DNA of 49,596 nt, taken from contig NZ_AAWS01000065.1 of assembly GCF_000169175.1 (NCBI RefSeq), positions 1-49,596 on the forward strand, given 5' to 3'. This document shows positions 1 through 49,596 of this stretch, piece by piece (within the stretch, counting starts at the first letter, position 1; each line of letters begins with the position of its first letter). The notes under the pieces are model-generated. The model was not told the origin of the DNA. It saw only the letters and a program-made list of their open reading frames with translations, and did no database searches. A program made the translations under genes and the position numbers. The DNA comes from Microscilla marina ATCC 23134. GTDB lineage: Bacteria; Bacteroidota; Bacteroidia; Cytophagales; Microscillaceae.

Positions 1-71
1 AAACATTGCCCAAAGCCTGGGCTGTCCCTTGATTATCAATTGGTGTCTCCCAAAATAAACGCAATTTTGAG

Positions 72-887
72 ATGTCACCGTTTACAGTAAAGGCAGATAC
101 CACTATTGCCGAGGTGACAGCAGCTGATTTGGTGATTGTATCACCTATTGATACCAATGAGCCTGTAGATGCGGTGTTACAAGAAAATCCTCCATTGTTT
201 GAATGGATTAGGCAACAGTATGCTCAGGGAGCCGAAGTAGTATCTTTGTGTACAGGGGCTTATATATTGGCTGCTACTGGTTTGCTCAACGGTAAAGAAG
301 CCGCTTCGCATTTTTCGGTAATGAGTGATCTTAGGCAAAGGTTTTCGGAGGTAAATTGGCAAAAAGGGGCAATTATTACCGAAAAAGACAGGGTGATTAC
401 AAGTGGTGGTGCGTTGTCGTCGCTCAATGCCTTGATCTATTGGTTGCTTAAATATTACGACCGTCATAAGGTGTTGAGCATAGCCAAAAAACTACAAATA
501 GATTATCCACGCACTTCACAAAAGCCTTATTATATCTTTAGTAACCAAAAAAGCCATCAAGATGAACTAGTACTAAAGGTGCAGGAGTATATGGAACAAT
601 ACCAGGGCGAATCACTCAATTTTGATACATTAGCCGAAAGGCATCATATTAGTCGGCGTAGCCTTAACCGGAGGTTTAAAAATGCCACTGGAGAATCATT
701 GCGCTCATATCAGCAACGCATCATCATAGAAAAAGCTAAAGAACAGCTAGAGCACAAAAACATTACAGTACAAGAGCTTGCTTATAGGTTGGGTTATGTA
801 GATGTGGCTTCTTTTAGGAACCTGTTTTATAAAGTGACAGGTACTTTACCCAATGAATACCAAAAGAAATTTGCACCAATAAGATAG
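72..887 (+). CDS. GlxA-type AraC-family transcriptional regulator (5' part missing or frameshifted)
   Basis: This is a transcription regulator with an N-terminal DJ-1/PfpI-like (GATase1-like) domain and a C-terminal AraC helix-turn-helix pair. The DJ-1-like part spans about residues 1-135; SLCTGAYILAATGLL matches the nucleophile-elbow region and VITSGG follows. The AraC domain covers about residues 170-268, with two HTH units (FDTLAERHHISRRSLNRRF, then VQELAYRLGYVDVASFRNLF). Family members are usually about 320 aa; the 271 aa here lack the first strands of the DJ-1 fold. Frame 1 at positions 1-54 reads KPGLSLDYQLVSPK, which looks like the missing upstream strand. One extra A in the A-run at 52-55 would join it to this frame, so the gene probably starts before the window and carries a frameshift or sequence error. 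The target is unknown. Confidence 0.8.
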   Translation: MSPFTVKADTTIAEVTAADLVIVSPIDTNEPVDAVLQENPPLFEWIRQQYAQGAEVVSLCTGAYILAATGLLNGKEAASHFSVMSDLRQRFSEVNWQKGAIITEKDRVITSGGALSSLNALIYWLLKYYDRHKVLSIAKKLQIDYPRTSQKPYYIFSNQKSHQDELVLKVQEYMEQYQGESLNFDTLAERHHISRRSLNRRFKNATGESLRSYQQRIIIEKAKEQLEHKNITVQELAYRLGYVDVASFRNLFYKVTGTLPNEYQKKFAPIR

Positions 888-891
888 AGAA

Positions 892-1275
892 ATGGGAACA
901 TACAGCAACCAGGAATGGTATATAAAAGCCGTTCAGCAGTTAACAACAGAATATGGTGATGTGCCGCCTCCTTGGGTATATTCGCCCAATGGACACCCTT
1001 ATAGTATGGAATGGCGCATGGGAGGGGGCGAATCTCATATAATGATATTAGGTGAATGGCTTGATCAACAAAACTTTGATCAAGAAGCCCGCATTGCCTA
1101 TATGAGAAAATACCCGCCTCCACCTCGTTGGTTACAGTGGGCAGCACGGTTTATCTGGGCACTCCAAACAACCAAAGATATTGATTTTACTCCTTATTTT
1201 GAACAATTGAAATCGTTGGGTTTTGAGGGAGTAGACAATTTTGAAGAAGACTCTAATGATGAGCGTTGGGAATAA
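892..1275 (+). CDS. Small soluble protein of unknown function
   Basis: A 127-aa protein I do not recognise. It starts 4 bp after the stop of the AraC-type regulator on the same strand, so the two are probably co-transcribed. There is no signal peptide or membrane segment. It is rich in Trp, Tyr and Pro, with a central MGGGESHIMILGEWLDQQNF segment followed by YMRKYPPPPRWLQWAARFIW, and the C-terminus is acidic. The dense aromatic content and tight spacing support a real gene, possibly the functional partner or target of the regulator, but nothing in the sequence gives a biochemical role. Confidence 0.65.
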   Translation: MGTYSNQEWYIKAVQQLTTEYGDVPPPWVYSPNGHPYSMEWRMGGGESHIMILGEWLDQQNFDQEARIAYMRKYPPPPRWLQWAARFIWALQTTKDIDFTPYFEQLKSLGFEGVDNFEEDSNDERWE

Positions 1276-1292
1276 TTACCTAAACAGTGATT

Positions 1293-1496
1293 TTACTCCT
1301 CTTCTGGCAATATATTTTTTACTCGTCCTACTTCGCCAGTTTCCAGTTGTACCTTGATGCCGTGTGGGTGAGTGGGCGACTTGGTCAATAGTCGTTGTAC
1401 TACCCCTTTGGTCAGGGCTCCTGTTCGCTGATCGGCTTTCATTACTATTTCTACCAGTTGCCCAGGGCGTATATCTTTTCGGTTTTTACCATCCAT
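1293..1496 (-). CDS. ywbE: YwbE family protein (DUF2196)
   Basis: A 67-aa protein matching the small YwbE/DUF2196 family along its full length. Diagnostic stretches are the GQLVEIVMKADQRTG segment, the HPHGIKV motif near residue 43, and the C-terminal GEVGRVKNIL. The fold is probably a small beta-barrel; the function is not established in the family. It runs opposite to the flanking genes, and its stop lies 17 bp from the end of the upstream plus-strand gene. Its ATG faces the rsmI promoter region, so ywbE and rsmI are divergently transcribed. Confidence 0.9.
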   Translation of the reverse strand: MDGKNRKDIRPGQLVEIVMKADQRTGALTKGVVQRLLTKSPTHPHGIKVQLETGEVGRVKNILPEEE

Positions 1497-1582
1497 AACT
1501 TAAATATTTGCTTTTTTTGTTGGAAAACATCTGCCTTTTGGCGAGAATTTGCTGCAAAGTAGTGCGAATTATTTTTTAGCTA

Positions 1583-1590
1583 TAACTTTG
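1583..1590 (+). promoter_or_regulatory. Bacteroidetes -7 box (TAACTTTG) upstream of rsmI
   Basis: TAACTTTG fits the Bacteroidetes -7 consensus TAnnTTTG. It lies 29 bp before the rsmI ATG, leaving a short leader. I did not find a convincing -33 TTTG at the expected 19-21 bp spacing. Confidence 0.5.
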
Positions 1591-1619
1591 CAAACTTAAA
1601 GATTTGACTTGTTATAACA

Positions 1620-2303
1620 ATGGATACAACCCAAGAAACGGTTTTATATTTAGTGCCTACCCCCATTGGCAACCTCGATGATATCACTTTGCGTGCCATT
1701 AAAATACTACAATCGGTAGATGTAATTTTGGCAGAAGACACCCGCACTTCAGGGGTATTGCTTCGACACCTTGACATTGGCAAGCCTTTGCAAAGTTACC
1801 ATATTCATAACGAGCACAAAGTACTACAACAACTGGTAGAGCGAATGCAAAAAGGCGAAAAAATGGCGTTGATTTCAGACGCTGGTACACCTGCCATCTC
1901 TGATCCTGGTTTTTTGCTGGTGCGTGAATGTCTTAAGCATGAGATACAAATAGAGTGTTTGCCAGGAGCTACAGCCTTTGTGCCTGCTTTGGTCAAATCG
2001 GGCTTACCCAACGACCGTTTTATTTTTGAAGGTTTTTTGCCCCATAAAAAAGGCCGACAAACCCGTTTGCAACAACTTGCCGCCGAAACCCGCACTATGG
2101 TATTTTATGAGTCGCCCCACCGACTGGTAAAAATGCTCCATCAATTGGCCGAAGTTTTGGGTAAAGACCGCCAGGCATCTGTATCGCGTGAACTCACTAA
2201 AATCTACGAAGAAACTGTAAATGGTACTCTGGAAGAAGTAGCTCAGCATTTTGAAGCTAAAAAAGTAAAAGGCGAAATAGTAGTAGTAGTGGCAGGGAGT
2301 TAA
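1620..2303 (+). CDS. rsmI: 16S rRNA (cytidine(1402)-2'-O)-methyltransferase RsmI
   Basis: RsmI methylates the 2'-O of C1402 in the decoding centre of 16S rRNA, using SAM. The 227-aa sequence is a class III (tetrapyrrole methylase-fold) methyltransferase. It has the N-terminal PTPIGNLDDITLRA motif, VILAEDTRTSGVLLRH around residue 35, the SAM-site loop LISDAGTPAISDPG around residue 83, PGATAFVPALVKSGL and the late FYESPHRL motif. It is slightly shorter than the E. coli protein because the extreme C-terminal extension is absent, which is common in Bacteroidota. The start is supported by a TAACTTTG promoter box 29 bp upstream. Confidence 0.96.
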   Translation: MDTTQETVLYLVPTPIGNLDDITLRAIKILQSVDVILAEDTRTSGVLLRHLDIGKPLQSYHIHNEHKVLQQLVERMQKGEKMALISDAGTPAISDPGFLLVRECLKHEIQIECLPGATAFVPALVKSGLPNDRFIFEGFLPHKKGRQTRLQQLAAETRTMVFYESPHRLVKMLHQLAEVLGKDRQASVSRELTKIYEETVNGTLEEVAQHFEAKKVKGEIVVVVAGS

Positions 2304-2400
2304 TTACGAATGAATCAATTACGAACCGACCGCAGGGAGCTCTGCGTAAGCTAATTACGAATTTTTCAATTACGAACAGGTCAATCACGAATGAGGAGGA
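2304..2400. repeat. Cluster of AATTACGAA motifs
   Basis: At least four copies of AATTACGAA, or close variants, occur right after rsmI. They are mixed with a short module GGGAGCTCTGC that recurs near 2715 and 45022. The same motif is dense at 2670-2750, 3308-3335, 44148-44250 and 45006, always around the two 80-aa-gene cassettes. Confidence 0.7.
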
Positions 2401-2664
2401 GCAAGCCAAGACAATTCAACCTTAAAAAACATTCCCCTACTTTGGTCTTAGTAAAACGAGACCAAAGCACGCCAACACTCGGAACATCATACACAAGTTG
2501 TTGATGGTGTTTCCGATCGGCATTGTTCAGGTCACCCTTTGGTAACACCTTCACAGGAAGTCGTTTATTGGCAGGGGCAAGCCAAGACAATTCAACCTTA
2601 AAAAACATTCCCCAGCTTTGGTCTTAGTGAAGCGAGACCAAAGCACGCCAACACTCGGAACTAT
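2401..2664. repeat. Tandem hairpin repeat, about 1.5 units of 176 bp (family shared with 44278-45000)
   Basis: The unit starts GCCAAGACAATTCAACC at 2405 and again at 2581, a period of 176 bp. Each unit contains CTTTGGTCT...AGACCAAAG, a 9-bp stem around a roughly 10-nt loop. The second unit is cut off after the ACACTCGGAAC segment, and a further degenerate start sits at 2811-2858. Open frames on the minus strand inside the units are by-products of the repeat. The rest of 2665-2880 holds AATTACGAA motifs and no recognisable gene. Confidence 0.8.
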
Positions 2665-2905
2665 TTTAATTACAAATGGGTTAATTACGAATTTTTTAAT
2701 TATGAACCGACCGTAGGGAGCTCTGCCTTTGGCTAATTACGAATGGGCGCGAAGCGAAGCTAAAAATCATCGTATACAGACTGAATTAAAAACATGTCAA
2801 CTACGGATGAGGAGAGGCAAGACAATTCAACCTTAAAAAGCATTCCTCTACTTTGAAGGCTTATTGTTAATACATTGATTAGCAATGATTTAACTGTATT
2901 TTCTC

Positions 2906-2959
2906 TTGCAAAAGGCAGGTGTTTTTACTATATTTGTTCATACTTTCACGGTGAAAGTA
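2906..2959 (+). promoter_or_regulatory. Promoter plus palindrome upstream of the first 80-aa gene
   Basis: A TTG at 2906-2908 is followed by a 20-nt spacer and TATATTTG at 2929-2936, which fits the Bacteroidetes -33/-7 arrangement. TACTTTCAC-G-GTGAAAGTA at 2941-2959 then forms a 9-bp perfect inverted repeat over the expected transcription start. The same arrangement with the same spacing is found at 45148-45203 in front of the paralogous gene, so selection on it is likely. It could be an operator or a 5'-end stabilising hairpin. Confidence 0.65.
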
Positions 2960-2960
2960 A

Positions 2961-3003
2961 GCCCAAGAGGTTCAGTTTTCGAAGACATACCTCAAGGGCT
3001 TTT
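2961..3003 (+). promoter_or_regulatory. Possible attenuator-like hairpin in the leader
   Basis: GCCC-aa-GAGGT (2961-2971) can pair with ACCTC-aa-GGGC (2989-2999), and a T-rich run follows at 3000-3003. This resembles an intrinsic terminator inside the leader of the 80-aa gene. In the second cassette only the GAGG/CCTC part and the CTCAAGGGCTTTT tail are kept, so the structure is tentative. Confidence 0.3.
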
Positions 3004-3026
3004 GTTACAAATAAAACTTATAACAA

Positions 3027-3269
3027 ATGCAATTTACTGAATTAAATACAGAGGTACAAAACATTGCCATCCCTGAGTCAATTGTAAACATATTTGCCCA
3101 AAGCCTTCGTGCCAATTTTGAGGCATTAACGTTTGACGTGGACACCTCTTTAGAGTTGTTCGAAAACCAAGAATATACACAGGTAAAAACTCACCTACAG
3201 GCAAGCATTCAACAAATGCAATATTTGCTTAACAACGTAGGTTTGCTGGGTGAACTGGAAAATAAATAA
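3027..3269 (+). CDS. 80-aa protein of unknown function, cassette copy 1
   Basis: A small acidic protein with no signal peptide, Cys or recognised domain. It is predicted to be largely helical (SIVNIFAQSLRANFEAL, then TQVKTHLQASIQQMQYLLNNV). A second gene of exactly the same length lies at 45268-45510; by hand count about 59 of 80 residues are identical, with conserved blocks IPESIVN, LFENQEY and QMQYLLNNV. Both have the same promoter/palindrome leader of about 90 nt and a hairpin-repeat array upstream. Conservation at the protein level between two distant copies supports a real coding gene. Function unknown. Confidence 0.75.
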   Translation: MQFTELNTEVQNIAIPESIVNIFAQSLRANFEALTFDVDTSLELFENQEYTQVKTHLQASIQQMQYLLNNVGLLGELENK

Positions 3270-3392
3270 AGTCCTGTAGTTTCAAGTGTTCTATAGGTTC
3301 ACTTAAACAATTACGAATTGGTCAATTACGAATGGGTTGTTATCTACTTCAGAAAGCTCATCAAATAAGCCACTGAATTTGTTGAAATCATC

Positions 3393-3435
3393 AAAAAAAA
3401 ATCCCTTGCAAAACCATCAAGATTTTGCAAGGGAT
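3393..3435 (-). terminator. Intrinsic terminator of the DUF4856 lipoprotein gene
   Basis: A 13-bp perfect stem, ATCCCTTGCAAAA (3401-3413) with TTTTGCAAGGGAT (3423-3435), has a 9-nt loop. On the minus strand it is followed by a run of eight T (3393-3400). It sits 42 bp past the stop of the gene at 3477-4808. Confidence 0.9.
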
Positions 3436-3476
3436 AAATAAACTATCAGTAAGTGTAGACTCAGGACCCAGGCTGT

Positions 3477-4808
3477 TTACCAGGTAATCACGCTACTATC
3501 GTCAAAGCTATAAGTATTTTTCAACGAGGTACGTACTTCTTCTAACTTGGTTTTGTAAGTGGCATCATTCGCCACTACCGGAGCCGTTCCTACCTTGGTT
3601 TGCAGGTCTTGCAAAATAGTGTCCGTCATTAGTTTATACTTGGCACTACCATATTGTAGGGCTACCAAAAACCCCTTCATTTCTGACCAGTGTTTTGCCA
3701 GGTTAGGAATGTTTTCGTTGGTGGTACCCACCGCCGTCATATCGTTCAATGTTTCGTTGATGTAGTGAATAATAGTAGCGGCAATTACTTTTTCCCAGGT
3801 TTGGGCAGCTTTTTTTATTTCTGGCTCTATTACCGTAGCAAAATCGGCTTTGTTGTAGATAGCAGTACGTCCTGCCAAAAAAGCATCAAAGGCTTCTTTA
3901 GTAAAGTTGGTATTTTTTGCTCCACCACGGTCACGTTTTCCCGCATTGCGCGAAAAACCAAAGTTATACTCCGAGTGAAAATCAACTTTACTATCACCAT
4001 TGGCATCTTTGTAAAAAGTCAAGCCGTTTTTAGCTGCCAACGCATCGTCACTATAAGCAGCATAATCGCGAGCAGCTCCAAAATAGCCAAAACCTTCGTC
4101 AAAAACGTGTTCCATCACCGTAAAAGGGTCAGCAGATTTACCCTCTCTTTGGCGAGGCTCTGTATTGTTTTCTTCTCCTACCCGATTGAGATAATACCCT
4201 GCCCCTTGCGAGTAAGTCAATGCGCCTAACAACACCTTGTTGATCAACTGATTGTAATCTACCTTGGTAGTAGCATCAATGTAAATGTCTTTGCCTGTTT
4301 TACCTGCTTGTACATTGGCATCTATTTTATCCAACCATCCCTTGACCAAAGCATCTGCTGTTTGGTTATAACCAATTACTGTAGCATCTGATATTTTACC
4401 CGGAATGTTTTTGCCAGTAGCTATCTTGGCATAAAAAGTCTCAGTAAAACTAGCATTGTGCTTGTTTTTGGTAACTGTTTCCAAGTTATCAGTATCTAAG
4501 TGATTGTATAACTGCAATACTTGAGATTTCAGATTCACCGGAGGAGTCGCTGCCGTGGCTGCATCGTCAATCAAATGTTTGATGTCTTGCACCAACAAGT
4601 TGCGTACTACCTGCCCCGTATAGTCTACGCTACTGATGCCACTTTCAAAGCGACTTTCAAAACTATAGGTAGAAGGCACCTCTAGGGTATTGGTAGAATT
4701 ACCAGGGGTTACTTCTTCGTTTTTTGCTTTACAAGCATTCAACCCTATACCAGCTGCCAACAATAAGGCAAATTGTATTTTTATTTTTTGTATAGATAAA
4801 CCTTTCAT
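3477..4808 (-). CDS. DUF4856 domain-containing lipoprotein
   Basis: A 443-aa predicted lipoprotein. It has a basic N-terminus, a hydrophobic core and a lipobox-like GIGLNAC with the lipidated Cys near residue 26. The mature part matches DUF4856, a Bacteroidota family of periplasmic or outer-membrane helical proteins often found near iron-uptake genes; typical pieces are FTVMEHVFDEGFGYFGAARDY and FGFSRNAGKRDRGG. It is last in a minus-strand series after a small lipoprotein, a FecA-like TonB-dependent receptor and a four-helix-bundle gene, which suggests a role in iron or metal acquisition. That role is inference. A strong intrinsic terminator follows the gene. Confidence 0.88.
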   Translation of the reverse strand: MKGLSIQKIKIQFALLLAAGIGLNACKAKNEEVTPGNSTNTLEVPSTYSFESRFESGISSVDYTGQVVRNLLVQDIKHLIDDAATAATPPVNLKSQVLQLYNHLDTDNLETVTKNKHNASFTETFYAKIATGKNIPGKISDATVIGYNQTADALVKGWLDKIDANVQAGKTGKDIYIDATTKVDYNQLINKVLLGALTYSQGAGYYLNRVGEENNTEPRQREGKSADPFTVMEHVFDEGFGYFGAARDYAAYSDDALAAKNGLTFYKDANGDSKVDFHSEYNFGFSRNAGKRDRGGAKNTNFTKEAFDAFLAGRTAIYNKADFATVIEPEIKKAAQTWEKVIAATIIHYINETLNDMTAVGTTNENIPNLAKHWSEMKGFLVALQYGSAKYKLMTDTILQDLQTKVGTAPVVANDATYKTKLEEVRTSLKNTYSFDDSSVITW

Positions 4809-4898
4809 AACTCACAATATTTATAGCGACAAGGTATAAGCGATAAGCTACAAGTTTTTTGCTTGGCTATTCGTTTAGTCTTGCCTTAAATAATCGTT

Positions 4899-5213
4899 TT
4901 ATAATTTACTTTTAATAGATTTAATTAATCCAACCAACATTTTTTGTATTTCAACAATATCATCAAGTAGAGCTATTGGCTCTGACAACATTTTTAACCT
5001 CTCTACAAGTAGTAACTGTGTTTCTATTTCATAACTCGATCCCAAAGCGATTTCCAAAAACCGCTTAAGCTCCAATTGACTACTGCGACTACAGCCTTCA
5101 GCCACATTAGAAGGAATAGATACAGCTGCTCTTTGTATTTGACTTTTTAAAGCAAACCTTTCATCTACTGGCAAATGCTGCATTAATAAATAGACCTTGA
5201 CTGTAAAGTCCAT
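4899..5213 (-). CDS. Four-helix-bundle (23S rRNA intervening-sequence-like) protein; first codons cut off by a nonsense codon
   Basis: This matches the four-helix-bundle / S23 (IVS) family: a helix with LMQHLPVDERFALKSQIQRAAVSIPSNVAEGCSRSS, then ELKRFLEIALGSSYEIETQL. Members normally start with a short strand and a conserved VWQKA-type motif. Here the frame upstream of the ATG at 5213 reads MRDFKKLVVW, then TAA at 5222-5220, then KSM, with no frameshift. A single Gln-to-stop change (CAA to TAA) therefore interrupts the ancestral gene, which would have been 4899-5252. The protein could be made from the ATG at 5213, or the gene could be dead. The family's function is poorly known. It lies between a DUF4856 gene and a TonB receptor on the same strand. 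Confidence 0.75.
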   Translation of the reverse strand: MDFTVKVYLLMQHLPVDERFALKSQIQRAAVSIPSNVAEGCSRSSQLELKRFLEIALGSSYEIETQLLLVERLKMLSEPIALLDDIVEIQKMLVGLIKSIKSKL

Positions 5214-5352
5214 GCTTTTTTACCAAACCACCAGTTTTTTAAAATCTCTCATAAGCTCAAGTGTTGATATTAAAGTTGTTATATTTTTATTTACTACTTA
5301 AACTCAGCCTTGTCGCTTGAAGCTTATGGCTTGTTACTTAAAACTAAAAACC

Positions 5353-5530
5353 CAGCTCCTAGTGCATTGGGGATTAAATAAGTTGCCTATTAATTTGGAT
5401 GAATTTTGTTTTCTGACGAGTCGTGAAAATGGCGGATAGCCATAGCTATCTAACTTTTTTACGAGGAAGTCAGGGGGCAAAAGTCACCAAAGAATATGTG
5501 AGTAACTTAGTACCCAATGCACTAGAACCT
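5353..5530. mobile_element. Short non-coding element with terminal inverted repeats (MITE-like)
   Basis: CTAGTGCATTGGG at 5358-5370 and its exact complement CCCAATGCACTAG at 5513-5525 are perfect 13-bp inverted ends. Similarity continues weakly outward (AGCTC against AGGTT). There is no coding frame inside. A GATAGC-CATA-GCTATC hairpin sits at 5435-5450. The element lies just after the stop of the TonB-dependent receptor gene. No clear target duplication was seen. Confidence 0.55.
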
Positions 5531-5532
5531 AC

Positions 5533-8172
5533 TTAAAAACTCCAGCTTACCCCTGCATTAATCTGGCGACGAGCGCCTACCAAAATGCCAGAACTTGCGG
5601 TGGGTTCGGGTCGTGAAGGATGAGAATGCAACCTTGAACTAATGTATATATTATCTAAAAGATTTTTGACCGTGGCAAATACCCGCCACTTTTTGTTGAA
5701 AGAATAAGAAGCGCTTAGATTGATAAGGTAATAAGCCGGAATGGGTCCTGCATCTCCCCTAAAACCCAAGTATTTACGTTCGTTGCCGTTGGCATCCAAA
5801 TAAGTAGCATTTTGGACAAAGCCTTCAGTAAGGTTTTCAAAATCGCTGAAAGATTGGCTTACAAATTTAAAATCAGCCCGAAGCGAGAGCCCAAAAGCAA
5901 ATGATTTAGCCAACCCAATATTTAAAGTATGATTTGGAGCATAAGGCATATCATTGCCACTAATGTCTATAGTGTCTTGCACTGCTACCAAGGTGCCAGA
6001 GGCATCAGCGCGATAAGCATCATAACGACTATTCAAGTGAGAAGGCGTCAGGGCATTGACCACCTTTGACTGGAGGTAAGTATAAGCAAAGTTAATATCT
6101 GGCAACAAAGCGCTTAGACGAGATAATTTAATGCTTCCGCCAGCTTCCAATCCGGTACTGCGCACCTTGCCCAAGTTTAAAAATACAGCGCTGCGGGCTG
6201 CGGCTACCATGTCTTCTATGTCCAGCAGAAAACCCGCTACCTCAAAATTACCCCAGGATTTGTTTACCCTAAATCCTAGCTCATAATTCCAACTTTTTTC
6301 GGCAGCCAAGTCAAGCGTGCTACCCGTATTTTGGCTGCCATTGTCTACAAAAGGCAACGAGAAGCTCCCACTTTGCGGAGGAGTAAAGCCTCGGTGTACA
6401 CCACCAAACAAAGTAAAGTCAGTAAGTGCGGCAAAATTAAACCCAGCGCCAGGCAATACTACCACAGTAGTCTTATCATTGTATTTACTTCCCTGTAGCT
6501 TATCTACCACCTCTTGCTCAAAGGCTTCTACCCTTGCCCCCAAACGCATCGAAAAGCGCTCAGTAAATTGAATATTTTGTTGTGCATAAAACGAAAAAGC
6601 AGTCGTGGTAAAAGTACGGCTTTGGGCACGTGGCAGGGCTTCGCGAAACTGAGTAGTGGCACCAGTGGTGCTGTCGGTTACACTCACTGTTTGGTAAAGC
6701 GCTCCTTCGCGGTCGGTTGGACTGCTACCTACTTTAAAACTATCCATAAACCGTTCGTAATGGTAACGTCCCCCAATATTCAGGGTGGCACCTTTGCCAA
6801 ACAGCTGATATTCATAGTTATAGTTTTGCTCAATGCCTGCGGTGGCAAAGGTGCGTAAAATGCCAAAATTGGTTTGCCCATTGCCTACCCTTACCAAGTC
6901 AGTAGCAGAAGTATAATTTTGGGCTTCTACCTCTTGCCCATTAAGGTAAGCGCCTAAGCTTGTGGCACGAATAAACATATCGTCTTCACGCCACCAGTCA
7001 CGGTCAAAGTAACTTGCATACCCTTTAGTTACCGCTACCAGGTGTTTATTAATTTGCACCTCATAAATGGCATCCAACGAAGTACGAAAAACCTTGAACT
7101 CATCATTCTTTTTAGGGTTAAACCTGGGGTTGGTGCGAAAAGAATACTCTGTCAAGCCAGTGTAAGTAGCCTGATTGTCTTCCATATTGAGGTTGTACTT
7201 CAGGTACAGTTTTTTATTTTCTTTGGCAATGATATTGGTCTTTAGAGTCGCGTTTATTTGCTCAAACGTATTATTTTCACGGTAACCATCGCCACGTTTA
7301 TACAACAGTTGCAGTTCGGGGTGTACTTTGTTGTTGCCCCAACCACCTATTTCGGCAAAAGCACTGGCATAGCCATTGGTACCACCCGTGAGCATGACCA
7401 TGCCACCAAAGTCTTTACGGGGGCGTCGGGTAATGTAGTTAATCACTCCCCCCATTGTTTGTGGCCCATATTTAATACTTCCGCTTCCTTTGATTACCTC
7501 TATTTCTTCCAGTCGCTCTACTGGAGGGTTGTAGTACATATTAGGGTAAACATAAGCCGCAGGTTGAATAGGCACTCCGTCTTCGAGCACCAATACACGG
7601 GCACTTCTACGTGGGTTAAGCCCCCTGATACCAATACTTAAGCGTGAGTTACCGAAGCCGTCGTCACCTACACCGTTTACCCCCGGCACATACTCTAGTG
7701 CTTCTTGGGTACCCACTGGGGCAATCATTTGAATATCTTCGGTTTTTAAGCGAGTAGCAGTACCAGGCAGTTTACGATAACTTCCGGGAGCATCGCCTAT
7801 AATTTCTACTGCCGAAAGGGTCAAGTTATTTTCTTTGAGGGATATTTCAAGCGTGGTTTGAGGAGAGAGCGTAGGGGTAATTTGAACCGAGAAGTCGTTA
7901 TAACCTATAAATTTCACTTTGAGTTGCAAGGGTTGTTTTTGAGAGGTTTGGAGCAAAAACAACCCTTGGGCATTGGTAGAAGTGACCCCAATTATCTTCT
8001 CTTTTTCCAGTAAAATCACGGTTGCTCCTACAATCGGTTCACTTTCTTTGGCAGCTTTGACTACCCCTTTTATAAAGTGCCGGGGAGGTGCTTGTGCCCA
8101 GGCAATGGAGTAAGCATTCAACCATAAAAACAGTAAAACAAGCACGAGTTTACGACAGTCACCTTGCATCAT
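5533..8172 (-). CDS. TonB-dependent receptor, FecA-like
   Basis: An 879-aa outer-membrane receptor for TonB-driven uptake. After a signal peptide (about residues 1-27, cleaved near AWAQA) comes a CarboxypepD_reg-like domain (about 32-112; IKGVVKAAKESEPIVGATV). The plug domain is at about 125-240 (ALEYVPGVNGVG, LVLEDGVPIQPAAYVYPN, IEVIKGSGSIKYGPQTMGG). The rest is a 22-strand-type barrel ending in an aromatic residue (AGVSWSF). The plug resembles ferric-citrate type receptors, so a ferric siderophore or citrate complex is the likely ligand, but specificity cannot be read from sequence. It starts 24 bp after a small lipoprotein gene and is probably in one operon with it. Confidence 0.93.
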   Translation of the reverse strand: MMQGDCRKLVLVLLFLWLNAYSIAWAQAPPRHFIKGVVKAAKESEPIVGATVILLEKEKIIGVTSTNAQGLFLLQTSQKQPLQLKVKFIGYNDFSVQITPTLSPQTTLEISLKENNLTLSAVEIIGDAPGSYRKLPGTATRLKTEDIQMIAPVGTQEALEYVPGVNGVGDDGFGNSRLSIGIRGLNPRRSARVLVLEDGVPIQPAAYVYPNMYYNPPVERLEEIEVIKGSGSIKYGPQTMGGVINYITRRPRKDFGGMVMLTGGTNGYASAFAEIGGWGNNKVHPELQLLYKRGDGYRENNTFEQINATLKTNIIAKENKKLYLKYNLNMEDNQATYTGLTEYSFRTNPRFNPKKNDEFKVFRTSLDAIYEVQINKHLVAVTKGYASYFDRDWWREDDMFIRATSLGAYLNGQEVEAQNYTSATDLVRVGNGQTNFGILRTFATAGIEQNYNYEYQLFGKGATLNIGGRYHYERFMDSFKVGSSPTDREGALYQTVSVTDSTTGATTQFREALPRAQSRTFTTTAFSFYAQQNIQFTERFSMRLGARVEAFEQEVVDKLQGSKYNDKTTVVVLPGAGFNFAALTDFTLFGGVHRGFTPPQSGSFSLPFVDNGSQNTGSTLDLAAEKSWNYELGFRVNKSWGNFEVAGFLLDIEDMVAAARSAVFLNLGKVRSTGLEAGGSIKLSRLSALLPDINFAYTYLQSKVVNALTPSHLNSRYDAYRADASGTLVAVQDTIDISGNDMPYAPNHTLNIGLAKSFAFGLSLRADFKFVSQSFSDFENLTEGFVQNATYLDANGNERKYLGFRGDAGPIPAYYLINLSASYSFNKKWRVFATVKNLLDNIYISSRLHSHPSRPEPTASSGILVGARRQINAGVSWSF

Positions 8173-8196
8173 TCGATTATTCTCTTAGTGAGTGAT

Positions 8197-8421
8197 TTAA
8201 AAAGTTTGAGGGTTTGTAGACTGAACATTTAAAAGTGCTACTTTCCTATCTTGTTCCTTGTTTCCATTATTGGTGTCTATTTGGCAATAACTGCCTTGAC
8301 AGTCATCATCTTTTTTTTTGGTGGGTTCTACTATGGGGTCATCTTCACAAGCCGCCAAAGAACCAAGCACAATAGTGAAGACTAGTGCAAGTTTCCCTAT
8401 TTTTATAATTATTTTTTGCAT
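8197..8421 (-). CDS. Small lipoprotein of unknown function
   Basis: A 74-aa protein with a clear lipoprotein signal: a lysine-rich start, a hydrophobic stretch and the lipobox LAAC (Cys near residue 24). The mature peptide is only about 50 residues and highly charged, with a KKKDDDCQGSYCQ segment that adds two Cys. It is the first gene of the minus-strand group and lies 24 bp upstream of the TonB-dependent receptor. It may be an accessory lipoprotein of that receptor; the function is unknown. Confidence 0.7.
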   Translation of the reverse strand: MQKIIIKIGKLALVFTIVLGSLAACEDDPIVEPTKKKDDDCQGSYCQIDTNNGNKEQDRKVALLNVQSTNPQTF

Positions 8422-8518
8422 GACTTATTTGTAATCAGTCTAATTAAGCGCAAAATAGGAGAATATTGATTTTATTTGCAAGAACTATTTTGATTTATTC
8501 TAAATAAAAACTGTAAAA

Positions 8519-10183
8519 TTGAAACCTCAACTTTTGAATGCCCTATCGAAGACATGGAATAGCCCAAAAGCTACTCAAAACGCTACTTTTTGGTGGAGTA
8601 CCCTTACTATTTGCGTGTTTTCCCGCATATTTACAGCAATATATTATATAGAAGATGTAGACAGCCTTCGGTTTGCCCTGGCTATCAAAGATTACAACCT
8701 TGCCACTTATCAGCCTCATTTTCCGGCTTATCCAGTGTATTGTTTCATTGTAAAAATATTTTACGCCATCACTGGGGGCAAACTTGCTTTCTCTTTTACT
8801 GTCACTGGGGGGCTTTCTTTGTTTGGGGTGATTTACTTCATTACCAAGATTTATCAACTGTTGTTTCCAGCAATGAAACAGGCATCTAAAATATGGATTG
8901 TCTTATTGGTTTTGCTCAATCCTTTTCTTTGGCTCATGAGCAATCGTTATATGCCTGACCTGATGGGGTTAACTTTTTTGCTGGCTTGTGTATACTTGTT
9001 TATGAAAGCCTGGCTTGCTTTTGAGGCACCACTGCCTGGGCAAAACGAACACGATCATACCCCAACAGATAAAAACACCCCCAATACCGACGAGAGTTTA
9101 GGTGAGGTGGTAAACCGAATAAAATCGTATAGTCACGAAGAACGCAAACTGCGTTATGCGGCTTATAAACCCTACTATCTATGGGCTTTTTACTTGGTCA
9201 TGGGTTTGCTGATTGGCGTACGCTTGTCTTACTTGCCTTTGCTGTTGGTGCCTGCCATATTACTTGTTTTAAACTTTTTCCGACGTTTGCCTCAATTGTT
9301 GTTTTTTGGTGGGCTAGGGGTAGCGGTTTGGTTCATTCCTTTACTCATAGATACTGGTGGATGGGAAGCCTTGCTGCAAATTGCTCAAAAACACTTAGAC
9401 GGACATTTTAACGAGTGGGGAGGCACAGTCAAAACTGAATCGGGTTATTGGGTGCGAGTGGTGCGTATTTTTCAATATACCTGGGCAGACGGTTTAGGGG
9501 CTTATTGGCTCGATAGGCATTGGTTAGGCATTCCGTTCAGTCTATTGATTTATCTGGGGTTTCGTAATTATAAAAAACTATGGGCAAAATCTACTGACTT
9601 TCCCAAAGATCAAAAAATGCCAAGTGAAATAAGAGAAAGAATTGTATTGAGGTCAATTATTAACCTCAGCATCTTTGCTTACCTTCTATGGATTTTCTTT
9701 TTTCAGAATGTATTATATAAAGCACGCCATATAATGCCTTTTATTCCTTTTATAGTAGCTCGTATAGCTATTGGCATAGGGCAAAACCGAGACCTCAGCG
9801 CAGGAATGGCAGTGTTGATGTTGCCATTGTATATGTTTATTACTTTTACGTTGGTTGGGCAACACCGCAAGCCTACTGCCATTGCGCAGGTAAAAAACTA
9901 TATGGTGAGCCAAGATAAACCACAAAATATATTATACGCGCCCGAACTGGTGGCTTTTTACCTGAAACGGCAACATGACTGGAAGCTTAAGTTTGTGTAT
10001 GCCGATAAGCCCAATAGTGTGCAATTGATCAAGCAGGCAAAAGTCCAGCTGAAGGGTGGCAAGGTATATAGCCTGATTGACTTAAATAAGGACTTGCACC
10101 AGCCAGTAAAAGGCAAGGCTTTTTACCATAACCCTTACGTAAACCGGATGTGGAGCGAACTGAAAGTATACGAATATAAATAG
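8519..10183 (+). CDS. Polytopic membrane protein, GT-C glycosyltransferase-like
   Basis: A 554-aa integral membrane protein with about ten or more hydrophobic segments. Near the N-terminus, in the first periplasmic loop, it has an acidic motif (YIEDVDSLRFALAIKDYN) and then QPHFPAYPVY. This is the pattern of GT-C/GT39-like lipid-linked sugar transferases and related dolichyl-type enzymes. A charged cytoplasmic loop (about 175-215) interrupts the membrane part, and a soluble segment of about 100 residues forms the C-terminus. The only start between the in-frame stop at 8501 and the conserved region is the TTG at 8519; no ATG is available. The donor and acceptor are unknown. It is divergent from the TonB receptor group. 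Confidence 0.7.
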   Translation: MKPQLLNALSKTWNSPKATQNATFWWSTLTICVFSRIFTAIYYIEDVDSLRFALAIKDYNLATYQPHFPAYPVYCFIVKIFYAITGGKLAFSFTVTGGLSLFGVIYFITKIYQLLFPAMKQASKIWIVLLVLLNPFLWLMSNRYMPDLMGLTFLLACVYLFMKAWLAFEAPLPGQNEHDHTPTDKNTPNTDESLGEVVNRIKSYSHEERKLRYAAYKPYYLWAFYLVMGLLIGVRLSYLPLLLVPAILLVLNFFRRLPQLLFFGGLGVAVWFIPLLIDTGGWEALLQIAQKHLDGHFNEWGGTVKTESGYWVRVVRIFQYTWADGLGAYWLDRHWLGIPFSLLIYLGFRNYKKLWAKSTDFPKDQKMPSEIRERIVLRSIINLSIFAYLLWIFFFQNVLYKARHIMPFIPFIVARIAIGIGQNRDLSAGMAVLMLPLYMFITFTLVGQHRKPTAIAQVKNYMVSQDKPQNILYAPELVAFYLKRQHDWKLKFVYADKPNSVQLIKQAKVQLKGGKVYSLIDLNKDLHQPVKGKAFYHNPYVNRMWSELKVYEYK

Positions 10184-10461
10184 GGGCTGATATGGCTTGA
10201 AGAGTGGAATAATTTGCGATTGGAATAGGTGGTAAATACGTGTTTTCATCAGCCAGGCACTCAAATAGTTTGGCTGACAATAATCTTTGTTTATATTTGA
10301 ACGCACATAAAACAAGCTGCTAACAGAATGGACAATAACGCATAGTAACCTATGTTTGTTACATTACTTTTTTTTGAACAGTACAGAGTTATGCATTGAT
10401 TTTGTGGCAGTCACTGACTATCCACATCTTCCATTTTATGACAGCGAGCCTTTGACTTATA

Positions 10462-13400
10462 ATGATACAGAAAATATATTTATTGCTATTTACTCACTTT
10501 TTGTGCTTCACACTTACTGCCCAGCACTCCCCCCTACACGCCAAACTAGAAGGCATCCCTGCTATTCATAACTATTCGGTCAATGAATACAACGCCGATG
10601 TTTTTAACCACGCCATTACCCAAGATAACCGAGGGTTGATATATGTAGCCAACAACGCAGGTGTACTGGAGTATGATGGCAGCCATTGGCGCCTGATTAA
10701 ACTACCCAATAAGTCACGAGTGTACTCACTGGCAATAGACAAAACCCAAAACCGGGTGTATGTAGGCGGAGTAGGCGAGTTTGGCTACCTTACCCCTAAC
10801 CAACAGGGCAAAACAGTTTTTAAATCGTTGCTGAAACGGATTCCTAAAGCTCACCGCCATTTTACCCAGGTATGGAGCACCCATGTTACTCCTCAGCATC
10901 AAGTCATTTTTCGCACCCATACTGCTATATTTATCTTGTCTGCCGACCAAGCAGCAGTATACCAGCCCAGCCCTCAACATACCTTTCATGTATCGTTTTA
11001 TGTCAACCAACAGTTTTATGTAAGAGAACGAGGGACTGGTCTGATGAAAATGTCAGGTAATAAACTTGCATTGATACCTGCCGGAGATTTTTTTGCAAAA
11101 AAGACGGTATACGCCATGTTGCCCTATGATGCGCAAAACCTGTTGATTGTGAGCCGCAGTGGTATGTATTTGTACGATGGCAAAAAACTCACCCTTTGGA
11201 AAAACGAATTACACGAGTATTTAAGTAGCTATCGGGTATACTACTGTAAACCTTTCAAGAAAGATTACTATATCATTAATACCTTAAGAAAAGGCTTATT
11301 TATTATTGATAAAAAAGGTAAAATTCACCAGCACATAGACCAGGAGCATGGCTTGATCAACTCTAGTGTGTATCACTCTTTTGTAGACAAAGATAAAAAC
11401 ATTTGGGTAGCTTCTAACCAAGGGCTAAGCCATATAGTGGCAAGCAGTGGGTTTACTTTTTATAACCAAATACTAGGCTTAAACTCTCACTTGTCGGCAT
11501 CGGCCTATGTAAATGATCAACTGTATGTAGGTACTATGCAAGGGGGGTTATTTGGTGAGACTGAGGTGAGCGCCCAGCACCAGTTTAGGGTGCGCCCTCA
11601 ACTAAGTAAAATCAATCACTTAAACAACATCCTGGATTTATACGCCCATGAGTATACACTGTTGGTTGGGCACCAAAACGGCATTTGGGCATACAACACC
11701 CAGCAAAAAAAAGGCAGAGAAATCACTCAGGAACAAGGGCATTTTGTCCGAAAGTTTATGCCTTTTATACACCAAAAAGACAAAGTATTGGTAAGTACCC
11801 GCAAGGGATTGATGACTGTTTTTGAGCAAAACAAAGAATGGAAAGCTTTAGAAATCAAGGGTTTGAATCAGTCTATTCCTTATGTAGCAGAATACAAAGA
11901 AAGGCATTTGCTGGCAAGTAACGATAACGGCAGGCTCTCAAAAGTAGTGCTCAATGTTGGTTTAGACAGTATTGTCAACACCAAGCGTTATGACACTATT
12001 CAAGGGTTGCCAGCTATGCACGGCAACCGGGTATTTAAAATAAACAATGAAGTAGTCATAGCCACTCACCGAGGCATTTATCAGTACAACGAAGCCTCCG
12101 ATAAGTTTGTGCCACACCCTCACTTTAGCGAATTGAATCATTGTTGGATAAGCTATATCCAAACTGATGCTCAGGGCAATCTATGGTTGTGGGCAAGTGA
12201 CCAGAGTAGCGTAATGGAGGTCATGTTTTTGCAAAAAAAGGCTCAAAGTAACACTTATCAGGTAGTAAAGAAGCCCTTCAAAAAACTCAAAAAAAACTTT
12301 ATGGTATTGGGGAGCCACATCAACCCGGTAGACCACAAAAATGTATTGTTTAGTGCTCCGGAAGGGGCTGTGCACTATAGCCATGATGTAAACCGAAAAT
12401 ACGACCAGCCTTACTTTTGCATCATTCGCAAGGTAGAAAGCATCAGCGACAAAGATTCTCTATTGTTTGGCGGAACCTTTGTCGACAAGCAAGGGGCAGT
12501 CACTGTACAACAAGCCCACAAAAAACTGCCCCGTCTTCACTATGATGATCATAACTTGAGGTTTTCGTTTTCGGCTACTTATTACGAAGACCATGACCAA
12601 CTCGAATACAGTTTTTACCTTAAGGGTTTTGAGTCGCATTGGCACCCCTGGACCAACAACACCGAGAAAGAATATACCAATATTCCAGAAGGTACTTATA
12701 CCTTTTATGTAAAGGCACGCAATATTTATGGCACCGAAAGCCTGGTCGCAAGTTATTCGTTTAAGATTCGCCCACCCTGGAACCGTACTGTATGGGCTTA
12801 TGCCGGAATGGTGCTGCTTGGAGGATTGCTGGTCTGGGGAATTGTCAAGCTCAATGTAAGGCGTTTACAAATGCAAAAACGTAAACTGGAAAAAGTTGTA
12901 GAGTTAAGAACTGCCGAAGTTCTGGAAAAAAATGAGGCGTTGAGCCAGCAAAAAGAAGAAATTACCATCCAGGCAGAAAGCCTTAAAACTCAGAAAGAGG
13001 AGCTTGAAGTACTGAATGAAAGTATCAGCGAAAAAAACCGGGTCATCGAAAAGAAAAACCGCGACATTGTGGCCAGCATCAATTATGCGCGTCGTATTCA
13101 ATCGGCCATGTTGCCCCCTATGGAAGAAATTACACATTCGTTGCCCGAAACTTTTATTCTATACCGCCCTCGCGACATTGTAAGTGGTGACTTTTATTGG
13201 TTTGCCGAGGTAGAGCGTGCTTCGTTGGGTACACCTTCTTCAGACACCATCATCATTGCCGCTGACTGTACCGGACACGGGGTGCCAGGTGCTTTTGTGA
13301 GTATGGTAGGCAACGAACTGCTCAACGAAATTGTAAAAATGCGTGGCATACACAAGCCCAGCCTGATATTAGACTGGCTGCACGATGGCATCAAAAGGGT

Positions 13401-13836
13401 GTTTCACCAAAAGGAAACCAAATCGCGTGATGGAATGGATATCACTGTATGTACCATCAATCAAGACCAAAAGTTGCTACAGTTTGCCGGTGCACAAAAC
13501 CCTTTGTTATATGTGAAAAATGGTGAAATGACCATTATTAAAGGGGACAAACGCTCGATTGGAGGCAATGCAACCAAAGACAATGCAGGGTATACCAACC
13601 ACGAAGTAGCCTTGGATGTGCCAGTTACTTTCTACTTATTTTCAGATGGTTACCAAGATCAGTTTGGAGGCCCCAGGGGTAAAAAGTTTATGACCCGAAA
13701 ATTTCATCAATTATTGCACGAAATATCGTCTCAACCGCTTGCCAAACAAGGAGAGATGTTGGATCAAGCCCTTACAGAGTGGATGGGAGATATTGAGCAA
13801 ATCGACGACATTCTGGTATTGGGTGCCAGGGTATAG
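10462..13836 (+). CDS. Membrane sensor with Reg_prop beta-propeller, Y_Y_Y domain and SpoIIE phosphatase
   Basis: A 1124-aa signalling protein. A signal peptide (about 1-20) leads into a periplasmic two-component-regulator propeller (about 30-690; repeated motifs such as ITQDNRGLIYVANNAGVLEYDG and DKDKNIWVASNQGLS). A Y_Y_Y domain follows (about 691-770; LEYSFYLKGFESHW, YTFYVKARN). Then come a single TM helix (about 775-798), a long coiled coil (about 805-870) and a cytoplasmic PP2C-type SpoIIE phosphatase (about 885-1124; RDIVSGDFYW, ADCTGHGVPGAFVSM, FLFSDGYQDQFGG). The metal-binding Asp residues of the phosphatase motifs are present. It probably turns an extracellular cue into dephosphorylation of an anti-anti-sigma or related partner, but no partner gene is adjacent. 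Confidence 0.92.
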   Translation: MIQKIYLLLFTHFLCFTLTAQHSPLHAKLEGIPAIHNYSVNEYNADVFNHAITQDNRGLIYVANNAGVLEYDGSHWRLIKLPNKSRVYSLAIDKTQNRVYVGGVGEFGYLTPNQQGKTVFKSLLKRIPKAHRHFTQVWSTHVTPQHQVIFRTHTAIFILSADQAAVYQPSPQHTFHVSFYVNQQFYVRERGTGLMKMSGNKLALIPAGDFFAKKTVYAMLPYDAQNLLIVSRSGMYLYDGKKLTLWKNELHEYLSSYRVYYCKPFKKDYYIINTLRKGLFIIDKKGKIHQHIDQEHGLINSSVYHSFVDKDKNIWVASNQGLSHIVASSGFTFYNQILGLNSHLSASAYVNDQLYVGTMQGGLFGETEVSAQHQFRVRPQLSKINHLNNILDLYAHEYTLLVGHQNGIWAYNTQQKKGREITQEQGHFVRKFMPFIHQKDKVLVSTRKGLMTVFEQNKEWKALEIKGLNQSIPYVAEYKERHLLASNDNGRLSKVVLNVGLDSIVNTKRYDTIQGLPAMHGNRVFKINNEVVIATHRGIYQYNEASDKFVPHPHFSELNHCWISYIQTDAQGNLWLWASDQSSVMEVMFLQKKAQSNTYQVVKKPFKKLKKNFMVLGSHINPVDHKNVLFSAPEGAVHYSHDVNRKYDQPYFCIIRKVESISDKDSLLFGGTFVDKQGAVTVQQAHKKLPRLHYDDHNLRFSFSATYYEDHDQLEYSFYLKGFESHWHPWTNNTEKEYTNIPEGTYTFYVKARNIYGTESLVASYSFKIRPPWNRTVWAYAGMVLLGGLLVWGIVKLNVRRLQMQKRKLEKVVELRTAEVLEKNEALSQQKEEITIQAESLKTQKEELEVLNESISEKNRVIEKKNRDIVASINYARRIQSAMLPPMEEITHSLPETFILYRPRDIVSGDFYWFAEVERASLGTPSSDTIIIAADCTGHGVPGAFVSMVGNELLNEIVKMRGIHKPSLILDWLHDGIKRVFHQKETKSRDGMDITVCTINQDQKLLQFAGAQNPLLYVKNGEMTIIKGDKRSIGGNATKDNAGYTNHEVALDVPVTFYLFSDGYQDQFGGPRGKKFMTRKFHQLLHEISSQPLAKQGEMLDQALTEWMGDIEQIDDILVLGARV

Positions 13837-14019
13837 ATGAACACAACGCATTTTGGCATATGCCTAAAAGCCTGTCCAGGTTGGACTAAAGACGCAAAAA
13901 ACAAGGATGCTTTATGGCAATAATCGATTTCACATAGCTTTTATCCATACCCAAGCCCAAAAGCCGCAGTGTAGCCTGCTATCTTCCTGAGTAAAATACT
14001 TTTATTATCAAAAGATTCT

Positions 14020-14027
14020 TTAACTTT
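14020..14027 (+). promoter_or_regulatory. Candidate -7 box (TAACTTTG) for kdsA
   Basis: A TAACTTTG motif in the region around 14020-14027 matches the Bacteroidetes TAnnTTTG box. It lies about 50 bp before the kdsA ATG. The -33 element is not clear. Confidence 0.4.
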
Positions 14028-14077
14028 GGCGGCAAGTTGTAAGATGTATATCACCTCTTAGACTGAATAAAATAAAC

Positions 14078-14932
14078 ATGACGAAAAAAACCGTTCAAGT
14101 TGGCGATATTACTATGGGTAGTAGCCAACTATTTCTCATATCTGGTCCTTGTGTCATCGAAGAAGAAAGCTTGATGATGCGCACCGCTGAACATCTCAAA
14201 AAAGTAGCCGAAAACCTTGATGTCCCCATTATATTTAAATCTTCTTATACCAAAGACAACCGTAGCTCGGTAGATTACTACCACGGCCCTGGCTTAGACG
14301 AAGGTTTGAAAATATTGGAAAAGGTAAAAAAAGAGTTTGGGTTTCCTATACTTTCGGATATTCACCACCCAAGCGAAGCTGCTGCGGCTGGTGAGGTACT
14401 AGACATTTTACAGATTCCGGCATATTTATGTATGCAAACTTCGTTGGTGGTAGAAGCTGCCAAAACAGGTAAAGTGGTAAACCTCAAGCATGGGCAGTTT
14501 TTGGCTCCCGAAAACATGAAGCACCCGGTAAAAAAAGTTCAGTCGGCCGGCAACGACCGGATTGTATTGACCGAACGTGGCTATACTTTTGGCTACAACG
14601 ACCTGGTAGTAGACCCACGCAGTTTTTACCACTTTAACCAAATGGGTTATCCTGTAGTGTTTGATGTTACTCACTCTATTCGCAAATATGGTATTCCAAG
14701 TGCTGACTCTAAAGGAGGGGCTCGTGAATTTTTACCATCTTTGTCAAGATCAGGAGTAGCCGCTGGGGTTGATGGTGTTTTTATAGAAACTCATCCTACC
14801 CCCGAAACTGCCCTGTGTGACGCAGCAAGCCAATTGTGCGTGTACGACATAGAAGAGTTCATGAAGCCATTGCTAGAGATACATGCCATTAACAAAAAAT
14901 ACAACATGTACCCTGTAGCTGAAAATAGCTAA
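14078..14932 (+). CDS. kdsA: 3-deoxy-8-phosphooctulonate synthase (KDO-8-phosphate synthase)
   Basis: KdsA condenses phosphoenolpyruvate with D-arabinose 5-phosphate to KDO-8-phosphate, the first committed step towards the inner-core sugar of lipopolysaccharide. The 284 aa cover the full TIM-barrel: LFLISGPCVIEEE, PIIFKSSYTKDNRSS, GFPILSDIHHPSEA, LKHGQFLAPENM and FDVTHSIRKYG are all present. Cys25 in SGPCVIE takes the position that is Asn in the E. coli enzyme, which in this family marks the metal-dependent class. The stop codon TAA (14930-14932) lies inside the left end of an inserted repeat element. The next gene encodes a transaldolase-CBS fusion that may act in the same pathway. Confidence 0.96.
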   Translation: MTKKTVQVGDITMGSSQLFLISGPCVIEEESLMMRTAEHLKKVAENLDVPIIFKSSYTKDNRSSVDYYHGPGLDEGLKILEKVKKEFGFPILSDIHHPSEAAAAGEVLDILQIPAYLCMQTSLVVEAAKTGKVVNLKHGQFLAPENMKHPVKKVQSAGNDRIVLTERGYTFGYNDLVVDPRSFYHFNQMGYPVVFDVTHSIRKYGIPSADSKGGAREFLPSLSRSGVAAGVDGVFIETHPTPETALCDAASQLCVYDIEEFMKPLLEIHAINKKYNMYPVAENS

Positions 14933-15168
14933 GGAACATGTTCAAAATAAGTGTCGAGATTGAGGGCGTATACTCGAGGCTGGCTGAGGCACTTTTTGCA
15001 GTCGTAGCCATAGCTACGGCGAAAACCGATGGCTGCAGCCCTGCTGTGCCGAGCTCTGCCAAAGGCTAAAAGTAACGAAAGTCAGTAAAGAGGATATGTT
15101 CTAAACCGGACAGTTATTGTTGAGGGCTACGCCCGAAATCCCGTTTACGGGGCGATCACGTTCCTAAG
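14929..15168. mobile_element. 240-bp non-coding repeat element, intron-less copy
   Basis: The element begins CTAAGGAACATGTTC and ends GATCACGTTCCTAAG, imperfect inverted ends with 12 of 15 bases matching. The outer parts are nearly identical to 40294-40363 and 41267-41331. The core (about 15001-15064, from GCAGTCGTAGCC to CCAAAGGCT) is in the opposite orientation to that copy. Short ACTTTT/AAAAGT inverted repeats lie at the core borders, and a CGTAGC-CATA-GCTACG hairpin lies at 15003-15018. The left end overlaps the kdsA stop codon. There is no coding frame. Confidence 0.8.
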
Positions 15169-15221
15169 CGATTATATTTTTAAAAAGTTTGAAAATCAAA
15201 GAAATACATTATTAATTTCAC

Positions 15222-16256
15222 ATGGAACTATATTTAGACTCGGTCGATTTCAAAGAAATAGAAGAAGCCTTTGACATGGGTTTCTTAACAGGTCTTACTA
15301 CCACACCTACTTTTATGCATCGTCATGGTATTACTGATATTGACGGAGCTATAGTAAAACTAGCTGGTATGGTGGAGCCTGGTATTTTGCAGGTAGAAGC
15401 ACTAGGCGACACTGCTGAAGAGATTTTGGCTGAAGCAAAAAGATTGCTTGCGTTGGGCTTAGACATAGAGAAAACTGTTTTTAAGATTCCAGTATCTAAT
15501 GTAGGCGTAAAAGCTTGTAAATTATTGCGTGACCACGGAATGATGGTAAACGTTCACCTGGTATACACGCTTAACCAAGCATATATGGCTATGCAGGCAG
15601 GCGCTACTTATGTATGTCCGTTGGTGGGTCGTTTGCAAGACCAGGGGCACGACGCGTTGACTTTGGTACAAAGCTGTGTGGATGCGGTAAACTATTATGG
15701 TTATGACACCAAAGTAATGTTTTCTTCAGTACGCCACGCCGAGCATGTACGCACGGCTATTATGTCTGGTGTGCATACCATTACTGCTCCATGGAAAGTA
15801 ATGAAAACATTGACCAGCAACAATTTTACTACAGTAGGTACCGATCAGTTTGTAGAGCATACCCGCTTGATGACTGAAAACGTGAAGGATGTAATGCAAG
15901 ACTTCAACCCTGTAGTAAAAGATGATGAAACTATCTTCGATGCATTGAGCAAAATGACTGAGTCTGGTTTGGGTGCAGTGTCTATTGTAAATGGCACTGG
16001 GGAGCTAAAGGGCATCTTTACCGATGGCGACTTGCGTCGTAACCTGAAAGAAAAAGGCAAGGCTTTCTTAGACAACAAAATGGCTGATTGCGTGAGCAGT
16101 GCCAACCCTATCACCATTACTCAAGAAGCGCGTTTGTACGATGCAGTGGCTTTGTTTAAAGAGAAAGAAATAGATACCATCATTGTAATGGCTAACAACA
16201 AACCTGTGGGTATGTTAGACATTCAGGATTTTGTAAAACAAAATTTAGTAGGGTAA
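15222..16256 (+). CDS. Transaldolase/F6P-aldolase-like domain fused to a KdsD-type CBS pair
   Basis: A 344-aa two-part protein. Residues 1-215 follow the short transaldolase / fructose-6-phosphate aldolase fold (MELYLDSVDF start; TVFKIPVSNVG with the Schiff-base Lys88; ATYVCPLVGRLQDQG). Compared with E. coli FSA as I recall it, Asp6 and the catalytic Lys are kept. Asn28 of TTNPS is Thr (TTTPT), the Thr109 region reads VHLVY, and Tyr131 is Leu, so substrate choice is probably altered. Residues 225-344 form two CBS motifs; GIFTDGDLRRNL is the signature seen in the CBS tail of arabinose-5-phosphate isomerases (KdsD/KpsF/GutQ). It lies directly after kdsA, separated by an inserted repeat. A role in making or regulating arabinose 5-phosphate is an inference. 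An intrinsic terminator follows. Confidence 0.85.
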   Translation: MELYLDSVDFKEIEEAFDMGFLTGLTTTPTFMHRHGITDIDGAIVKLAGMVEPGILQVEALGDTAEEILAEAKRLLALGLDIEKTVFKIPVSNVGVKACKLLRDHGMMVNVHLVYTLNQAYMAMQAGATYVCPLVGRLQDQGHDALTLVQSCVDAVNYYGYDTKVMFSSVRHAEHVRTAIMSGVHTITAPWKVMKTLTSNNFTTVGTDQFVEHTRLMTENVKDVMQDFNPVVKDDETIFDALSKMTESGLGAVSIVNGTGELKGIFTDGDLRRNLKEKGKAFLDNKMADCVSSANPITITQEARLYDAVALFKEKEIDTIIVMANNKPVGMLDIQDFVKQNLVG

Positions 16257-16282
16257 TCAACGCTCTTTTATACATATCATCT

Positions 16283-16316
16283 CCACCCTATTGGTTATCA
16301 ATAGGGTGGTTTTTTT
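16283..16316 (+). terminator. Intrinsic terminator after the transaldolase-CBS gene
   Basis: An 11-bp perfect stem, CCACCCTATTG with CAATAGGGTGG (16283-16293 and 16299-16309), has a 5-nt loop and is followed by seven T. It starts 27 bp after the stop codon. Confidence 0.92.
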
Positions 16317-16347
16317 ATTGGTAAATTTTAACTTTACTTGCTTATCT

Positions 16348-16566
16348 CAATACTCCGCAGTGATTTTAGTCAAAGTTGTTTGCTGGTTATCAGTCATTTA
16401 TGAATTTAAAAACTATTTAATTGGGTGTTTAGGCATAAAACCGAAACACTTTTAAAAATAAAGTGAGTACGCAATCTTAATATAAAATACTGGTTTACAG
16501 CATTTAACAAGGTGAACATTTACTCGAATCAGCTATGGACTATCGACTAAATACTATGGACTATTG
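16348..16566 (+). mobile_element. 219-bp MITE, copy 1, with 5-bp target duplication
   Basis: This segment is the reverse complement of 42257-42475, the same length and roughly 85-90% identical by eye. The ends are imperfect inverted repeats (about 25 bp): left CAATACTCC, right complement CAATAGTCCATAGTATTTAG. It is flanked by the direct repeat TATCT (16343-16347 and 16567-16571), the mark of transposition. It has no coding capacity and ends 30 bp upstream of the PAP2 gene. Confidence 0.85.
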
Positions 16567-16596
16567 TATCTATCACCACAAAATTAAACATACCTT

Positions 16597-17571
16597 ATGT
16601 TCAAAACTGATATAAACCACTGGCTGCAACAGTTTGACCACCCGTTTTTTCATTGGTTTTTCGAAGGCATTTCAGCAATAGGCACCGTAACTGTGTTGGT
16701 GTTGGTGGTATATGCCATCATTATGGGCGCACATTTCAAAAAAGGTTTTGGCGTAGTCAATATTTTCTTCTACGTGATCATGGTCACCATTTTTTGCAAA
16801 CACCTCATAGACTACCCTCGTCCTATGGCGGTAGATGCTTCCCTCAATAGTTTTGATCGCCCAATAGGGCAAAACCTGACCAATATTCAACCCAAAGGTT
16901 TTTTTGAGCTTTTTTCAGACAATTTGCTTGTGAAAATAAGGCGCAGCAAAGCGGCAAGAGAAGGGTTTCCTTCGGGACATACTTCCTTGATTACTGCCTT
17001 AACATTAGGGGCGGCTTTAGTATTCCGTCGTCGTTGGATTTGGTACTTGGGGGCAGGGTTGATCCCCTTGATGATGCTCTCACGAATGTATTTGGCACGC
17101 CATTACCTGGGCGATGTGCTAGGCGGGTTCACCATTGGTGTTGTAGTGTCTTTGATCGTGTACAAGGGGTGGAAAGTTGCCAACAATGTTCCTGAAAGCA
17201 GTTGGGCTCATCGCCTGTTTTTTCTTTCTGCCTTAGCATTACTTATATTATCTCCCTGGCTACAGGCGTTTCCTACTGGTACTTTTATAGGACTCAATCT
17301 GGGCTACGTTATTTTAGCAAGCACCGGGAGGCTTCCAGTACTTTCGTCACATTGGCAACCAAGGGTATACTCTATCTTGGTTTTTGCGGTGTCAGCATTT
17401 ATCACTACTTATATAAGTCGCCGCTTGGGTTTGGCAACATACAGCCTGGTATCTGCCTTGGTATTTACAGGGTTTGCCCTTGCTTCATTTTTAAGCGCCG
17501 CTTTTGTATGTATAAAACTGGGTTGGTGGAGTCAGCCTACACCTCCCCCCCTGTCAGATAACAAGGTGTAG
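16597..17571 (+). CDS. PAP2-family membrane phosphatase
   Basis: A 324-aa integral membrane phosphatase of the PAP2 superfamily (lipid phosphate or undecaprenyl-pyrophosphate type). All three catalytic motifs are visible: K68 to R75-P76 (KHLIDYPRP), PSGHT at residues 125-129, and SRMYLARHYLGDV at 162-174 with the catalytic His169 and Asp173. Several TM helices surround them, and an extra C-terminal block of four or five helices (about 200-310) makes it longer than a minimal PAP2 protein. It probably hydrolyses a lipid phosphate at the periplasmic face; the exact substrate is unclear. The upstream 30 bp is bordered by a MITE, which may have displaced or supplied promoter sequence. Confidence 0.9.
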   Translation: MFKTDINHWLQQFDHPFFHWFFEGISAIGTVTVLVLVVYAIIMGAHFKKGFGVVNIFFYVIMVTIFCKHLIDYPRPMAVDASLNSFDRPIGQNLTNIQPKGFFELFSDNLLVKIRRSKAAREGFPSGHTSLITALTLGAALVFRRRWIWYLGAGLIPLMMLSRMYLARHYLGDVLGGFTIGVVVSLIVYKGWKVANNVPESSWAHRLFFLSALALLILSPWLQAFPTGTFIGLNLGYVILASTGRLPVLSSHWQPRVYSILVFAVSAFITTYISRRLGLATYSLVSALVFTGFALASFLSAAFVCIKLGWWSQPTPPPLSDNKV

Positions 17572-17584
17572 CTTTTGGCTTGAG

Positions 17585-18189
17585 TTATTTTTTATAATTC
17601 TCAGGGTATAGTTTCAAGTGAATGTACTGTTTAATGTTCATTAACTCTTGAATGGTATTTTGTATGTCTTTTGTTGTGATCTCACCATTGGGCTTATAAG
17701 ATAAATGTTCAAAGTTTTCTTTGTAAAAAGAGCGAGTGCTTAAAGTGTTGAGTCAGTAGTAATTATTTTTTAATTGTGTTTTTTGGGCTTGTTTAACTCA
17801 TTGCCTTGTACTGATCAAGCCATATTGTTGCACCCTTTTTTTTAAAAAAAGTCCACAGTCCTTGCAAAATTTGGTCATTCCTTACCCTTATTATTGCCTG
17901 ATACACTGCCAGAGTTTTTGTAGTGTGCTCCAAACTGTACCCCCATCAGTCTTGTTGATGATCATTCTCCTCTAACGCTCCCACATTTACGACAAGCCTT
18001 AACTCAGCTTTTTTCTCAGGTTTCACATTTTTTCTAATGTAATATTTCAAGCCATTGCTCAAAGTACCAGTGCTTACTTCAGGATCAAAAGGAATAGGCT
18101 GATCAAGGGATTGGGCAGAGGTGTAGTGAAAAAAAACAGCCTAAGCATAAATAGGCTATCCAAAAATGAGTGTTGGAGTATAAACGCAT
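17585..18189 (-). pseudogene. Relic of an M16 (insulinase-like) zinc peptidase with most of the gene deleted
   Basis: On the minus strand the ATG at 18187-18189 opens a signal peptide (MRLYSNTHFWIAYLCLGC). A run of eight T (18129-18136) shifts the frame; with seven T it would continue as TSAQSLDQPIPFDPEV, then TLSNGLKYYIRKNVKPEKK and ELRLVVNVGALEENDHQQ. This is the N-terminus of secreted M16 peptidases. It stops at TGA (17946-17948), just before the expected HxxEH zinc motif. Near the 3' side, 17585-17752 encodes a plausible C-terminal tail (MNIKQYIHLKLYPENYKK, stop at 17585). The roughly 850 codons between are missing. The C-terminal assignment is less certain than the N-terminal one. Nothing else recognisable lies in 17572-18404. 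Confidence 0.7.
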
Positions 18190-18404
18190 AATTATTTCAA
18201 AATGATAAACTATAATAATTGGAAGTTATTTAATTGATAACAGGCACAAAAGTATGAGCTTTTAAAGGGAGGGCAGTTATAGATACAGATCTTCCAATAT
18301 TATAGTAAATCGCAGATAGCATATAGTAAAATGCAATTTGGAGAAGAGAAAGAGTGAGGTGATTCTATAAAAAAGCCTAGCTGATCACCACCTCAAGCCT
18401 ATAT

Positions 18405-19178
18405 TTACCTTGCTATTACCCTCATACCATTGTCACAATACACCTCGATAGCTTCGCAAATAAAAGCGGACAAACCCTTGGCATATTGGTCATAGTGAGC
18501 AGTAAACCGGGCATCTTCTACATACATTTTGCCCAAGCCACGGTATTGCTCACAGTTGGGGGTCCAAAACTCACAAATATGCAGGTAGTGCTGTTCAATT
18601 GTTTTTTGTACCACCAAACTATTGGTTATTTGCCTGGCTTGCATCAATTCTGCCAGCAGTTGTTCAACCTCTTGCCCCTTGGCTTTTATATCAGTCCACT
18701 GCTTGTTATTGAGCCCAAGGAGTCTTTCTTCCACTGCCTGCAATTTGTCTTCGCCCCAACGTTGGCTTACTTCCTGGCGGTATTCACTTTTTTGTTCTGG
18801 GGTAAACCCTGCATACAATTCTTCATCTGTGATCATGTCTTTGGTATTTTGTAGTCCAACCATTGTTTTATCTATGGTCATTATAAGCTGTTGTATCCGA
18901 TTGGCTTCTTCCAACAACAAGCGCTTTTGTTGTTCCAGCGATGCATACAGGTCAAACTCAGGGGCATCAAGCAATACTTTGATTTGCCGGAGTGGGTACT
19001 TTAGTTCTTTATAAAACAAGATTTGTTGCAAACGCAATAACTCTGTTTTACCATAATACCTATACCCCGACGCTGCTTTGCGTGCCGGAACCAGCAACCC
19101 AATCTTATCGTAATAGTGCAGTGTACGAATACTTACCCCAGCCAAACGAGCCAATTGTTTTACAGAATAATTAACCAT
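18405..19178 (-). CDS. MerR-family regulator with TipAS ligand-binding domain
   Basis: A 257-aa regulator. The N-terminal MerR winged HTH (about 1-70) begins YSVKQLARLAGVSIRTLHYYDKIGLL and includes the GYRYYG wing. A dimerising coiled coil (about 75-115) follows. The C-terminal half matches the TipAS antibiotic-recognition domain (YAGFTPEQKSEYRQEV, WTPNCEQYRGLGKMYVEDARFTAHYDQ). TipAL-type proteins bind thiopeptide-like or other drugs and activate efflux or self genes. The ligand here is unknown, and no obvious efflux gene is next to it. Confidence 0.93.
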   Translation of the reverse strand: MVNYSVKQLARLAGVSIRTLHYYDKIGLLVPARKAASGYRYYGKTELLRLQQILFYKELKYPLRQIKVLLDAPEFDLYASLEQQKRLLLEEANRIQQLIMTIDKTMVGLQNTKDMITDEELYAGFTPEQKSEYRQEVSQRWGEDKLQAVEERLLGLNNKQWTDIKAKGQEVEQLLAELMQARQITNSLVVQKTIEQHYLHICEFWTPNCEQYRGLGKMYVEDARFTAHYDQYAKGLSAFICEAIEVYCDNGMRVIAR

Positions 19179-19328
19179 AGTTGTTTTATTTTTTGTTGGT
19201 TACAAATAAAAGCTATGACGTAAGGGTAGAGTCAAGTAAAAAGTGCTTTTTTTTGCGAATAACTTTTAAATTACTTATTATGAGTGAGTTGTATTGCTAC
19301 TCTACCCTACTATTTTTTTCGCCTCGGT

Positions 19329-19640
19329 TTGTGTCTCCACAACCGAGTTTACGAGTCCTTAAATACCGAGGCATATCGGTGCTCAGCAAAGCTAAATCGC
19401 CTCATCACAGCGTCTGGGAACATTGTGAAGGTTTCGATCAGCTCGTGGAGACACCATAGCCGTCAGGCTAAGAGGAGCATAGTAAAAAAATCACTTAAAA
19501 ATACCGTCACCGCCTCAGCGAGTGTCCCCACACGCTGATCGAATCGCCAAAATTTGGATACTGAAAGATGTTTCAGGGGTAAAAAAATAGTAGCCTGACG
19601 GCTATGGTGGAGACACGAGCTGAGGCGATGACGGTACTAA
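19329..19640. repeat. Interleaved palindromic repeat block
   Basis: Three inverted pairs interleave here. CCATAGCCGTCAGGCTA (19454-19470) is complementary to 19591-19607. The 30-nt segment 19502-19531 is about 26/30 complementary to 19607-19636. The segment around 19435-19455 (GATCAGCTCGTGGAGACACC) is largely complementary to 19519-19540. The core GTGGAGACAC occurs on both strands at least four times. There is no convincing coding frame. The remainder of the gap 19179-20035 shows no feature I can name. Confidence 0.65.
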
Positions 19641-20035
19641 CCTGGGGCTGAATGGTTTTTGTTTGAGAGGAAGCTTTTTATCTTGGCTTTATAAAACCAG
19701 TTGCATGCGCAACCTTTAGCACACCTTTGGTGTCTGATATATGGTAGCACCCAAAATAAAACCCTGAGACAAAAGCCTGGGCAATTGCGTTGAAGATAAG
19801 AGAATGCGTAGGTGTTTTACTCTAGGATTGAATCTTATGCTTGGTGTTACTATAGAACTTTGTTTTTACACCACTCCTAAAATAAAGTAAGGCGTAGTTT
19901 TTTTGTAATATTCGGGAATTACTGATCACTACTCACAACCTGGTGCAAGCAAAACTATCAATGGCAGTACTTTCAACACATTTTGAACAACTGATCAGAC
20001 GAAACACCCCGAAATATTGAATTATAATCTCTTAA

Positions 20036-22579
20036 ATGATAATTAGAACCACACCAGTGAAAAACACATTTTACTACTTTTGTCTATTGTTGCTAGTGCT
20101 TTCAACAGACGCATACGCCCAATTTAAAATTACAGGAAGGGTAAAAGATATAGAAACTGCTGAACCGGTTCCTTTTGCCAATGTATATTTCAAAGGTACC
20201 AGCATTGGTATCAACACAAACTTTGACGGATATTTTACCATTAACACCCCCAAGCTATATGATACACTCATGGTGTCGTACATTGGTTATGTCAGTAAAG
20301 AGGCCATAGTAGATAAAACAAAAAAAGAACAAACCATCAATTTTCAGCTCAAACCCGAAAACACCAAACTCGAAGAAGTAAAGTTTGTAGCACGCGAAAA
20401 CCCCTCGTGGGCGATTATGCGGAATGTGATGAAAAACAAAAACAAAAATGACAAACGTCGTTTGGATCAATACGAATATGATAGTTATACCAAAGTAGAG
20501 TTTGACATTGACAATGTAAGCGCAAAACTGGCAAAACGCCGGGCAGTAAAAAAAATACTGACCGCCATAGATAGTATAGGTAAGCTTACCGGAGATGACG
20601 GCAAGCCATTGATTCCGATTTTCATGTCTGAAACAATGTCTAAGTATCACTATCGCCGCAACCCCAAGAAAACCAAAGAACATGTACTCAAAAGTAAAAT
20701 CACGGGAGTAGGAATCGAAGATGGTTCTATTGTGTCACAGTTGATAGGAGCTAGTTTTCAGGAATATAATTTTTATACCAACTGGATGAAAATTGCCCAA
20801 AAAGATTTTGTGTCGCCACTTGCCGATGGTTGGCGTTTGCATTATCGCTATTTTTTGATGGACAGTGTGCAACTGGGCAAACACTTTTGTTACAAAATAG
20901 ACGTGATACCTAAGAGTAAACGCGACTTGGCATTTGAGGGAACCATTTGGATAGACAAAGCTACTTATGCACTCAAGCAAATAGATGTGCGGGTAGACAA
21001 AAAAGCCAATATTAACTTTCTTGAAAAGATAAAAATTCAGCAAACCCTGGCTCCTACCGACAAAGATGCCTGGCTACCTACCAAAACCAGGGTGTTGATA
21101 GACATTGCCGAACTTACCAGTAATACCGCAGGGCTGATTGCCAAGTTTTATGTCTCGAACAAGAACTTTGACACCCAAACCAAACACCCATTGAGGTTTT
21201 ACAATGACCAGATTCAGGTAGCAGAAGACTTTAAACTGTATGACGATGATTTTTGGATAAAAAATCGCCACGATTCATTGACTACTGCCGAAAAAAACAC
21301 TTACTCTATGATTAACAATATCAAAGAGTTGCCCGTGGTAAAAAACTGGGTAGAACTCATCTCTATTCTGGGCACTGGTTACAAATCTGTGGGAGCTGTA
21401 GACATTGGAAACTACCTGTTTGCTTATGCCCTCAACAATTATGAGGGGCACCGTTTTAGATTGGGGTTCAGAACCAACGGTAAGTTTAGCCGGAAGATTG
21501 GGTTTAATGGATACCTTGCCTATGGCGCCTGGGACAAAGAGTTTAAGTATGGGGTGGGCATGGACTATATTATATCACGCAAGCCCTGGACTACCTTTAG
21601 CGTGAGTCATACCCACGATATTTTACAAGCGGCTATTCCTGTAGACGACGATCGCTTACCTAATTTATACCTTGCTTCTATTCGGTTTTTCAACATTACC
21701 AATACCAACCTATATTTACAGCGTGATACTAAAATCACCTTGCAAAGTGAGGTGCTCAAAGGTTTGAACTTAAAAGTACGTTTGCGTAACCATACCTTTG
21801 AAACCCTGCCCGATTTGCCTCAGCACTTTGCTTATTATACAGCGCCCGATCGTACCGACTCGCCTGTCAATACCGAGTTTGTCAATACCGAATTAATGGC
21901 TGAGTTGCGTTGGGCACGTCGCGAACGTTTTATTCAGGCAAGCAATCGGCGCATAAGTTTAGGCACTAACTATCCTGTGGTTACCTTTCGTTACCGCCTG
22001 GGTATTCCAAGTTTTATTGCAGGTTTTATCGACAGCGATTTTAGCTATCATAAATTCACCCTGGACATAGACCAAAAGTTTCGTTTTGGCACTTTTGGCA
22101 ATGGTTCTTACCAAATTTCGGGAGGGTATATTCCTTCACAACTGCCCTACCTGCTGTTGTTTCGTCACTTGGGTAATCAAACCATCTTCTTCAACAATTA
22201 CGGGTTTAACCTTATGAACTACCTTGAGTTTACCAGCGATACGTATGCGTCTTTTCGTTATGAGCATACTTTCGAGGGGCTCATATTTAATCGTATTCCG
22301 CTGTTTCGCCGTTTGAAGTGGAGAAGTTTTGCTGAGGTAAATATGTTGGTAGGCACATTGCGTTCAGAGAATTCCGCCATCATTCCTTCCGTAGCACCCG
22401 ATGGCACCCCTATTCAAGGAGCCGCCTCATTGGGCGATATGCCGTATGTAGAAGTAGCTTATGGCATAGAAAATATTTTCAAGTTTTTGAGGGTACATTT
22501 TCTCCACCGAATTACTTACCTTGATCGACCGGGCGTGAGAAACTTTGGGGTGAAACTATCTGCCAAGTTTTCTTTATAA
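20036..22579 (+). CDS. DUF5686 outer-membrane protein with N-terminal carboxypeptidase-regulatory-like domain
   Basis: An 847-aa protein with a signal peptide ending near DAYAQF (about residue 29). A CarboxypepD_reg-like beta-sandwich follows (about 31-113; ITGRVKDIETAEPVPFANVYFKG, DTLMVSYIGY). The long remainder matches the Bacteroidota DUF5686 family: a periplasmic segment (PSWAIMRNVMKNKNKND, YEYDSYTKVEFDID, GTIWIDKATYALKQIDV) and a C-terminal outer-membrane barrel ending in FGVKLSAKFSL. The family resembles TonB-receptor N-domains joined to a barrel but has no plug. Its function is unknown. A bidirectional terminator separates it from the convergent mnmD gene. Confidence 0.9.
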   Translation: MIIRTTPVKNTFYYFCLLLLVLSTDAYAQFKITGRVKDIETAEPVPFANVYFKGTSIGINTNFDGYFTINTPKLYDTLMVSYIGYVSKEAIVDKTKKEQTINFQLKPENTKLEEVKFVARENPSWAIMRNVMKNKNKNDKRRLDQYEYDSYTKVEFDIDNVSAKLAKRRAVKKILTAIDSIGKLTGDDGKPLIPIFMSETMSKYHYRRNPKKTKEHVLKSKITGVGIEDGSIVSQLIGASFQEYNFYTNWMKIAQKDFVSPLADGWRLHYRYFLMDSVQLGKHFCYKIDVIPKSKRDLAFEGTIWIDKATYALKQIDVRVDKKANINFLEKIKIQQTLAPTDKDAWLPTKTRVLIDIAELTSNTAGLIAKFYVSNKNFDTQTKHPLRFYNDQIQVAEDFKLYDDDFWIKNRHDSLTTAEKNTYSMINNIKELPVVKNWVELISILGTGYKSVGAVDIGNYLFAYALNNYEGHRFRLGFRTNGKFSRKIGFNGYLAYGAWDKEFKYGVGMDYIISRKPWTTFSVSHTHDILQAAIPVDDDRLPNLYLASIRFFNITNTNLYLQRDTKITLQSEVLKGLNLKVRLRNHTFETLPDLPQHFAYYTAPDRTDSPVNTEFVNTELMAELRWARRERFIQASNRRISLGTNYPVVTFRYRLGIPSFIAGFIDSDFSYHKFTLDIDQKFRFGTFGNGSYQISGGYIPSQLPYLLLFRHLGNQTIFFNNYGFNLMNYLEFTSDTYASFRYEHTFEGLIFNRIPLFRRLKWRSFAEVNMLVGTLRSENSAIIPSVAPDGTPIQGAASLGDMPYVEVAYGIENIFKFLRVHFLHRITYLDRPGVRNFGVKLSAKFSL

Positions 22580-22598
22580 CCGCATACACCTGACTTAT

Positions 22599-22638
22599 AA
22601 AAAAGCGACAAACTCTCAGAGGGTTTGTCGCTTTTTTT
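22599..22638. terminator. Bidirectional terminator between the DUF5686 gene and mnmD
   Basis: AAAAAAGCGACAAACTCT pairs with AGGGTTTGTCGCTTTTTT (18 bp, one G-U pair) with a small loop. T-runs on both strands fit termination from either side, and the flanking genes converge here. Confidence 0.9.
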
Positions 22639-22666
22639 ATAGTCAATCACCACCAGCTGGGGCTAC

Positions 22667-23353
22667 TTATACCGCTTTCCCTCTGGTCATTTCTCGCTTA
22701 AAATGAGGTCCCGGCAACGACTCAAGTTCAAAACCTGCGGCTTTCAAATCCCGTTTAAACTGCCCTTTGGCACAGTAAGTCACCAATATTGCGCCTGAGG
22801 CAAGGTGTTGCCTTATCCCCTGAAGCACTTCTAGTGTCCATATTTCGGGATGCTTAGAAGGAGCAAAAGCATCAAAATAAACCAGATCGAAGGTAGGTAT
22901 ATTTTCAAGGGCATGTTGGGTAAATAAAGCTTCTATAGTGGCAGGCGCTTTATACAACTGAAAGCTGCTTTCTACTGCTTGCCATTCGTTCCAGGGGCAC
23001 TCATGCAATCCTTTGTACAAGTCTGCTGCACTGGGTTGGTCAATTAACTGTGGATAGTTGAGTTGCTCTACCACTGCAGATGGCACAGGAAAAGGCTCTA
23101 CCCCAAAGTAATTGATTTTGTGTGAAGTGCGGTGTACCTCCAGCGCAGTAAGTAAGGCGTTTAGCCCAGTGCCAAAGCCCACTTCCAAAATAGTAAGTTC
23201 AGTTTTGTGCTCCAATAAATACTTTAGCCCAGCGTCTATAAACACATGGTGAGATTCTTCAATGGCTCCTCGGCGCGAATGATAAATTTCATTGAAAGTT
23301 TTGCTAAATAAGGTATGTGAGCCATCTTCGGTCTCTATGATTTCGATGTTCAT
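22667..23353 (-). CDS. mnmD: tRNA 5-methylaminomethyl-2-thiouridine methyltransferase (MnmD-like, DUF752)
   Basis: A SAM-dependent methyltransferase for the wobble uridine modification (nm5 to mnm5) in some tRNAs. It is the single-domain form without the FAD oxidase half of E. coli MnmC. SAM-binding motif I is ILEVGFGTGLNALL. DLVYFDAFAPSKHPEIW and the C-terminal GPHFKREMTRG are typical of DUF752. A longer reading is possible from a TTG at 23410, but that codon lies inside the terminator hairpin of the upstream gene. The ATG at 23353 (MNIEIIETEDGSHTLF) fits the family start, so I use it. Confidence 0.9.
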   Translation of the reverse strand: MNIEIIETEDGSHTLFSKTFNEIYHSRRGAIEESHHVFIDAGLKYLLEHKTELTILEVGFGTGLNALLTALEVHRTSHKINYFGVEPFPVPSAVVEQLNYPQLIDQPSAADLYKGLHECPWNEWQAVESSFQLYKAPATIEALFTQHALENIPTFDLVYFDAFAPSKHPEIWTLEVLQGIRQHLASGAILVTYCAKGQFKRDLKAAGFELESLPGPHFKREMTRGKAV

Positions 23354-23381
23354 GACAAATTCTATTTTAGGGGTAAAACTA

Positions 23382-23424
23382 AAAAGAATCAGCCATTGAG
23401 CATTACCCAATGGCTGATTCTTTT
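23382..23424 (-). terminator. Intrinsic terminator of the outer-membrane-like gene at 23443-24198
   Basis: A 17-bp perfect stem, AAAAGAATCAGCCATTG (23382-23398) with its complement at 23408-23424, has a 9-nt loop. It ends in a T-run on the minus strand and lies 19 bp after the stop at 23443. Confidence 0.9.
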
Positions 23425-23442
23425 ATAACATTGTGCCTGTGT

Positions 23443-24198
23443 TTATTTCCTTGTACCAAAGAAAATAGTCAGGTACACCGATGAAAAAAACTGTCGGTTA
23501 GAGATGGGGGCAACAGAAGATGGATTTTGAAGCAACTCTATTTTTCTGGTAAAGGCCTCATAATGAAAACCAGCTTCAAATCCAGTCACACTATTTTTAA
23601 ACGCGCCAAAGTCAAAACTAAAACCCAACTTGGCATTGATTCCAGGTACAATGCTTGCGTTTTGGAACCCTTCTAAAAAATTGCCTGCCCCTACAATTTG
23701 ACCAGGATCGTGTATATCAGGGTCGAACGGGACAGAAGTAATGCTTTGGTCCTGAATATTTTGATACAACACATGGTAAGGTTTTTCGATACCAATTGAG
23801 GCTCCTACTGCTATCACTGCCGACACCTGCACCCCTTCATCGGGGGCCTTGCGGAACAAAATGATGTCGCGACCATAAGTAGGGCGGATCACATACAGAT
23901 AATTTACCTTATTGAAAATATAAGAGTTGCCTGTAAAGCTATTCAGGCGGGTTTCTTTGTTATGTTTTACGTTGACTATTTCTACACCAAATGTAGAGTA
24001 TTGGCGCATTTTAACTGTATTGCGCAAGGCAGAAATTTTAAACATTACCCCTCCTATCAACCCTCCATTGGTATTAAAATTTACTCCATATATAAACTCA
24101 CGGCTATAAATTTCATCTTGTGAAAGCAACTGCGCCCGAACCGCACTCAATGGCCACAAAGCCATCCATAAAATACATATAATTGTTTTTAATTTCAT
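23443..24198 (-). CDS. Predicted outer-membrane beta-barrel protein of unknown function
   Basis: A 251-aa exported protein. The signal peptide is clear (MKLKTIICILWMALWPLSAVRA, cleaved about residue 22). The mature part alternates hydrophobic and polar residues in strand-like segments (FIYGVNFNTNGGLIGGVMFK, GVQVSAVIAVGASIG, SSVYLTIFFGTRK) as in small barrels. I recognise no named family; similar proteins are common in Bacteroidota. It is a single gene with its own terminator, transcribed away from osmC. Confidence 0.75.
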   Translation of the reverse strand: MKLKTIICILWMALWPLSAVRAQLLSQDEIYSREFIYGVNFNTNGGLIGGVMFKISALRNTVKMRQYSTFGVEIVNVKHNKETRLNSFTGNSYIFNKVNYLYVIRPTYGRDIILFRKAPDEGVQVSAVIAVGASIGIEKPYHVLYQNIQDQSITSVPFDPDIHDPGQIVGAGNFLEGFQNASIVPGINAKLGFSFDFGAFKNSVTGFEAGFHYEAFTRKIELLQNPSSVAPISNRQFFSSVYLTIFFGTRK

Positions 24199-24441
24199 TA
24201 GAATTAAGAATGTTGTGGTAATGAAATGATGCGCGGTAGTGTGTATACAACCTTATTAAAACTACCATGTTTTACCGTTAAAAAAAAACTTTTGTGGTTT
24301 AGACTATCAAAATTATATAATTTGCCAGCAAAATAACAAATGTTGTAAACAAAGCATCTATTCACCTTGTGTGCTTTGCATACTATTTATTTACATTAAC
24401 TTGAAAAAACGTCTTTTCGTTTCAAAACTATTTTATTAACA

Positions 24442-24849
24442 ATGGCAACAGCAAGTACTATTTATACTGGAGAGTTGAGAACTTCATCTACTCATCTCAA
24501 ATCTGGCAATACATTGGTAACCGATGCTCCTACTGACAACCACGGCAAGGGAGAGACTTTTTCTCCTACCGATTTGGTAGCCACTGCTTTGGGCGCTTGT
24601 ATGCTCACGGTCATGGGCATTTGGGCAAGAACCGCCGATATCGACCTGACCGATACCCAAATAGAAACAACCAAAGTAATGGGTAATAATCCACGCAGAG
24701 TGTCTGAAATACACGTCAACTTTCAGTTTCCGGCAAGTTTGCAATTGACCGAAGCACAGCAAACCAAGCTCAAAGAAGTAGCCTTAAACTGCCCGGTAGC
24801 CAAAAGCCTGAGTACTGACCTCAAGCAAATGGTTACTTTCAGTTGGTAG
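24442..24849 (+). CDS. OsmC-family peroxiredoxin-like protein
   Basis: A 135-aa OsmC/Ohr superfamily protein; members reduce organic hydroperoxides with a pair of cysteines. Cys53 (TALGACMLTVMG) and Cys117 (ALNCPVAKSL) are in the expected places. The FSPTDLVATALGAC helix start and DLKQMVTFSW C-terminus fit the OsmC subgroup (YhfA-like) rather than Ohr. It is a single gene closed by an intrinsic terminator shared with the convergent sensor kinase. Confidence 0.93.
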   Translation: MATASTIYTGELRTSSTHLKSGNTLVTDAPTDNHGKGETFSPTDLVATALGACMLTVMGIWARTADIDLTDTQIETTKVMGNNPRRVSEIHVNFQFPASLQLTEAQQTKLKEVALNCPVAKSLSTDLKQMVTFSW

Positions 24850-24854
24850 ACATC

Positions 24855-24890
24855 AAAAAACACCCACCACCACTATGGCGGGTGTTTTTT
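24855..24890. terminator. Terminator between osmC and the convergent histidine kinase gene
   Basis: AAAAAACACCCACC pairs with GGCGGGTGTTTTTT (14 bp with one G-U pair), with A/T runs on both sides. It starts 6 bp after the osmC stop and 23 bp past the end of the minus-strand kinase. Confidence 0.85.
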
Positions 24891-24912
24891 ATTATTTTGT
24901 TGATGTTAGGCT

Positions 24913-26316
24913 TTAGGCAAACCTTAAGGTAAACACAGTTTCGACCTGTGGGGTAGAGTTCACATTGATGGTACCACCATGCAAACGCATCACTTGCCGC
25001 GACAGGCTCAATCCAATGCCTGAACCATTTTTTTTGGTAGTAAACAAAGGTATAAATACTTTTTTCTTTGCCTCCTCGCCAATCCCTGTTCCGTTGTCAT
25101 ATACCTTAATCACCACCTTCCCTACCTTGTCGGTGCTCGCAATAAGGCTAATTTGCTTATCTTCTTTGTCTTCTACGGCATGGGTAGCATTTTTGAGTAA
25201 GTTGATCAATACCTGTTCCAACAAGTGAGGGTCAGCAATCAACTGTAGGTTTTTAGGGTAGGTTTGACAGGAGAACCGTATGCCTTGCTGTTTCATTTCT
25301 TCTTTGAGCAGGGTATTGATAGATTCAAAAAGCTCTTTTACCGACAAGGTTTGTAAATCGGGCAAGGGAATTTTGGTCAGGTTACGGAAATCACGCACAA
25401 AATGAATCAGTCCTTCCGACCTGCGTTGAATGGTGCGCACTGCCTGGTGCACATCTTCCAACGATTCAGTAAAATAATCGGCAGGTAGCCTGATTTTTTC
25501 TTCTTGTGTACCTTGTTGGTGTTCCTCAATTTCTTTTTTATAATATTCCAGGTCTTCGTGTACCGTAGCCGACAAAGAAGCAATGGGCGTAACCGAATTG
25601 ATAATTTCGTGGGTCAATACCCTGATCAGGTTTTGCCAGGCTTCCATTTCTTTTTCCTCTAGTTCACTCTGAATGTCCTGCAACGACACTATCTTGAACT
25701 GTTTGCTTCGCAGGGTAATATTAGTAGCACGTACAATCAAGTGCGCAATTTCTTCGTTCATTGTCAGCTTTACCACCTCACGGGTTTTATCCGAGATACT
25801 ATTTTCTTGTGCAATCAACTGTACCAAAGGCTGGTGAGTGTCGCGCAATTGCTTGATATGGCTCAAGTGGTTGATATTTAACAACTTTTGAGCAGCACTA
25901 TTGATCAGCTGTACACTGCCTGTGTCATCCAGCACCAACAAGCCAATGTCTATGTGTTGTACAATGGTTTTGAGGTAATGGTATTGTGCTTCTTTTTCGG
26001 CACGCACTTCCTGAAACTTTTGAATGACCCGGTTAAATTGCGTATTGAGGTTGTCAAAAGATTGCCCCAAACCCCTCGAAGTATAGGTTTGAGAAAAATC
26101 ATCATATTCTATCGAATCTAAAAACTTACTGTAGGCAACATTGGTGCGTTCAGTGTACCTGATGAGCATCCCTACTTGTATAAAAATAATACAACTGAGG
26201 GTAAACATAGAGATGTAATAGCTTGTCTGGAGTAACAGCCAAGTGAACCCAAAGATACTCAAAGCCAGTATCAATATTCTGAAAATGAGCCCAGTACGAA
26301 AGAGTTTAAATACCAT
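24913..26316 (-). CDS. Sensor histidine kinase (NtrY-like, PAS + HisKA + HATPase)
   Basis: A 467-aa membrane kinase. Two TM helices lie in the first 52 residues with almost no periplasmic loop. A short linker/HAMP-like segment follows, then a PAS domain (about 115-210; HIDIGLLVLDDTGSVQLINSAAQKLL). The dimerisation/phosphoacceptor helix has His236 (VLTHEIINSVTPIASL). The HATPase_c domain has an N box (LINLLKNATHAV), G1 (DNGTGIG) and G2 (NGSGIGLSLSRQV). It overlaps the upstream sigma-54 regulator gene by 11 bp, so the two form a co-translated two-component system. With no large sensor domain, the signal is probably intramembrane or cytoplasmic. Confidence 0.93.
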   Translation of the reverse strand: MVFKLFRTGLIFRILILALSIFGFTWLLLQTSYYISMFTLSCIIFIQVGMLIRYTERTNVAYSKFLDSIEYDDFSQTYTSRGLGQSFDNLNTQFNRVIQKFQEVRAEKEAQYHYLKTIVQHIDIGLLVLDDTGSVQLINSAAQKLLNINHLSHIKQLRDTHQPLVQLIAQENSISDKTREVVKLTMNEEIAHLIVRATNITLRSKQFKIVSLQDIQSELEEKEMEAWQNLIRVLTHEIINSVTPIASLSATVHEDLEYYKKEIEEHQQGTQEEKIRLPADYFTESLEDVHQAVRTIQRRSEGLIHFVRDFRNLTKIPLPDLQTLSVKELFESINTLLKEEMKQQGIRFSCQTYPKNLQLIADPHLLEQVLINLLKNATHAVEDKEDKQISLIASTDKVGKVVIKVYDNGTGIGEEAKKKVFIPLFTTKKNGSGIGLSLSRQVMRLHGGTINVNSTPQVETVFTLRFA

Positions 26317-27682
26317 ATTTTTCTAATCTTCGGTACAAAGATGCCCTGGTAAGCCCCAACTCACGAGCAGCTTTAGATATATTGCCATTGTATTTTTGTA
26401 ATGCTTTTTCAATGACTGTTTTTTCCATTTCATCCAGGTTGAGTGTATTCAGCTGATCGCCCTCAGTCGATTGTTTTTGACTCAAAAAGAAAAAATCGTC
26501 GGGTTGAATCAATGCTTCATCGCTCATAATAACGGTGCGTTCTATGGCGTGCTGCAGCTCTCGTACATTGCCTGGCCAATGGTATTGTTGCAAACGGGTA
26601 AGGGCAGCAGCACTCAGTTTTTTTTCGGGACGTTTGTATTTTTTTGCATAAGATTGCAGAAAATGACGCGCCAGCAACGGAATATCTTCGCCCCGTTCGC
26701 GTAATGGAGGCAAATACACTTCTACCGTGTTTATTCGGTACAACAAGTCTTGCCTAAACTCCTTTTGGGCTATCATGTCATCAATGGGCATGTTGGTAGC
26801 ACATATCAAACGAATGTCTATAGGCACAGCCCGCGATGCCCCTAGCGGAATCACTTCCCGGTTTTGCAATACGGCGAGCAATTTGGCCTGAAGGTTGAGC
26901 GGCAGGTTGCCTATTTCATCTAAAAATAAAGAACCCTTATTGGCAATTTCAAACCTGCCAATGCGATCTTCTTTAGCATCAGTAAAGGCGCCTTTTTTGT
27001 GCCCAAAAAGTTCGCTCTCGAACAGTGTTTCGGCTATGGCACCCATATCTACCCCAATAAAGTCTTTCGAAGCACGGCTCGACTGCTTATGCAAAGCCCG
27101 CGCTACCAGCTCTTTACCAGTACCATTTTCGCCCAGAATCAATACATTGGCATCGGTTTTTGCTACTTTCTGAATAATTGCTTTGACGTTTCTCATTCCA
27201 GCACTTTCGCCCAACATATCGCCAAAAGGTTGCTCCAGGTCACGTACCAACGTTTGTTTGGCTTGCTTTAGGGTCGTTACTTCTTTGCGGCTGCTATTGA
27301 GCTGGGCTGCCGCCGATATGGTAGCAATCAGTTTTTCGTTTTGCCAGGGCTTGAGCACAAAATCGGTAGCCCCTTCTTTCAAAGCTTCTACGGCAAGCTC
27401 TACTCCCCCATAGGCGGTAATCATAATCACCACCGCCTGAGGGTCACGCTGAATAATTTCCTTCAACCAAAAAATACCTTCTTTGCCAGTAGTAGTATCT
27501 TCTACAAAATTCATGTCCAACAAAATCACATCATACGAGTCATGATTGAGCAGAAAAGGGATTTTTTTAGGGTTTTTCTCAATAATTACTTTTTGCGCAT
27601 GGCGCTTAAGCAGCATCTTGGCAGCAAGCAAAATGTCTTCATCATCGTCTACAATTAATATGTTTCCCAGCTTTTTATCCAT
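26306..27682 (-). CDS. Sigma-54-dependent response regulator (NtrC family)
   Basis: A 458-aa regulator. The receiver domain (about 5-122) has the phosphoacceptor Asp56 (VILLDMNF) and a Lys at 111 (VLKPW). The AAA+ domain (about 155-385) has Walker A GENGTGKE (184-191), the sigma-54-contacting loop GAFTDA (231-236; the classical form is GAFTGA), Walker B SLFLDEIGNLP and the R-finger region. The C-terminal Fis-type HTH (about 420-458) is NGNISKAARELGLTRASLYRRLEKYGI. The GAFTDA variant is, to my knowledge, frequent in Bacteroidota NtrC proteins. It lies upstream of and overlaps its kinase. Targets are unknown; genes with -24/-12 promoters should be sought. Confidence 0.95.
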   Translation of the reverse strand: MDKKLGNILIVDDDEDILLAAKMLLKRHAQKVIIEKNPKKIPFLLNHDSYDVILLDMNFVEDTTTGKEGIFWLKEIIQRDPQAVVIMITAYGGVELAVEALKEGATDFVLKPWQNEKLIATISAAAQLNSSRKEVTTLKQAKQTLVRDLEQPFGDMLGESAGMRNVKAIIQKVAKTDANVLILGENGTGKELVARALHKQSSRASKDFIGVDMGAIAETLFESELFGHKKGAFTDAKEDRIGRFEIANKGSLFLDEIGNLPLNLQAKLLAVLQNREVIPLGASRAVPIDIRLICATNMPIDDMIAQKEFRQDLLYRINTVEVYLPPLRERGEDIPLLARHFLQSYAKKYKRPEKKLSAAALTRLQQYHWPGNVRELQHAIERTVIMSDEALIQPDDFFFLSQKQSTEGDQLNTLNLDEMEKTVIEKALQKYNGNISKAARELGLTRASLYRRLEKYGI

Positions 27683-28086
27683 CGTGCTTATATTTTTTAT
27701 GTTTTGTTGTTGTCCAAAGGGGCTAAATCAATGCCAAGCCATCTGACAGCGTGTAAAGTAGGTTTTCGGATAAATCAAGTTAATAAATTGACCGTTAGCG
27801 AACAAAAATTGCATCGAAAACGAACAGTTGACGGGTGAAATTAAGCAGAAACTTTTTGCGAAAAAGGAAATGAAGTTTTTATGAAAAAAAATCGTAACTT
27901 AAGTAAAACTACAAAAATAACCTAGTCCACAAAACGACATCTCTGGCAGGGGTGCTTTTTCAAAAAATAGTTCCATAGCTTTGGCTATGCAAAGATTTTT
28001 TTCATCGCCCACCTACCAAATATTTTGTTCTACTGGAATACTTTATTTTTTACGTTTTACTAAGACAAGTTCGTACGATAAAATTT
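27683..28086. other. Intergenic region with one short hairpin
   Basis: About 400 bp between divergent genes. It holds the 5' region of the two-component operon and a CATAGC-TTTG-GCTATG hairpin (27974-27989) flanked by an A-run and a T-run, similar to one at 30635-30650. I see no gene, clear -24/-12 box or TAnnTTTG box that I would commit to. Confidence 0.5.
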
Positions 28087-28569
28087 ATGAAAAAAGCCCT
28101 GATCATATTGATTTTGTGCAGCATTGGCAAACTATGGTGGAACACTGCCGACGCAGATGTGCCCAGTGAACGGACTATGCTTACCCAGGGCATACCAATA
28201 AACTTGCCCCAAAACAAAAGACTTCAGTATTTTTCTGCTGATATTTACCACGAAATAAGCTACCCTACACAAGCTCTTAATCATTGCATTACGGGGTGCG
28301 TCAAAGTACGCTTTGGTGTGTATACCAATGGCGCCTTGAGCAAAATAATTGTGAGTCAGGGATTGGGCTACGGGATTGACGAAGAGGTGTTACGCGCTTT
28401 TAAAAACTGTAAACGTCCTACTTTGCCAGTCTTGCAAGGCGACCAAATCGATCGAGTATTTGAGGTAGCCATACATTTTACAATCAATGGAATGCCTTCG
28501 GCTGACTATTTCGGGTTTTTAATCAACTCCAGAACCATACGACCTTGTTTGGCAGAAGAAAATATCTAA
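28087..28569 (+). CDS. Exported TonB C-terminal-domain-like protein
   Basis: A 160-aa protein with an N-terminal hydrophobic segment (about 4-18) that is either a signal peptide or an anchor. A TonB_C-like domain follows (about 50-135): ISYPTQALNHCITGCVKVRF and GALSKIIVSQGLGYGIDEEVLRAF match the family pattern of P-x-x-A, G-x-V-x-V-x-F and G-x-D-x-E-A. It lacks the long Pro-rich spacer of true TonB. Two cysteines (HCITGC) lie in the first strand pair, close enough for a disulfide. It may be a minimal energy transducer or a periplasmic scaffold. It is divergent from the two-component operon and followed by an AraC gene. Confidence 0.75.
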   Translation: MKKALIILILCSIGKLWWNTADADVPSERTMLTQGIPINLPQNKRLQYFSADIYHEISYPTQALNHCITGCVKVRFGVYTNGALSKIIVSQGLGYGIDEEVLRAFKNCKRPTLPVLQGDQIDRVFEVAIHFTINGMPSADYFGFLINSRTIRPCLAEENI

Positions 28570-28699
28570 AAAAGCAATACATCATACAAAAACGATCACG
28601 TTTCATTTTTTGTGCCTTTTTTGTTTAAACTTCTGATAGTCAACGCTCAAAATCTAATTTACACAAACTCTGAAACCTTAACACAAAAGCAACTATCCA

Positions 28700-29563
28700 G
28701 TGATTAAACAGTATCATTTACACAAAAACGATTATTCAAAACTGCACTTCGAGGTACAACCCATGCGCCCATACTTCGAAAAAAAACATACGCATTGCAT
28801 CAAGCCCCATCGCCATTCATTTTATCAGATTTTATGGTTTTATGAAGCGGGCAATCACTTTATTGATTTTGAGGTACATCAGTTGCCAGCCCAATCTTTG
28901 ACCTTCTTAGACAAGCACCAGGTACATTATTTTTGCCCCGAAGCTGCCAACCAGGGAGTACTCATTCATTTTAATGATTATTTTTTGATGCACCAGCAAA
29001 GCGAGGTACCCAAATCTTTGCGTTATTTATTGTTTAATGGGTTGGGCAACCCCTCCAACGCCCCAATCCCCCACGAATATTTGCCCAAAATGACGCAACT
29101 GCTTACTTTGATGCAAGACGAACTAAAGCAAACACGTTTTCAACAAAAAGAGTTGTTATACCATTTGTTCAGCAGTTTTTTAGTGTTGATAGAACGCATA
29201 AACCGCCAACAAGCCACCAATCCTGCCCCACCCTCCTTGGGTGACGCTGAGTTGCTGTTTGCTTTTCGCAAAACTGTAGAGCAACACCTCGCCACTCCGC
29301 TTAGCATTGGTCAAATTAGCGAAAGCCTGCACATACACAGCAAAAAACTGTCTGCACTTACTCAAACCCACTTGCATCAAACCCCCGCCCAATTTATTGC
29401 GCAACGCAAAACCCTTGAAGCCAAGCGTTTATTGTCTAACACTACACTGTCTATCAAAGAAGTTGGCTATGCCTTAGGTTTTGAGCAAGCCACTTATTTC
29501 ACCAAGTTTTTTAAAAAACAAGCCTCCCTTACTCCCAAAGACTTTAGAGCAAGCCTGCCCTAA
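28700..29563 (+). CDS. AraC-family transcriptional regulator
   Basis: A 287-aa regulator with an N-terminal cupin-type ligand domain (about 20-100; HTHCIKPHRHSFYQILWFYEAGNHFIDFE) and a C-terminal AraC double HTH (about 190-285; LSIGQISESLHIHSKKLSALTQ, then IKEVGYALGFEQATYFTKFFKKQ). The start is GTG at 28700: the in-frame stop at 28679 leaves no ATG before the conserved region, and the first Met is at codon 22. It lies 163 bp upstream of an SDR oxidoreductase on the same strand, which is the most likely regulated neighbour. Confidence 0.92.
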   Translation: MIKQYHLHKNDYSKLHFEVQPMRPYFEKKHTHCIKPHRHSFYQILWFYEAGNHFIDFEVHQLPAQSLTFLDKHQVHYFCPEAANQGVLIHFNDYFLMHQQSEVPKSLRYLLFNGLGNPSNAPIPHEYLPKMTQLLTLMQDELKQTRFQQKELLYHLFSSFLVLIERINRQQATNPAPPSLGDAELLFAFRKTVEQHLATPLSIGQISESLHIHSKKLSALTQTHLHQTPAQFIAQRKTLEAKRLLSNTTLSIKEVGYALGFEQATYFTKFFKKQASLTPKDFRASLP

Positions 29564-29726
29564 TTTACCATTCTTGTACCTGATATTACCATTTTGCCCG
29601 CTTTGCCGCCCCTACCTTTGTGCTATCAAATATTAAGAACAACCCAGTGCCTCTGACGCGTTATTTCAGCGACTTAGAAGAGGAGGAACTCGTTTGAGGT
29701 ACATTTATCAACAAAAAAAAATCACG

Positions 29727-30482
29727 ATGAACAAACAAGCCATTGTTATTGGAGGCTCTAGTGGAATGGGCAAAGCAAGTGCTGCTTTATTATTAAAAGA
29801 AGGGGCAGAAGTAGTCATTGTAGGACGCAATAAACAAAAACTGCAAAGCGCGCAAGAGGAACTCAGCACCTGGGGCACAGTACATACCATTTCGGCAGAC
29901 TTGTACGATGCTGCCCAGGTACAAGACTTGCAACAAACACTGACCAGGCAATACACCAATATTAAGTATTTGGTAAATGCTGCCGGATATTTTAAGCCCA
30001 AACCATTTTTGGAGTATACCATTCAAGACTATGACACTTACCTGGAACTCAACAAAGCCATGTTTTTTATAACCCAAACCATTGCCCATCAAATGAAAAC
30101 TACCGGAGGAGGAGCCATTGTAAATATTGGCTCTATGTGGGCAAAGCAAGCCATCAAGGCTACCCCTTCTTCGGCTTACTCTATGGCTAAAGCCGGGCTG
30201 CACAGTTTTACCCAACATTTAGCAATGGAGCTTGCCGAATTCAACATCAGGGTAAATGCAGTGTCACCAGCGGTGGTGATTACCCCTATTTATGAAGCTT
30301 TTATTGAACCTGCTCAAGTAAAAGAGACATTGCAAGGTTTCAACGACTTTCACCCTATGGGGCGTATTGGCACCCCCGAAGATGTGGCAAAAGCGGTACA
30401 TTTTCTATTGACCGACCAAAGTGCCTGGGTAACGGGGGCTATCTGGGATGTAGATGGTGGAGTAATGGCAGGAAGAAATTAA
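29727..30482 (+). CDS. SDR-family oxidoreductase
   Basis: A classical short-chain dehydrogenase/reductase. It has the Rossmann glycine motif [10 protein letters not shown] near the N-terminus, an NAAG motif (LVNAAGYF), the catalytic Ser in IVNIGSMW, YxxxK (YSMAKAG) and a C-terminal [15 protein letters not shown]. The cofactor is probably NADP(H), given the basic VGRNKQK after strand 2. An upstream TTG at 29694 would add 11 residues, but the ATG at 29727 ([10 protein letters not shown]) is the natural family start. The substrate is unknown. It sits downstream of the AraC gene and is closed by an intrinsic terminator. Confidence 0.92.
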
Positions 30483-30491
30483 ATACACAAA

Positions 30492-30532
30492 AAAAACAGG
30501 AAGCTACCTAAGTACATGCTTCCTGTTTTTTA
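30492..30532 (+). terminator. Intrinsic terminator after the SDR gene
   Basis: AAAAACAGGAAGC (30492-30504) pairs perfectly with GCTTCCTGTTTTT (30518-30530), 13 bp with a 13-nt loop, and runs into T. It starts 10 bp after the stop. Confidence 0.9.
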
Positions 30533-30634
30533 TAGTAAAATATAACTAAATTCTTACCCTAAGTGATCTGAAAAAAATAAGATGTGCCAATTTAAGAAAA
30601 TATATTGTTCTCAGACGATTCAAAAAAAACGGTG

Positions 30635-30650
30635 CATAGCCAAAGCTATG
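30635..30650. repeat. Short CATAGC-CAAA-GCTATG hairpin flanked by A- and T-runs
   Basis: A 6-bp perfect stem with a 4-nt loop, with eight A before and nine T after. Near-identical hairpins occur at 27974-27989 (CATAGC-TTTG-GCTATG), and related ones at 5435-5450 and 15003-15018. It could act as a weak bidirectional terminator or be a REP-type repeat. Confidence 0.55.
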
Positions 30651-30720
30651 GGGCTTTTTTTTTGAGAAGAATGAGGGCAATAGATACACTTTAATGGCTC
30701 AAATTATTTATGAAAGATCA

Positions 30721-32247
30721 CTAAAAGGCATTAAACGAGGGTACCTGCCCAAACAAAGATACTTCGTTGAAATGAGGGGTGCTGTGTAGTACCTCGAAAA
30801 AGTGATGAATACTGGCGACTTTACCCTGATTGGTTTGAGGTACAATCAATGCCTTTACTTTTACATAGTTGCCCGATTGCGTAGTAAATGTCAACGGTAA
30901 ATCTTCCACTTTTTGTCCAGCTTTTGCCTTTGTCACTGCCAACTGGTAGGGCAACTGTGATACTTTGTGTAAAATGTCTTGCATAAATACGCCTGACGGG
31001 TGGGTATTTTCCAGTTCTAGCACTTTGGCCAAAGTTGGGTCAGTATATTCTACTTTGCCCTCCAATGACACCCGTTGCGATACCTTAGCAGTTTCAAACG
31101 ACTCCGTTTGTGCTTCCACTACTGTCATAGGTTTTGCCGTCACCCCTTGCGTATTAGTATCAGGTACTTGAAGCAGGTTATTTACCTGAATTGGTTCTTC
31201 ACTCGTTGGTTGAGGAGTGGTTTTTTGTGCCAATATCACTTTGCTTTCAAGTTCAACAAAGGTGGCCAGAGTAAAACTACTGCTCTCTTCCTGAGTAGCT
31301 GCTGCATCCTCTTCGGTTTCTAGTTCAAAGGTAGCCAAAGTAAAGTTTTTGCTTGTTTCTATGGTTTCATAGCGTGTCTTCTCCACTCCCTTTATAGTAA
31401 GGTTTTCAGTATATCCCGCTTTCGCTAAAACTGAGGATTCTTTTGCCTTGTCCAATCCGCCGGAAAGAGAAGCAGTAATACCTATATGTTCCGCTTCCGC
31501 TAAAACTGGCATTTCTTCTACCTTGTCCAATTCGTCGGAAATAATGGTAGCAGCATCTATAGGCTTTTGTTCCGCTTCCGCTAAAACTGGCATTTCTTCT
31601 ACCTTGTCCAATTCGTCGGAAACAGAGGCAGTAGTACCTATATGTTCCGCTTCCGCTAAAACTGGCATTTCTTCTACCTTGTCCAATTCGTCGGAAACAG
31701 AGGCAGTAACATCTATAGGCTTTTGTTCCACAGTATGCTTCAAACCTTGCTCCCTATTTTCAGCTTCCGTTAGTGCATCTTCCAATTGAGTTTCTACTTC
31801 ATCTCTGGCATCGCCTTGGTGCAAGCTTTCAACTTTTACCGTAACCACCAACACATCATCTACCGCTTCGGCACGGTGGGTTATTCTTTTGCCTTTACGT
31901 GCCAACAATGGAAACTCTATATTTTCTTCGAGTGGTGTATGATACAAGAAAGTGCGTAAATAGTTTTGAAAAAAACTATGGAATGGATTAATATTGAGTA
32001 GTTCTATCAACCGCTGTCCAATCAAGTCTTTAAGACTCTTACCCATCATTGCTCCAGCAGCTTCATTTGCTTCTACAAAAATAAAGTCATCGGGACGGTT
32101 ATAACGGTTATGGCAAGGAGCCAGTACAAATTGTATGCTCTCTGGTGCTTGTAGCAGCCACTGTACTACAGCCCTTTGTCTTGAAAATTTTTTCTGTTTT
32201 CCTGCACTTACTAGAGGCGAGTTTGTTAAAAAATAGTTCTTACCCAT
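30721..32247 (-). CDS. PAS-like protein with an internal tandem-repeat linker
   Basis: A 508-aa soluble protein. The N-terminus (about 35-145) reads like a PAS domain (FIFVEANEAAGAMMGKSLKD, LLNINPF). The C-terminus (about 395-500) reads like a second one (TDPTLAKVLELENTHPSG, LTFTTQSGNYVKVKALIV). Between them are four acidic repeats built on SDELDKVEEMPVLAEAE, with the alternating linkers EQKPID and EHIG, visible in DNA as near-identical repeats at about 31440-31730. A second small duplication follows (two copies of FTLATF). No kinase, HTH or other output domain is present. The repeats probably form a flexible acidic spacer and may vary in number. Function unknown. Confidence 0.75.
   Translation of the reverse strand: MGKNYFLTNSPLVSAGKQKKFSRQRAVVQWLLQAPESIQFVLAPCHNRYNRPDDFIFVEANEAAGAMMGKSLKDLIGQRLIELLNINPFHSFFQNYLRTFLYHTPLEENIEFPLLARKGKRITHRAEAVDDVLVVTVKVESLHQGDARDEVETQLEDALTEAENREQGLKHTVEQKPIDVTASVSDELDKVEEMPVLAEAEHIGTTASVSDELDKVEEMPVLAEAEQKPIDAATIISDELDKVEEMPVLAEAEHIGITASLSGGLDKAKESSVLAKAGYTENLTIKGVEKTRYETIETSKNFTLATFELETEEDAAATQEESSSFTLATFVELESKVILAQKTTPQPTSEEPIQVNNLLQVPDTNTQGVTAKPMTVVEAQTESFETAKVSQRVSLEGKVEYTDPTLAKVLELENTHPSGVFMQDILHKVSQLPYQLAVTKAKAGQKVEDLPLTFTTQSGNYVKVKALIVPQTNQGKVASIHHFFEVLHSTPHFNEVSLFGQVPSFNAF
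31440..31730 (-). repeat. In-frame tandem coding repeats in the PAS-like gene
   Basis: Four in-frame units of about 75-81 bp encode SDELDKVEEMPVLAEAE-type repeats, the fourth degenerate. Alternating linkers make a higher-order unit of about 156 bp. The three best units are almost identical in DNA, so recent expansion or gene-conversion-like homogenisation is likely. Confidence 0.8.
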
Positions 32248-32722
32248 TGTTCATCATTCTTAGTGTTAAAGTATAAGCTAGCTTATCTGTTAATGAATAA
32301 TAGGGCAGCAAAAACCATCCTTTTAACACTATGAAATAATTAAAAAATCGATGAATAAATCAAAATAAGTAATTTTACCTATTGTTTATTAGTAACAAAC
32401 CTTAAATAACAAAAAAAGTGCTTCGAAAGTGAAACTTTTTTTAGTAGAAAAAGTGCCTGTATTGGGTATAAAACCATTATATGTAGCCTGACAGCAACTA
32501 GACTGCTGATATATCAATGTCACAAATATCACTCTGTTCCATAAGCAACCAATCAACTATAGCAGGGCGAATGCGTAAACAGCAATATATAAGATAAACA
32601 CAAAAATACTCCAACCCACTTATTCACCCTTTGCACACATTCGCTTCAATAGTATCCCAACTTGGTTAAACACAAATGACAAAGGCAATAAGTATGCAAC
32701 AACCTTTACAATAATTACAACT
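32248..32722. other. Long divergent intergenic region
   Basis: About 475 bp between two divergent genes, strongly AT-rich. It should contain the promoters of the PAS-like gene and the T9SS protein gene. I found no convincing -33/-7 pair, repeat or small gene in it. Confidence 0.5.
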
Positions 32723-35700
32723 ATGAATACCTTTAAATTTTCGATTATTTCACTCTCCTTTTTTTTAATTAGTATCACTCTTGGACAGGCACAGGAGTGG
32801 ACACAAAAAATGCAGCAAAAAAACGCTAACTTCTATGACATTAAAAAATCATTTGATGAATACTGGCAAGACCGCCCCTACCAACGCGCCCGAGGTTACA
32901 AACAATTTAAACGCTGGGAATACTTTTGGGAAAAAAGGGTATTACCCAATGGTTCGTTCCCACAAGCAGGTATCAAACAAGCAGAGTGGAGCAAATATGT
33001 GCAAGCCCACCCCAAACTAAAAAACGGTCACACTCAACGTACCACAGGGTCTGGCAACTGGAGTTCACTGGGTCCTAGCTCTTCTCCTGGAGGGTATGAC
33101 GGAGTGGGACGCATCAATTGCGTGAGTTTTGACCCTCAAAATGTCAATACTTTTTATGTGGGTACTCCTGCCGGAGGACTCTGGAAAACAACCAATGGAG
33201 GCTCCAGCTGGACCAATCTCACTGATAACTTACCCATTATTGGCGTATCCTCCATTGCCATTCACCCCTCTAATGGTAACATTATGTATATAGCCACTGG
33301 CGATGCTGATGGAGGCGACACCCCAAGTTTGGGCGTTATGAAGTCTACCGATGGAGGGGCCACCTGGAACACCACTGGTTTGAACTGGCAAATGTCGCAG
33401 GGCCGGCAAATTTCAGTACTGTTGATTCACCCCAACAACCCCGATATTTTGGTAGCCGCTACTTCAGAAGGTATCTACAAAACCACCAATGCAGGAGCAA
33501 GCTGGTCGTTGAGTGCTTCAGGATTCTTTCGCGATTTAGAACTCAAGCCAGGCACTCCCTCTACTATGTATGCCACCGGACGAGGCAGTAATAGCAGCCA
33601 TCAGGTATTTGTATCTACCAATACCGGCAGTAGCTGGACACAAACCACTAACTTTAGTGGCAAGGGCAGAGTAGCCATTGCTGTTTCGGCAGCTAGTCCT
33701 GGTTTTGTGGCGGCGGTTGCCAGTGGTGGAGACAATGGTTTTGCGGGGTTTTATACGTCCAATAATAGCGGCGCATCGTTTTCGCTGACCTACAGTAGTG
33801 CTTCTAAAAACCTGTTGGGGTGGGACATTAACGGAAATGATACCGGAGGACAAGGTTGGTATGACCTTGCCATTACTGTTTCGCCTACCAATGCCAACCT
33901 TATCAATATAGGAGGTGTAAACAATTGGCAAAGTACTGATGGTGGCTCAAGTTGGACAATCAATACTATGTGGTACAGCACCGGAAAAGTGGCTACAGTA
34001 CACGCCGATAAGCATTACCTGGTATACCACTCTGGGCAAACCAGTACAATGTATGAATGCAACGATGGGGGAATTTATAAAACCACCAATGGGGGAACAA
34101 CCTGGACCGACCTTACCAACGGAATGGCTCACACACAGTTTTATAAAATAGGCGTCTCACAAAGCAATGCCAACTATGTGGTAACAGGTGCTCAAGACAA
34201 CGGTACCAAGCTCAAATCGGGTGCTACCTGGGCTAACATAGGCGGAGGCGATGGTATGGAGTGTATCATTGACCCTACCAACGAAAATATTCAATACTAT
34301 AGCATATACTATGGGCGCATTACCCGCCGTATGAATGGCTCATATTCTACTATTTCTGACAATGTACCTGGCAAACCCAAAGGCGCCTGGGTTACACCTT
34401 ATGCGCTTGACCCCAGCAACCCTCAAACTATAGTGGTGGGTTATAAAGACGTGTACAGATCTACCAACCGAGGCGATAGCTGGAGCAATATTTCTAATGG
34501 ACAAACGGGCACTTCCAACCTCAACGCAGTACTAGTGGCTCCATCAAGCTCCAATACCATTTATGCCTCCAGTTATAGGGCTATTTACCGCACTACCAAC
34601 ACCAGTAGCTGGAGCAACATTACCAGCAATTTACCAGTATCCAGCAGTGCTATTACCTACATTGCGGTAGCTGCCAGCGACCCAAACAAGGTATGGGTTA
34701 CACTATCGGGATATTCAAGTGGTCACAAGGTTTATCAAACAACCAATGGAGGAAGCAGTTGGGTAAACATTTCTGGTTCTTTGCCCAATTTGCCAGTAAA
34801 TTGTATTGTAGAAGATGCCAACGCCAACAATGGTAGTTTGTATATAGGAACCGATGTGGGTATTTTTTATCGCAACAATGCTTTAGGCGACTGGATCAGC
34901 TTTAGCAATGGCTTGCCCAATGTGGTAGTCCGTGAACTGGAAATTCAAAAGGCCACCAGCAAGTTAAAAGCAGGCACCTATGGGCGTGGTCTGTGGGAGT
35001 CAAACTTATACAACAGTGCAGCATCGCCTACTGCCCCAAGCATTACCAGCTTTAGCCCTACCAGTGGCAACATAGGCACATCGGTAACCATTCAGGGTAT
35101 TAACTTTTCGGGCGCTACTGCGGTCAGGTTTAACGGAGTGGGTGCAGTTACTTTCAATGTAGTTTCGACTACTCAAATAACGGCTACAGTGCCTACAGGA
35201 GCTTCTACCGGAAAAATAACCGTTACCACAGGCAATGGTACCAGCGCAAGCACAGTGAACTTTAGTTTGGGTACAGGTGGTGGAACCACGGCTACCTATT
35301 GTGAGTCTAAGGCAAACTCAACCGATGATTCACGCATAGAGAAAGTAGTATTTAATACGATTAATAATAGTTCGGGCGAAACCGGCAATACCCAAAATGG
35401 AGGTTGCGTAAGTTACAGCGATTTTAGTTCGGTATCAACCAATGTGGTGCAAGGGCAAACCCATAGCTTGAGCATTACTTTGGGCACTTGTGGCGGAGAA
35501 TATAGCAAAGTAGTGAAGGTTTTTATTGACTGGAACCACGACGGTGACTTTGACGACGGGGGCGAAGAAGTAGCAGCTTCGGCAGTGATGAGCAACGGGG
35601 TATTTACCCAAAATATCACGGTGCCTTCGGGAGCCACCAACGGTACCACCCGTATGCGGGTAGTATGTCGTGAAAAAGAATCAGGAGATAATGCTGCTAC

Positions 35701-37282
35701 TGCAGTGAGTAATACCAAAGCTTGTGGTACTTACTCCTGGGGCGAAACCGAGGACTATAGCATTGTGATTGGCACCAGCGGCTCTGCTCCGGTCATTAGT
35801 GGTTTTTCGCCCACCAGCGGAGTAGAGGGCAACCAAATAACGATCAATGGCAGTAATTTTACTGGTGCTGGCTCGGTGTTGTTCAATGGGGTAAGTGCTA
35901 CTTTTAATATCATATCATCGGCACAGATCACAGCCATAGTACCTGCCAATGCCACTACGGGTAAAATTAAAATAGCGGCTACGGGTGGGGTTGCCGAAAG
36001 CCCGGCTAATTTTACGGTGGGCAATGCAACGTATTGCAAATCGGGACCTGACCCTTCGCTGGAAAGTGCCTCAGATGATTCACGTATCGACAAAGTGGTT
36101 TTTGGCAGCATTCACAATGTTACCAATGCTCAATGTGCGACCTATAGCGATTATACCAGCATTGCTACCCAAATCACTCCAGGGCAAACTTTACCCTTGG
36201 CGATCACTTTGGGTACGTGTGGATCAGAATACAGCAAGGTGGTAAAAGTATTTATTGACTGGAACGGTGACCGTGATTTTGACGATGCCAACGAAATAGT
36301 GGCAGTTTCGGGCGTGATAGGGAGTGGCAATTTTACCAAAAATATTACTGCTCCTACCAATTTGACCAATGGTAATGTGAGGATGAGAGTAGTATGCAGA
36401 GAAAAAATAAACAATGACGCCACCAATCAGGACGCTGTTGACAATACAAAAGCCTGTGGTTTTTTTCAGTGGGGCGAAACCCAAGACTATACGATTCAGA
36501 TTACAGGCGGAAGCAGTGGAGGAGGAAATACAATTACTTACTGTAGCTCAAGTGCGGGCGATGATGCCGACTCTCGAATAGAACGGGTAGTATTTAATAC
36601 CATAGATAATAGCTCTGCCAGTGGCTGTACTACTTATAGCGACTTTACCTCAAAAAGCACCTCTGTAGAAGTGGGTAAACAGTACACTTTAAGCGTTACT
36701 TTGGGCACTTGTGGGACTGACTACAGCAAAGGTATCAAGGTGTATGTGGATTGGAACAGGGATGGGGATTTTGATGACAGCGGCGAAGAGGTAGCAGCAT
36801 CTGCTATGATGAACAATGGCGACTTTACAGCAAATATTACAGTACCAGCCAACGCTACGGGTGGCACTACAAGAATGCGCTTGGTACTGCGTGAAAAAAC
36901 CAGCAATGATGCAGATAATAGTACAGCTTTGGCAGCAATTAAACCTTGCGGACAATACAGTTGGGGCGAAACTGAAGACTACTCAATCATCATTCCGGGG
37001 GGAGTTAATGGCATAGGTGATACCTTATTTGCCAAAGCGGTGAGTGTATCGCCCAACCCGGCAAATGATCGGGCAGTGGTAAAAATAGACAATTTTGCTC
37101 AAGGGGAGGTTACACTCCATTTGTTAACGGCAGCTGGGGTGAACGTGCGTTCGTGGAAAGTCGTCAAAAATCATCGGGCATTGAATATTCCTCTAGTATT
37201 AAGTCATCTTGCCAAGGGAGTGTATTTGCTACAAGTGAAGCTGGGCAACTCGCACACTGTCAAACGGATGATTAAAAATTAA
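32723..37282 (+). CDS. T9SS-exported sortilin-like propeller protein with IPT/TIG and GEVED domains
   Basis: A 1519-aa secreted protein. The signal peptide spans about 1-24 (ends GQAQ). A VPS10/BNR-type beta-propeller (about 105-765) has many repeats of the type GVYKTTNGGSSWTNL and ends GTYGRGLWES. Two IPT/TIG domains (about 771-850 and 1021-1096; SFSPTSG) alternate with three GEVED domains (about 860-1016, 1102-1260, 1271-1423), each with VKVFIDWNxDGDFDD and WGETxDYSI. A type A T9SS sorting domain (about 1436-1519; VSPNPANDRAVV, GVYLLQVKLG) is at the end. It should be moved across the outer membrane by the type IX system and attached to the surface or released. It may be an adhesin or a propeller-type hydrolase; no catalytic residues are evident to me. 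Confidence 0.93.
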   Translation: MNTFKFSIISLSFFLISITLGQAQEWTQKMQQKNANFYDIKKSFDEYWQDRPYQRARGYKQFKRWEYFWEKRVLPNGSFPQAGIKQAEWSKYVQAHPKLKNGHTQRTTGSGNWSSLGPSSSPGGYDGVGRINCVSFDPQNVNTFYVGTPAGGLWKTTNGGSSWTNLTDNLPIIGVSSIAIHPSNGNIMYIATGDADGGDTPSLGVMKSTDGGATWNTTGLNWQMSQGRQISVLLIHPNNPDILVAATSEGIYKTTNAGASWSLSASGFFRDLELKPGTPSTMYATGRGSNSSHQVFVSTNTGSSWTQTTNFSGKGRVAIAVSAASPGFVAAVASGGDNGFAGFYTSNNSGASFSLTYSSASKNLLGWDINGNDTGGQGWYDLAITVSPTNANLINIGGVNNWQSTDGGSSWTINTMWYSTGKVATVHADKHYLVYHSGQTSTMYECNDGGIYKTTNGGTTWTDLTNGMAHTQFYKIGVSQSNANYVVTGAQDNGTKLKSGATWANIGGGDGMECIIDPTNENIQYYSIYYGRITRRMNGSYSTISDNVPGKPKGAWVTPYALDPSNPQTIVVGYKDVYRSTNRGDSWSNISNGQTGTSNLNAVLVAPSSSNTIYASSYRAIYRTTNTSSWSNITSNLPVSSSAITYIAVAASDPNKVWVTLSGYSSGHKVYQTTNGGSSWVNISGSLPNLPVNCIVEDANANNGSLYIGTDVGIFYRNNALGDWISFSNGLPNVVVRELEIQKATSKLKAGTYGRGLWESNLYNSAASPTAPSITSFSPTSGNIGTSVTIQGINFSGATAVRFNGVGAVTFNVVSTTQITATVPTGASTGKITVTTGNGTSASTVNFSLGTGGGTTATYCESKANSTDDSRIEKVVFNTINNSSGETGNTQNGGCVSYSDFSSVSTNVVQGQTHSLSITLGTCGGEYSKVVKVFIDWNHDGDFDDGGEEVAASAVMSNGVFTQNITVPSGATNGTTRMRVVCREKESGDNAATAVSNTKACGTYSWGETEDYSIVIGTSGSAPVISGFSPTSGVEGNQITINGSNFTGAGSVLFNGVSATFNIISSAQITAIVPANATTGKIKIAATGGVAESPANFTVGNATYCKSGPDPSLESASDDSRIDKVVFGSIHNVTNAQCATYSDYTSIATQITPGQTLPLAITLGTCGSEYSKVVKVFIDWNGDRDFDDANEIVAVSGVIGSGNFTKNITAPTNLTNGNVRMRVVCREKINNDATNQDAVDNTKACGFFQWGETQDYTIQITGGSSGGGNTITYCSSSAGDDADSRIERVVFNTIDNSSASGCTTYSDFTSKSTSVEVGKQYTLSVTLGTCGTDYSKGIKVYVDWNRDGDFDDSGEEVAASAMMNNGDFTANITVPANATGGTTRMRLVLREKTSNDADNSTALAAIKPCGQYSWGETEDYSIIIPGGVNGIGDTLFAKAVSVSPNPANDRAVVKIDNFAQGEVTLHLLTAAGVNVRSWKVVKNHRALNIPLVLSHLAKGVYLLQVKLGNSHTVKRMIKN

Positions 37283-37302
37283 AACTCATTTTATTAAATA
37301 GC

Positions 37303-37337
37303 AAAGGCCTTGTAAGCTCATCTTACAGGGCTTTTTT
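37303..37337 (+). terminator. Intrinsic terminator after the T9SS protein gene
   Basis: AAAGGCCTTGTAAG (37303-37316) pairs with CTTACAGGGCTTT (14 bp, two G-U pairs) around the loop CTCAT and is followed by T. The next gene starts only 10 bp later, so that gene needs its own promoter or read-through. Confidence 0.8.
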
Positions 37338-37346
37338 GAAGAAAAA

Positions 37347-37916
37347 ATGGATACAGAATCAGTAAAAAAAGAGCTTGTAGAACTGCTCACCAAGCCTCCA
37401 CTACCCAACACCTCCATTACTACCCTGTATGGCATAGGCAAAGATAGAGCAAGTACATTATGTAATGAATTATTGCAAAGAAAAGCCTTGTCGTTGATGA
37501 TTCCCACGGCAATACTACAAAGCTACTTACCCCGCGACAAGGTGATCAAGCAAACATTAAGCTTAGGGCACACTGTCAAAAAAGCTATAGACTATAAGCG
37601 CTTTGGAGGACTCAACATTTACGCTTACATCGAAATACAAGCCATTCCTGAGGCTGCTCCTGGCATTTCTATCATAGAATCATTGCCTCCAATACTTGAA
37701 TACGCTGACGATACTAACAAACACGAGTCGTGGCAAGTATTCGACAGCTTGCCTTTTATTTTCAAATCTATTGTAAACTACGCCCGGCTGTATCACATAC
37801 AAGGGGTTCGTTTTGTGGTAACCAATGCCAGGTACCACCCAATAGACTATCGCAATTATACCTATTACATTTGTGTGGTCAAGTGCCTAAATAAGGTGTT
37901 TGGGGTAAACCCATAA
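37347..37916 (+). CDS. Protein of unknown function
   Basis: A 189-aa soluble protein I do not recognise. It starts with a charged helix (MDTESVKKELVELLTK), has a GIGKDRASTLCNELLQRKAL segment, and carries a beta-rich centre (KRFGGLNIYAYIEIQAIPEAAPGISIIESLPPI) before NYARLYHIQGVRFVVTNARYHPIDYRNYTYYICVVKC. There is no signal peptide or membrane helix. It starts 10 bp after the terminator of the T9SS gene and is 413 bp upstream of recQ. The codon use looks like that of its neighbours. Real but uncharacterised. Confidence 0.65.
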   Translation: MDTESVKKELVELLTKPPLPNTSITTLYGIGKDRASTLCNELLQRKALSLMIPTAILQSYLPRDKVIKQTLSLGHTVKKAIDYKRFGGLNIYAYIEIQAIPEAAPGISIIESLPPILEYADDTNKHESWQVFDSLPFIFKSIVNYARLYHIQGVRFVVTNARYHPIDYRNYTYYICVVKCLNKVFGVNP

Positions 37917-38284
37917 ACTTTCTCTATCAGCCTCCTTGTTTTACAAGTGCTGGTAAGTATGAGCAAGCAATTAATCAAAACCAAGGTTTATAGGACTATG
38001 TGTTGGTGGAGATGCAAAAGCGTACGCTGGTTGTTTGTAAGAAGTGAGTAAAAAAATATTTGAACCTGTGGAAATATAAATTTTGGCAGACTTCTTTCAT
38101 CATTCTTCAAGCTAAGTGCCTTAATATCAAAGGTAAGAAAACTGTGCCAGATTTGACCCAAAAAAATCCTCGGTTTTATCACAAAAAACTCCCCGATTTC
38201 TCCTGTTTTCTTTGTATATTAGATGTCCAATTTTGCAAAGAATAGTGACTCTGCCCAATAGCAAAAAACAAAAGTTTTGTACCT
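37917..38284. other. Intergenic region upstream of recQ
   Basis: About 370 bp with no gene I can support. At its right edge TACCTTTG (38279-38286) matches the Bacteroidetes -7 box TAnnTTTG and would place the transcript start near 38292. That favours the ATG at 38330 as the recQ start. Confidence 0.5.
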
Positions 38285-38329
38285 TTGCAAATTACCGTTT
38301 TATCACTTACTACAACAATATTCAGGTAC

Positions 38330-40276
38330 ATGTCAAATGCCACGCCCAACATACACGCCATCCTTAAACAATACTGGGGATACGACAGCTTTCGTCCTTT
38401 ACAGGAAGACATCATTATGTCGGTGCTGGAAGGACATGACACCCTTGCCCTGTTGCCCACTGGCGGAGGCAAATCTATTTGCTTTCAGGTGCCCGCTATG
38501 CAGTTAGAAGGAATATGTATTGTAGTATCGCCTTTGATTGCCCTTATGAAAGACCAAGTAGCGCAATTAGAGAAAAGAGGCATTACGGCAACGGCTATTT
38601 TTTCGGGCATGAGCCCCAAAGAAATAGATATGACCCTGGAAGACGCCGTCAATGGAAAATACAAGTTTATTTATGTGTCTCCAGAACGTTTGCGTACCGA
38701 AATATTTCAGGAAAGGGCAAAGCGCATGCAGGTGGGTTTGCTGGCGATCGACGAAGCCCACTGTATTTCGCAATGGGGGTATGACTTCCGCCCGCCTTAT
38801 TTACAAATTGCCGAATTTAGAACGCTTATTCCTGAGGTAGCTACCATTGCCCTTACTGCCACTGCTACCCAAAAGGTAAAAGAAGACATTCAGGATAAAC
38901 TGGCGTTTGGCGAAGATAAACAAGTGTTTCAAAAAAGTTTTGCTAGAGCAAACCTTTCTTACTCCACACTTTACGAAGAAGACAAAGACCGAAAACTCAT
39001 CAATATACTCAATCGAATTGAAGGCTCAGCGGTGGTATATGTGCGCAACCGTCGTCGTACCCGTGAAGTTGCCGAATTAATTCGCAAAAATGGTATTCGG
39101 GCTGACTTTTACCACGCTGGGCTCTCCAATGAACAACGCGACTACAAGCAAGCTGCCTGGATTGACAATAAAATAAGGGTAATTGTCGCCACCAATGCTT
39201 TTGGTATGGGCATAGACAAACCCGATGTACGGGTGGTGGTACACATGGACCTACCCGACAACCTGGAGGCGTATTATCAGGAAGCCGGACGTGCCGGGCG
39301 TGACACTGAAAAGGCTTATGCCGTAGCCCTGTTTGATCATAATGACATTATCAACCTGGAAAAAAAGGTCATGCAGTCCTACCCCGACATAGACGTGATC
39401 AAGGCGGTATACCAAGGTTTGGCCAATTATTATAACCTGGCGGTCAACAGCGAAAGTTACGCCAGCCACGACTTTGACCTGACGCATTTTGTCAAACAAT
39501 ACAATTTTGACAGCATGCCGGCTTATTATGCCCTGAAAACACTGGCACAAGAAGGTTTGATTCAATTTAATGAATCTTATTATAACCCCTCCAAAATATT
39601 GTTTAAACTCAGGTATTCAGACTTGTACGAGTTTCAGATCAAAAATCCGTTTATGGAACCCTTGGTCAAGCTCTTGCTGCGGATGTGCGGAGGTGAGGTG
39701 TTCAATCACTTTGTCACGATCTCAGAAAATGCCCTGGCAAAATACCTGCGTACCAGCACCCAGCAAGTAATGAAACAGTTGACCCAGTTGCAGCAACAAT
39801 ACGGGGTAATAGAGTACCAAAGGCAAAAAACCAAGCCACAAGTGGTGTTTTTGACCCCTCGCTACGACGCCCACAAGCTACCACTTGATGTAGATGCACT
39901 TGAAGTTCGCAAGCAACGCGACTTAGACAAGGTAAAAGCGGTGACGAATTATATCAAACATAAAGATCGCTGTCGAACTCAATTGTTGCTGGAGTACTTT
40001 GGTGAGGTGTCGTATGACCCTTGCGAAGTATGCGATGTATGTGTAAAGAAAAAACGTCAACAAGAAAAGCAAAAAGGCAACCTAGAAAACCCTTTTCCTA
40101 CTCGAAGCAAGCAAATTTTAACCCTCCTCAAGGAGGAGTCGCTGCCTGTACAAACCTTGGTAGACAAGGTAGATGCAGACAAAGACGAAGTACTTGAGGT
40201 AGTACAAAAAATGGTGGATGTACAACAAATCATTTATCTGGACAATGGTAAAATGGCGATTAATAAAGGGGCTTAG
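38330..40276 (+). CDS. recQ: ATP-dependent DNA helicase RecQ
   Basis: A 3'-5' DNA helicase of the RecQ family, acting in recombination and fork repair. All helicase motifs are present: LLPTGGGKSICFQ (Walker A), VVSPLIALMKDQV, the DEAH box in AIDEAHCISQWGYDFR, ALTATAT, ATNAFGMGIDKPDV and QEAGRAGRD. A RecQ-Ct zinc site follows (CRTQLLLEYFGE, then CEVCDVC). The end of the protein carries a short helical domain (VQTLVDKVDADKDEVLEVVQ) but no clear HRDC, as in many Bacteroidota RecQs. A TTG at 38285 would add 15 residues; the ATG at 38330 is preferred because a TACCTTTG promoter box lies at 38279-38286. It is followed by an inserted element. Confidence 0.95.
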   Translation: MSNATPNIHAILKQYWGYDSFRPLQEDIIMSVLEGHDTLALLPTGGGKSICFQVPAMQLEGICIVVSPLIALMKDQVAQLEKRGITATAIFSGMSPKEIDMTLEDAVNGKYKFIYVSPERLRTEIFQERAKRMQVGLLAIDEAHCISQWGYDFRPPYLQIAEFRTLIPEVATIALTATATQKVKEDIQDKLAFGEDKQVFQKSFARANLSYSTLYEEDKDRKLINILNRIEGSAVVYVRNRRRTREVAELIRKNGIRADFYHAGLSNEQRDYKQAAWIDNKIRVIVATNAFGMGIDKPDVRVVVHMDLPDNLEAYYQEAGRAGRDTEKAYAVALFDHNDIINLEKKVMQSYPDIDVIKAVYQGLANYYNLAVNSESYASHDFDLTHFVKQYNFDSMPAYYALKTLAQEGLIQFNESYYNPSKILFKLRYSDLYEFQIKNPFMEPLVKLLLRMCGGEVFNHFVTISENALAKYLRTSTQQVMKQLTQLQQQYGVIEYQRQKTKPQVVFLTPRYDAHKLPLDVDALEVRKQRDLDKVKAVTNYIKHKDRCRTQLLLEYFGEVSYDPCEVCDVCVKKKRQQEKQKGNLENPFPTRSKQILTLLKEESLPVQTLVDKVDADKDEVLEVVQKMVDVQQIIYLDNGKMAINKGA

Positions 40277-40293
40277 GCACACTAAAACGCTCG

Positions 40294-41331
40294 CTAAGGA
40301 ACATGTTCAAAATAAGTGTCGAGATTGAGGGCGTATACTCGAGGCTGGCTGAGGCACTTTTAGCCTTTGGCAGAGCTCAGCGCAGCAAAGCTGCAGCTAT
40401 CGGGTGTGCCCTGAAACAAAGCACAACAAGCTTTGTATGCTATAACTAAGATGGTGGTAGACCCACCAAAGGCGATTTACAGGAATAGCCTTTAAACCAC
40501 TCTACGGTGCTATGACAGTAATGTTTTGGTATTGAACGGCTAGAGAAAAGGCTCCGCTGGTACGGAGTCAGGTGTGAATAAGAGAGATGAACGCAAGTGA
40601 ACCAATGAAGAAGTGTCGAGAACAGCTACTTGTTGTCAAAACCAGACTTATCCGATAAAGTTTGGGACAAAGCATAGAGCGTACCCTGTCAAGTGTCTAT
40701 GTGGCAACCGTCATTAAGTTGGCATGACTCTTATTTAGGCTTAGTTATGGAACAGGGGAAGCCCTCTATGATCATTAAGGGAAAGTACAAGTAGCGATCC
40801 TACAAGGCGAATACTGAGATGATAGAGGGTGGCGGATGAACTCGTATTAGTGTAGAAGCTTCTGTAATGGAAGTGGAGCGAAGGGGTTCAGTTATACAGT
40901 TTTCAAGTTTTTAACAACTTAATAATATGAGGAGGATTAAAAGCGACAAGACAAAGTCATTACCATTTTATCACTGGAATACAGGAGTTAAATTATGATG
41001 ATTTGTATAACAAGAGCCGTGTGATGGGAGACTATCACGCACGGTTCTGTGAGAGATTTGGGGTGAAAATCCCCTTATCTACTCGACTTTGCGGGCAAGG
41101 CAACATCCGGGGGATGTTGAGCCAGACCGTGGGACGGTACTACGGACAATAAAAGCTCATAGTCCCGGCGGAACTGCCGGGGTAACGAAAGTCAGTAAAG
41201 AGAACCGCAGAACGAAGTTCAAGCTCTGCGAAGCTAATATGTTCTAAACCGGACAGCTTCAGATTTCTTATCGGGGTTATTGTTGAGGGCTACGCCCGAA
41301 ATCCCGTTTACGGGGCGATCACGTTCCTAAG
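40294..41331. mobile_element. Second copy of the CTAAGGAAC repeat element, core inverted and carrying a group II intron
   Basis: The left 70 bp and right 65 bp are nearly identical to the element at 14929-15168, including both ends (CTAAGGAACATGTTC and GATCACGTTCCTAAG). Inside, the core segment AGCCTTTGGCAGAGCTC (40363 onward) is the reverse complement of the other copy's core. It is interrupted at 40404 by a group II intron. An extra GC-rich stretch (41088-41190) and two small insertions (near 41208 and 41261) are unique to this copy. It lies between recQ and a lipoprotein gene. Confidence 0.85.
40404..41087 (+). mobile_element. Group II intron without an encoded maturase (ribozyme only)
   Basis: Domain V is unmistakable at 41014-41047: 34 nt starting GAGCCGT, with a GTGATGG-GAGA-CTATCAC stem capped by a GNRA loop, and ending ACGGTTC. 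Domain VI follows at 41048-41087 (TTTGGGG against CCCCTT, with an unpaired A candidate in CTTATCT). The 3' end is placed at CTACTCGAC (AY end), and the 5' end at GTGTGCC (40404; GUGYG consensus). At about 684 bp there is no room for a reverse transcriptase, and domain IV shows only a short frame. It must splice or move with proteins supplied in trans, if it is active. The exact ends are to the nearest few bases. Confidence 0.85.
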
Positions 41332-41488
41332 CATTTGCATGTAAATGACCAGGTTTGCGGGTAGTCGATAGCTATATGCTTACTTTCTACCTCTTTTCCT
41401 CTCCAAAAATACCCCTTACGTATAAAATCACCAACGGGGTTGTTTTTTTCATGGTACATTTAAGTAATGAACCCTGAACAAGTTCACT

Positions 41489-42076
41489 ATGAAAAAGACT
41501 TACACTATGAAAAAGACTGCATTTATTTTACTCTGGGCAATTGTTGCCTTGTCATTGCTGAATGCTTGTGGCAAAAAAAACGAAATAGTACCCACCAACA
41601 ACCTCTCAAACAATACAGGAATCCGCTTTGATCTTAAAGAGTTTATTGGCATTTACGACGCTCAAATGGTTAATTATGCCGATGCCTATTCGTTGGTAGT
41701 TTCGCGTACCGAAGAGGGCTTTAACGGCAACAAAGTGTGGATAAGCGCCAAGTGGAACCGGGTAAATGGAACTAAGGTGGCAGTAGAGCTTACCAACGAA
41801 CAACCCAATGGCGATGTAACGGTGGCCATTCCTAAACAAATCATCCTCGACTCGCTAGAGATAGAGGGCAAGGGCACTTTCTATTATTACAATGACGACT
41901 TTTACCTTGACATAGACTATAACCTCAGCAATGGCGCCGAATCCAATAGTTTTGGTATGATAGCGATCAAAAAAGTATACAGTCAAAATGTAATTGTCAA
42001 TGTAAATGTAGATTGCTCATGTGAATGCACCTGTGATGGCAACGATTGCGACTGCGTTTGTGATTGCGAAGAATAA
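41489..42076 (+). CDS. Lipoprotein with a cysteine/aspartate-rich C-terminal tail
   Basis: A 195-aa predicted lipoprotein with a hydrophobic signal and lipobox LLNAC (Cys near residue 27). The first codons are duplicated: ACTATGAAAAAGACT occurs twice, 18 bp apart, so either Met1 or Met7 could start. The middle part (about 45-165) has a strand-rich pattern without a known domain. The last 20 residues hold eight Cys in CxC spacing (DCSCECTC, then DCDCVCDCEE), mixed with Asp/Glu. This could bind metal or need oxidative folding. A VKOR/thioredoxin fusion lies downstream, separated by 443 bp that include a MITE. Function unknown. Confidence 0.75.
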   Translation: MKKTYTMKKTAFILLWAIVALSLLNACGKKNEIVPTNNLSNNTGIRFDLKEFIGIYDAQMVNYADAYSLVVSRTEEGFNGNKVWISAKWNRVNGTKVAVELTNEQPNGDVTVAIPKQIILDSLEIEGKGTFYYYNDDFYLDIDYNLSNGAESNSFGMIAIKKVYSQNVIVNVNVDCSCECTCDGNDCDCVCDCEE

Positions 42077-42256
42077 CGATGGGGTACCTACCTTGGCATA
42101 TTTAGGCACTTGTCAGGGGTTGTCCTTGTTACGCTTATTACCTTAAAGCATAGTCTTGTTCGTATTTCAGGCAAGGTGATGCTTTTTTTTTGTTTTATGC
42201 TCATTTAAATCATTCAAAAAGCTATTTTTGTTGTTTACTATTACCAAGCTATATAC

Positions 42257-42475
42257 CAATAGTCCATAGTATTTAGTCGATAGTCCATAGCCGATTCGAG
42301 TAAATGTTCACCTTGTTAAATGCTGTAAACCAGTATTTTACATTAAGGTTGCGTACTCGCTTTATTTTTGAAAGCGTTTCGGTTTTACGCCTAAACATCC
42401 AGTTAACTAGTTTTTAAATTCATCAATAACTGATAACCAGCAAACAACTTTGACTAAAATCACTATGGAGTATTG
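42257..42475 (-). mobile_element. 219-bp MITE, copy 2, with 6-bp target duplication
   Basis: This is the inverted copy of 16348-16566. It starts CAATAGTCCATAGTATTTAG and ends in the imperfect complement GGAGTATTG. The direct repeat ATATAC flanks it (42251-42256 and 42476-42481). It contains no coding frame. The remaining parts of 42077-42519 show no other feature beyond A/T-rich sequence. Confidence 0.85.
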
Positions 42476-42519
42476 ATATACACAACATATTATTAAAAAA
42501 TATAATCATCTCATCCATA

Positions 42520-44139
42520 ATGCGTAAACAAAGATCTGATTTTGAAAATTTACCTATTGCCAGTAAATATTTCCTGCAACAACTGGGAGCTAAAGTTACT
42601 CCACAAACTATAGAACGCCAACTCACTACTCACCCTGCGTACCCCTCTGTGCTATCGCTTTCTGAAACTTTGTCAGACCTGTCAATAGAAAACATGGCAG
42701 TGAGCATTACTACCGATCGGCTCGAAGAAGTTCCATACCCGGCAATAGCCCACTTTAGCAGAGGACATTTTGTGGTACTCGATGGACTCGAAAACGGGCA
42801 GCTCACCTATTTCGACCCAGCCAAAGGTCACGTTACCCAATCTGTAGAAGAGTTTGCAGCAGAATGGTCGGGGGTATTGCTTATGGCAGAGTTGGACGAA
42901 GAAACTCACTTGGGCGAAGCAGATTTTATATTCAAAAAATACCGTACACCGCTCATTATTGGCGCATCTATGATGTTTTTTGTGCTAGGGCTGGTAGCAG
43001 GTTTTGTCAATTTTAAGGTTGCCTGGGCTACTTGGTTGCCTCTGTTGGGGCTCAAAGCAGTAGGACTAACTACTGCCGTATTACTCATTCTCAAGGAAGA
43101 AGGCATAAGCAATGCTTTGGTGCATAAAATATGCGATACCAACGCCAAAACCAGCTGTGGACAAGTACTCGATTCGCCGGCAGCCAAACTATTTGGCTGG
43201 CTCAAAATGTCGCACCTTGGCTTTATCTATTTCGCGGGCGGCAGCCTTGCCTTACTCACCTCGCTTACCTCAGGCAATTTATTTTCTATTGCGGTTTGTC
43301 TGGGGGTGTTTACTATACTGGCGTTGCCTTATACCATTTTTTCGGTATACTATCAGGCAATGGTGGTCAAAAAATGGTGCTTACTCTGCTTGGCGGTACA
43401 GTTGATTTTCTGGCTGGAATTTGCCGCTGGTTTTTCTTTATGGAGCTATGATAGCCGTTTTTTCAATGCCACAAGTATTTTACACATTGCCGTTACCTTT
43501 GGCGTAGTGGTGGTGTTCTGGTTGCTGTTCAAACCTGGCTTTCGCCTCAAAAAAGAATTGCTTGAACAAGAAGCCAAGCTCAACTTTTTCCTTAAAAACG
43601 AACAAATTATGCGGGGTGTCCTTGAAAGTGCCCCTCACGCGTCGCCTGTCAACTTCGAAGATCAGGTGATACTAGGCGACCCCGAAGCTCCTATAGAGGT
43701 AACCATGATCAGTAATGTATTTTGTGGTCCTTGTGCCCAAAAACATGAGGCATTGGTAAAGTTAATGAGAGAACTACCTGGTATACTGCGGGTACAAGTA
43801 TTGTTTACTGCCAAAAAAGAGCAAGAAGATGAACAAAACAAAGTAAGTCAGCACCTGATAGGTCTGCATTACCAATATAACCAGGCGCAATGCCTCGAGG
43901 CTACTTCTTTTTGGTATAAGCATAAAGACTATACAGCTTTGGTCAAAAATTATCCCCTGACAGAAGATAGTCTAGAGAAAGCCAAAAACCTACACATACA
44001 ACACGCTTACTGGGTTGACCAAGAGCAAATCACTGGAACTCCTACCCTATTGGTACAAGGCAGACAGTTGCCCGTTGGATTTGATCTGGAAAACTTTAAG
44101 TCTTACTGGCGTAATATGGCAATGGTAGAAGATGAATAA
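42520..44139 (+). CDS. C39-peptidase-like / VKOR / thioredoxin fusion protein
   Basis: A 539-aa membrane thiol-oxidation protein. Residues 1-125 resemble the C39 peptidase domain of bacteriocin exporters, but the nucleophile Cys is missing (no Cys before residue 205). The His (HFVVLDG, about 83) and Asp (YFDP, about 99) remain. Residues 140-340 form a VKOR four-helix-type membrane domain with loop cysteines Cys205 and Cys213 and the CxxC at 287-290 (WCLLC). After a linker, residues 375-530 are a DsbA/thioredoxin-like domain with CGPC at 402-405 and a cis-Pro segment (ITGTPTLLV). It should catalyse disulfide formation with quinone as acceptor. The C39-like part may recognise a leader peptide. 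Confidence 0.92.
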   Translation: MRKQRSDFENLPIASKYFLQQLGAKVTPQTIERQLTTHPAYPSVLSLSETLSDLSIENMAVSITTDRLEEVPYPAIAHFSRGHFVVLDGLENGQLTYFDPAKGHVTQSVEEFAAEWSGVLLMAELDEETHLGEADFIFKKYRTPLIIGASMMFFVLGLVAGFVNFKVAWATWLPLLGLKAVGLTTAVLLILKEEGISNALVHKICDTNAKTSCGQVLDSPAAKLFGWLKMSHLGFIYFAGGSLALLTSLTSGNLFSIAVCLGVFTILALPYTIFSVYYQAMVVKKWCLLCLAVQLIFWLEFAAGFSLWSYDSRFFNATSILHIAVTFGVVVVFWLLFKPGFRLKKELLEQEAKLNFFLKNEQIMRGVLESAPHASPVNFEDQVILGDPEAPIEVTMISNVFCGPCAQKHEALVKLMRELPGILRVQVLFTAKKEQEDEQNKVSQHLIGLHYQYNQAQCLEATSFWYKHKDYTALVKNYPLTEDSLEKAKNLHIQHAYWVDQEQITGTPTLLVQGRQLPVGFDLENFKSYWRNMAMVEDE

Positions 44140-44147
44140 GCCTTTTT

Positions 44148-44250
44148 CAATTACGAATTGTTTAATTACGAATGGGCGCGATGCGAAGCTAAAAAATTAT
44201 CGTATGGGTTAATTACGAATTACGAATTTTTCAATTACGAATGAGGAAAT
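44148..44250. repeat. Cluster of AATTACGAA motifs upstream of the hairpin array
   Basis: About five copies of AATTACGAA lie here with a GGGCGCGATGCGAAGC module that is also found near 2743. This is the same set of short modules as in the first cassette region (2304-2760). Confidence 0.7.
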
Positions 44251-44277
44251 AGACTGGAGGGAGAAGGGGTTATTCAA

Positions 44278-45000
44278 GCCAAGACAATTCAACCCTAAAA
44301 AAAACATTCCCCTGCTTTGGTCTTAGTGAAGCGAGGCCAAAGCATGCCAACACTCGAAACATCATACCCAAGTTGTTTGTGACGTTTCCGGTCGGCATTG
44401 TTCAGGTCGCCCTGCGGTAAGACCTTCACAGGAAGTTGTTTATTGGCAGGGGCAAGCCAAGACAATTCAACCCTAAAAACATTCCCCTGCTTTGGTCTTA
44501 GTGAAGCGAGACCAAAGCATGCCAACACTCGAAACATCATACCCAAGTTGTTTGTGACGTTTCCGGTCGGCATTGTTCAGGTCGCCCTGCGGTAAGACCT
44601 TCACAGGAAGTTGTTTATTGGCAGGGGCAAGCCAAGACAATTCAACCCTAAAAACATTCCCCTGCTTTGGTCTTAGTGAAGCGAGGCCAAAGCACGCCAA
44701 CACTCGAAACATCATACCCAAGTTGTTGGCGGTGTTTCCAATCGGCATTGTTCAGGTCGTCCTAAAAAACGTTTACCAGCTTTGGTCTTAGTGAAGCGAG
44801 GCCAAAGCATGCCAACACTCGAAACATCATACCCAAGTTGTTTGTGACGTTTCCGGTCGGCATTGTTCAGGTCGCCCTGCGGTAAGACCTTCACAGGAAG
44901 TTGTTTATTGGCAGGGGCAAGCCAAGACAATTCAACCCTAAAAACATTCCCCTGCTTTGGTCTTAGTGAAGCGAGACCAAAGCACGCCAACACTCGAAAC
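44278..45000. repeat. Tandem hairpin-repeat array, about 4-5 units of 175-178 bp
   Basis: Unit starts (GCCAAGACAATTCAACCC) are at 44278, 44456, 44631 and 44921; a truncated unit starts near 44760 without its first part. Each unit contains TTTGGTCTTAGTGAAGCGAG followed by ACCAAAGC, a 9-bp hairpin, and a TTCCGGTCGGCATTGTTCAG segment. The period is not a multiple of three, so the overlapping minus-strand frames that repeat through it are not genes. The family is shared with 2401-2664. Confidence 0.88.
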
Positions 45001-45147
45001 TATTTTAATTACGAACCGACCAGAGGGAGCTCTGCTTTAGCTAATGGGCGCAAAGTGAATCCTGCTGGCGCACGTCGTCCCCGCGTGTGCTTTGAAATAA
45101 GTTTATCGTTAACGCATTGATTTACAATATTTTGAATACATTTTTTC

Positions 45148-45203
45148 TTGCAAAAGGCGGGCTTTTTCACTATATTTGTTCATACTTTCACAGTGAAAGT
45201 ATG
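45148..45203 (+). promoter_or_regulatory. Promoter plus palindrome upstream of the second 80-aa gene
   Basis: TTG at 45148-45150, a 20-nt spacer and TATATTTG at 45171-45178 make a Bacteroidetes-type promoter. It is followed at once by the palindrome CATACTTTCAC-A-GTGAAAGTATG (45181-45203), 11-bp perfect arms around one base. The arrangement equals that at 2906-2959. The palindrome spans the predicted transcript start. Confidence 0.7.
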
Positions 45204-45267
45204 AACAAGAGGTATTAGATTGGAGTCTTCCCTCAAGGGCTTTTAGCAAACTAAAAAATCTACTAGA

Positions 45268-45510
45268 ATGCAATTTACTGAATTAAACGCAGAGGCACAA
45301 AGCATTACCATTCCCGAATCAATTGTAAACGTATTTGCCCAAAGTGTACGTGCCAACTTAGAAGCGCTGATGCTTGACGCAGATATGCCTTTAACACTGT
45401 TCGAAAACCAAGAGTACGAACAAGTAAAAACTTACTTACAGGCAAGTATTCTTCAAATGCAGTATTTGCTCAACAATGTAGAGCTGTTAGATACGCTACA
45501 AAAGAAATAA
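45268..45510 (+). CDS. 80-aa protein of unknown function, cassette copy 2
   Basis: Paralogue of the protein at 3027-3269: same length and the same conserved blocks (MQFTELN, IPESIVN, FAQS, LFENQEY, QVKT, QMQYLLNNV), about 74% identity by hand count. The differences are mostly conservative, which suggests protein-level selection. It is helical and acidic, with no Cys and no export signal. Its leader of about 90 nt has the conserved palindrome and a CTCAAGGGCTTTT tail. It is preceded by the large hairpin array and followed by a terminator. Function unknown; a regulatory or mobile-element-linked role is possible. Confidence 0.75.
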   Translation: MQFTELNAEAQSITIPESIVNVFAQSVRANLEALMLDADMPLTLFENQEYEQVKTYLQASILQMQYLLNNVELLDTLQKK

Positions 45511-45515
45511 GCTTC

Positions 45516-45557
45516 ACAAACAAAAAGCCCTGATATACTTCAGAGCTTTTTGTTTGT
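45516..45557. terminator. Bidirectional terminator between the 80-aa gene and the LRR gene
   Basis: ACAAACAAAAAGCCCTGA (45516-45533) pairs with TTCAGAGCTTTTTGTTTGT (45539-45557) around a short loop, with A/T runs on both sides. The flanking genes converge. Confidence 0.85.
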
Positions 45558-45588
45558 ATAAAAAAACATACAGTTTTTTCACCTTTCC

Positions 45589-46383
45589 TTAAAAACTCAT
45601 TTTTACCTGTGGCAATGCCTTCTGAATCCGGTCTTTTTCTGATATAGGCAGAGGGTTACCATATAAGTAAAGTTCCTTGAGTTGCACAAGGTCGCCAATG
45701 TTGACAGGCAGTGAGTGCAGTTGGTTGCGACGCAAATCCAACGAACGTAAATTAGTCAAGTACCCTATTTCATTGGGCAACATCAACAGCTTATTTTCGC
45801 GTAGGTCAAGCGTGTCTAGTTCTTCCAGGTTGCCCAATTCAGCAGGCACCTGCTTTAGTTGGTTGCCCCCCAAATGTAATTTGCGTAAGTTTTCAAGTTT
45901 ACCAATTTCTTTAGGCAGGCGAGTCAATTGCCCTTGAGTAAGCCAAAGTTCTTCAAGTTGGCGCAAACGCCCTATTTCTTTAGGTAGTTGGGTCAGCGGA
46001 TTTTTATTGAGGTTCAATTGTTTCAGGTGCTTCAAACTGCCTATTTCGCGAGGCAGTGTATGCAGTTGATTGCTGTTGAGGTTGAGCAACAACAAGTTTT
46101 TGAGGTAAGCTATTTCCGCTGGTAAGCGCTTTAGGTAGACACGGCTAATCCATAATTCACTAATATTTGCTACTACCTGCACAAAACCATAGGTAAGGCA
46201 AAGCAATATTTTTTCTTGTTTATTAATCAGGTATTTCTCCAACACCTGCGGAACTCTCTCTCCCGCTCCCTTTAGCAACTGAAAAGCCAGTTCTACTTGA
46301 CTACTTTGACCGCTTTCCAACAGTTGTTTTATTTTACTAATAAAGTCAGGGCTAGTGGTAATGTAATTGTTGTTTGTTAACAT
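45589..46383 (-). CDS. Leucine-rich repeat protein
   Basis: A 264-aa protein. An N-terminal helical cap of about 80 residues (LLESGQSSQVELAFQLLKGAGE) precedes about seven 23-residue LRRs with the bacterial/plant-like consensus LxxLxLxxNxLxxLPxEIGxL (about 85-250), closed by YGNPLPISEKDRI. There is no signal peptide, so it is probably a cytoplasmic protein-interaction module. Its partner is unknown. It runs convergent to the second 80-aa gene and has the same orientation as the downstream two-component genes. Confidence 0.9.
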   Translation of the reverse strand: MLTNNNYITTSPDFISKIKQLLESGQSSQVELAFQLLKGAGERVPQVLEKYLINKQEKILLCLTYGFVQVVANISELWISRVYLKRLPAEIAYLKNLLLLNLNSNQLHTLPREIGSLKHLKQLNLNKNPLTQLPKEIGRLRQLEELWLTQGQLTRLPKEIGKLENLRKLHLGGNQLKQVPAELGNLEELDTLDLRENKLLMLPNEIGYLTNLRSLDLRRNQLHSLPVNIGDLVQLKELYLYGNPLPISEKDRIQKALPQVKMSF

Positions 46384-46531
46384 ACCCGAATTAATTTTGG
46401 TTATATATCAGTTTTTGTCATAGTGTTATGTTACAGTACGTAAAGTATGAAATTATATTCGGGTATTTCTCTTTATTTTTATTTATCTGGCGGTTGTGCT
46501 CTTGATACAATTCAGGGTTGCCCTGGCTTAT

Positions 46532-47188
46532 CTAAATCTCCACCAACTCATTTTTGAGCGCAAAAACCACTAATCCGGCAGTATTTTTTGCCCCTGTTTT
46601 TTCCAGTAGATTTTTTCGGTGCCCTTCTACTGTGCGATTACTGATAAACAGTTTTTCTGCCATTTCGGGGGTAGTAAGTTCCTTGCAGATCAACTCTAAC
46701 ACTTCTTGTTCACGTTTGGTCAACTCTATGCTGTTTTCAAACTGAGGCTTACCTTTAGCCCTTTTTTTCTGGTTAAGCCCCTTGAGCATTACTGTAGATA
46801 TGTGGTTGTTGAAATAAAAATCTTTTGCCATAACTGTTCCTATGGCATGCACTAACTCGTCAGGATCGGTATTTTTGAGTAGGTAACCATTGGCGCCTAG
46901 TTCGAGACAATGAATGATAAACTTCTCTTCGTCGTACATAGATAAAACAAGCACCTTTACTTCAGGGTATTTGGCTTTAATTATTTTGGTAGCCTCCATT
47001 CCGTCCATTACGGGCATTTTCAAGTCCATCAATATCACATCAGGTGGTTGTGCGTCTACTTTGTCTATCAGTTCTTTGCCATTATCGGCACCATAAACAA
47101 CCTCGATATTGTCATCAAGCTCTAGAATAGTGACCAAGCCTTTGCGAAAAAGCACGTGATCGTCAGCAATTGCTACTTTAACTGGCAT
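46532..47188 (-). CDS. NarL/FixJ-family response regulator
   Basis: A 218-aa regulator. The receiver domain (about 1-120) has acidic residues DD at 9-10, the phosphoacceptor Asp55 (VILMDLKMPVMDG) and a conserved Ser/Lys region. A LuxR-type HTH (about 152-212) reads LTKREQEVLELICKELTTPE and then ISNRTVEGHRKNLLEKTGAKN. It lies 163 bp from the HisKA_3 histidine kinase at 47352-48158 on the same strand and is almost certainly its partner. Target genes are unknown. Confidence 0.95.
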   Translation of the reverse strand: MPVKVAIADDHVLFRKGLVTILELDDNIEVVYGADNGKELIDKVDAQPPDVILMDLKMPVMDGMEATKIIKAKYPEVKVLVLSMYDEEKFIIHCLELGANGYLLKNTDPDELVHAIGTVMAKDFYFNNHISTVMLKGLNQKKRAKGKPQFENSIELTKREQEVLELICKELTTPEMAEKLFISNRTVEGHRKNLLEKTGAKNTAGLVVFALKNELVEI

Positions 47189-47351
47189 AATTTATAATGT
47201 TTGTAGGTTTCTCAAGACAAGCCCCGACTTTGACGGTTGATGCAAAATGTAGGTAGTATATCAAAAGGCAAAGGGCTCCAGATAAATCATCCGGTAGAGG
47301 TAAAAGGATGAAGTTATTATACGCAAATATAGAATAGCAAGGTAATAATTT

Positions 47352-48158
47352 TTAAGCAGTATTACTCAATATATTTACTTGAGTTCCACCTTCGGGAGGG
47401 CTTGTATAGTTGAGGCTTGCACCTAATACCTGGGCACGGCTTTCGAGGTTTTTTAAGCCCAACCCCTTGGTGCTTTCCTTACTTTGCATCAAAGCATTGG
47501 CGTCAAAACCCACTCCATTATCTTTAAATATAATCTTTAGGCTTTTCGGAGTATAATGGATAAACAAGTTGACTTGGGTTGCCTGGGCGTGTTTAAGGGT
47601 ATTATTGAAGAGTTCCTGGATAATCCTGAACAAGGCAAGTTCCTGGGGCTGGGACAGGCGTTCTTCGGTTACCTGATGCTCAAAATTTACCAATACGGCA
47701 TCTGCCTGATTAATCCGGTCACAAAGCTCTTTGGCAGCTTCTACCAACCCAAAGCGATCCAACGTAGCGGGGAGTAAGTCTTTAGAAATGGTACGTACAC
47801 TGGTTATAGTAGTTGCAATCAAATCTTTGGTTTTACCTACCATTTTGCCTGCCTTTGACTCTCTTTCTACAAACTTCTCTATTTGTTTGGCAAATAAATT
47901 AATTGTAGACAGGTTGGCGCCTACCTCATCGTGCAAATCCTTGGCTATTCTGCGGCGTTCGTTTTCCTGGGTTTGCAAACTAGCCTCTAACAAGGCTTTT
48001 TGTTGTTCTATTTTTATTTGTTGTAGCTGTTCTTGTTGGGCAAGCAAACGGCGTTGATACACCAAAAAAAACACGATTACTGCCATTGCCAGCAGTAGCA
48101 TACCTACTGTGCCGATAAGTAGCATTGTGCCTACTCCGAGTTCTCCCGACTGAGCCAT
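47352..48158 (-). CDS. Sensor histidine kinase (HisKA_3, NarX/DegS type)
   Basis: A 268-aa kinase with a single TM helix (about 12-34), a short coiled coil (about 38-65), a HisKA_3 dimerisation domain with His76 (RRIAKDLHDEVGANLS) and a HATPase_c domain (about 165-265; ELFNNTLKHAQA, DNGVGFD, KGLGLKNLESRA). It has no extracellular sensor domain. Its start overlaps by 28 bp the 3' end of the upstream membrane-protein gene, so that protein may supply the sensing function. It pairs with the NarL-type regulator downstream. Confidence 0.94.
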   Translation of the reverse strand: MAQSGELGVGTMLLIGTVGMLLLAMAVIVFFLVYQRRLLAQQEQLQQIKIEQQKALLEASLQTQENERRRIAKDLHDEVGANLSTINLFAKQIEKFVERESKAGKMVGKTKDLIATTITSVRTISKDLLPATLDRFGLVEAAKELCDRINQADAVLVNFEHQVTEERLSQPQELALFRIIQELFNNTLKHAQATQVNLFIHYTPKSLKIIFKDNGVGFDANALMQSKESTKGLGLKNLESRAQVLGASLNYTSPPEGGTQVNILSNTA

Positions 48159-48796
48159 AAACCTATTGTGTAAAATATATTATGAATGATATTCAAGAAC
48201 GAATGTATATTCCACATCAATAATAATAAACCTTTGTCAGAAACAATATAATTGCTGAAAATAAATAAAAACAGGCTGCCTGAAAAGTAAATTAAAATGC
48301 CGGTATTGACCCAAAACATGGGTGCCTTTTCTAAATACCTTACTTTTAGTTCCCTCAACATTTTGTAAAAATAAGACAGCGCAAATATGATAAGCAAAAG
48401 GTTGCTAATGGGGCGGGAGTAAGTGTTGAAAGTATAAATAGATTGGATAAATAAGCTATTGATAATAGAAAATATAGTGAAGGCGATAATAATCACAGGA
48501 ATCACATAGCGCGCATAAGTTTTATGCAGGTACAATTGGTACATCCAGGCAAGTAGCGCAAACTCTATGACTACATACACATGCAAAGCTGGCAAATTGG
48601 GTAGTTTATAAATTGCCAGGGTGCGGGCTACTATTTCAACCAAGACCCCTACCCATAATAAAATACTCAAAATTTTTAAGGGAAGCGTCTGTTTTTTAAA
48701 GAGGATGATTGCCAGTATTGCTGGTAGTAGAATAGAAGCTACTGATACATTAGCCAGTACAAACGACCAATTAATTGTAAGAAGTAATGAATACAT
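48131..48796 (-). CDS. Polytopic membrane protein, possible sensor partner of the kinase
   Basis: A 221-aa protein with about seven hydrophobic segments and short loops, no signal peptide and no motif I recognise. The 3' end overlaps the histidine kinase gene by 28 bp, which implies translational coupling. Since the kinase lacks a sensor domain, this protein may be its membrane sensor or a signal-modulating partner, comparable in topology to 7TM-type sensor modules. That role is inference. Confidence 0.7.
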   Translation of the reverse strand: MYSLLLTINWSFVLANVSVASILLPAILAIILFKKQTLPLKILSILLWVGVLVEIVARTLAIYKLPNLPALHVYVVIEFALLAWMYQLYLHKTYARYVIPVIIIAFTIFSIINSLFIQSIYTFNTYSRPISNLLLIIFALSYFYKMLRELKVRYLEKAPMFWVNTGILIYFSGSLFLFIFSNYIVSDKGLLLLMWNIHSFLNIIHNIFYTIGLWLSRENSE

Positions 48797-49015
48797 AGTT
48801 TTTAAGTTGTTTTTAAAAATAGGAAGTCATCTCGACTTTTTTGATGAAAATGGTTGCTTTTGTTCGATAACGATGATTTTTTTTTGAAGCATAGCAGTAC
48901 TATGGTAATAAAAAATATCGAAGCTAGTAGACAAAATGAGCCATTTGTAATTCATTATTAAAAGTTGAGACGACTTCTATAAGCGAACTATCAAAAGTTC
49001 ACTTATATCATTTTT

Positions 49016-49596
49016 TTACAAACGACTGCCACCGCCACCGCCGCCACCACAAAAAGGTGGGCAAGGAGCCGCAAACTCTAGCGTTACTACCCCTCCTGTA
49101 CCACTTTCTGTGGTTTCAAATTTTACTTGAGGAGGTATGTTTAGTGCAGTGCCAATCATAGGGTCTAATTTAGTCTTTTCGTCTTTTTCACTAAATACTA
49201 CCCGCAAAATAGGACGGTATGCAAAAGGGTGTCCGTATCCAGGGTTAGGGTCGCCTGCCCCCATAAAGAAGAACAGGTTGCTGACCTCAAGTCCTGGGTT
49301 AGATTTCAGTATATCCTTCAAGTCCTGTACATCCTGAGACGAGTAGGTATAAAATGCAGCCCTCTCTATTTCGGTCACCTTAGTGAGTGAGTCGGTGATA
49401 GGTGCGTGAAAACTATCTATAATATCATTGGTTGCGCGGGTGTTCCAACCATCGATATACAACTTTGCCAGCGAAAAAGGAATAATGGTCGTCTGTGAGT
49501 GTACAGGCAAATTACTGTTATTTTCGTCAAGTTGTTTTTCTATACTTTCGGCAAGGTAGCAACCAGTATAAAGCGAATCCGTATTGTTGCCTGTTA
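49016..49596 (-). CDS. Protein of unknown function with a Cys-Pro/Gly-rich tail (5' end outside the window)
   Basis: The frame stays open from the stop near 49016 through to the window edge at 49596, so the gene begins beyond the window; the TTG at 49510 is only an internal codon. The visible part has at least 190 residues. It contains LAKLYIDGWNTRATNDIIDSF-type helical sequence, a central strand-rich part (NLFFFMGAGDPNPGYGHPF, YRPILRVVFSEKDEK) and the unusual C-terminus APCPPFCGGGGGGGSRL, with two Cys and a run of seven Gly. I do not recognise the family. It has the same orientation as the two-component genes, 219 bp away. Confidence 0.65.
   Translation of the reverse strand, partial: TGNNTDSLYTGCYLAESIEKQLDENNSNLPVHSQTTIIPFSLAKLYIDGWNTRATNDIIDSFHAPITDSLTKVTEIERAAFYTYSSQDVQDLKDILKSNPGLEVSNLFFFMGAGDPNPGYGHPFAYRPILRVVFSEKDEKTKLDPMIGTALNIPPQVKFETTESGTGGVVTLEFAAPCPPFCGGGGGGGSRL

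Follow-up and report, generated by a model that had tools for sequence, protein, structure and literature searches.

In the analysed window, a stretch of 49,596 nucleotides from Microscilla marina, ORF analysis showed that a gene encoding a fusion of a transaldolase/FSA-type barrel with a CBS pair adjoins kdsA, which lies just upstream (Table 1). The kdsA product scored above the KDO8P-synthase cut-off in the NCBIfam search (333 vs 314 bits).

Table 1. Features of the kdsA-fusion region, with positions in the window (A5P, arabinose 5-phosphate).
Feature	Position	Strand	Basis
kdsA, KDO8P synthase, 284 aa, divergent KDNRSS/CMQT/KHGQF motifs	14078..14932	+	ORF, NCBIfam, alignment
Inserted stretch, ~230 bp, between kdsA and the fusion	14933..15164	.	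comparison with one close relative
Fusion of a TAL/FSA barrel and a CBS pair, 344 aa; proposed to form A5P instead of KdsD	15222..16256	+	
Transaldolase/FSA-type barrel, residues 1-215	15222..15866	+	Pfam, alignment, fold
Thr28 codon, where FSA and transaldolases have Asn	15303..15305	+	alignment
Lys88 codon, the family's Schiff-base lysine	15483..15485	+	alignment
His112 codon; all four stand-alone enzymes in the comparison have Thr here	15555..15557	+	alignment
Leu134 codon; Phe at this position in all four stand-alone enzymes, and the proton shuttle Tyr131 in E. coli FSA	15621..15623	+	
CBS pair, residues 216-344	15867..16253	+	nearest solved relatives are the A5P isomerase CBS pairs 4o9k and 3k2v
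Terminator-like hairpin, 12 pairs, T tail, directly 3' of the fusion gene	16283..16309	+	hairpin scan

Residues 3-233 of the fusion matched TAL_FSA (PF00923) over the Pfam cut-off (E 2.9e-35), which confirms, together with the retained Lys88, the description of the gene after kdsA in an earlier note on this DNA as a transaldolase/FSA-like barrel. The NCBIfam matches to the FSA models were under their cut-offs (158.4 vs 245.95 bits for TIGR00875). The fold resembled FSA/TalC-type transaldolases, with TM-scores of 0.83-0.91 on the target among the matches listed, and the relatives search gave 31-37% identity to stand-alone relatives. The fusion shares with the FSA/TalC-type transaldolases (TIGR00875, PF00923; B. 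subtilis 3r8r and T. maritima 1vpx) the fold and the residues Asp6, Glu59, Lys88, Asn110, Arg137, Ser169 and Arg171; whereas the CBS pair is added, and the dihydroxyacetone-site Asn28, Thr, Ser and Phe, as found in four stand-alone sequences, are replaced by Thr28, His112, Cys132 and Leu134 (fusion numbering). E. coli FsaA, which carries no CBS domain, is of the same family, has the same lysine and is reported to form A5P from glycolaldehyde and glyceraldehyde 3-phosphate; however, it has Asn28, Thr109 and Tyr131, and its A5P formation serves a synthetic pathway. The Tyr131 proton shuttle of fructose-6-phosphate aldolase, with Asn28 and Thr109 (residue roles as given in PMC13259622), is not kept in the fusion, and the alignments bear out the changed substrate site that had been noticed from the sequence: Asn28 to Thr, Tyr131 (Phe in transaldolases) to Leu134, and Thr109 to His112.

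The catalytic Lys88 and the phosphate-side residues were invariant in all 46 aligned fusions. His112 was invariant in both alignments, of 21 and of 46 fusions; the former came from a whole-protein search made without the His, and the latter from a scan with LTTTPTFM, in which H112 is unbiased and T28 is biased. In the larger set of 129 fusion loci (101 distinct, plus the window), chosen by a motif including TTTPT and VN.HL, the conservation of T28 and H112 reflects the selection. The Cys132 position is Thr in 5 of 102 fusions. A plain transaldolase or fructose-6-phosphate aldolase as the main role was rejected, since a stand-alone FSA/TalC-type member is encoded elsewhere in the same genome, the barrel is under the equivalog cut-off, and the dihydroxyacetone-site residues are replaced.

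Two CBS stretches were found in the fusion (Pfam, E 6.8e-19). TAL_FSA and CBS were the only Pfam matches, and the SIS domain (PF01380) is absent, as had been stated before. Matches of the CBS part to the KpsF/KdsD models of NCBIfam were confined to the models' CBS region and, at 64.8 and 52.7 bits, fell far under the cut-offs; the TIGR00393 match covers positions 154-267 only (64.8 vs 203.7 bits). The top PDB relatives, by profile and by fold, are the CBS pairs of the A5P isomerases 4o9k and 3k2v, in agreement with the CBS type proposed earlier; the ligand of 4o9k is presumably CMP-KDO. The mean identity to 15 KdsD CBS pairs is 29.7%. Compared with the SIS-type A5P isomerases KdsD/GutQ/KpsF (TIGR00393), the fusion has the same kind of C-terminal CBS pair and the same pathway place beside KdsA, KdsB and KdsC, and the two occur almost exclusively of each other; whereas the fusion has no SIS domain, and its catalytic domain is an unrelated TIM barrel.

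According to the earlier note, its reading would fall if this genome also encoded an ordinary KdsD and the protein acted as a plain transaldolase; no SIS-type KdsD was found by SIS and SIS_2 searches of the 98% complete assembly. A hidden KdsD was rejected, since the SIS stretches of this genome belong only to a GlmS-like frame (named by eye from a 653-aa frame that contains two SIS stretches) and to MurQ, PGI/PMI and GmhA (named by family scan). Among 57 relatives, the full-length fusion was found in 28 and KdsD in 19, and no genome had both, as expected if genomes with the fusion lack KdsD. The 47 relatives with kdsA comprise 28 with the fusion, 18 with KdsD and one with neither (G013, 79% complete); the exclusion is significant when relatedness is ignored (Fisher 4e-12). 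In a phylum sample of 296 genomes, five had the fusion, 210 had KdsD at E <= 1e-40 (207 over the curated cut-off and 3 under), and none had both. Of its 216 genomes with kdsA (E <= 1e-60), 208 had KdsD, five had the fusion and three had neither (G078, G250, G298). An assembly gap was considered as the cause of the missing KdsD in these three: the kdsA start of G250 is 710 bases from a contig end, and a tblastn search with the KdsD of G042 gave no match in L173 or L174.

The same pattern was seen within family f11 (81 genomes), where KdsD was over the cut-off in 71 and the remaining 10 all have the fusion. No fusion was present in these 71 among the CBS matches listed (down to ~47 bits), and neither of the larger CBS frames of the KdsD genomes G438 and G452 is a fusion. 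The Fisher test for f11 takes this absence of the fusion for granted and also ignores relatedness. When 50 genomes were selected by the fusion (50 of the 79 fetched fusion loci), KdsD was missing in 47 and present in three (G370, G357, G369), and a regular co-occurrence of the two enzymes was rejected on this count. Two of the 50, both MAGs (G368, G388), had no kdsA match. Many of the surveyed genomes are MAGs. There is overlap among the samples of 57, 296, 81 and 50 genomes: G000, G024 and G042 belong to more than one, and L083, L084 and L093 are among several of the 50 that look, by kdsA scores, like members of the 57. The fusion is also carried by Thermoflexibacter, Chryseolinea and Raineya. 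The fusion is no chance join, because it is full-length in 28 of 57 relatives and many further relatives were found: at least 547 of at least 587 pattern-matched contig stretches encode one.

The gene neighbourhood was compared for the best 80 of these at least 547 loci; contig ends leave three of the 80 without an upstream gene and one without a downstream gene. The kdsA gene is directly upstream in 40 of the 80 loci and a KdsC-like phosphatase gene directly downstream in 51, with both in 34; a KdsB cluster is near the fusion in 11. One or two members served to name each cluster of neighbours, and RecQ and ManC were named by motif or by eye. In 14 of the 28 fusion relatives kdsA is within ~1 kb on the same strand, and in the other 14 it is on another contig. 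The linkage to kdsA is thus conserved, a point on which the earlier proposal had depended, and it often lies within a kdsB/kdsC/kdsA operon. The order kdsB-kdsA-fusion-kdsC was found in L117, L118 and L128, with KdsB over the cut-off in L117. In G143 the order, named by motif, is kdnA/B-like genes, kdsA, fusion, kdsC and kdsB; KdnA and KdnB act in the synthesis of 8-amino-KDO.

The KdsA partners of the fusion form a distinct clade with a KDNRSS motif on a 100/100 branch of the tree. The alignment showed the changes KANR to KDNR, CRQT to CMQT and KKGQF to KHGQF, at positions which we take to be A5P contacts. A motif list of 74 loci, which was pattern-picked, contains duplicates and missed some loci, had 52 KDNR and 22 KANR types. 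For the tree, ten loci were added to this list and 13 were dropped, namely copies from other loci, the kdsA of the window and of its sister, and the KDNRSS-type L025, L026 and L027; the window's own KdsA was assigned by alignment. One genome, G042, has a KDNRSS-type KdsA together with KdsD, and no fusion was found in it. Its KdsA is 88% identical to those of the fusion genomes G024 and G427, with which it forms one 100/100 group, which suggests that KdsD and the fusion probably both feed this KdsA type with A5P. In two of the genomes with both the fusion and KdsD (G370, G357), a canonical kdsA accompanies the KDNRSS one, indicating that the fusion goes with one specific clade of KdsA; in the third (G369) one kdsA was seen, of the KDNRSS type.

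The replacement pattern, the operon context, the residue changes and the CBS kinship are results of computation. They suggest that the fusion is very probably a non-orthologous A5P source in place of KdsD, and A5P is with good confidence its product. Against this reading weigh the three genomes with both enzymes, the changed KdsA positions, the separate contig of kdsA in 14 of the 28 fusion relatives, the two fusion genomes with no kdsA match, the lack of a recognised gene for glycolaldehyde formation next to the fusion, and the rarity of the fusion in the phylum sample. KdsD appears to have given way to an unrelated transaldolase-like enzyme in several lineages of Bacteroidota and in a few bacteria besides. 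The near-exclusive occurrence with KdsD and the kdsA linkage support the earlier idea of a non-canonical entry to KDO synthesis.

In the proposed mechanism, the barrel would supply A5P to KdsA, and the KdsD-type CBS pair would throttle the barrel in response to a product further down the pathway; CMP-KDO is the predicted ligand of the pair, to which we give an even chance. The chemistry is probably that of an aldimine, which Lys88 would form with C1 of an aldopentose 5-phosphate. A covalent inhibition of transaldolase by A5P is reportedly the subject of a 2014 title by Light and Anderson. C1-C5 of A5P would overlay C2-C6 of fructose 6-phosphate, with matching stereocentres and an equal distance to the phosphate site, whose predicted residues Arg137, Ser169 and Arg171 are all kept. 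The residues that would hold the extra C1 hydroxymethyl of the ketose (Asn28 and Ser), which in transaldolase contact the C1 hydroxyl, are swapped for Thr28 and Cys132. The usual proton shuttle (Tyr131 or Phe) is Leu134, and His112 might take on the proton transfer with Glu59. The likeliest net reaction would be the interconversion of ribose 5-phosphate and A5P, a C2 epimerisation by an enaminol or by an in-site retro-aldol/aldol step; ribose 5-phosphate as the substrate is only a tentative assignment. A precedent is AraD, the L-ribulose-5-phosphate 4-epimerase, which belongs to an aldolase family and uses retro-aldol/aldol chemistry to epimerise a pentose phosphate; however, it is a metal-dependent class II enzyme, acts at a different carbon and is unrelated to the fusion.

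A true aldol synthesis of A5P, in which glycolaldehyde as the Lys88 enamine would be joined to glyceraldehyde 3-phosphate, is the second-ranked reaction and a somewhat doubtful one. Glycolaldehyde is, to our knowledge, not a main metabolite, and no gene making it was recognised beside the fusion among the annotated neighbour clusters; however, the stereochemistry and the phosphate site would fit, and the lost C1-hydroxymethyl pocket suits an aldehyde donor. E. coli FsaA is known to catalyse just this reaction, according to PMC9947464, where TalB F178Y is also described as making ribose 5-phosphate. The barrel might instead be a ketol isomerase of ribulose 5-phosphate and A5P, using Lys88, Glu59 and His112 in the manner of triose-phosphate isomerase without a Schiff base. 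This is unlikely, although its net role would be identical to that of KdsD in the replacement pattern and the new invariant His112 is next to Lys and Glu, because C2 of ribulose 5-phosphate placed at Lys88 would leave the phosphate one carbon short of the conserved site, and there would be no need for an invariant Schiff-base lysine. Both reactions lie within the reading of the fusion as an A5P source.

The separate clade of the KDNRSS-type KdsA, its changed active-site motifs and its association with the fusion even beside KdsD and a canonical KdsA could also mean that the product of the fusion is another sugar phosphate, leading to a KDO-like but different ulosonate. We consider this improbable, since G042 uses the same KdsA subtype with KdsD, the L117 operon has KdsB over the cut-off, and every f11 genome without KdsD has the fusion; the argument against a different KdsA substrate rests mainly on one genome, through the G042 swap. 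A role as a regulator or as a catabolic aldolase removing A5P, with A5P coming from another enzyme, is very improbable. CBS pairs often sense, and PMC7895386 reports the inhibition of a transaldolase by A5P, which a title cited there describes as covalent; however, such a role leaves the missing KdsD of 47 of 50 fusion genomes and of all 28 fusion relatives unexplained, and all 46 aligned fusions keep the catalytic lysine and the phosphate-side residues.

The fusion as an A5P source is therefore preferred, and for its fuller form the balance tips slightly in favour: a second enzyme class for A5P with a Schiff-base transaldolase fold, acting as a ribose-5-phosphate 2-epimerase or a dedicated A5P aldolase, with CMP-KDO acting back on it via a CBS pair of KdsD type, and passed from one bacterium to another as a cassette that includes its own KdsA subtype. 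We know of no natural gene assigned to either reaction. No description of the fusion as an A5P source was found in the open-access PMC literature searched, and the main text of PMC3087551 does not mention KdsD or arabinose. The route to KDO, one of the core sugars in the lipopolysaccharide of Gram-negative bacteria, starts with the supply of A5P. Should the reading hold, A5P is made by an enzyme unrelated to KdsD in a number of Bacteroidota lineages and in some bacteria of other groups; its confirmation would establish a second, undescribed route to an essential lipopolysaccharide building block. The kdsD gutQ double knock-out of E. coli K-12 needs added A5P, and the reading is directly testable in this strain.

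In the region, two terminator-like sites were observed vs 1.9 expected from shuffles; the promoter scan was no better than shuffles, and PADLOC gave no result. The ~230-bp insert between kdsA and the fusion is missing from the single close relative compared (L007 and L082, the same contig) and has imperfect inverted repeats close to its ends. Pieces related to this insert are also found at 40298-41323 of the window (ends approximate).

The fusion protein is composed of a transaldolase/FSA barrel (Pfam TAL_FSA, residues 3-233, E 2.9e-35) followed by two CBS stretches. Among the CBS-bearing NCBIfam models, KpsF/KdsD gave the top score for the CBS part, and a profile built from the CBS pairs of 16 fusions ranked 4o9k and 3k2v, both CBS pairs of arabinose 5-phosphate (A5P) isomerases, first in the PDB. 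The same two were again the best fold matches of the predicted CBS-pair model (pLDDT 86.2); the barrel of the predicted whole-protein model (pLDDT 90.8) matched FSA/TalC-type transaldolases. The transaldolase-like barrel with a KdsD-type CBS pair after kdsA, described in the earlier note, was thus confirmed by Pfam, NCBIfam and PDB profile and fold searches. Among the matches listed, the closest named record, at 99% identity, comes from an uncultured Microscilla. A stand-alone FSA-type transaldolase is encoded on another contig, which makes the fusion one of at least two family members in the genome. The insert downstream of kdsA was absent from the single close relative compared (L007 and L082, the same contig); its imperfect inverted repeats near the ends and the related pieces elsewhere in the window suggest a small mobile element.

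Coordinates of the features discussed
Feature	Location	Position	Strand	Remark
kdsA (KDNRSS-type)	window	14078-14932	+	ORF
Insert, ~230 bp	window	14933-15164		between kdsA and fusion
Fusion gene	window	15222-16256	+	ORF, 344 aa
Insert-related pieces	window	40298-41323
DWDGVF-motif HAD gene	L092	2069-2779
DWDGVF-motif HAD gene	L117	7032-7700
DegT/Fe-alcohol dehydrogenase genes	L168 (genome G042)	6763-9103		beside/near kdsA
DegT/Fe-alcohol dehydrogenase genes	L178	8558-10874		beside/near kdsA

No normal kdsD, the gene whose presence would have spoken against an alternative A5P source, was found in the same genome (98% complete) by SIS, SIS_2 and TIGR00393 searches. The SIS (PF01380) search gave five stretches, namely two in one GlmS-like frame and a single one in each of MurQ, PGI/PMI and GmhA; SIS_2 added none, and the TIGR00393 matches span only the CBS part of that model. 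The expectation that fusion-bearing relatives lack SIS-type KdsD also held: among 57 relatives, 28 have the full-length fusion, 19 have KdsD over the cut-off, 10 have neither and none has both. A kdsA match occurs in all 28 (fragments only in G010 and G041); the 47 kdsA-bearing relatives comprise 28 with the fusion, 18 with KdsD and one with neither (G013, 79% complete). Fusion and KdsD members both occur in each of the families f5, f9, f11 and f18. In a phylum sample of 296 genomes (requested completeness at least 95%), the fusion was found in 5, KdsD in 210 (207 over the curated cut-off) and kdsA in 216, and no genome carried fusion and KdsD together. The 216 kdsA genomes include 208 with KdsD, 5 with the fusion and 3 with neither (G078, G250, G298); two genomes have KdsD without kdsA. 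The fusion is therefore rare in the phylum sample, yet is present in 5 of the 8 kdsA genomes without KdsD. In family f11 (81 genomes), KdsD was over the cut-off in 71, and the fusion, looked for in the other 10 (G024 and nine whose regions were fetched and read), was seen in all of them. Fisher tests, which ignore relatedness and use overlapping sets, gave 4e-12 (relatives), 1.5e-8 (phylum sample) and 5e-13 (f11, taking the 71 KdsD genomes as fusion-free). Of 50 genomes picked for the fusion, 3 have KdsD and 48 have kdsA. Linkage was conserved as well: in 40 of the 80 fetched loci, the best 80 of at least 547 stretches encoding a protein related to the fusion, a kdsA on the same strand immediately precedes the fusion gene, with gaps of 3-313 bp.

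A 100/100 branch (50 versus 21 rows) sets the KdsA proteins of fusion genomes apart, and in these KANR is changed to KDNR, CRQT to CMQT and KKGQF to KHGQF. This separate KDNRSS-type clade, to which the KdsA of the window belongs by its motifs, is still called KDO8P synthase by reference models. Such a branch with altered motifs could indicate a substrate other than A5P; however, G042 pairs a KDNRSS-type KdsA with KdsD and without the fusion. G042 is one contig, where the operon contains kdnA/B-like, kdsA, kdsC-like and kdsB genes and no fusion, and KdsD lies separately beside a recQ-like gene (genes named by eye). The KdsA of G042 shares 88% identity with its counterparts in the fusion genomes G024 and G427, with which it forms a 100/100 group. 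Since KdsD produces A5P, this sugar phosphate is presumably the substrate of the KDNRSS-type KdsA and, likewise presumably, the product of the fusion. Two genomes, G370 and G357, carry both pairs: KdsD with a canonical KdsA, and the fusion with a KDNRSS-type KdsA. The KdsA proteins of L112, L117, L118 and L128 (Desulfobacteraceae or Deltaproteobacteria labels) form one supported group inside the clade, which suggests that the kdsA-fusion cassette was transferred between bacteria.

The earlier reading as a non-canonical entry to KDO synthesis is supported by the tests it had named, and the reaction itself we infer from active-site comparison. According to PMC13259622, E. coli FSA uses Lys85 as the covalent catalyst and relies chiefly on Tyr131 for proton shuttling; its dihydroxyacetone donor is stabilised by Asn28 and Ala129, and Gln59/Thr109 together with Tyr131 hold a catalytic water. 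The fusion keeps Lys88, Asp6, Glu59, Asn110 and the phosphate-side Arg137, Ser169 and Arg171 of FSA/TalC-type transaldolases; the donor side differs in Thr28, Cys132, Leu134 and a new His112. A5P equals fructose 6-phosphate minus C1, and with its C1 at the C2 site of the latter, the stereocentres and phosphate would fit. This frame is supported because FsaA forms A5P from glycolaldehyde and glyceraldehyde 3-phosphate and TalB F178Y yields A5P and ribose 5-phosphate (parts of PMC9947464), and because a title cited in PMC7895386 names A5P as a covalent transaldolase inhibitor. For these reasons, we prefer a mechanism in which C1 of an aldopentose 5-phosphate would be bound to the fusion as an aldimine; ribose 5-phosphate would be the more available partner for A5P formation. 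Synthesis from glycolaldehyde and glyceraldehyde 3-phosphate is an alternative with the best chemical precedent among those considered, and isomerisation of ribulose 5-phosphate, a poorer match to the geometry, is a less probable alternative. Should CMP-KDO be what the 4o9k CBS pair binds, as we assume, the CBS pair of the fusion would by analogy provide end-product feedback.

A KdsC-like HAD protein is encoded directly downstream of the fusion in 51 of the 80 loci (gap <60 bp in 42 of the 51), and 34 loci have both this gene and upstream kdsA. It is called KdsC-like rather than KdsC since two cluster members scored 45 and 53 bits against a cut-off of 208. HAD proteins with a DWDGVF motif, far under this cut-off, were seen in L092 and L117; that of L092 had no Pfam match. 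They are possibly a second KDO8P phosphatase family. A KdsB cluster occurs in 11 loci (scanned member 221 bits, cut-off 155). The gene order is kdsB-kdsA-fusion-kdsC in L117, L118 and L128, whose records are labelled Desulfobacteraceae or Deltaproteobacteria; the genomes of two other records so labelled, L121 and L150, gave no kdsA match. DegT aminotransferase and Fe-alcohol dehydrogenase genes were found in 14 and 11 of the 80 loci, respectively, and resemble the KdnA/KdnB pair, which acts in 8-amino-KDO (Kdo8N) synthesis. Such genes lie next to kdsA or close to it in several KDNRSS-type loci (L168, L178, L103, L109, L121, L124 and others), which suggests Kdo8N synthesis in Bacteroidota too. 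In four genomes (L165, L166, L167 and L169), KdsD adjoins a recQ-like gene (named by eye), not kdsA.
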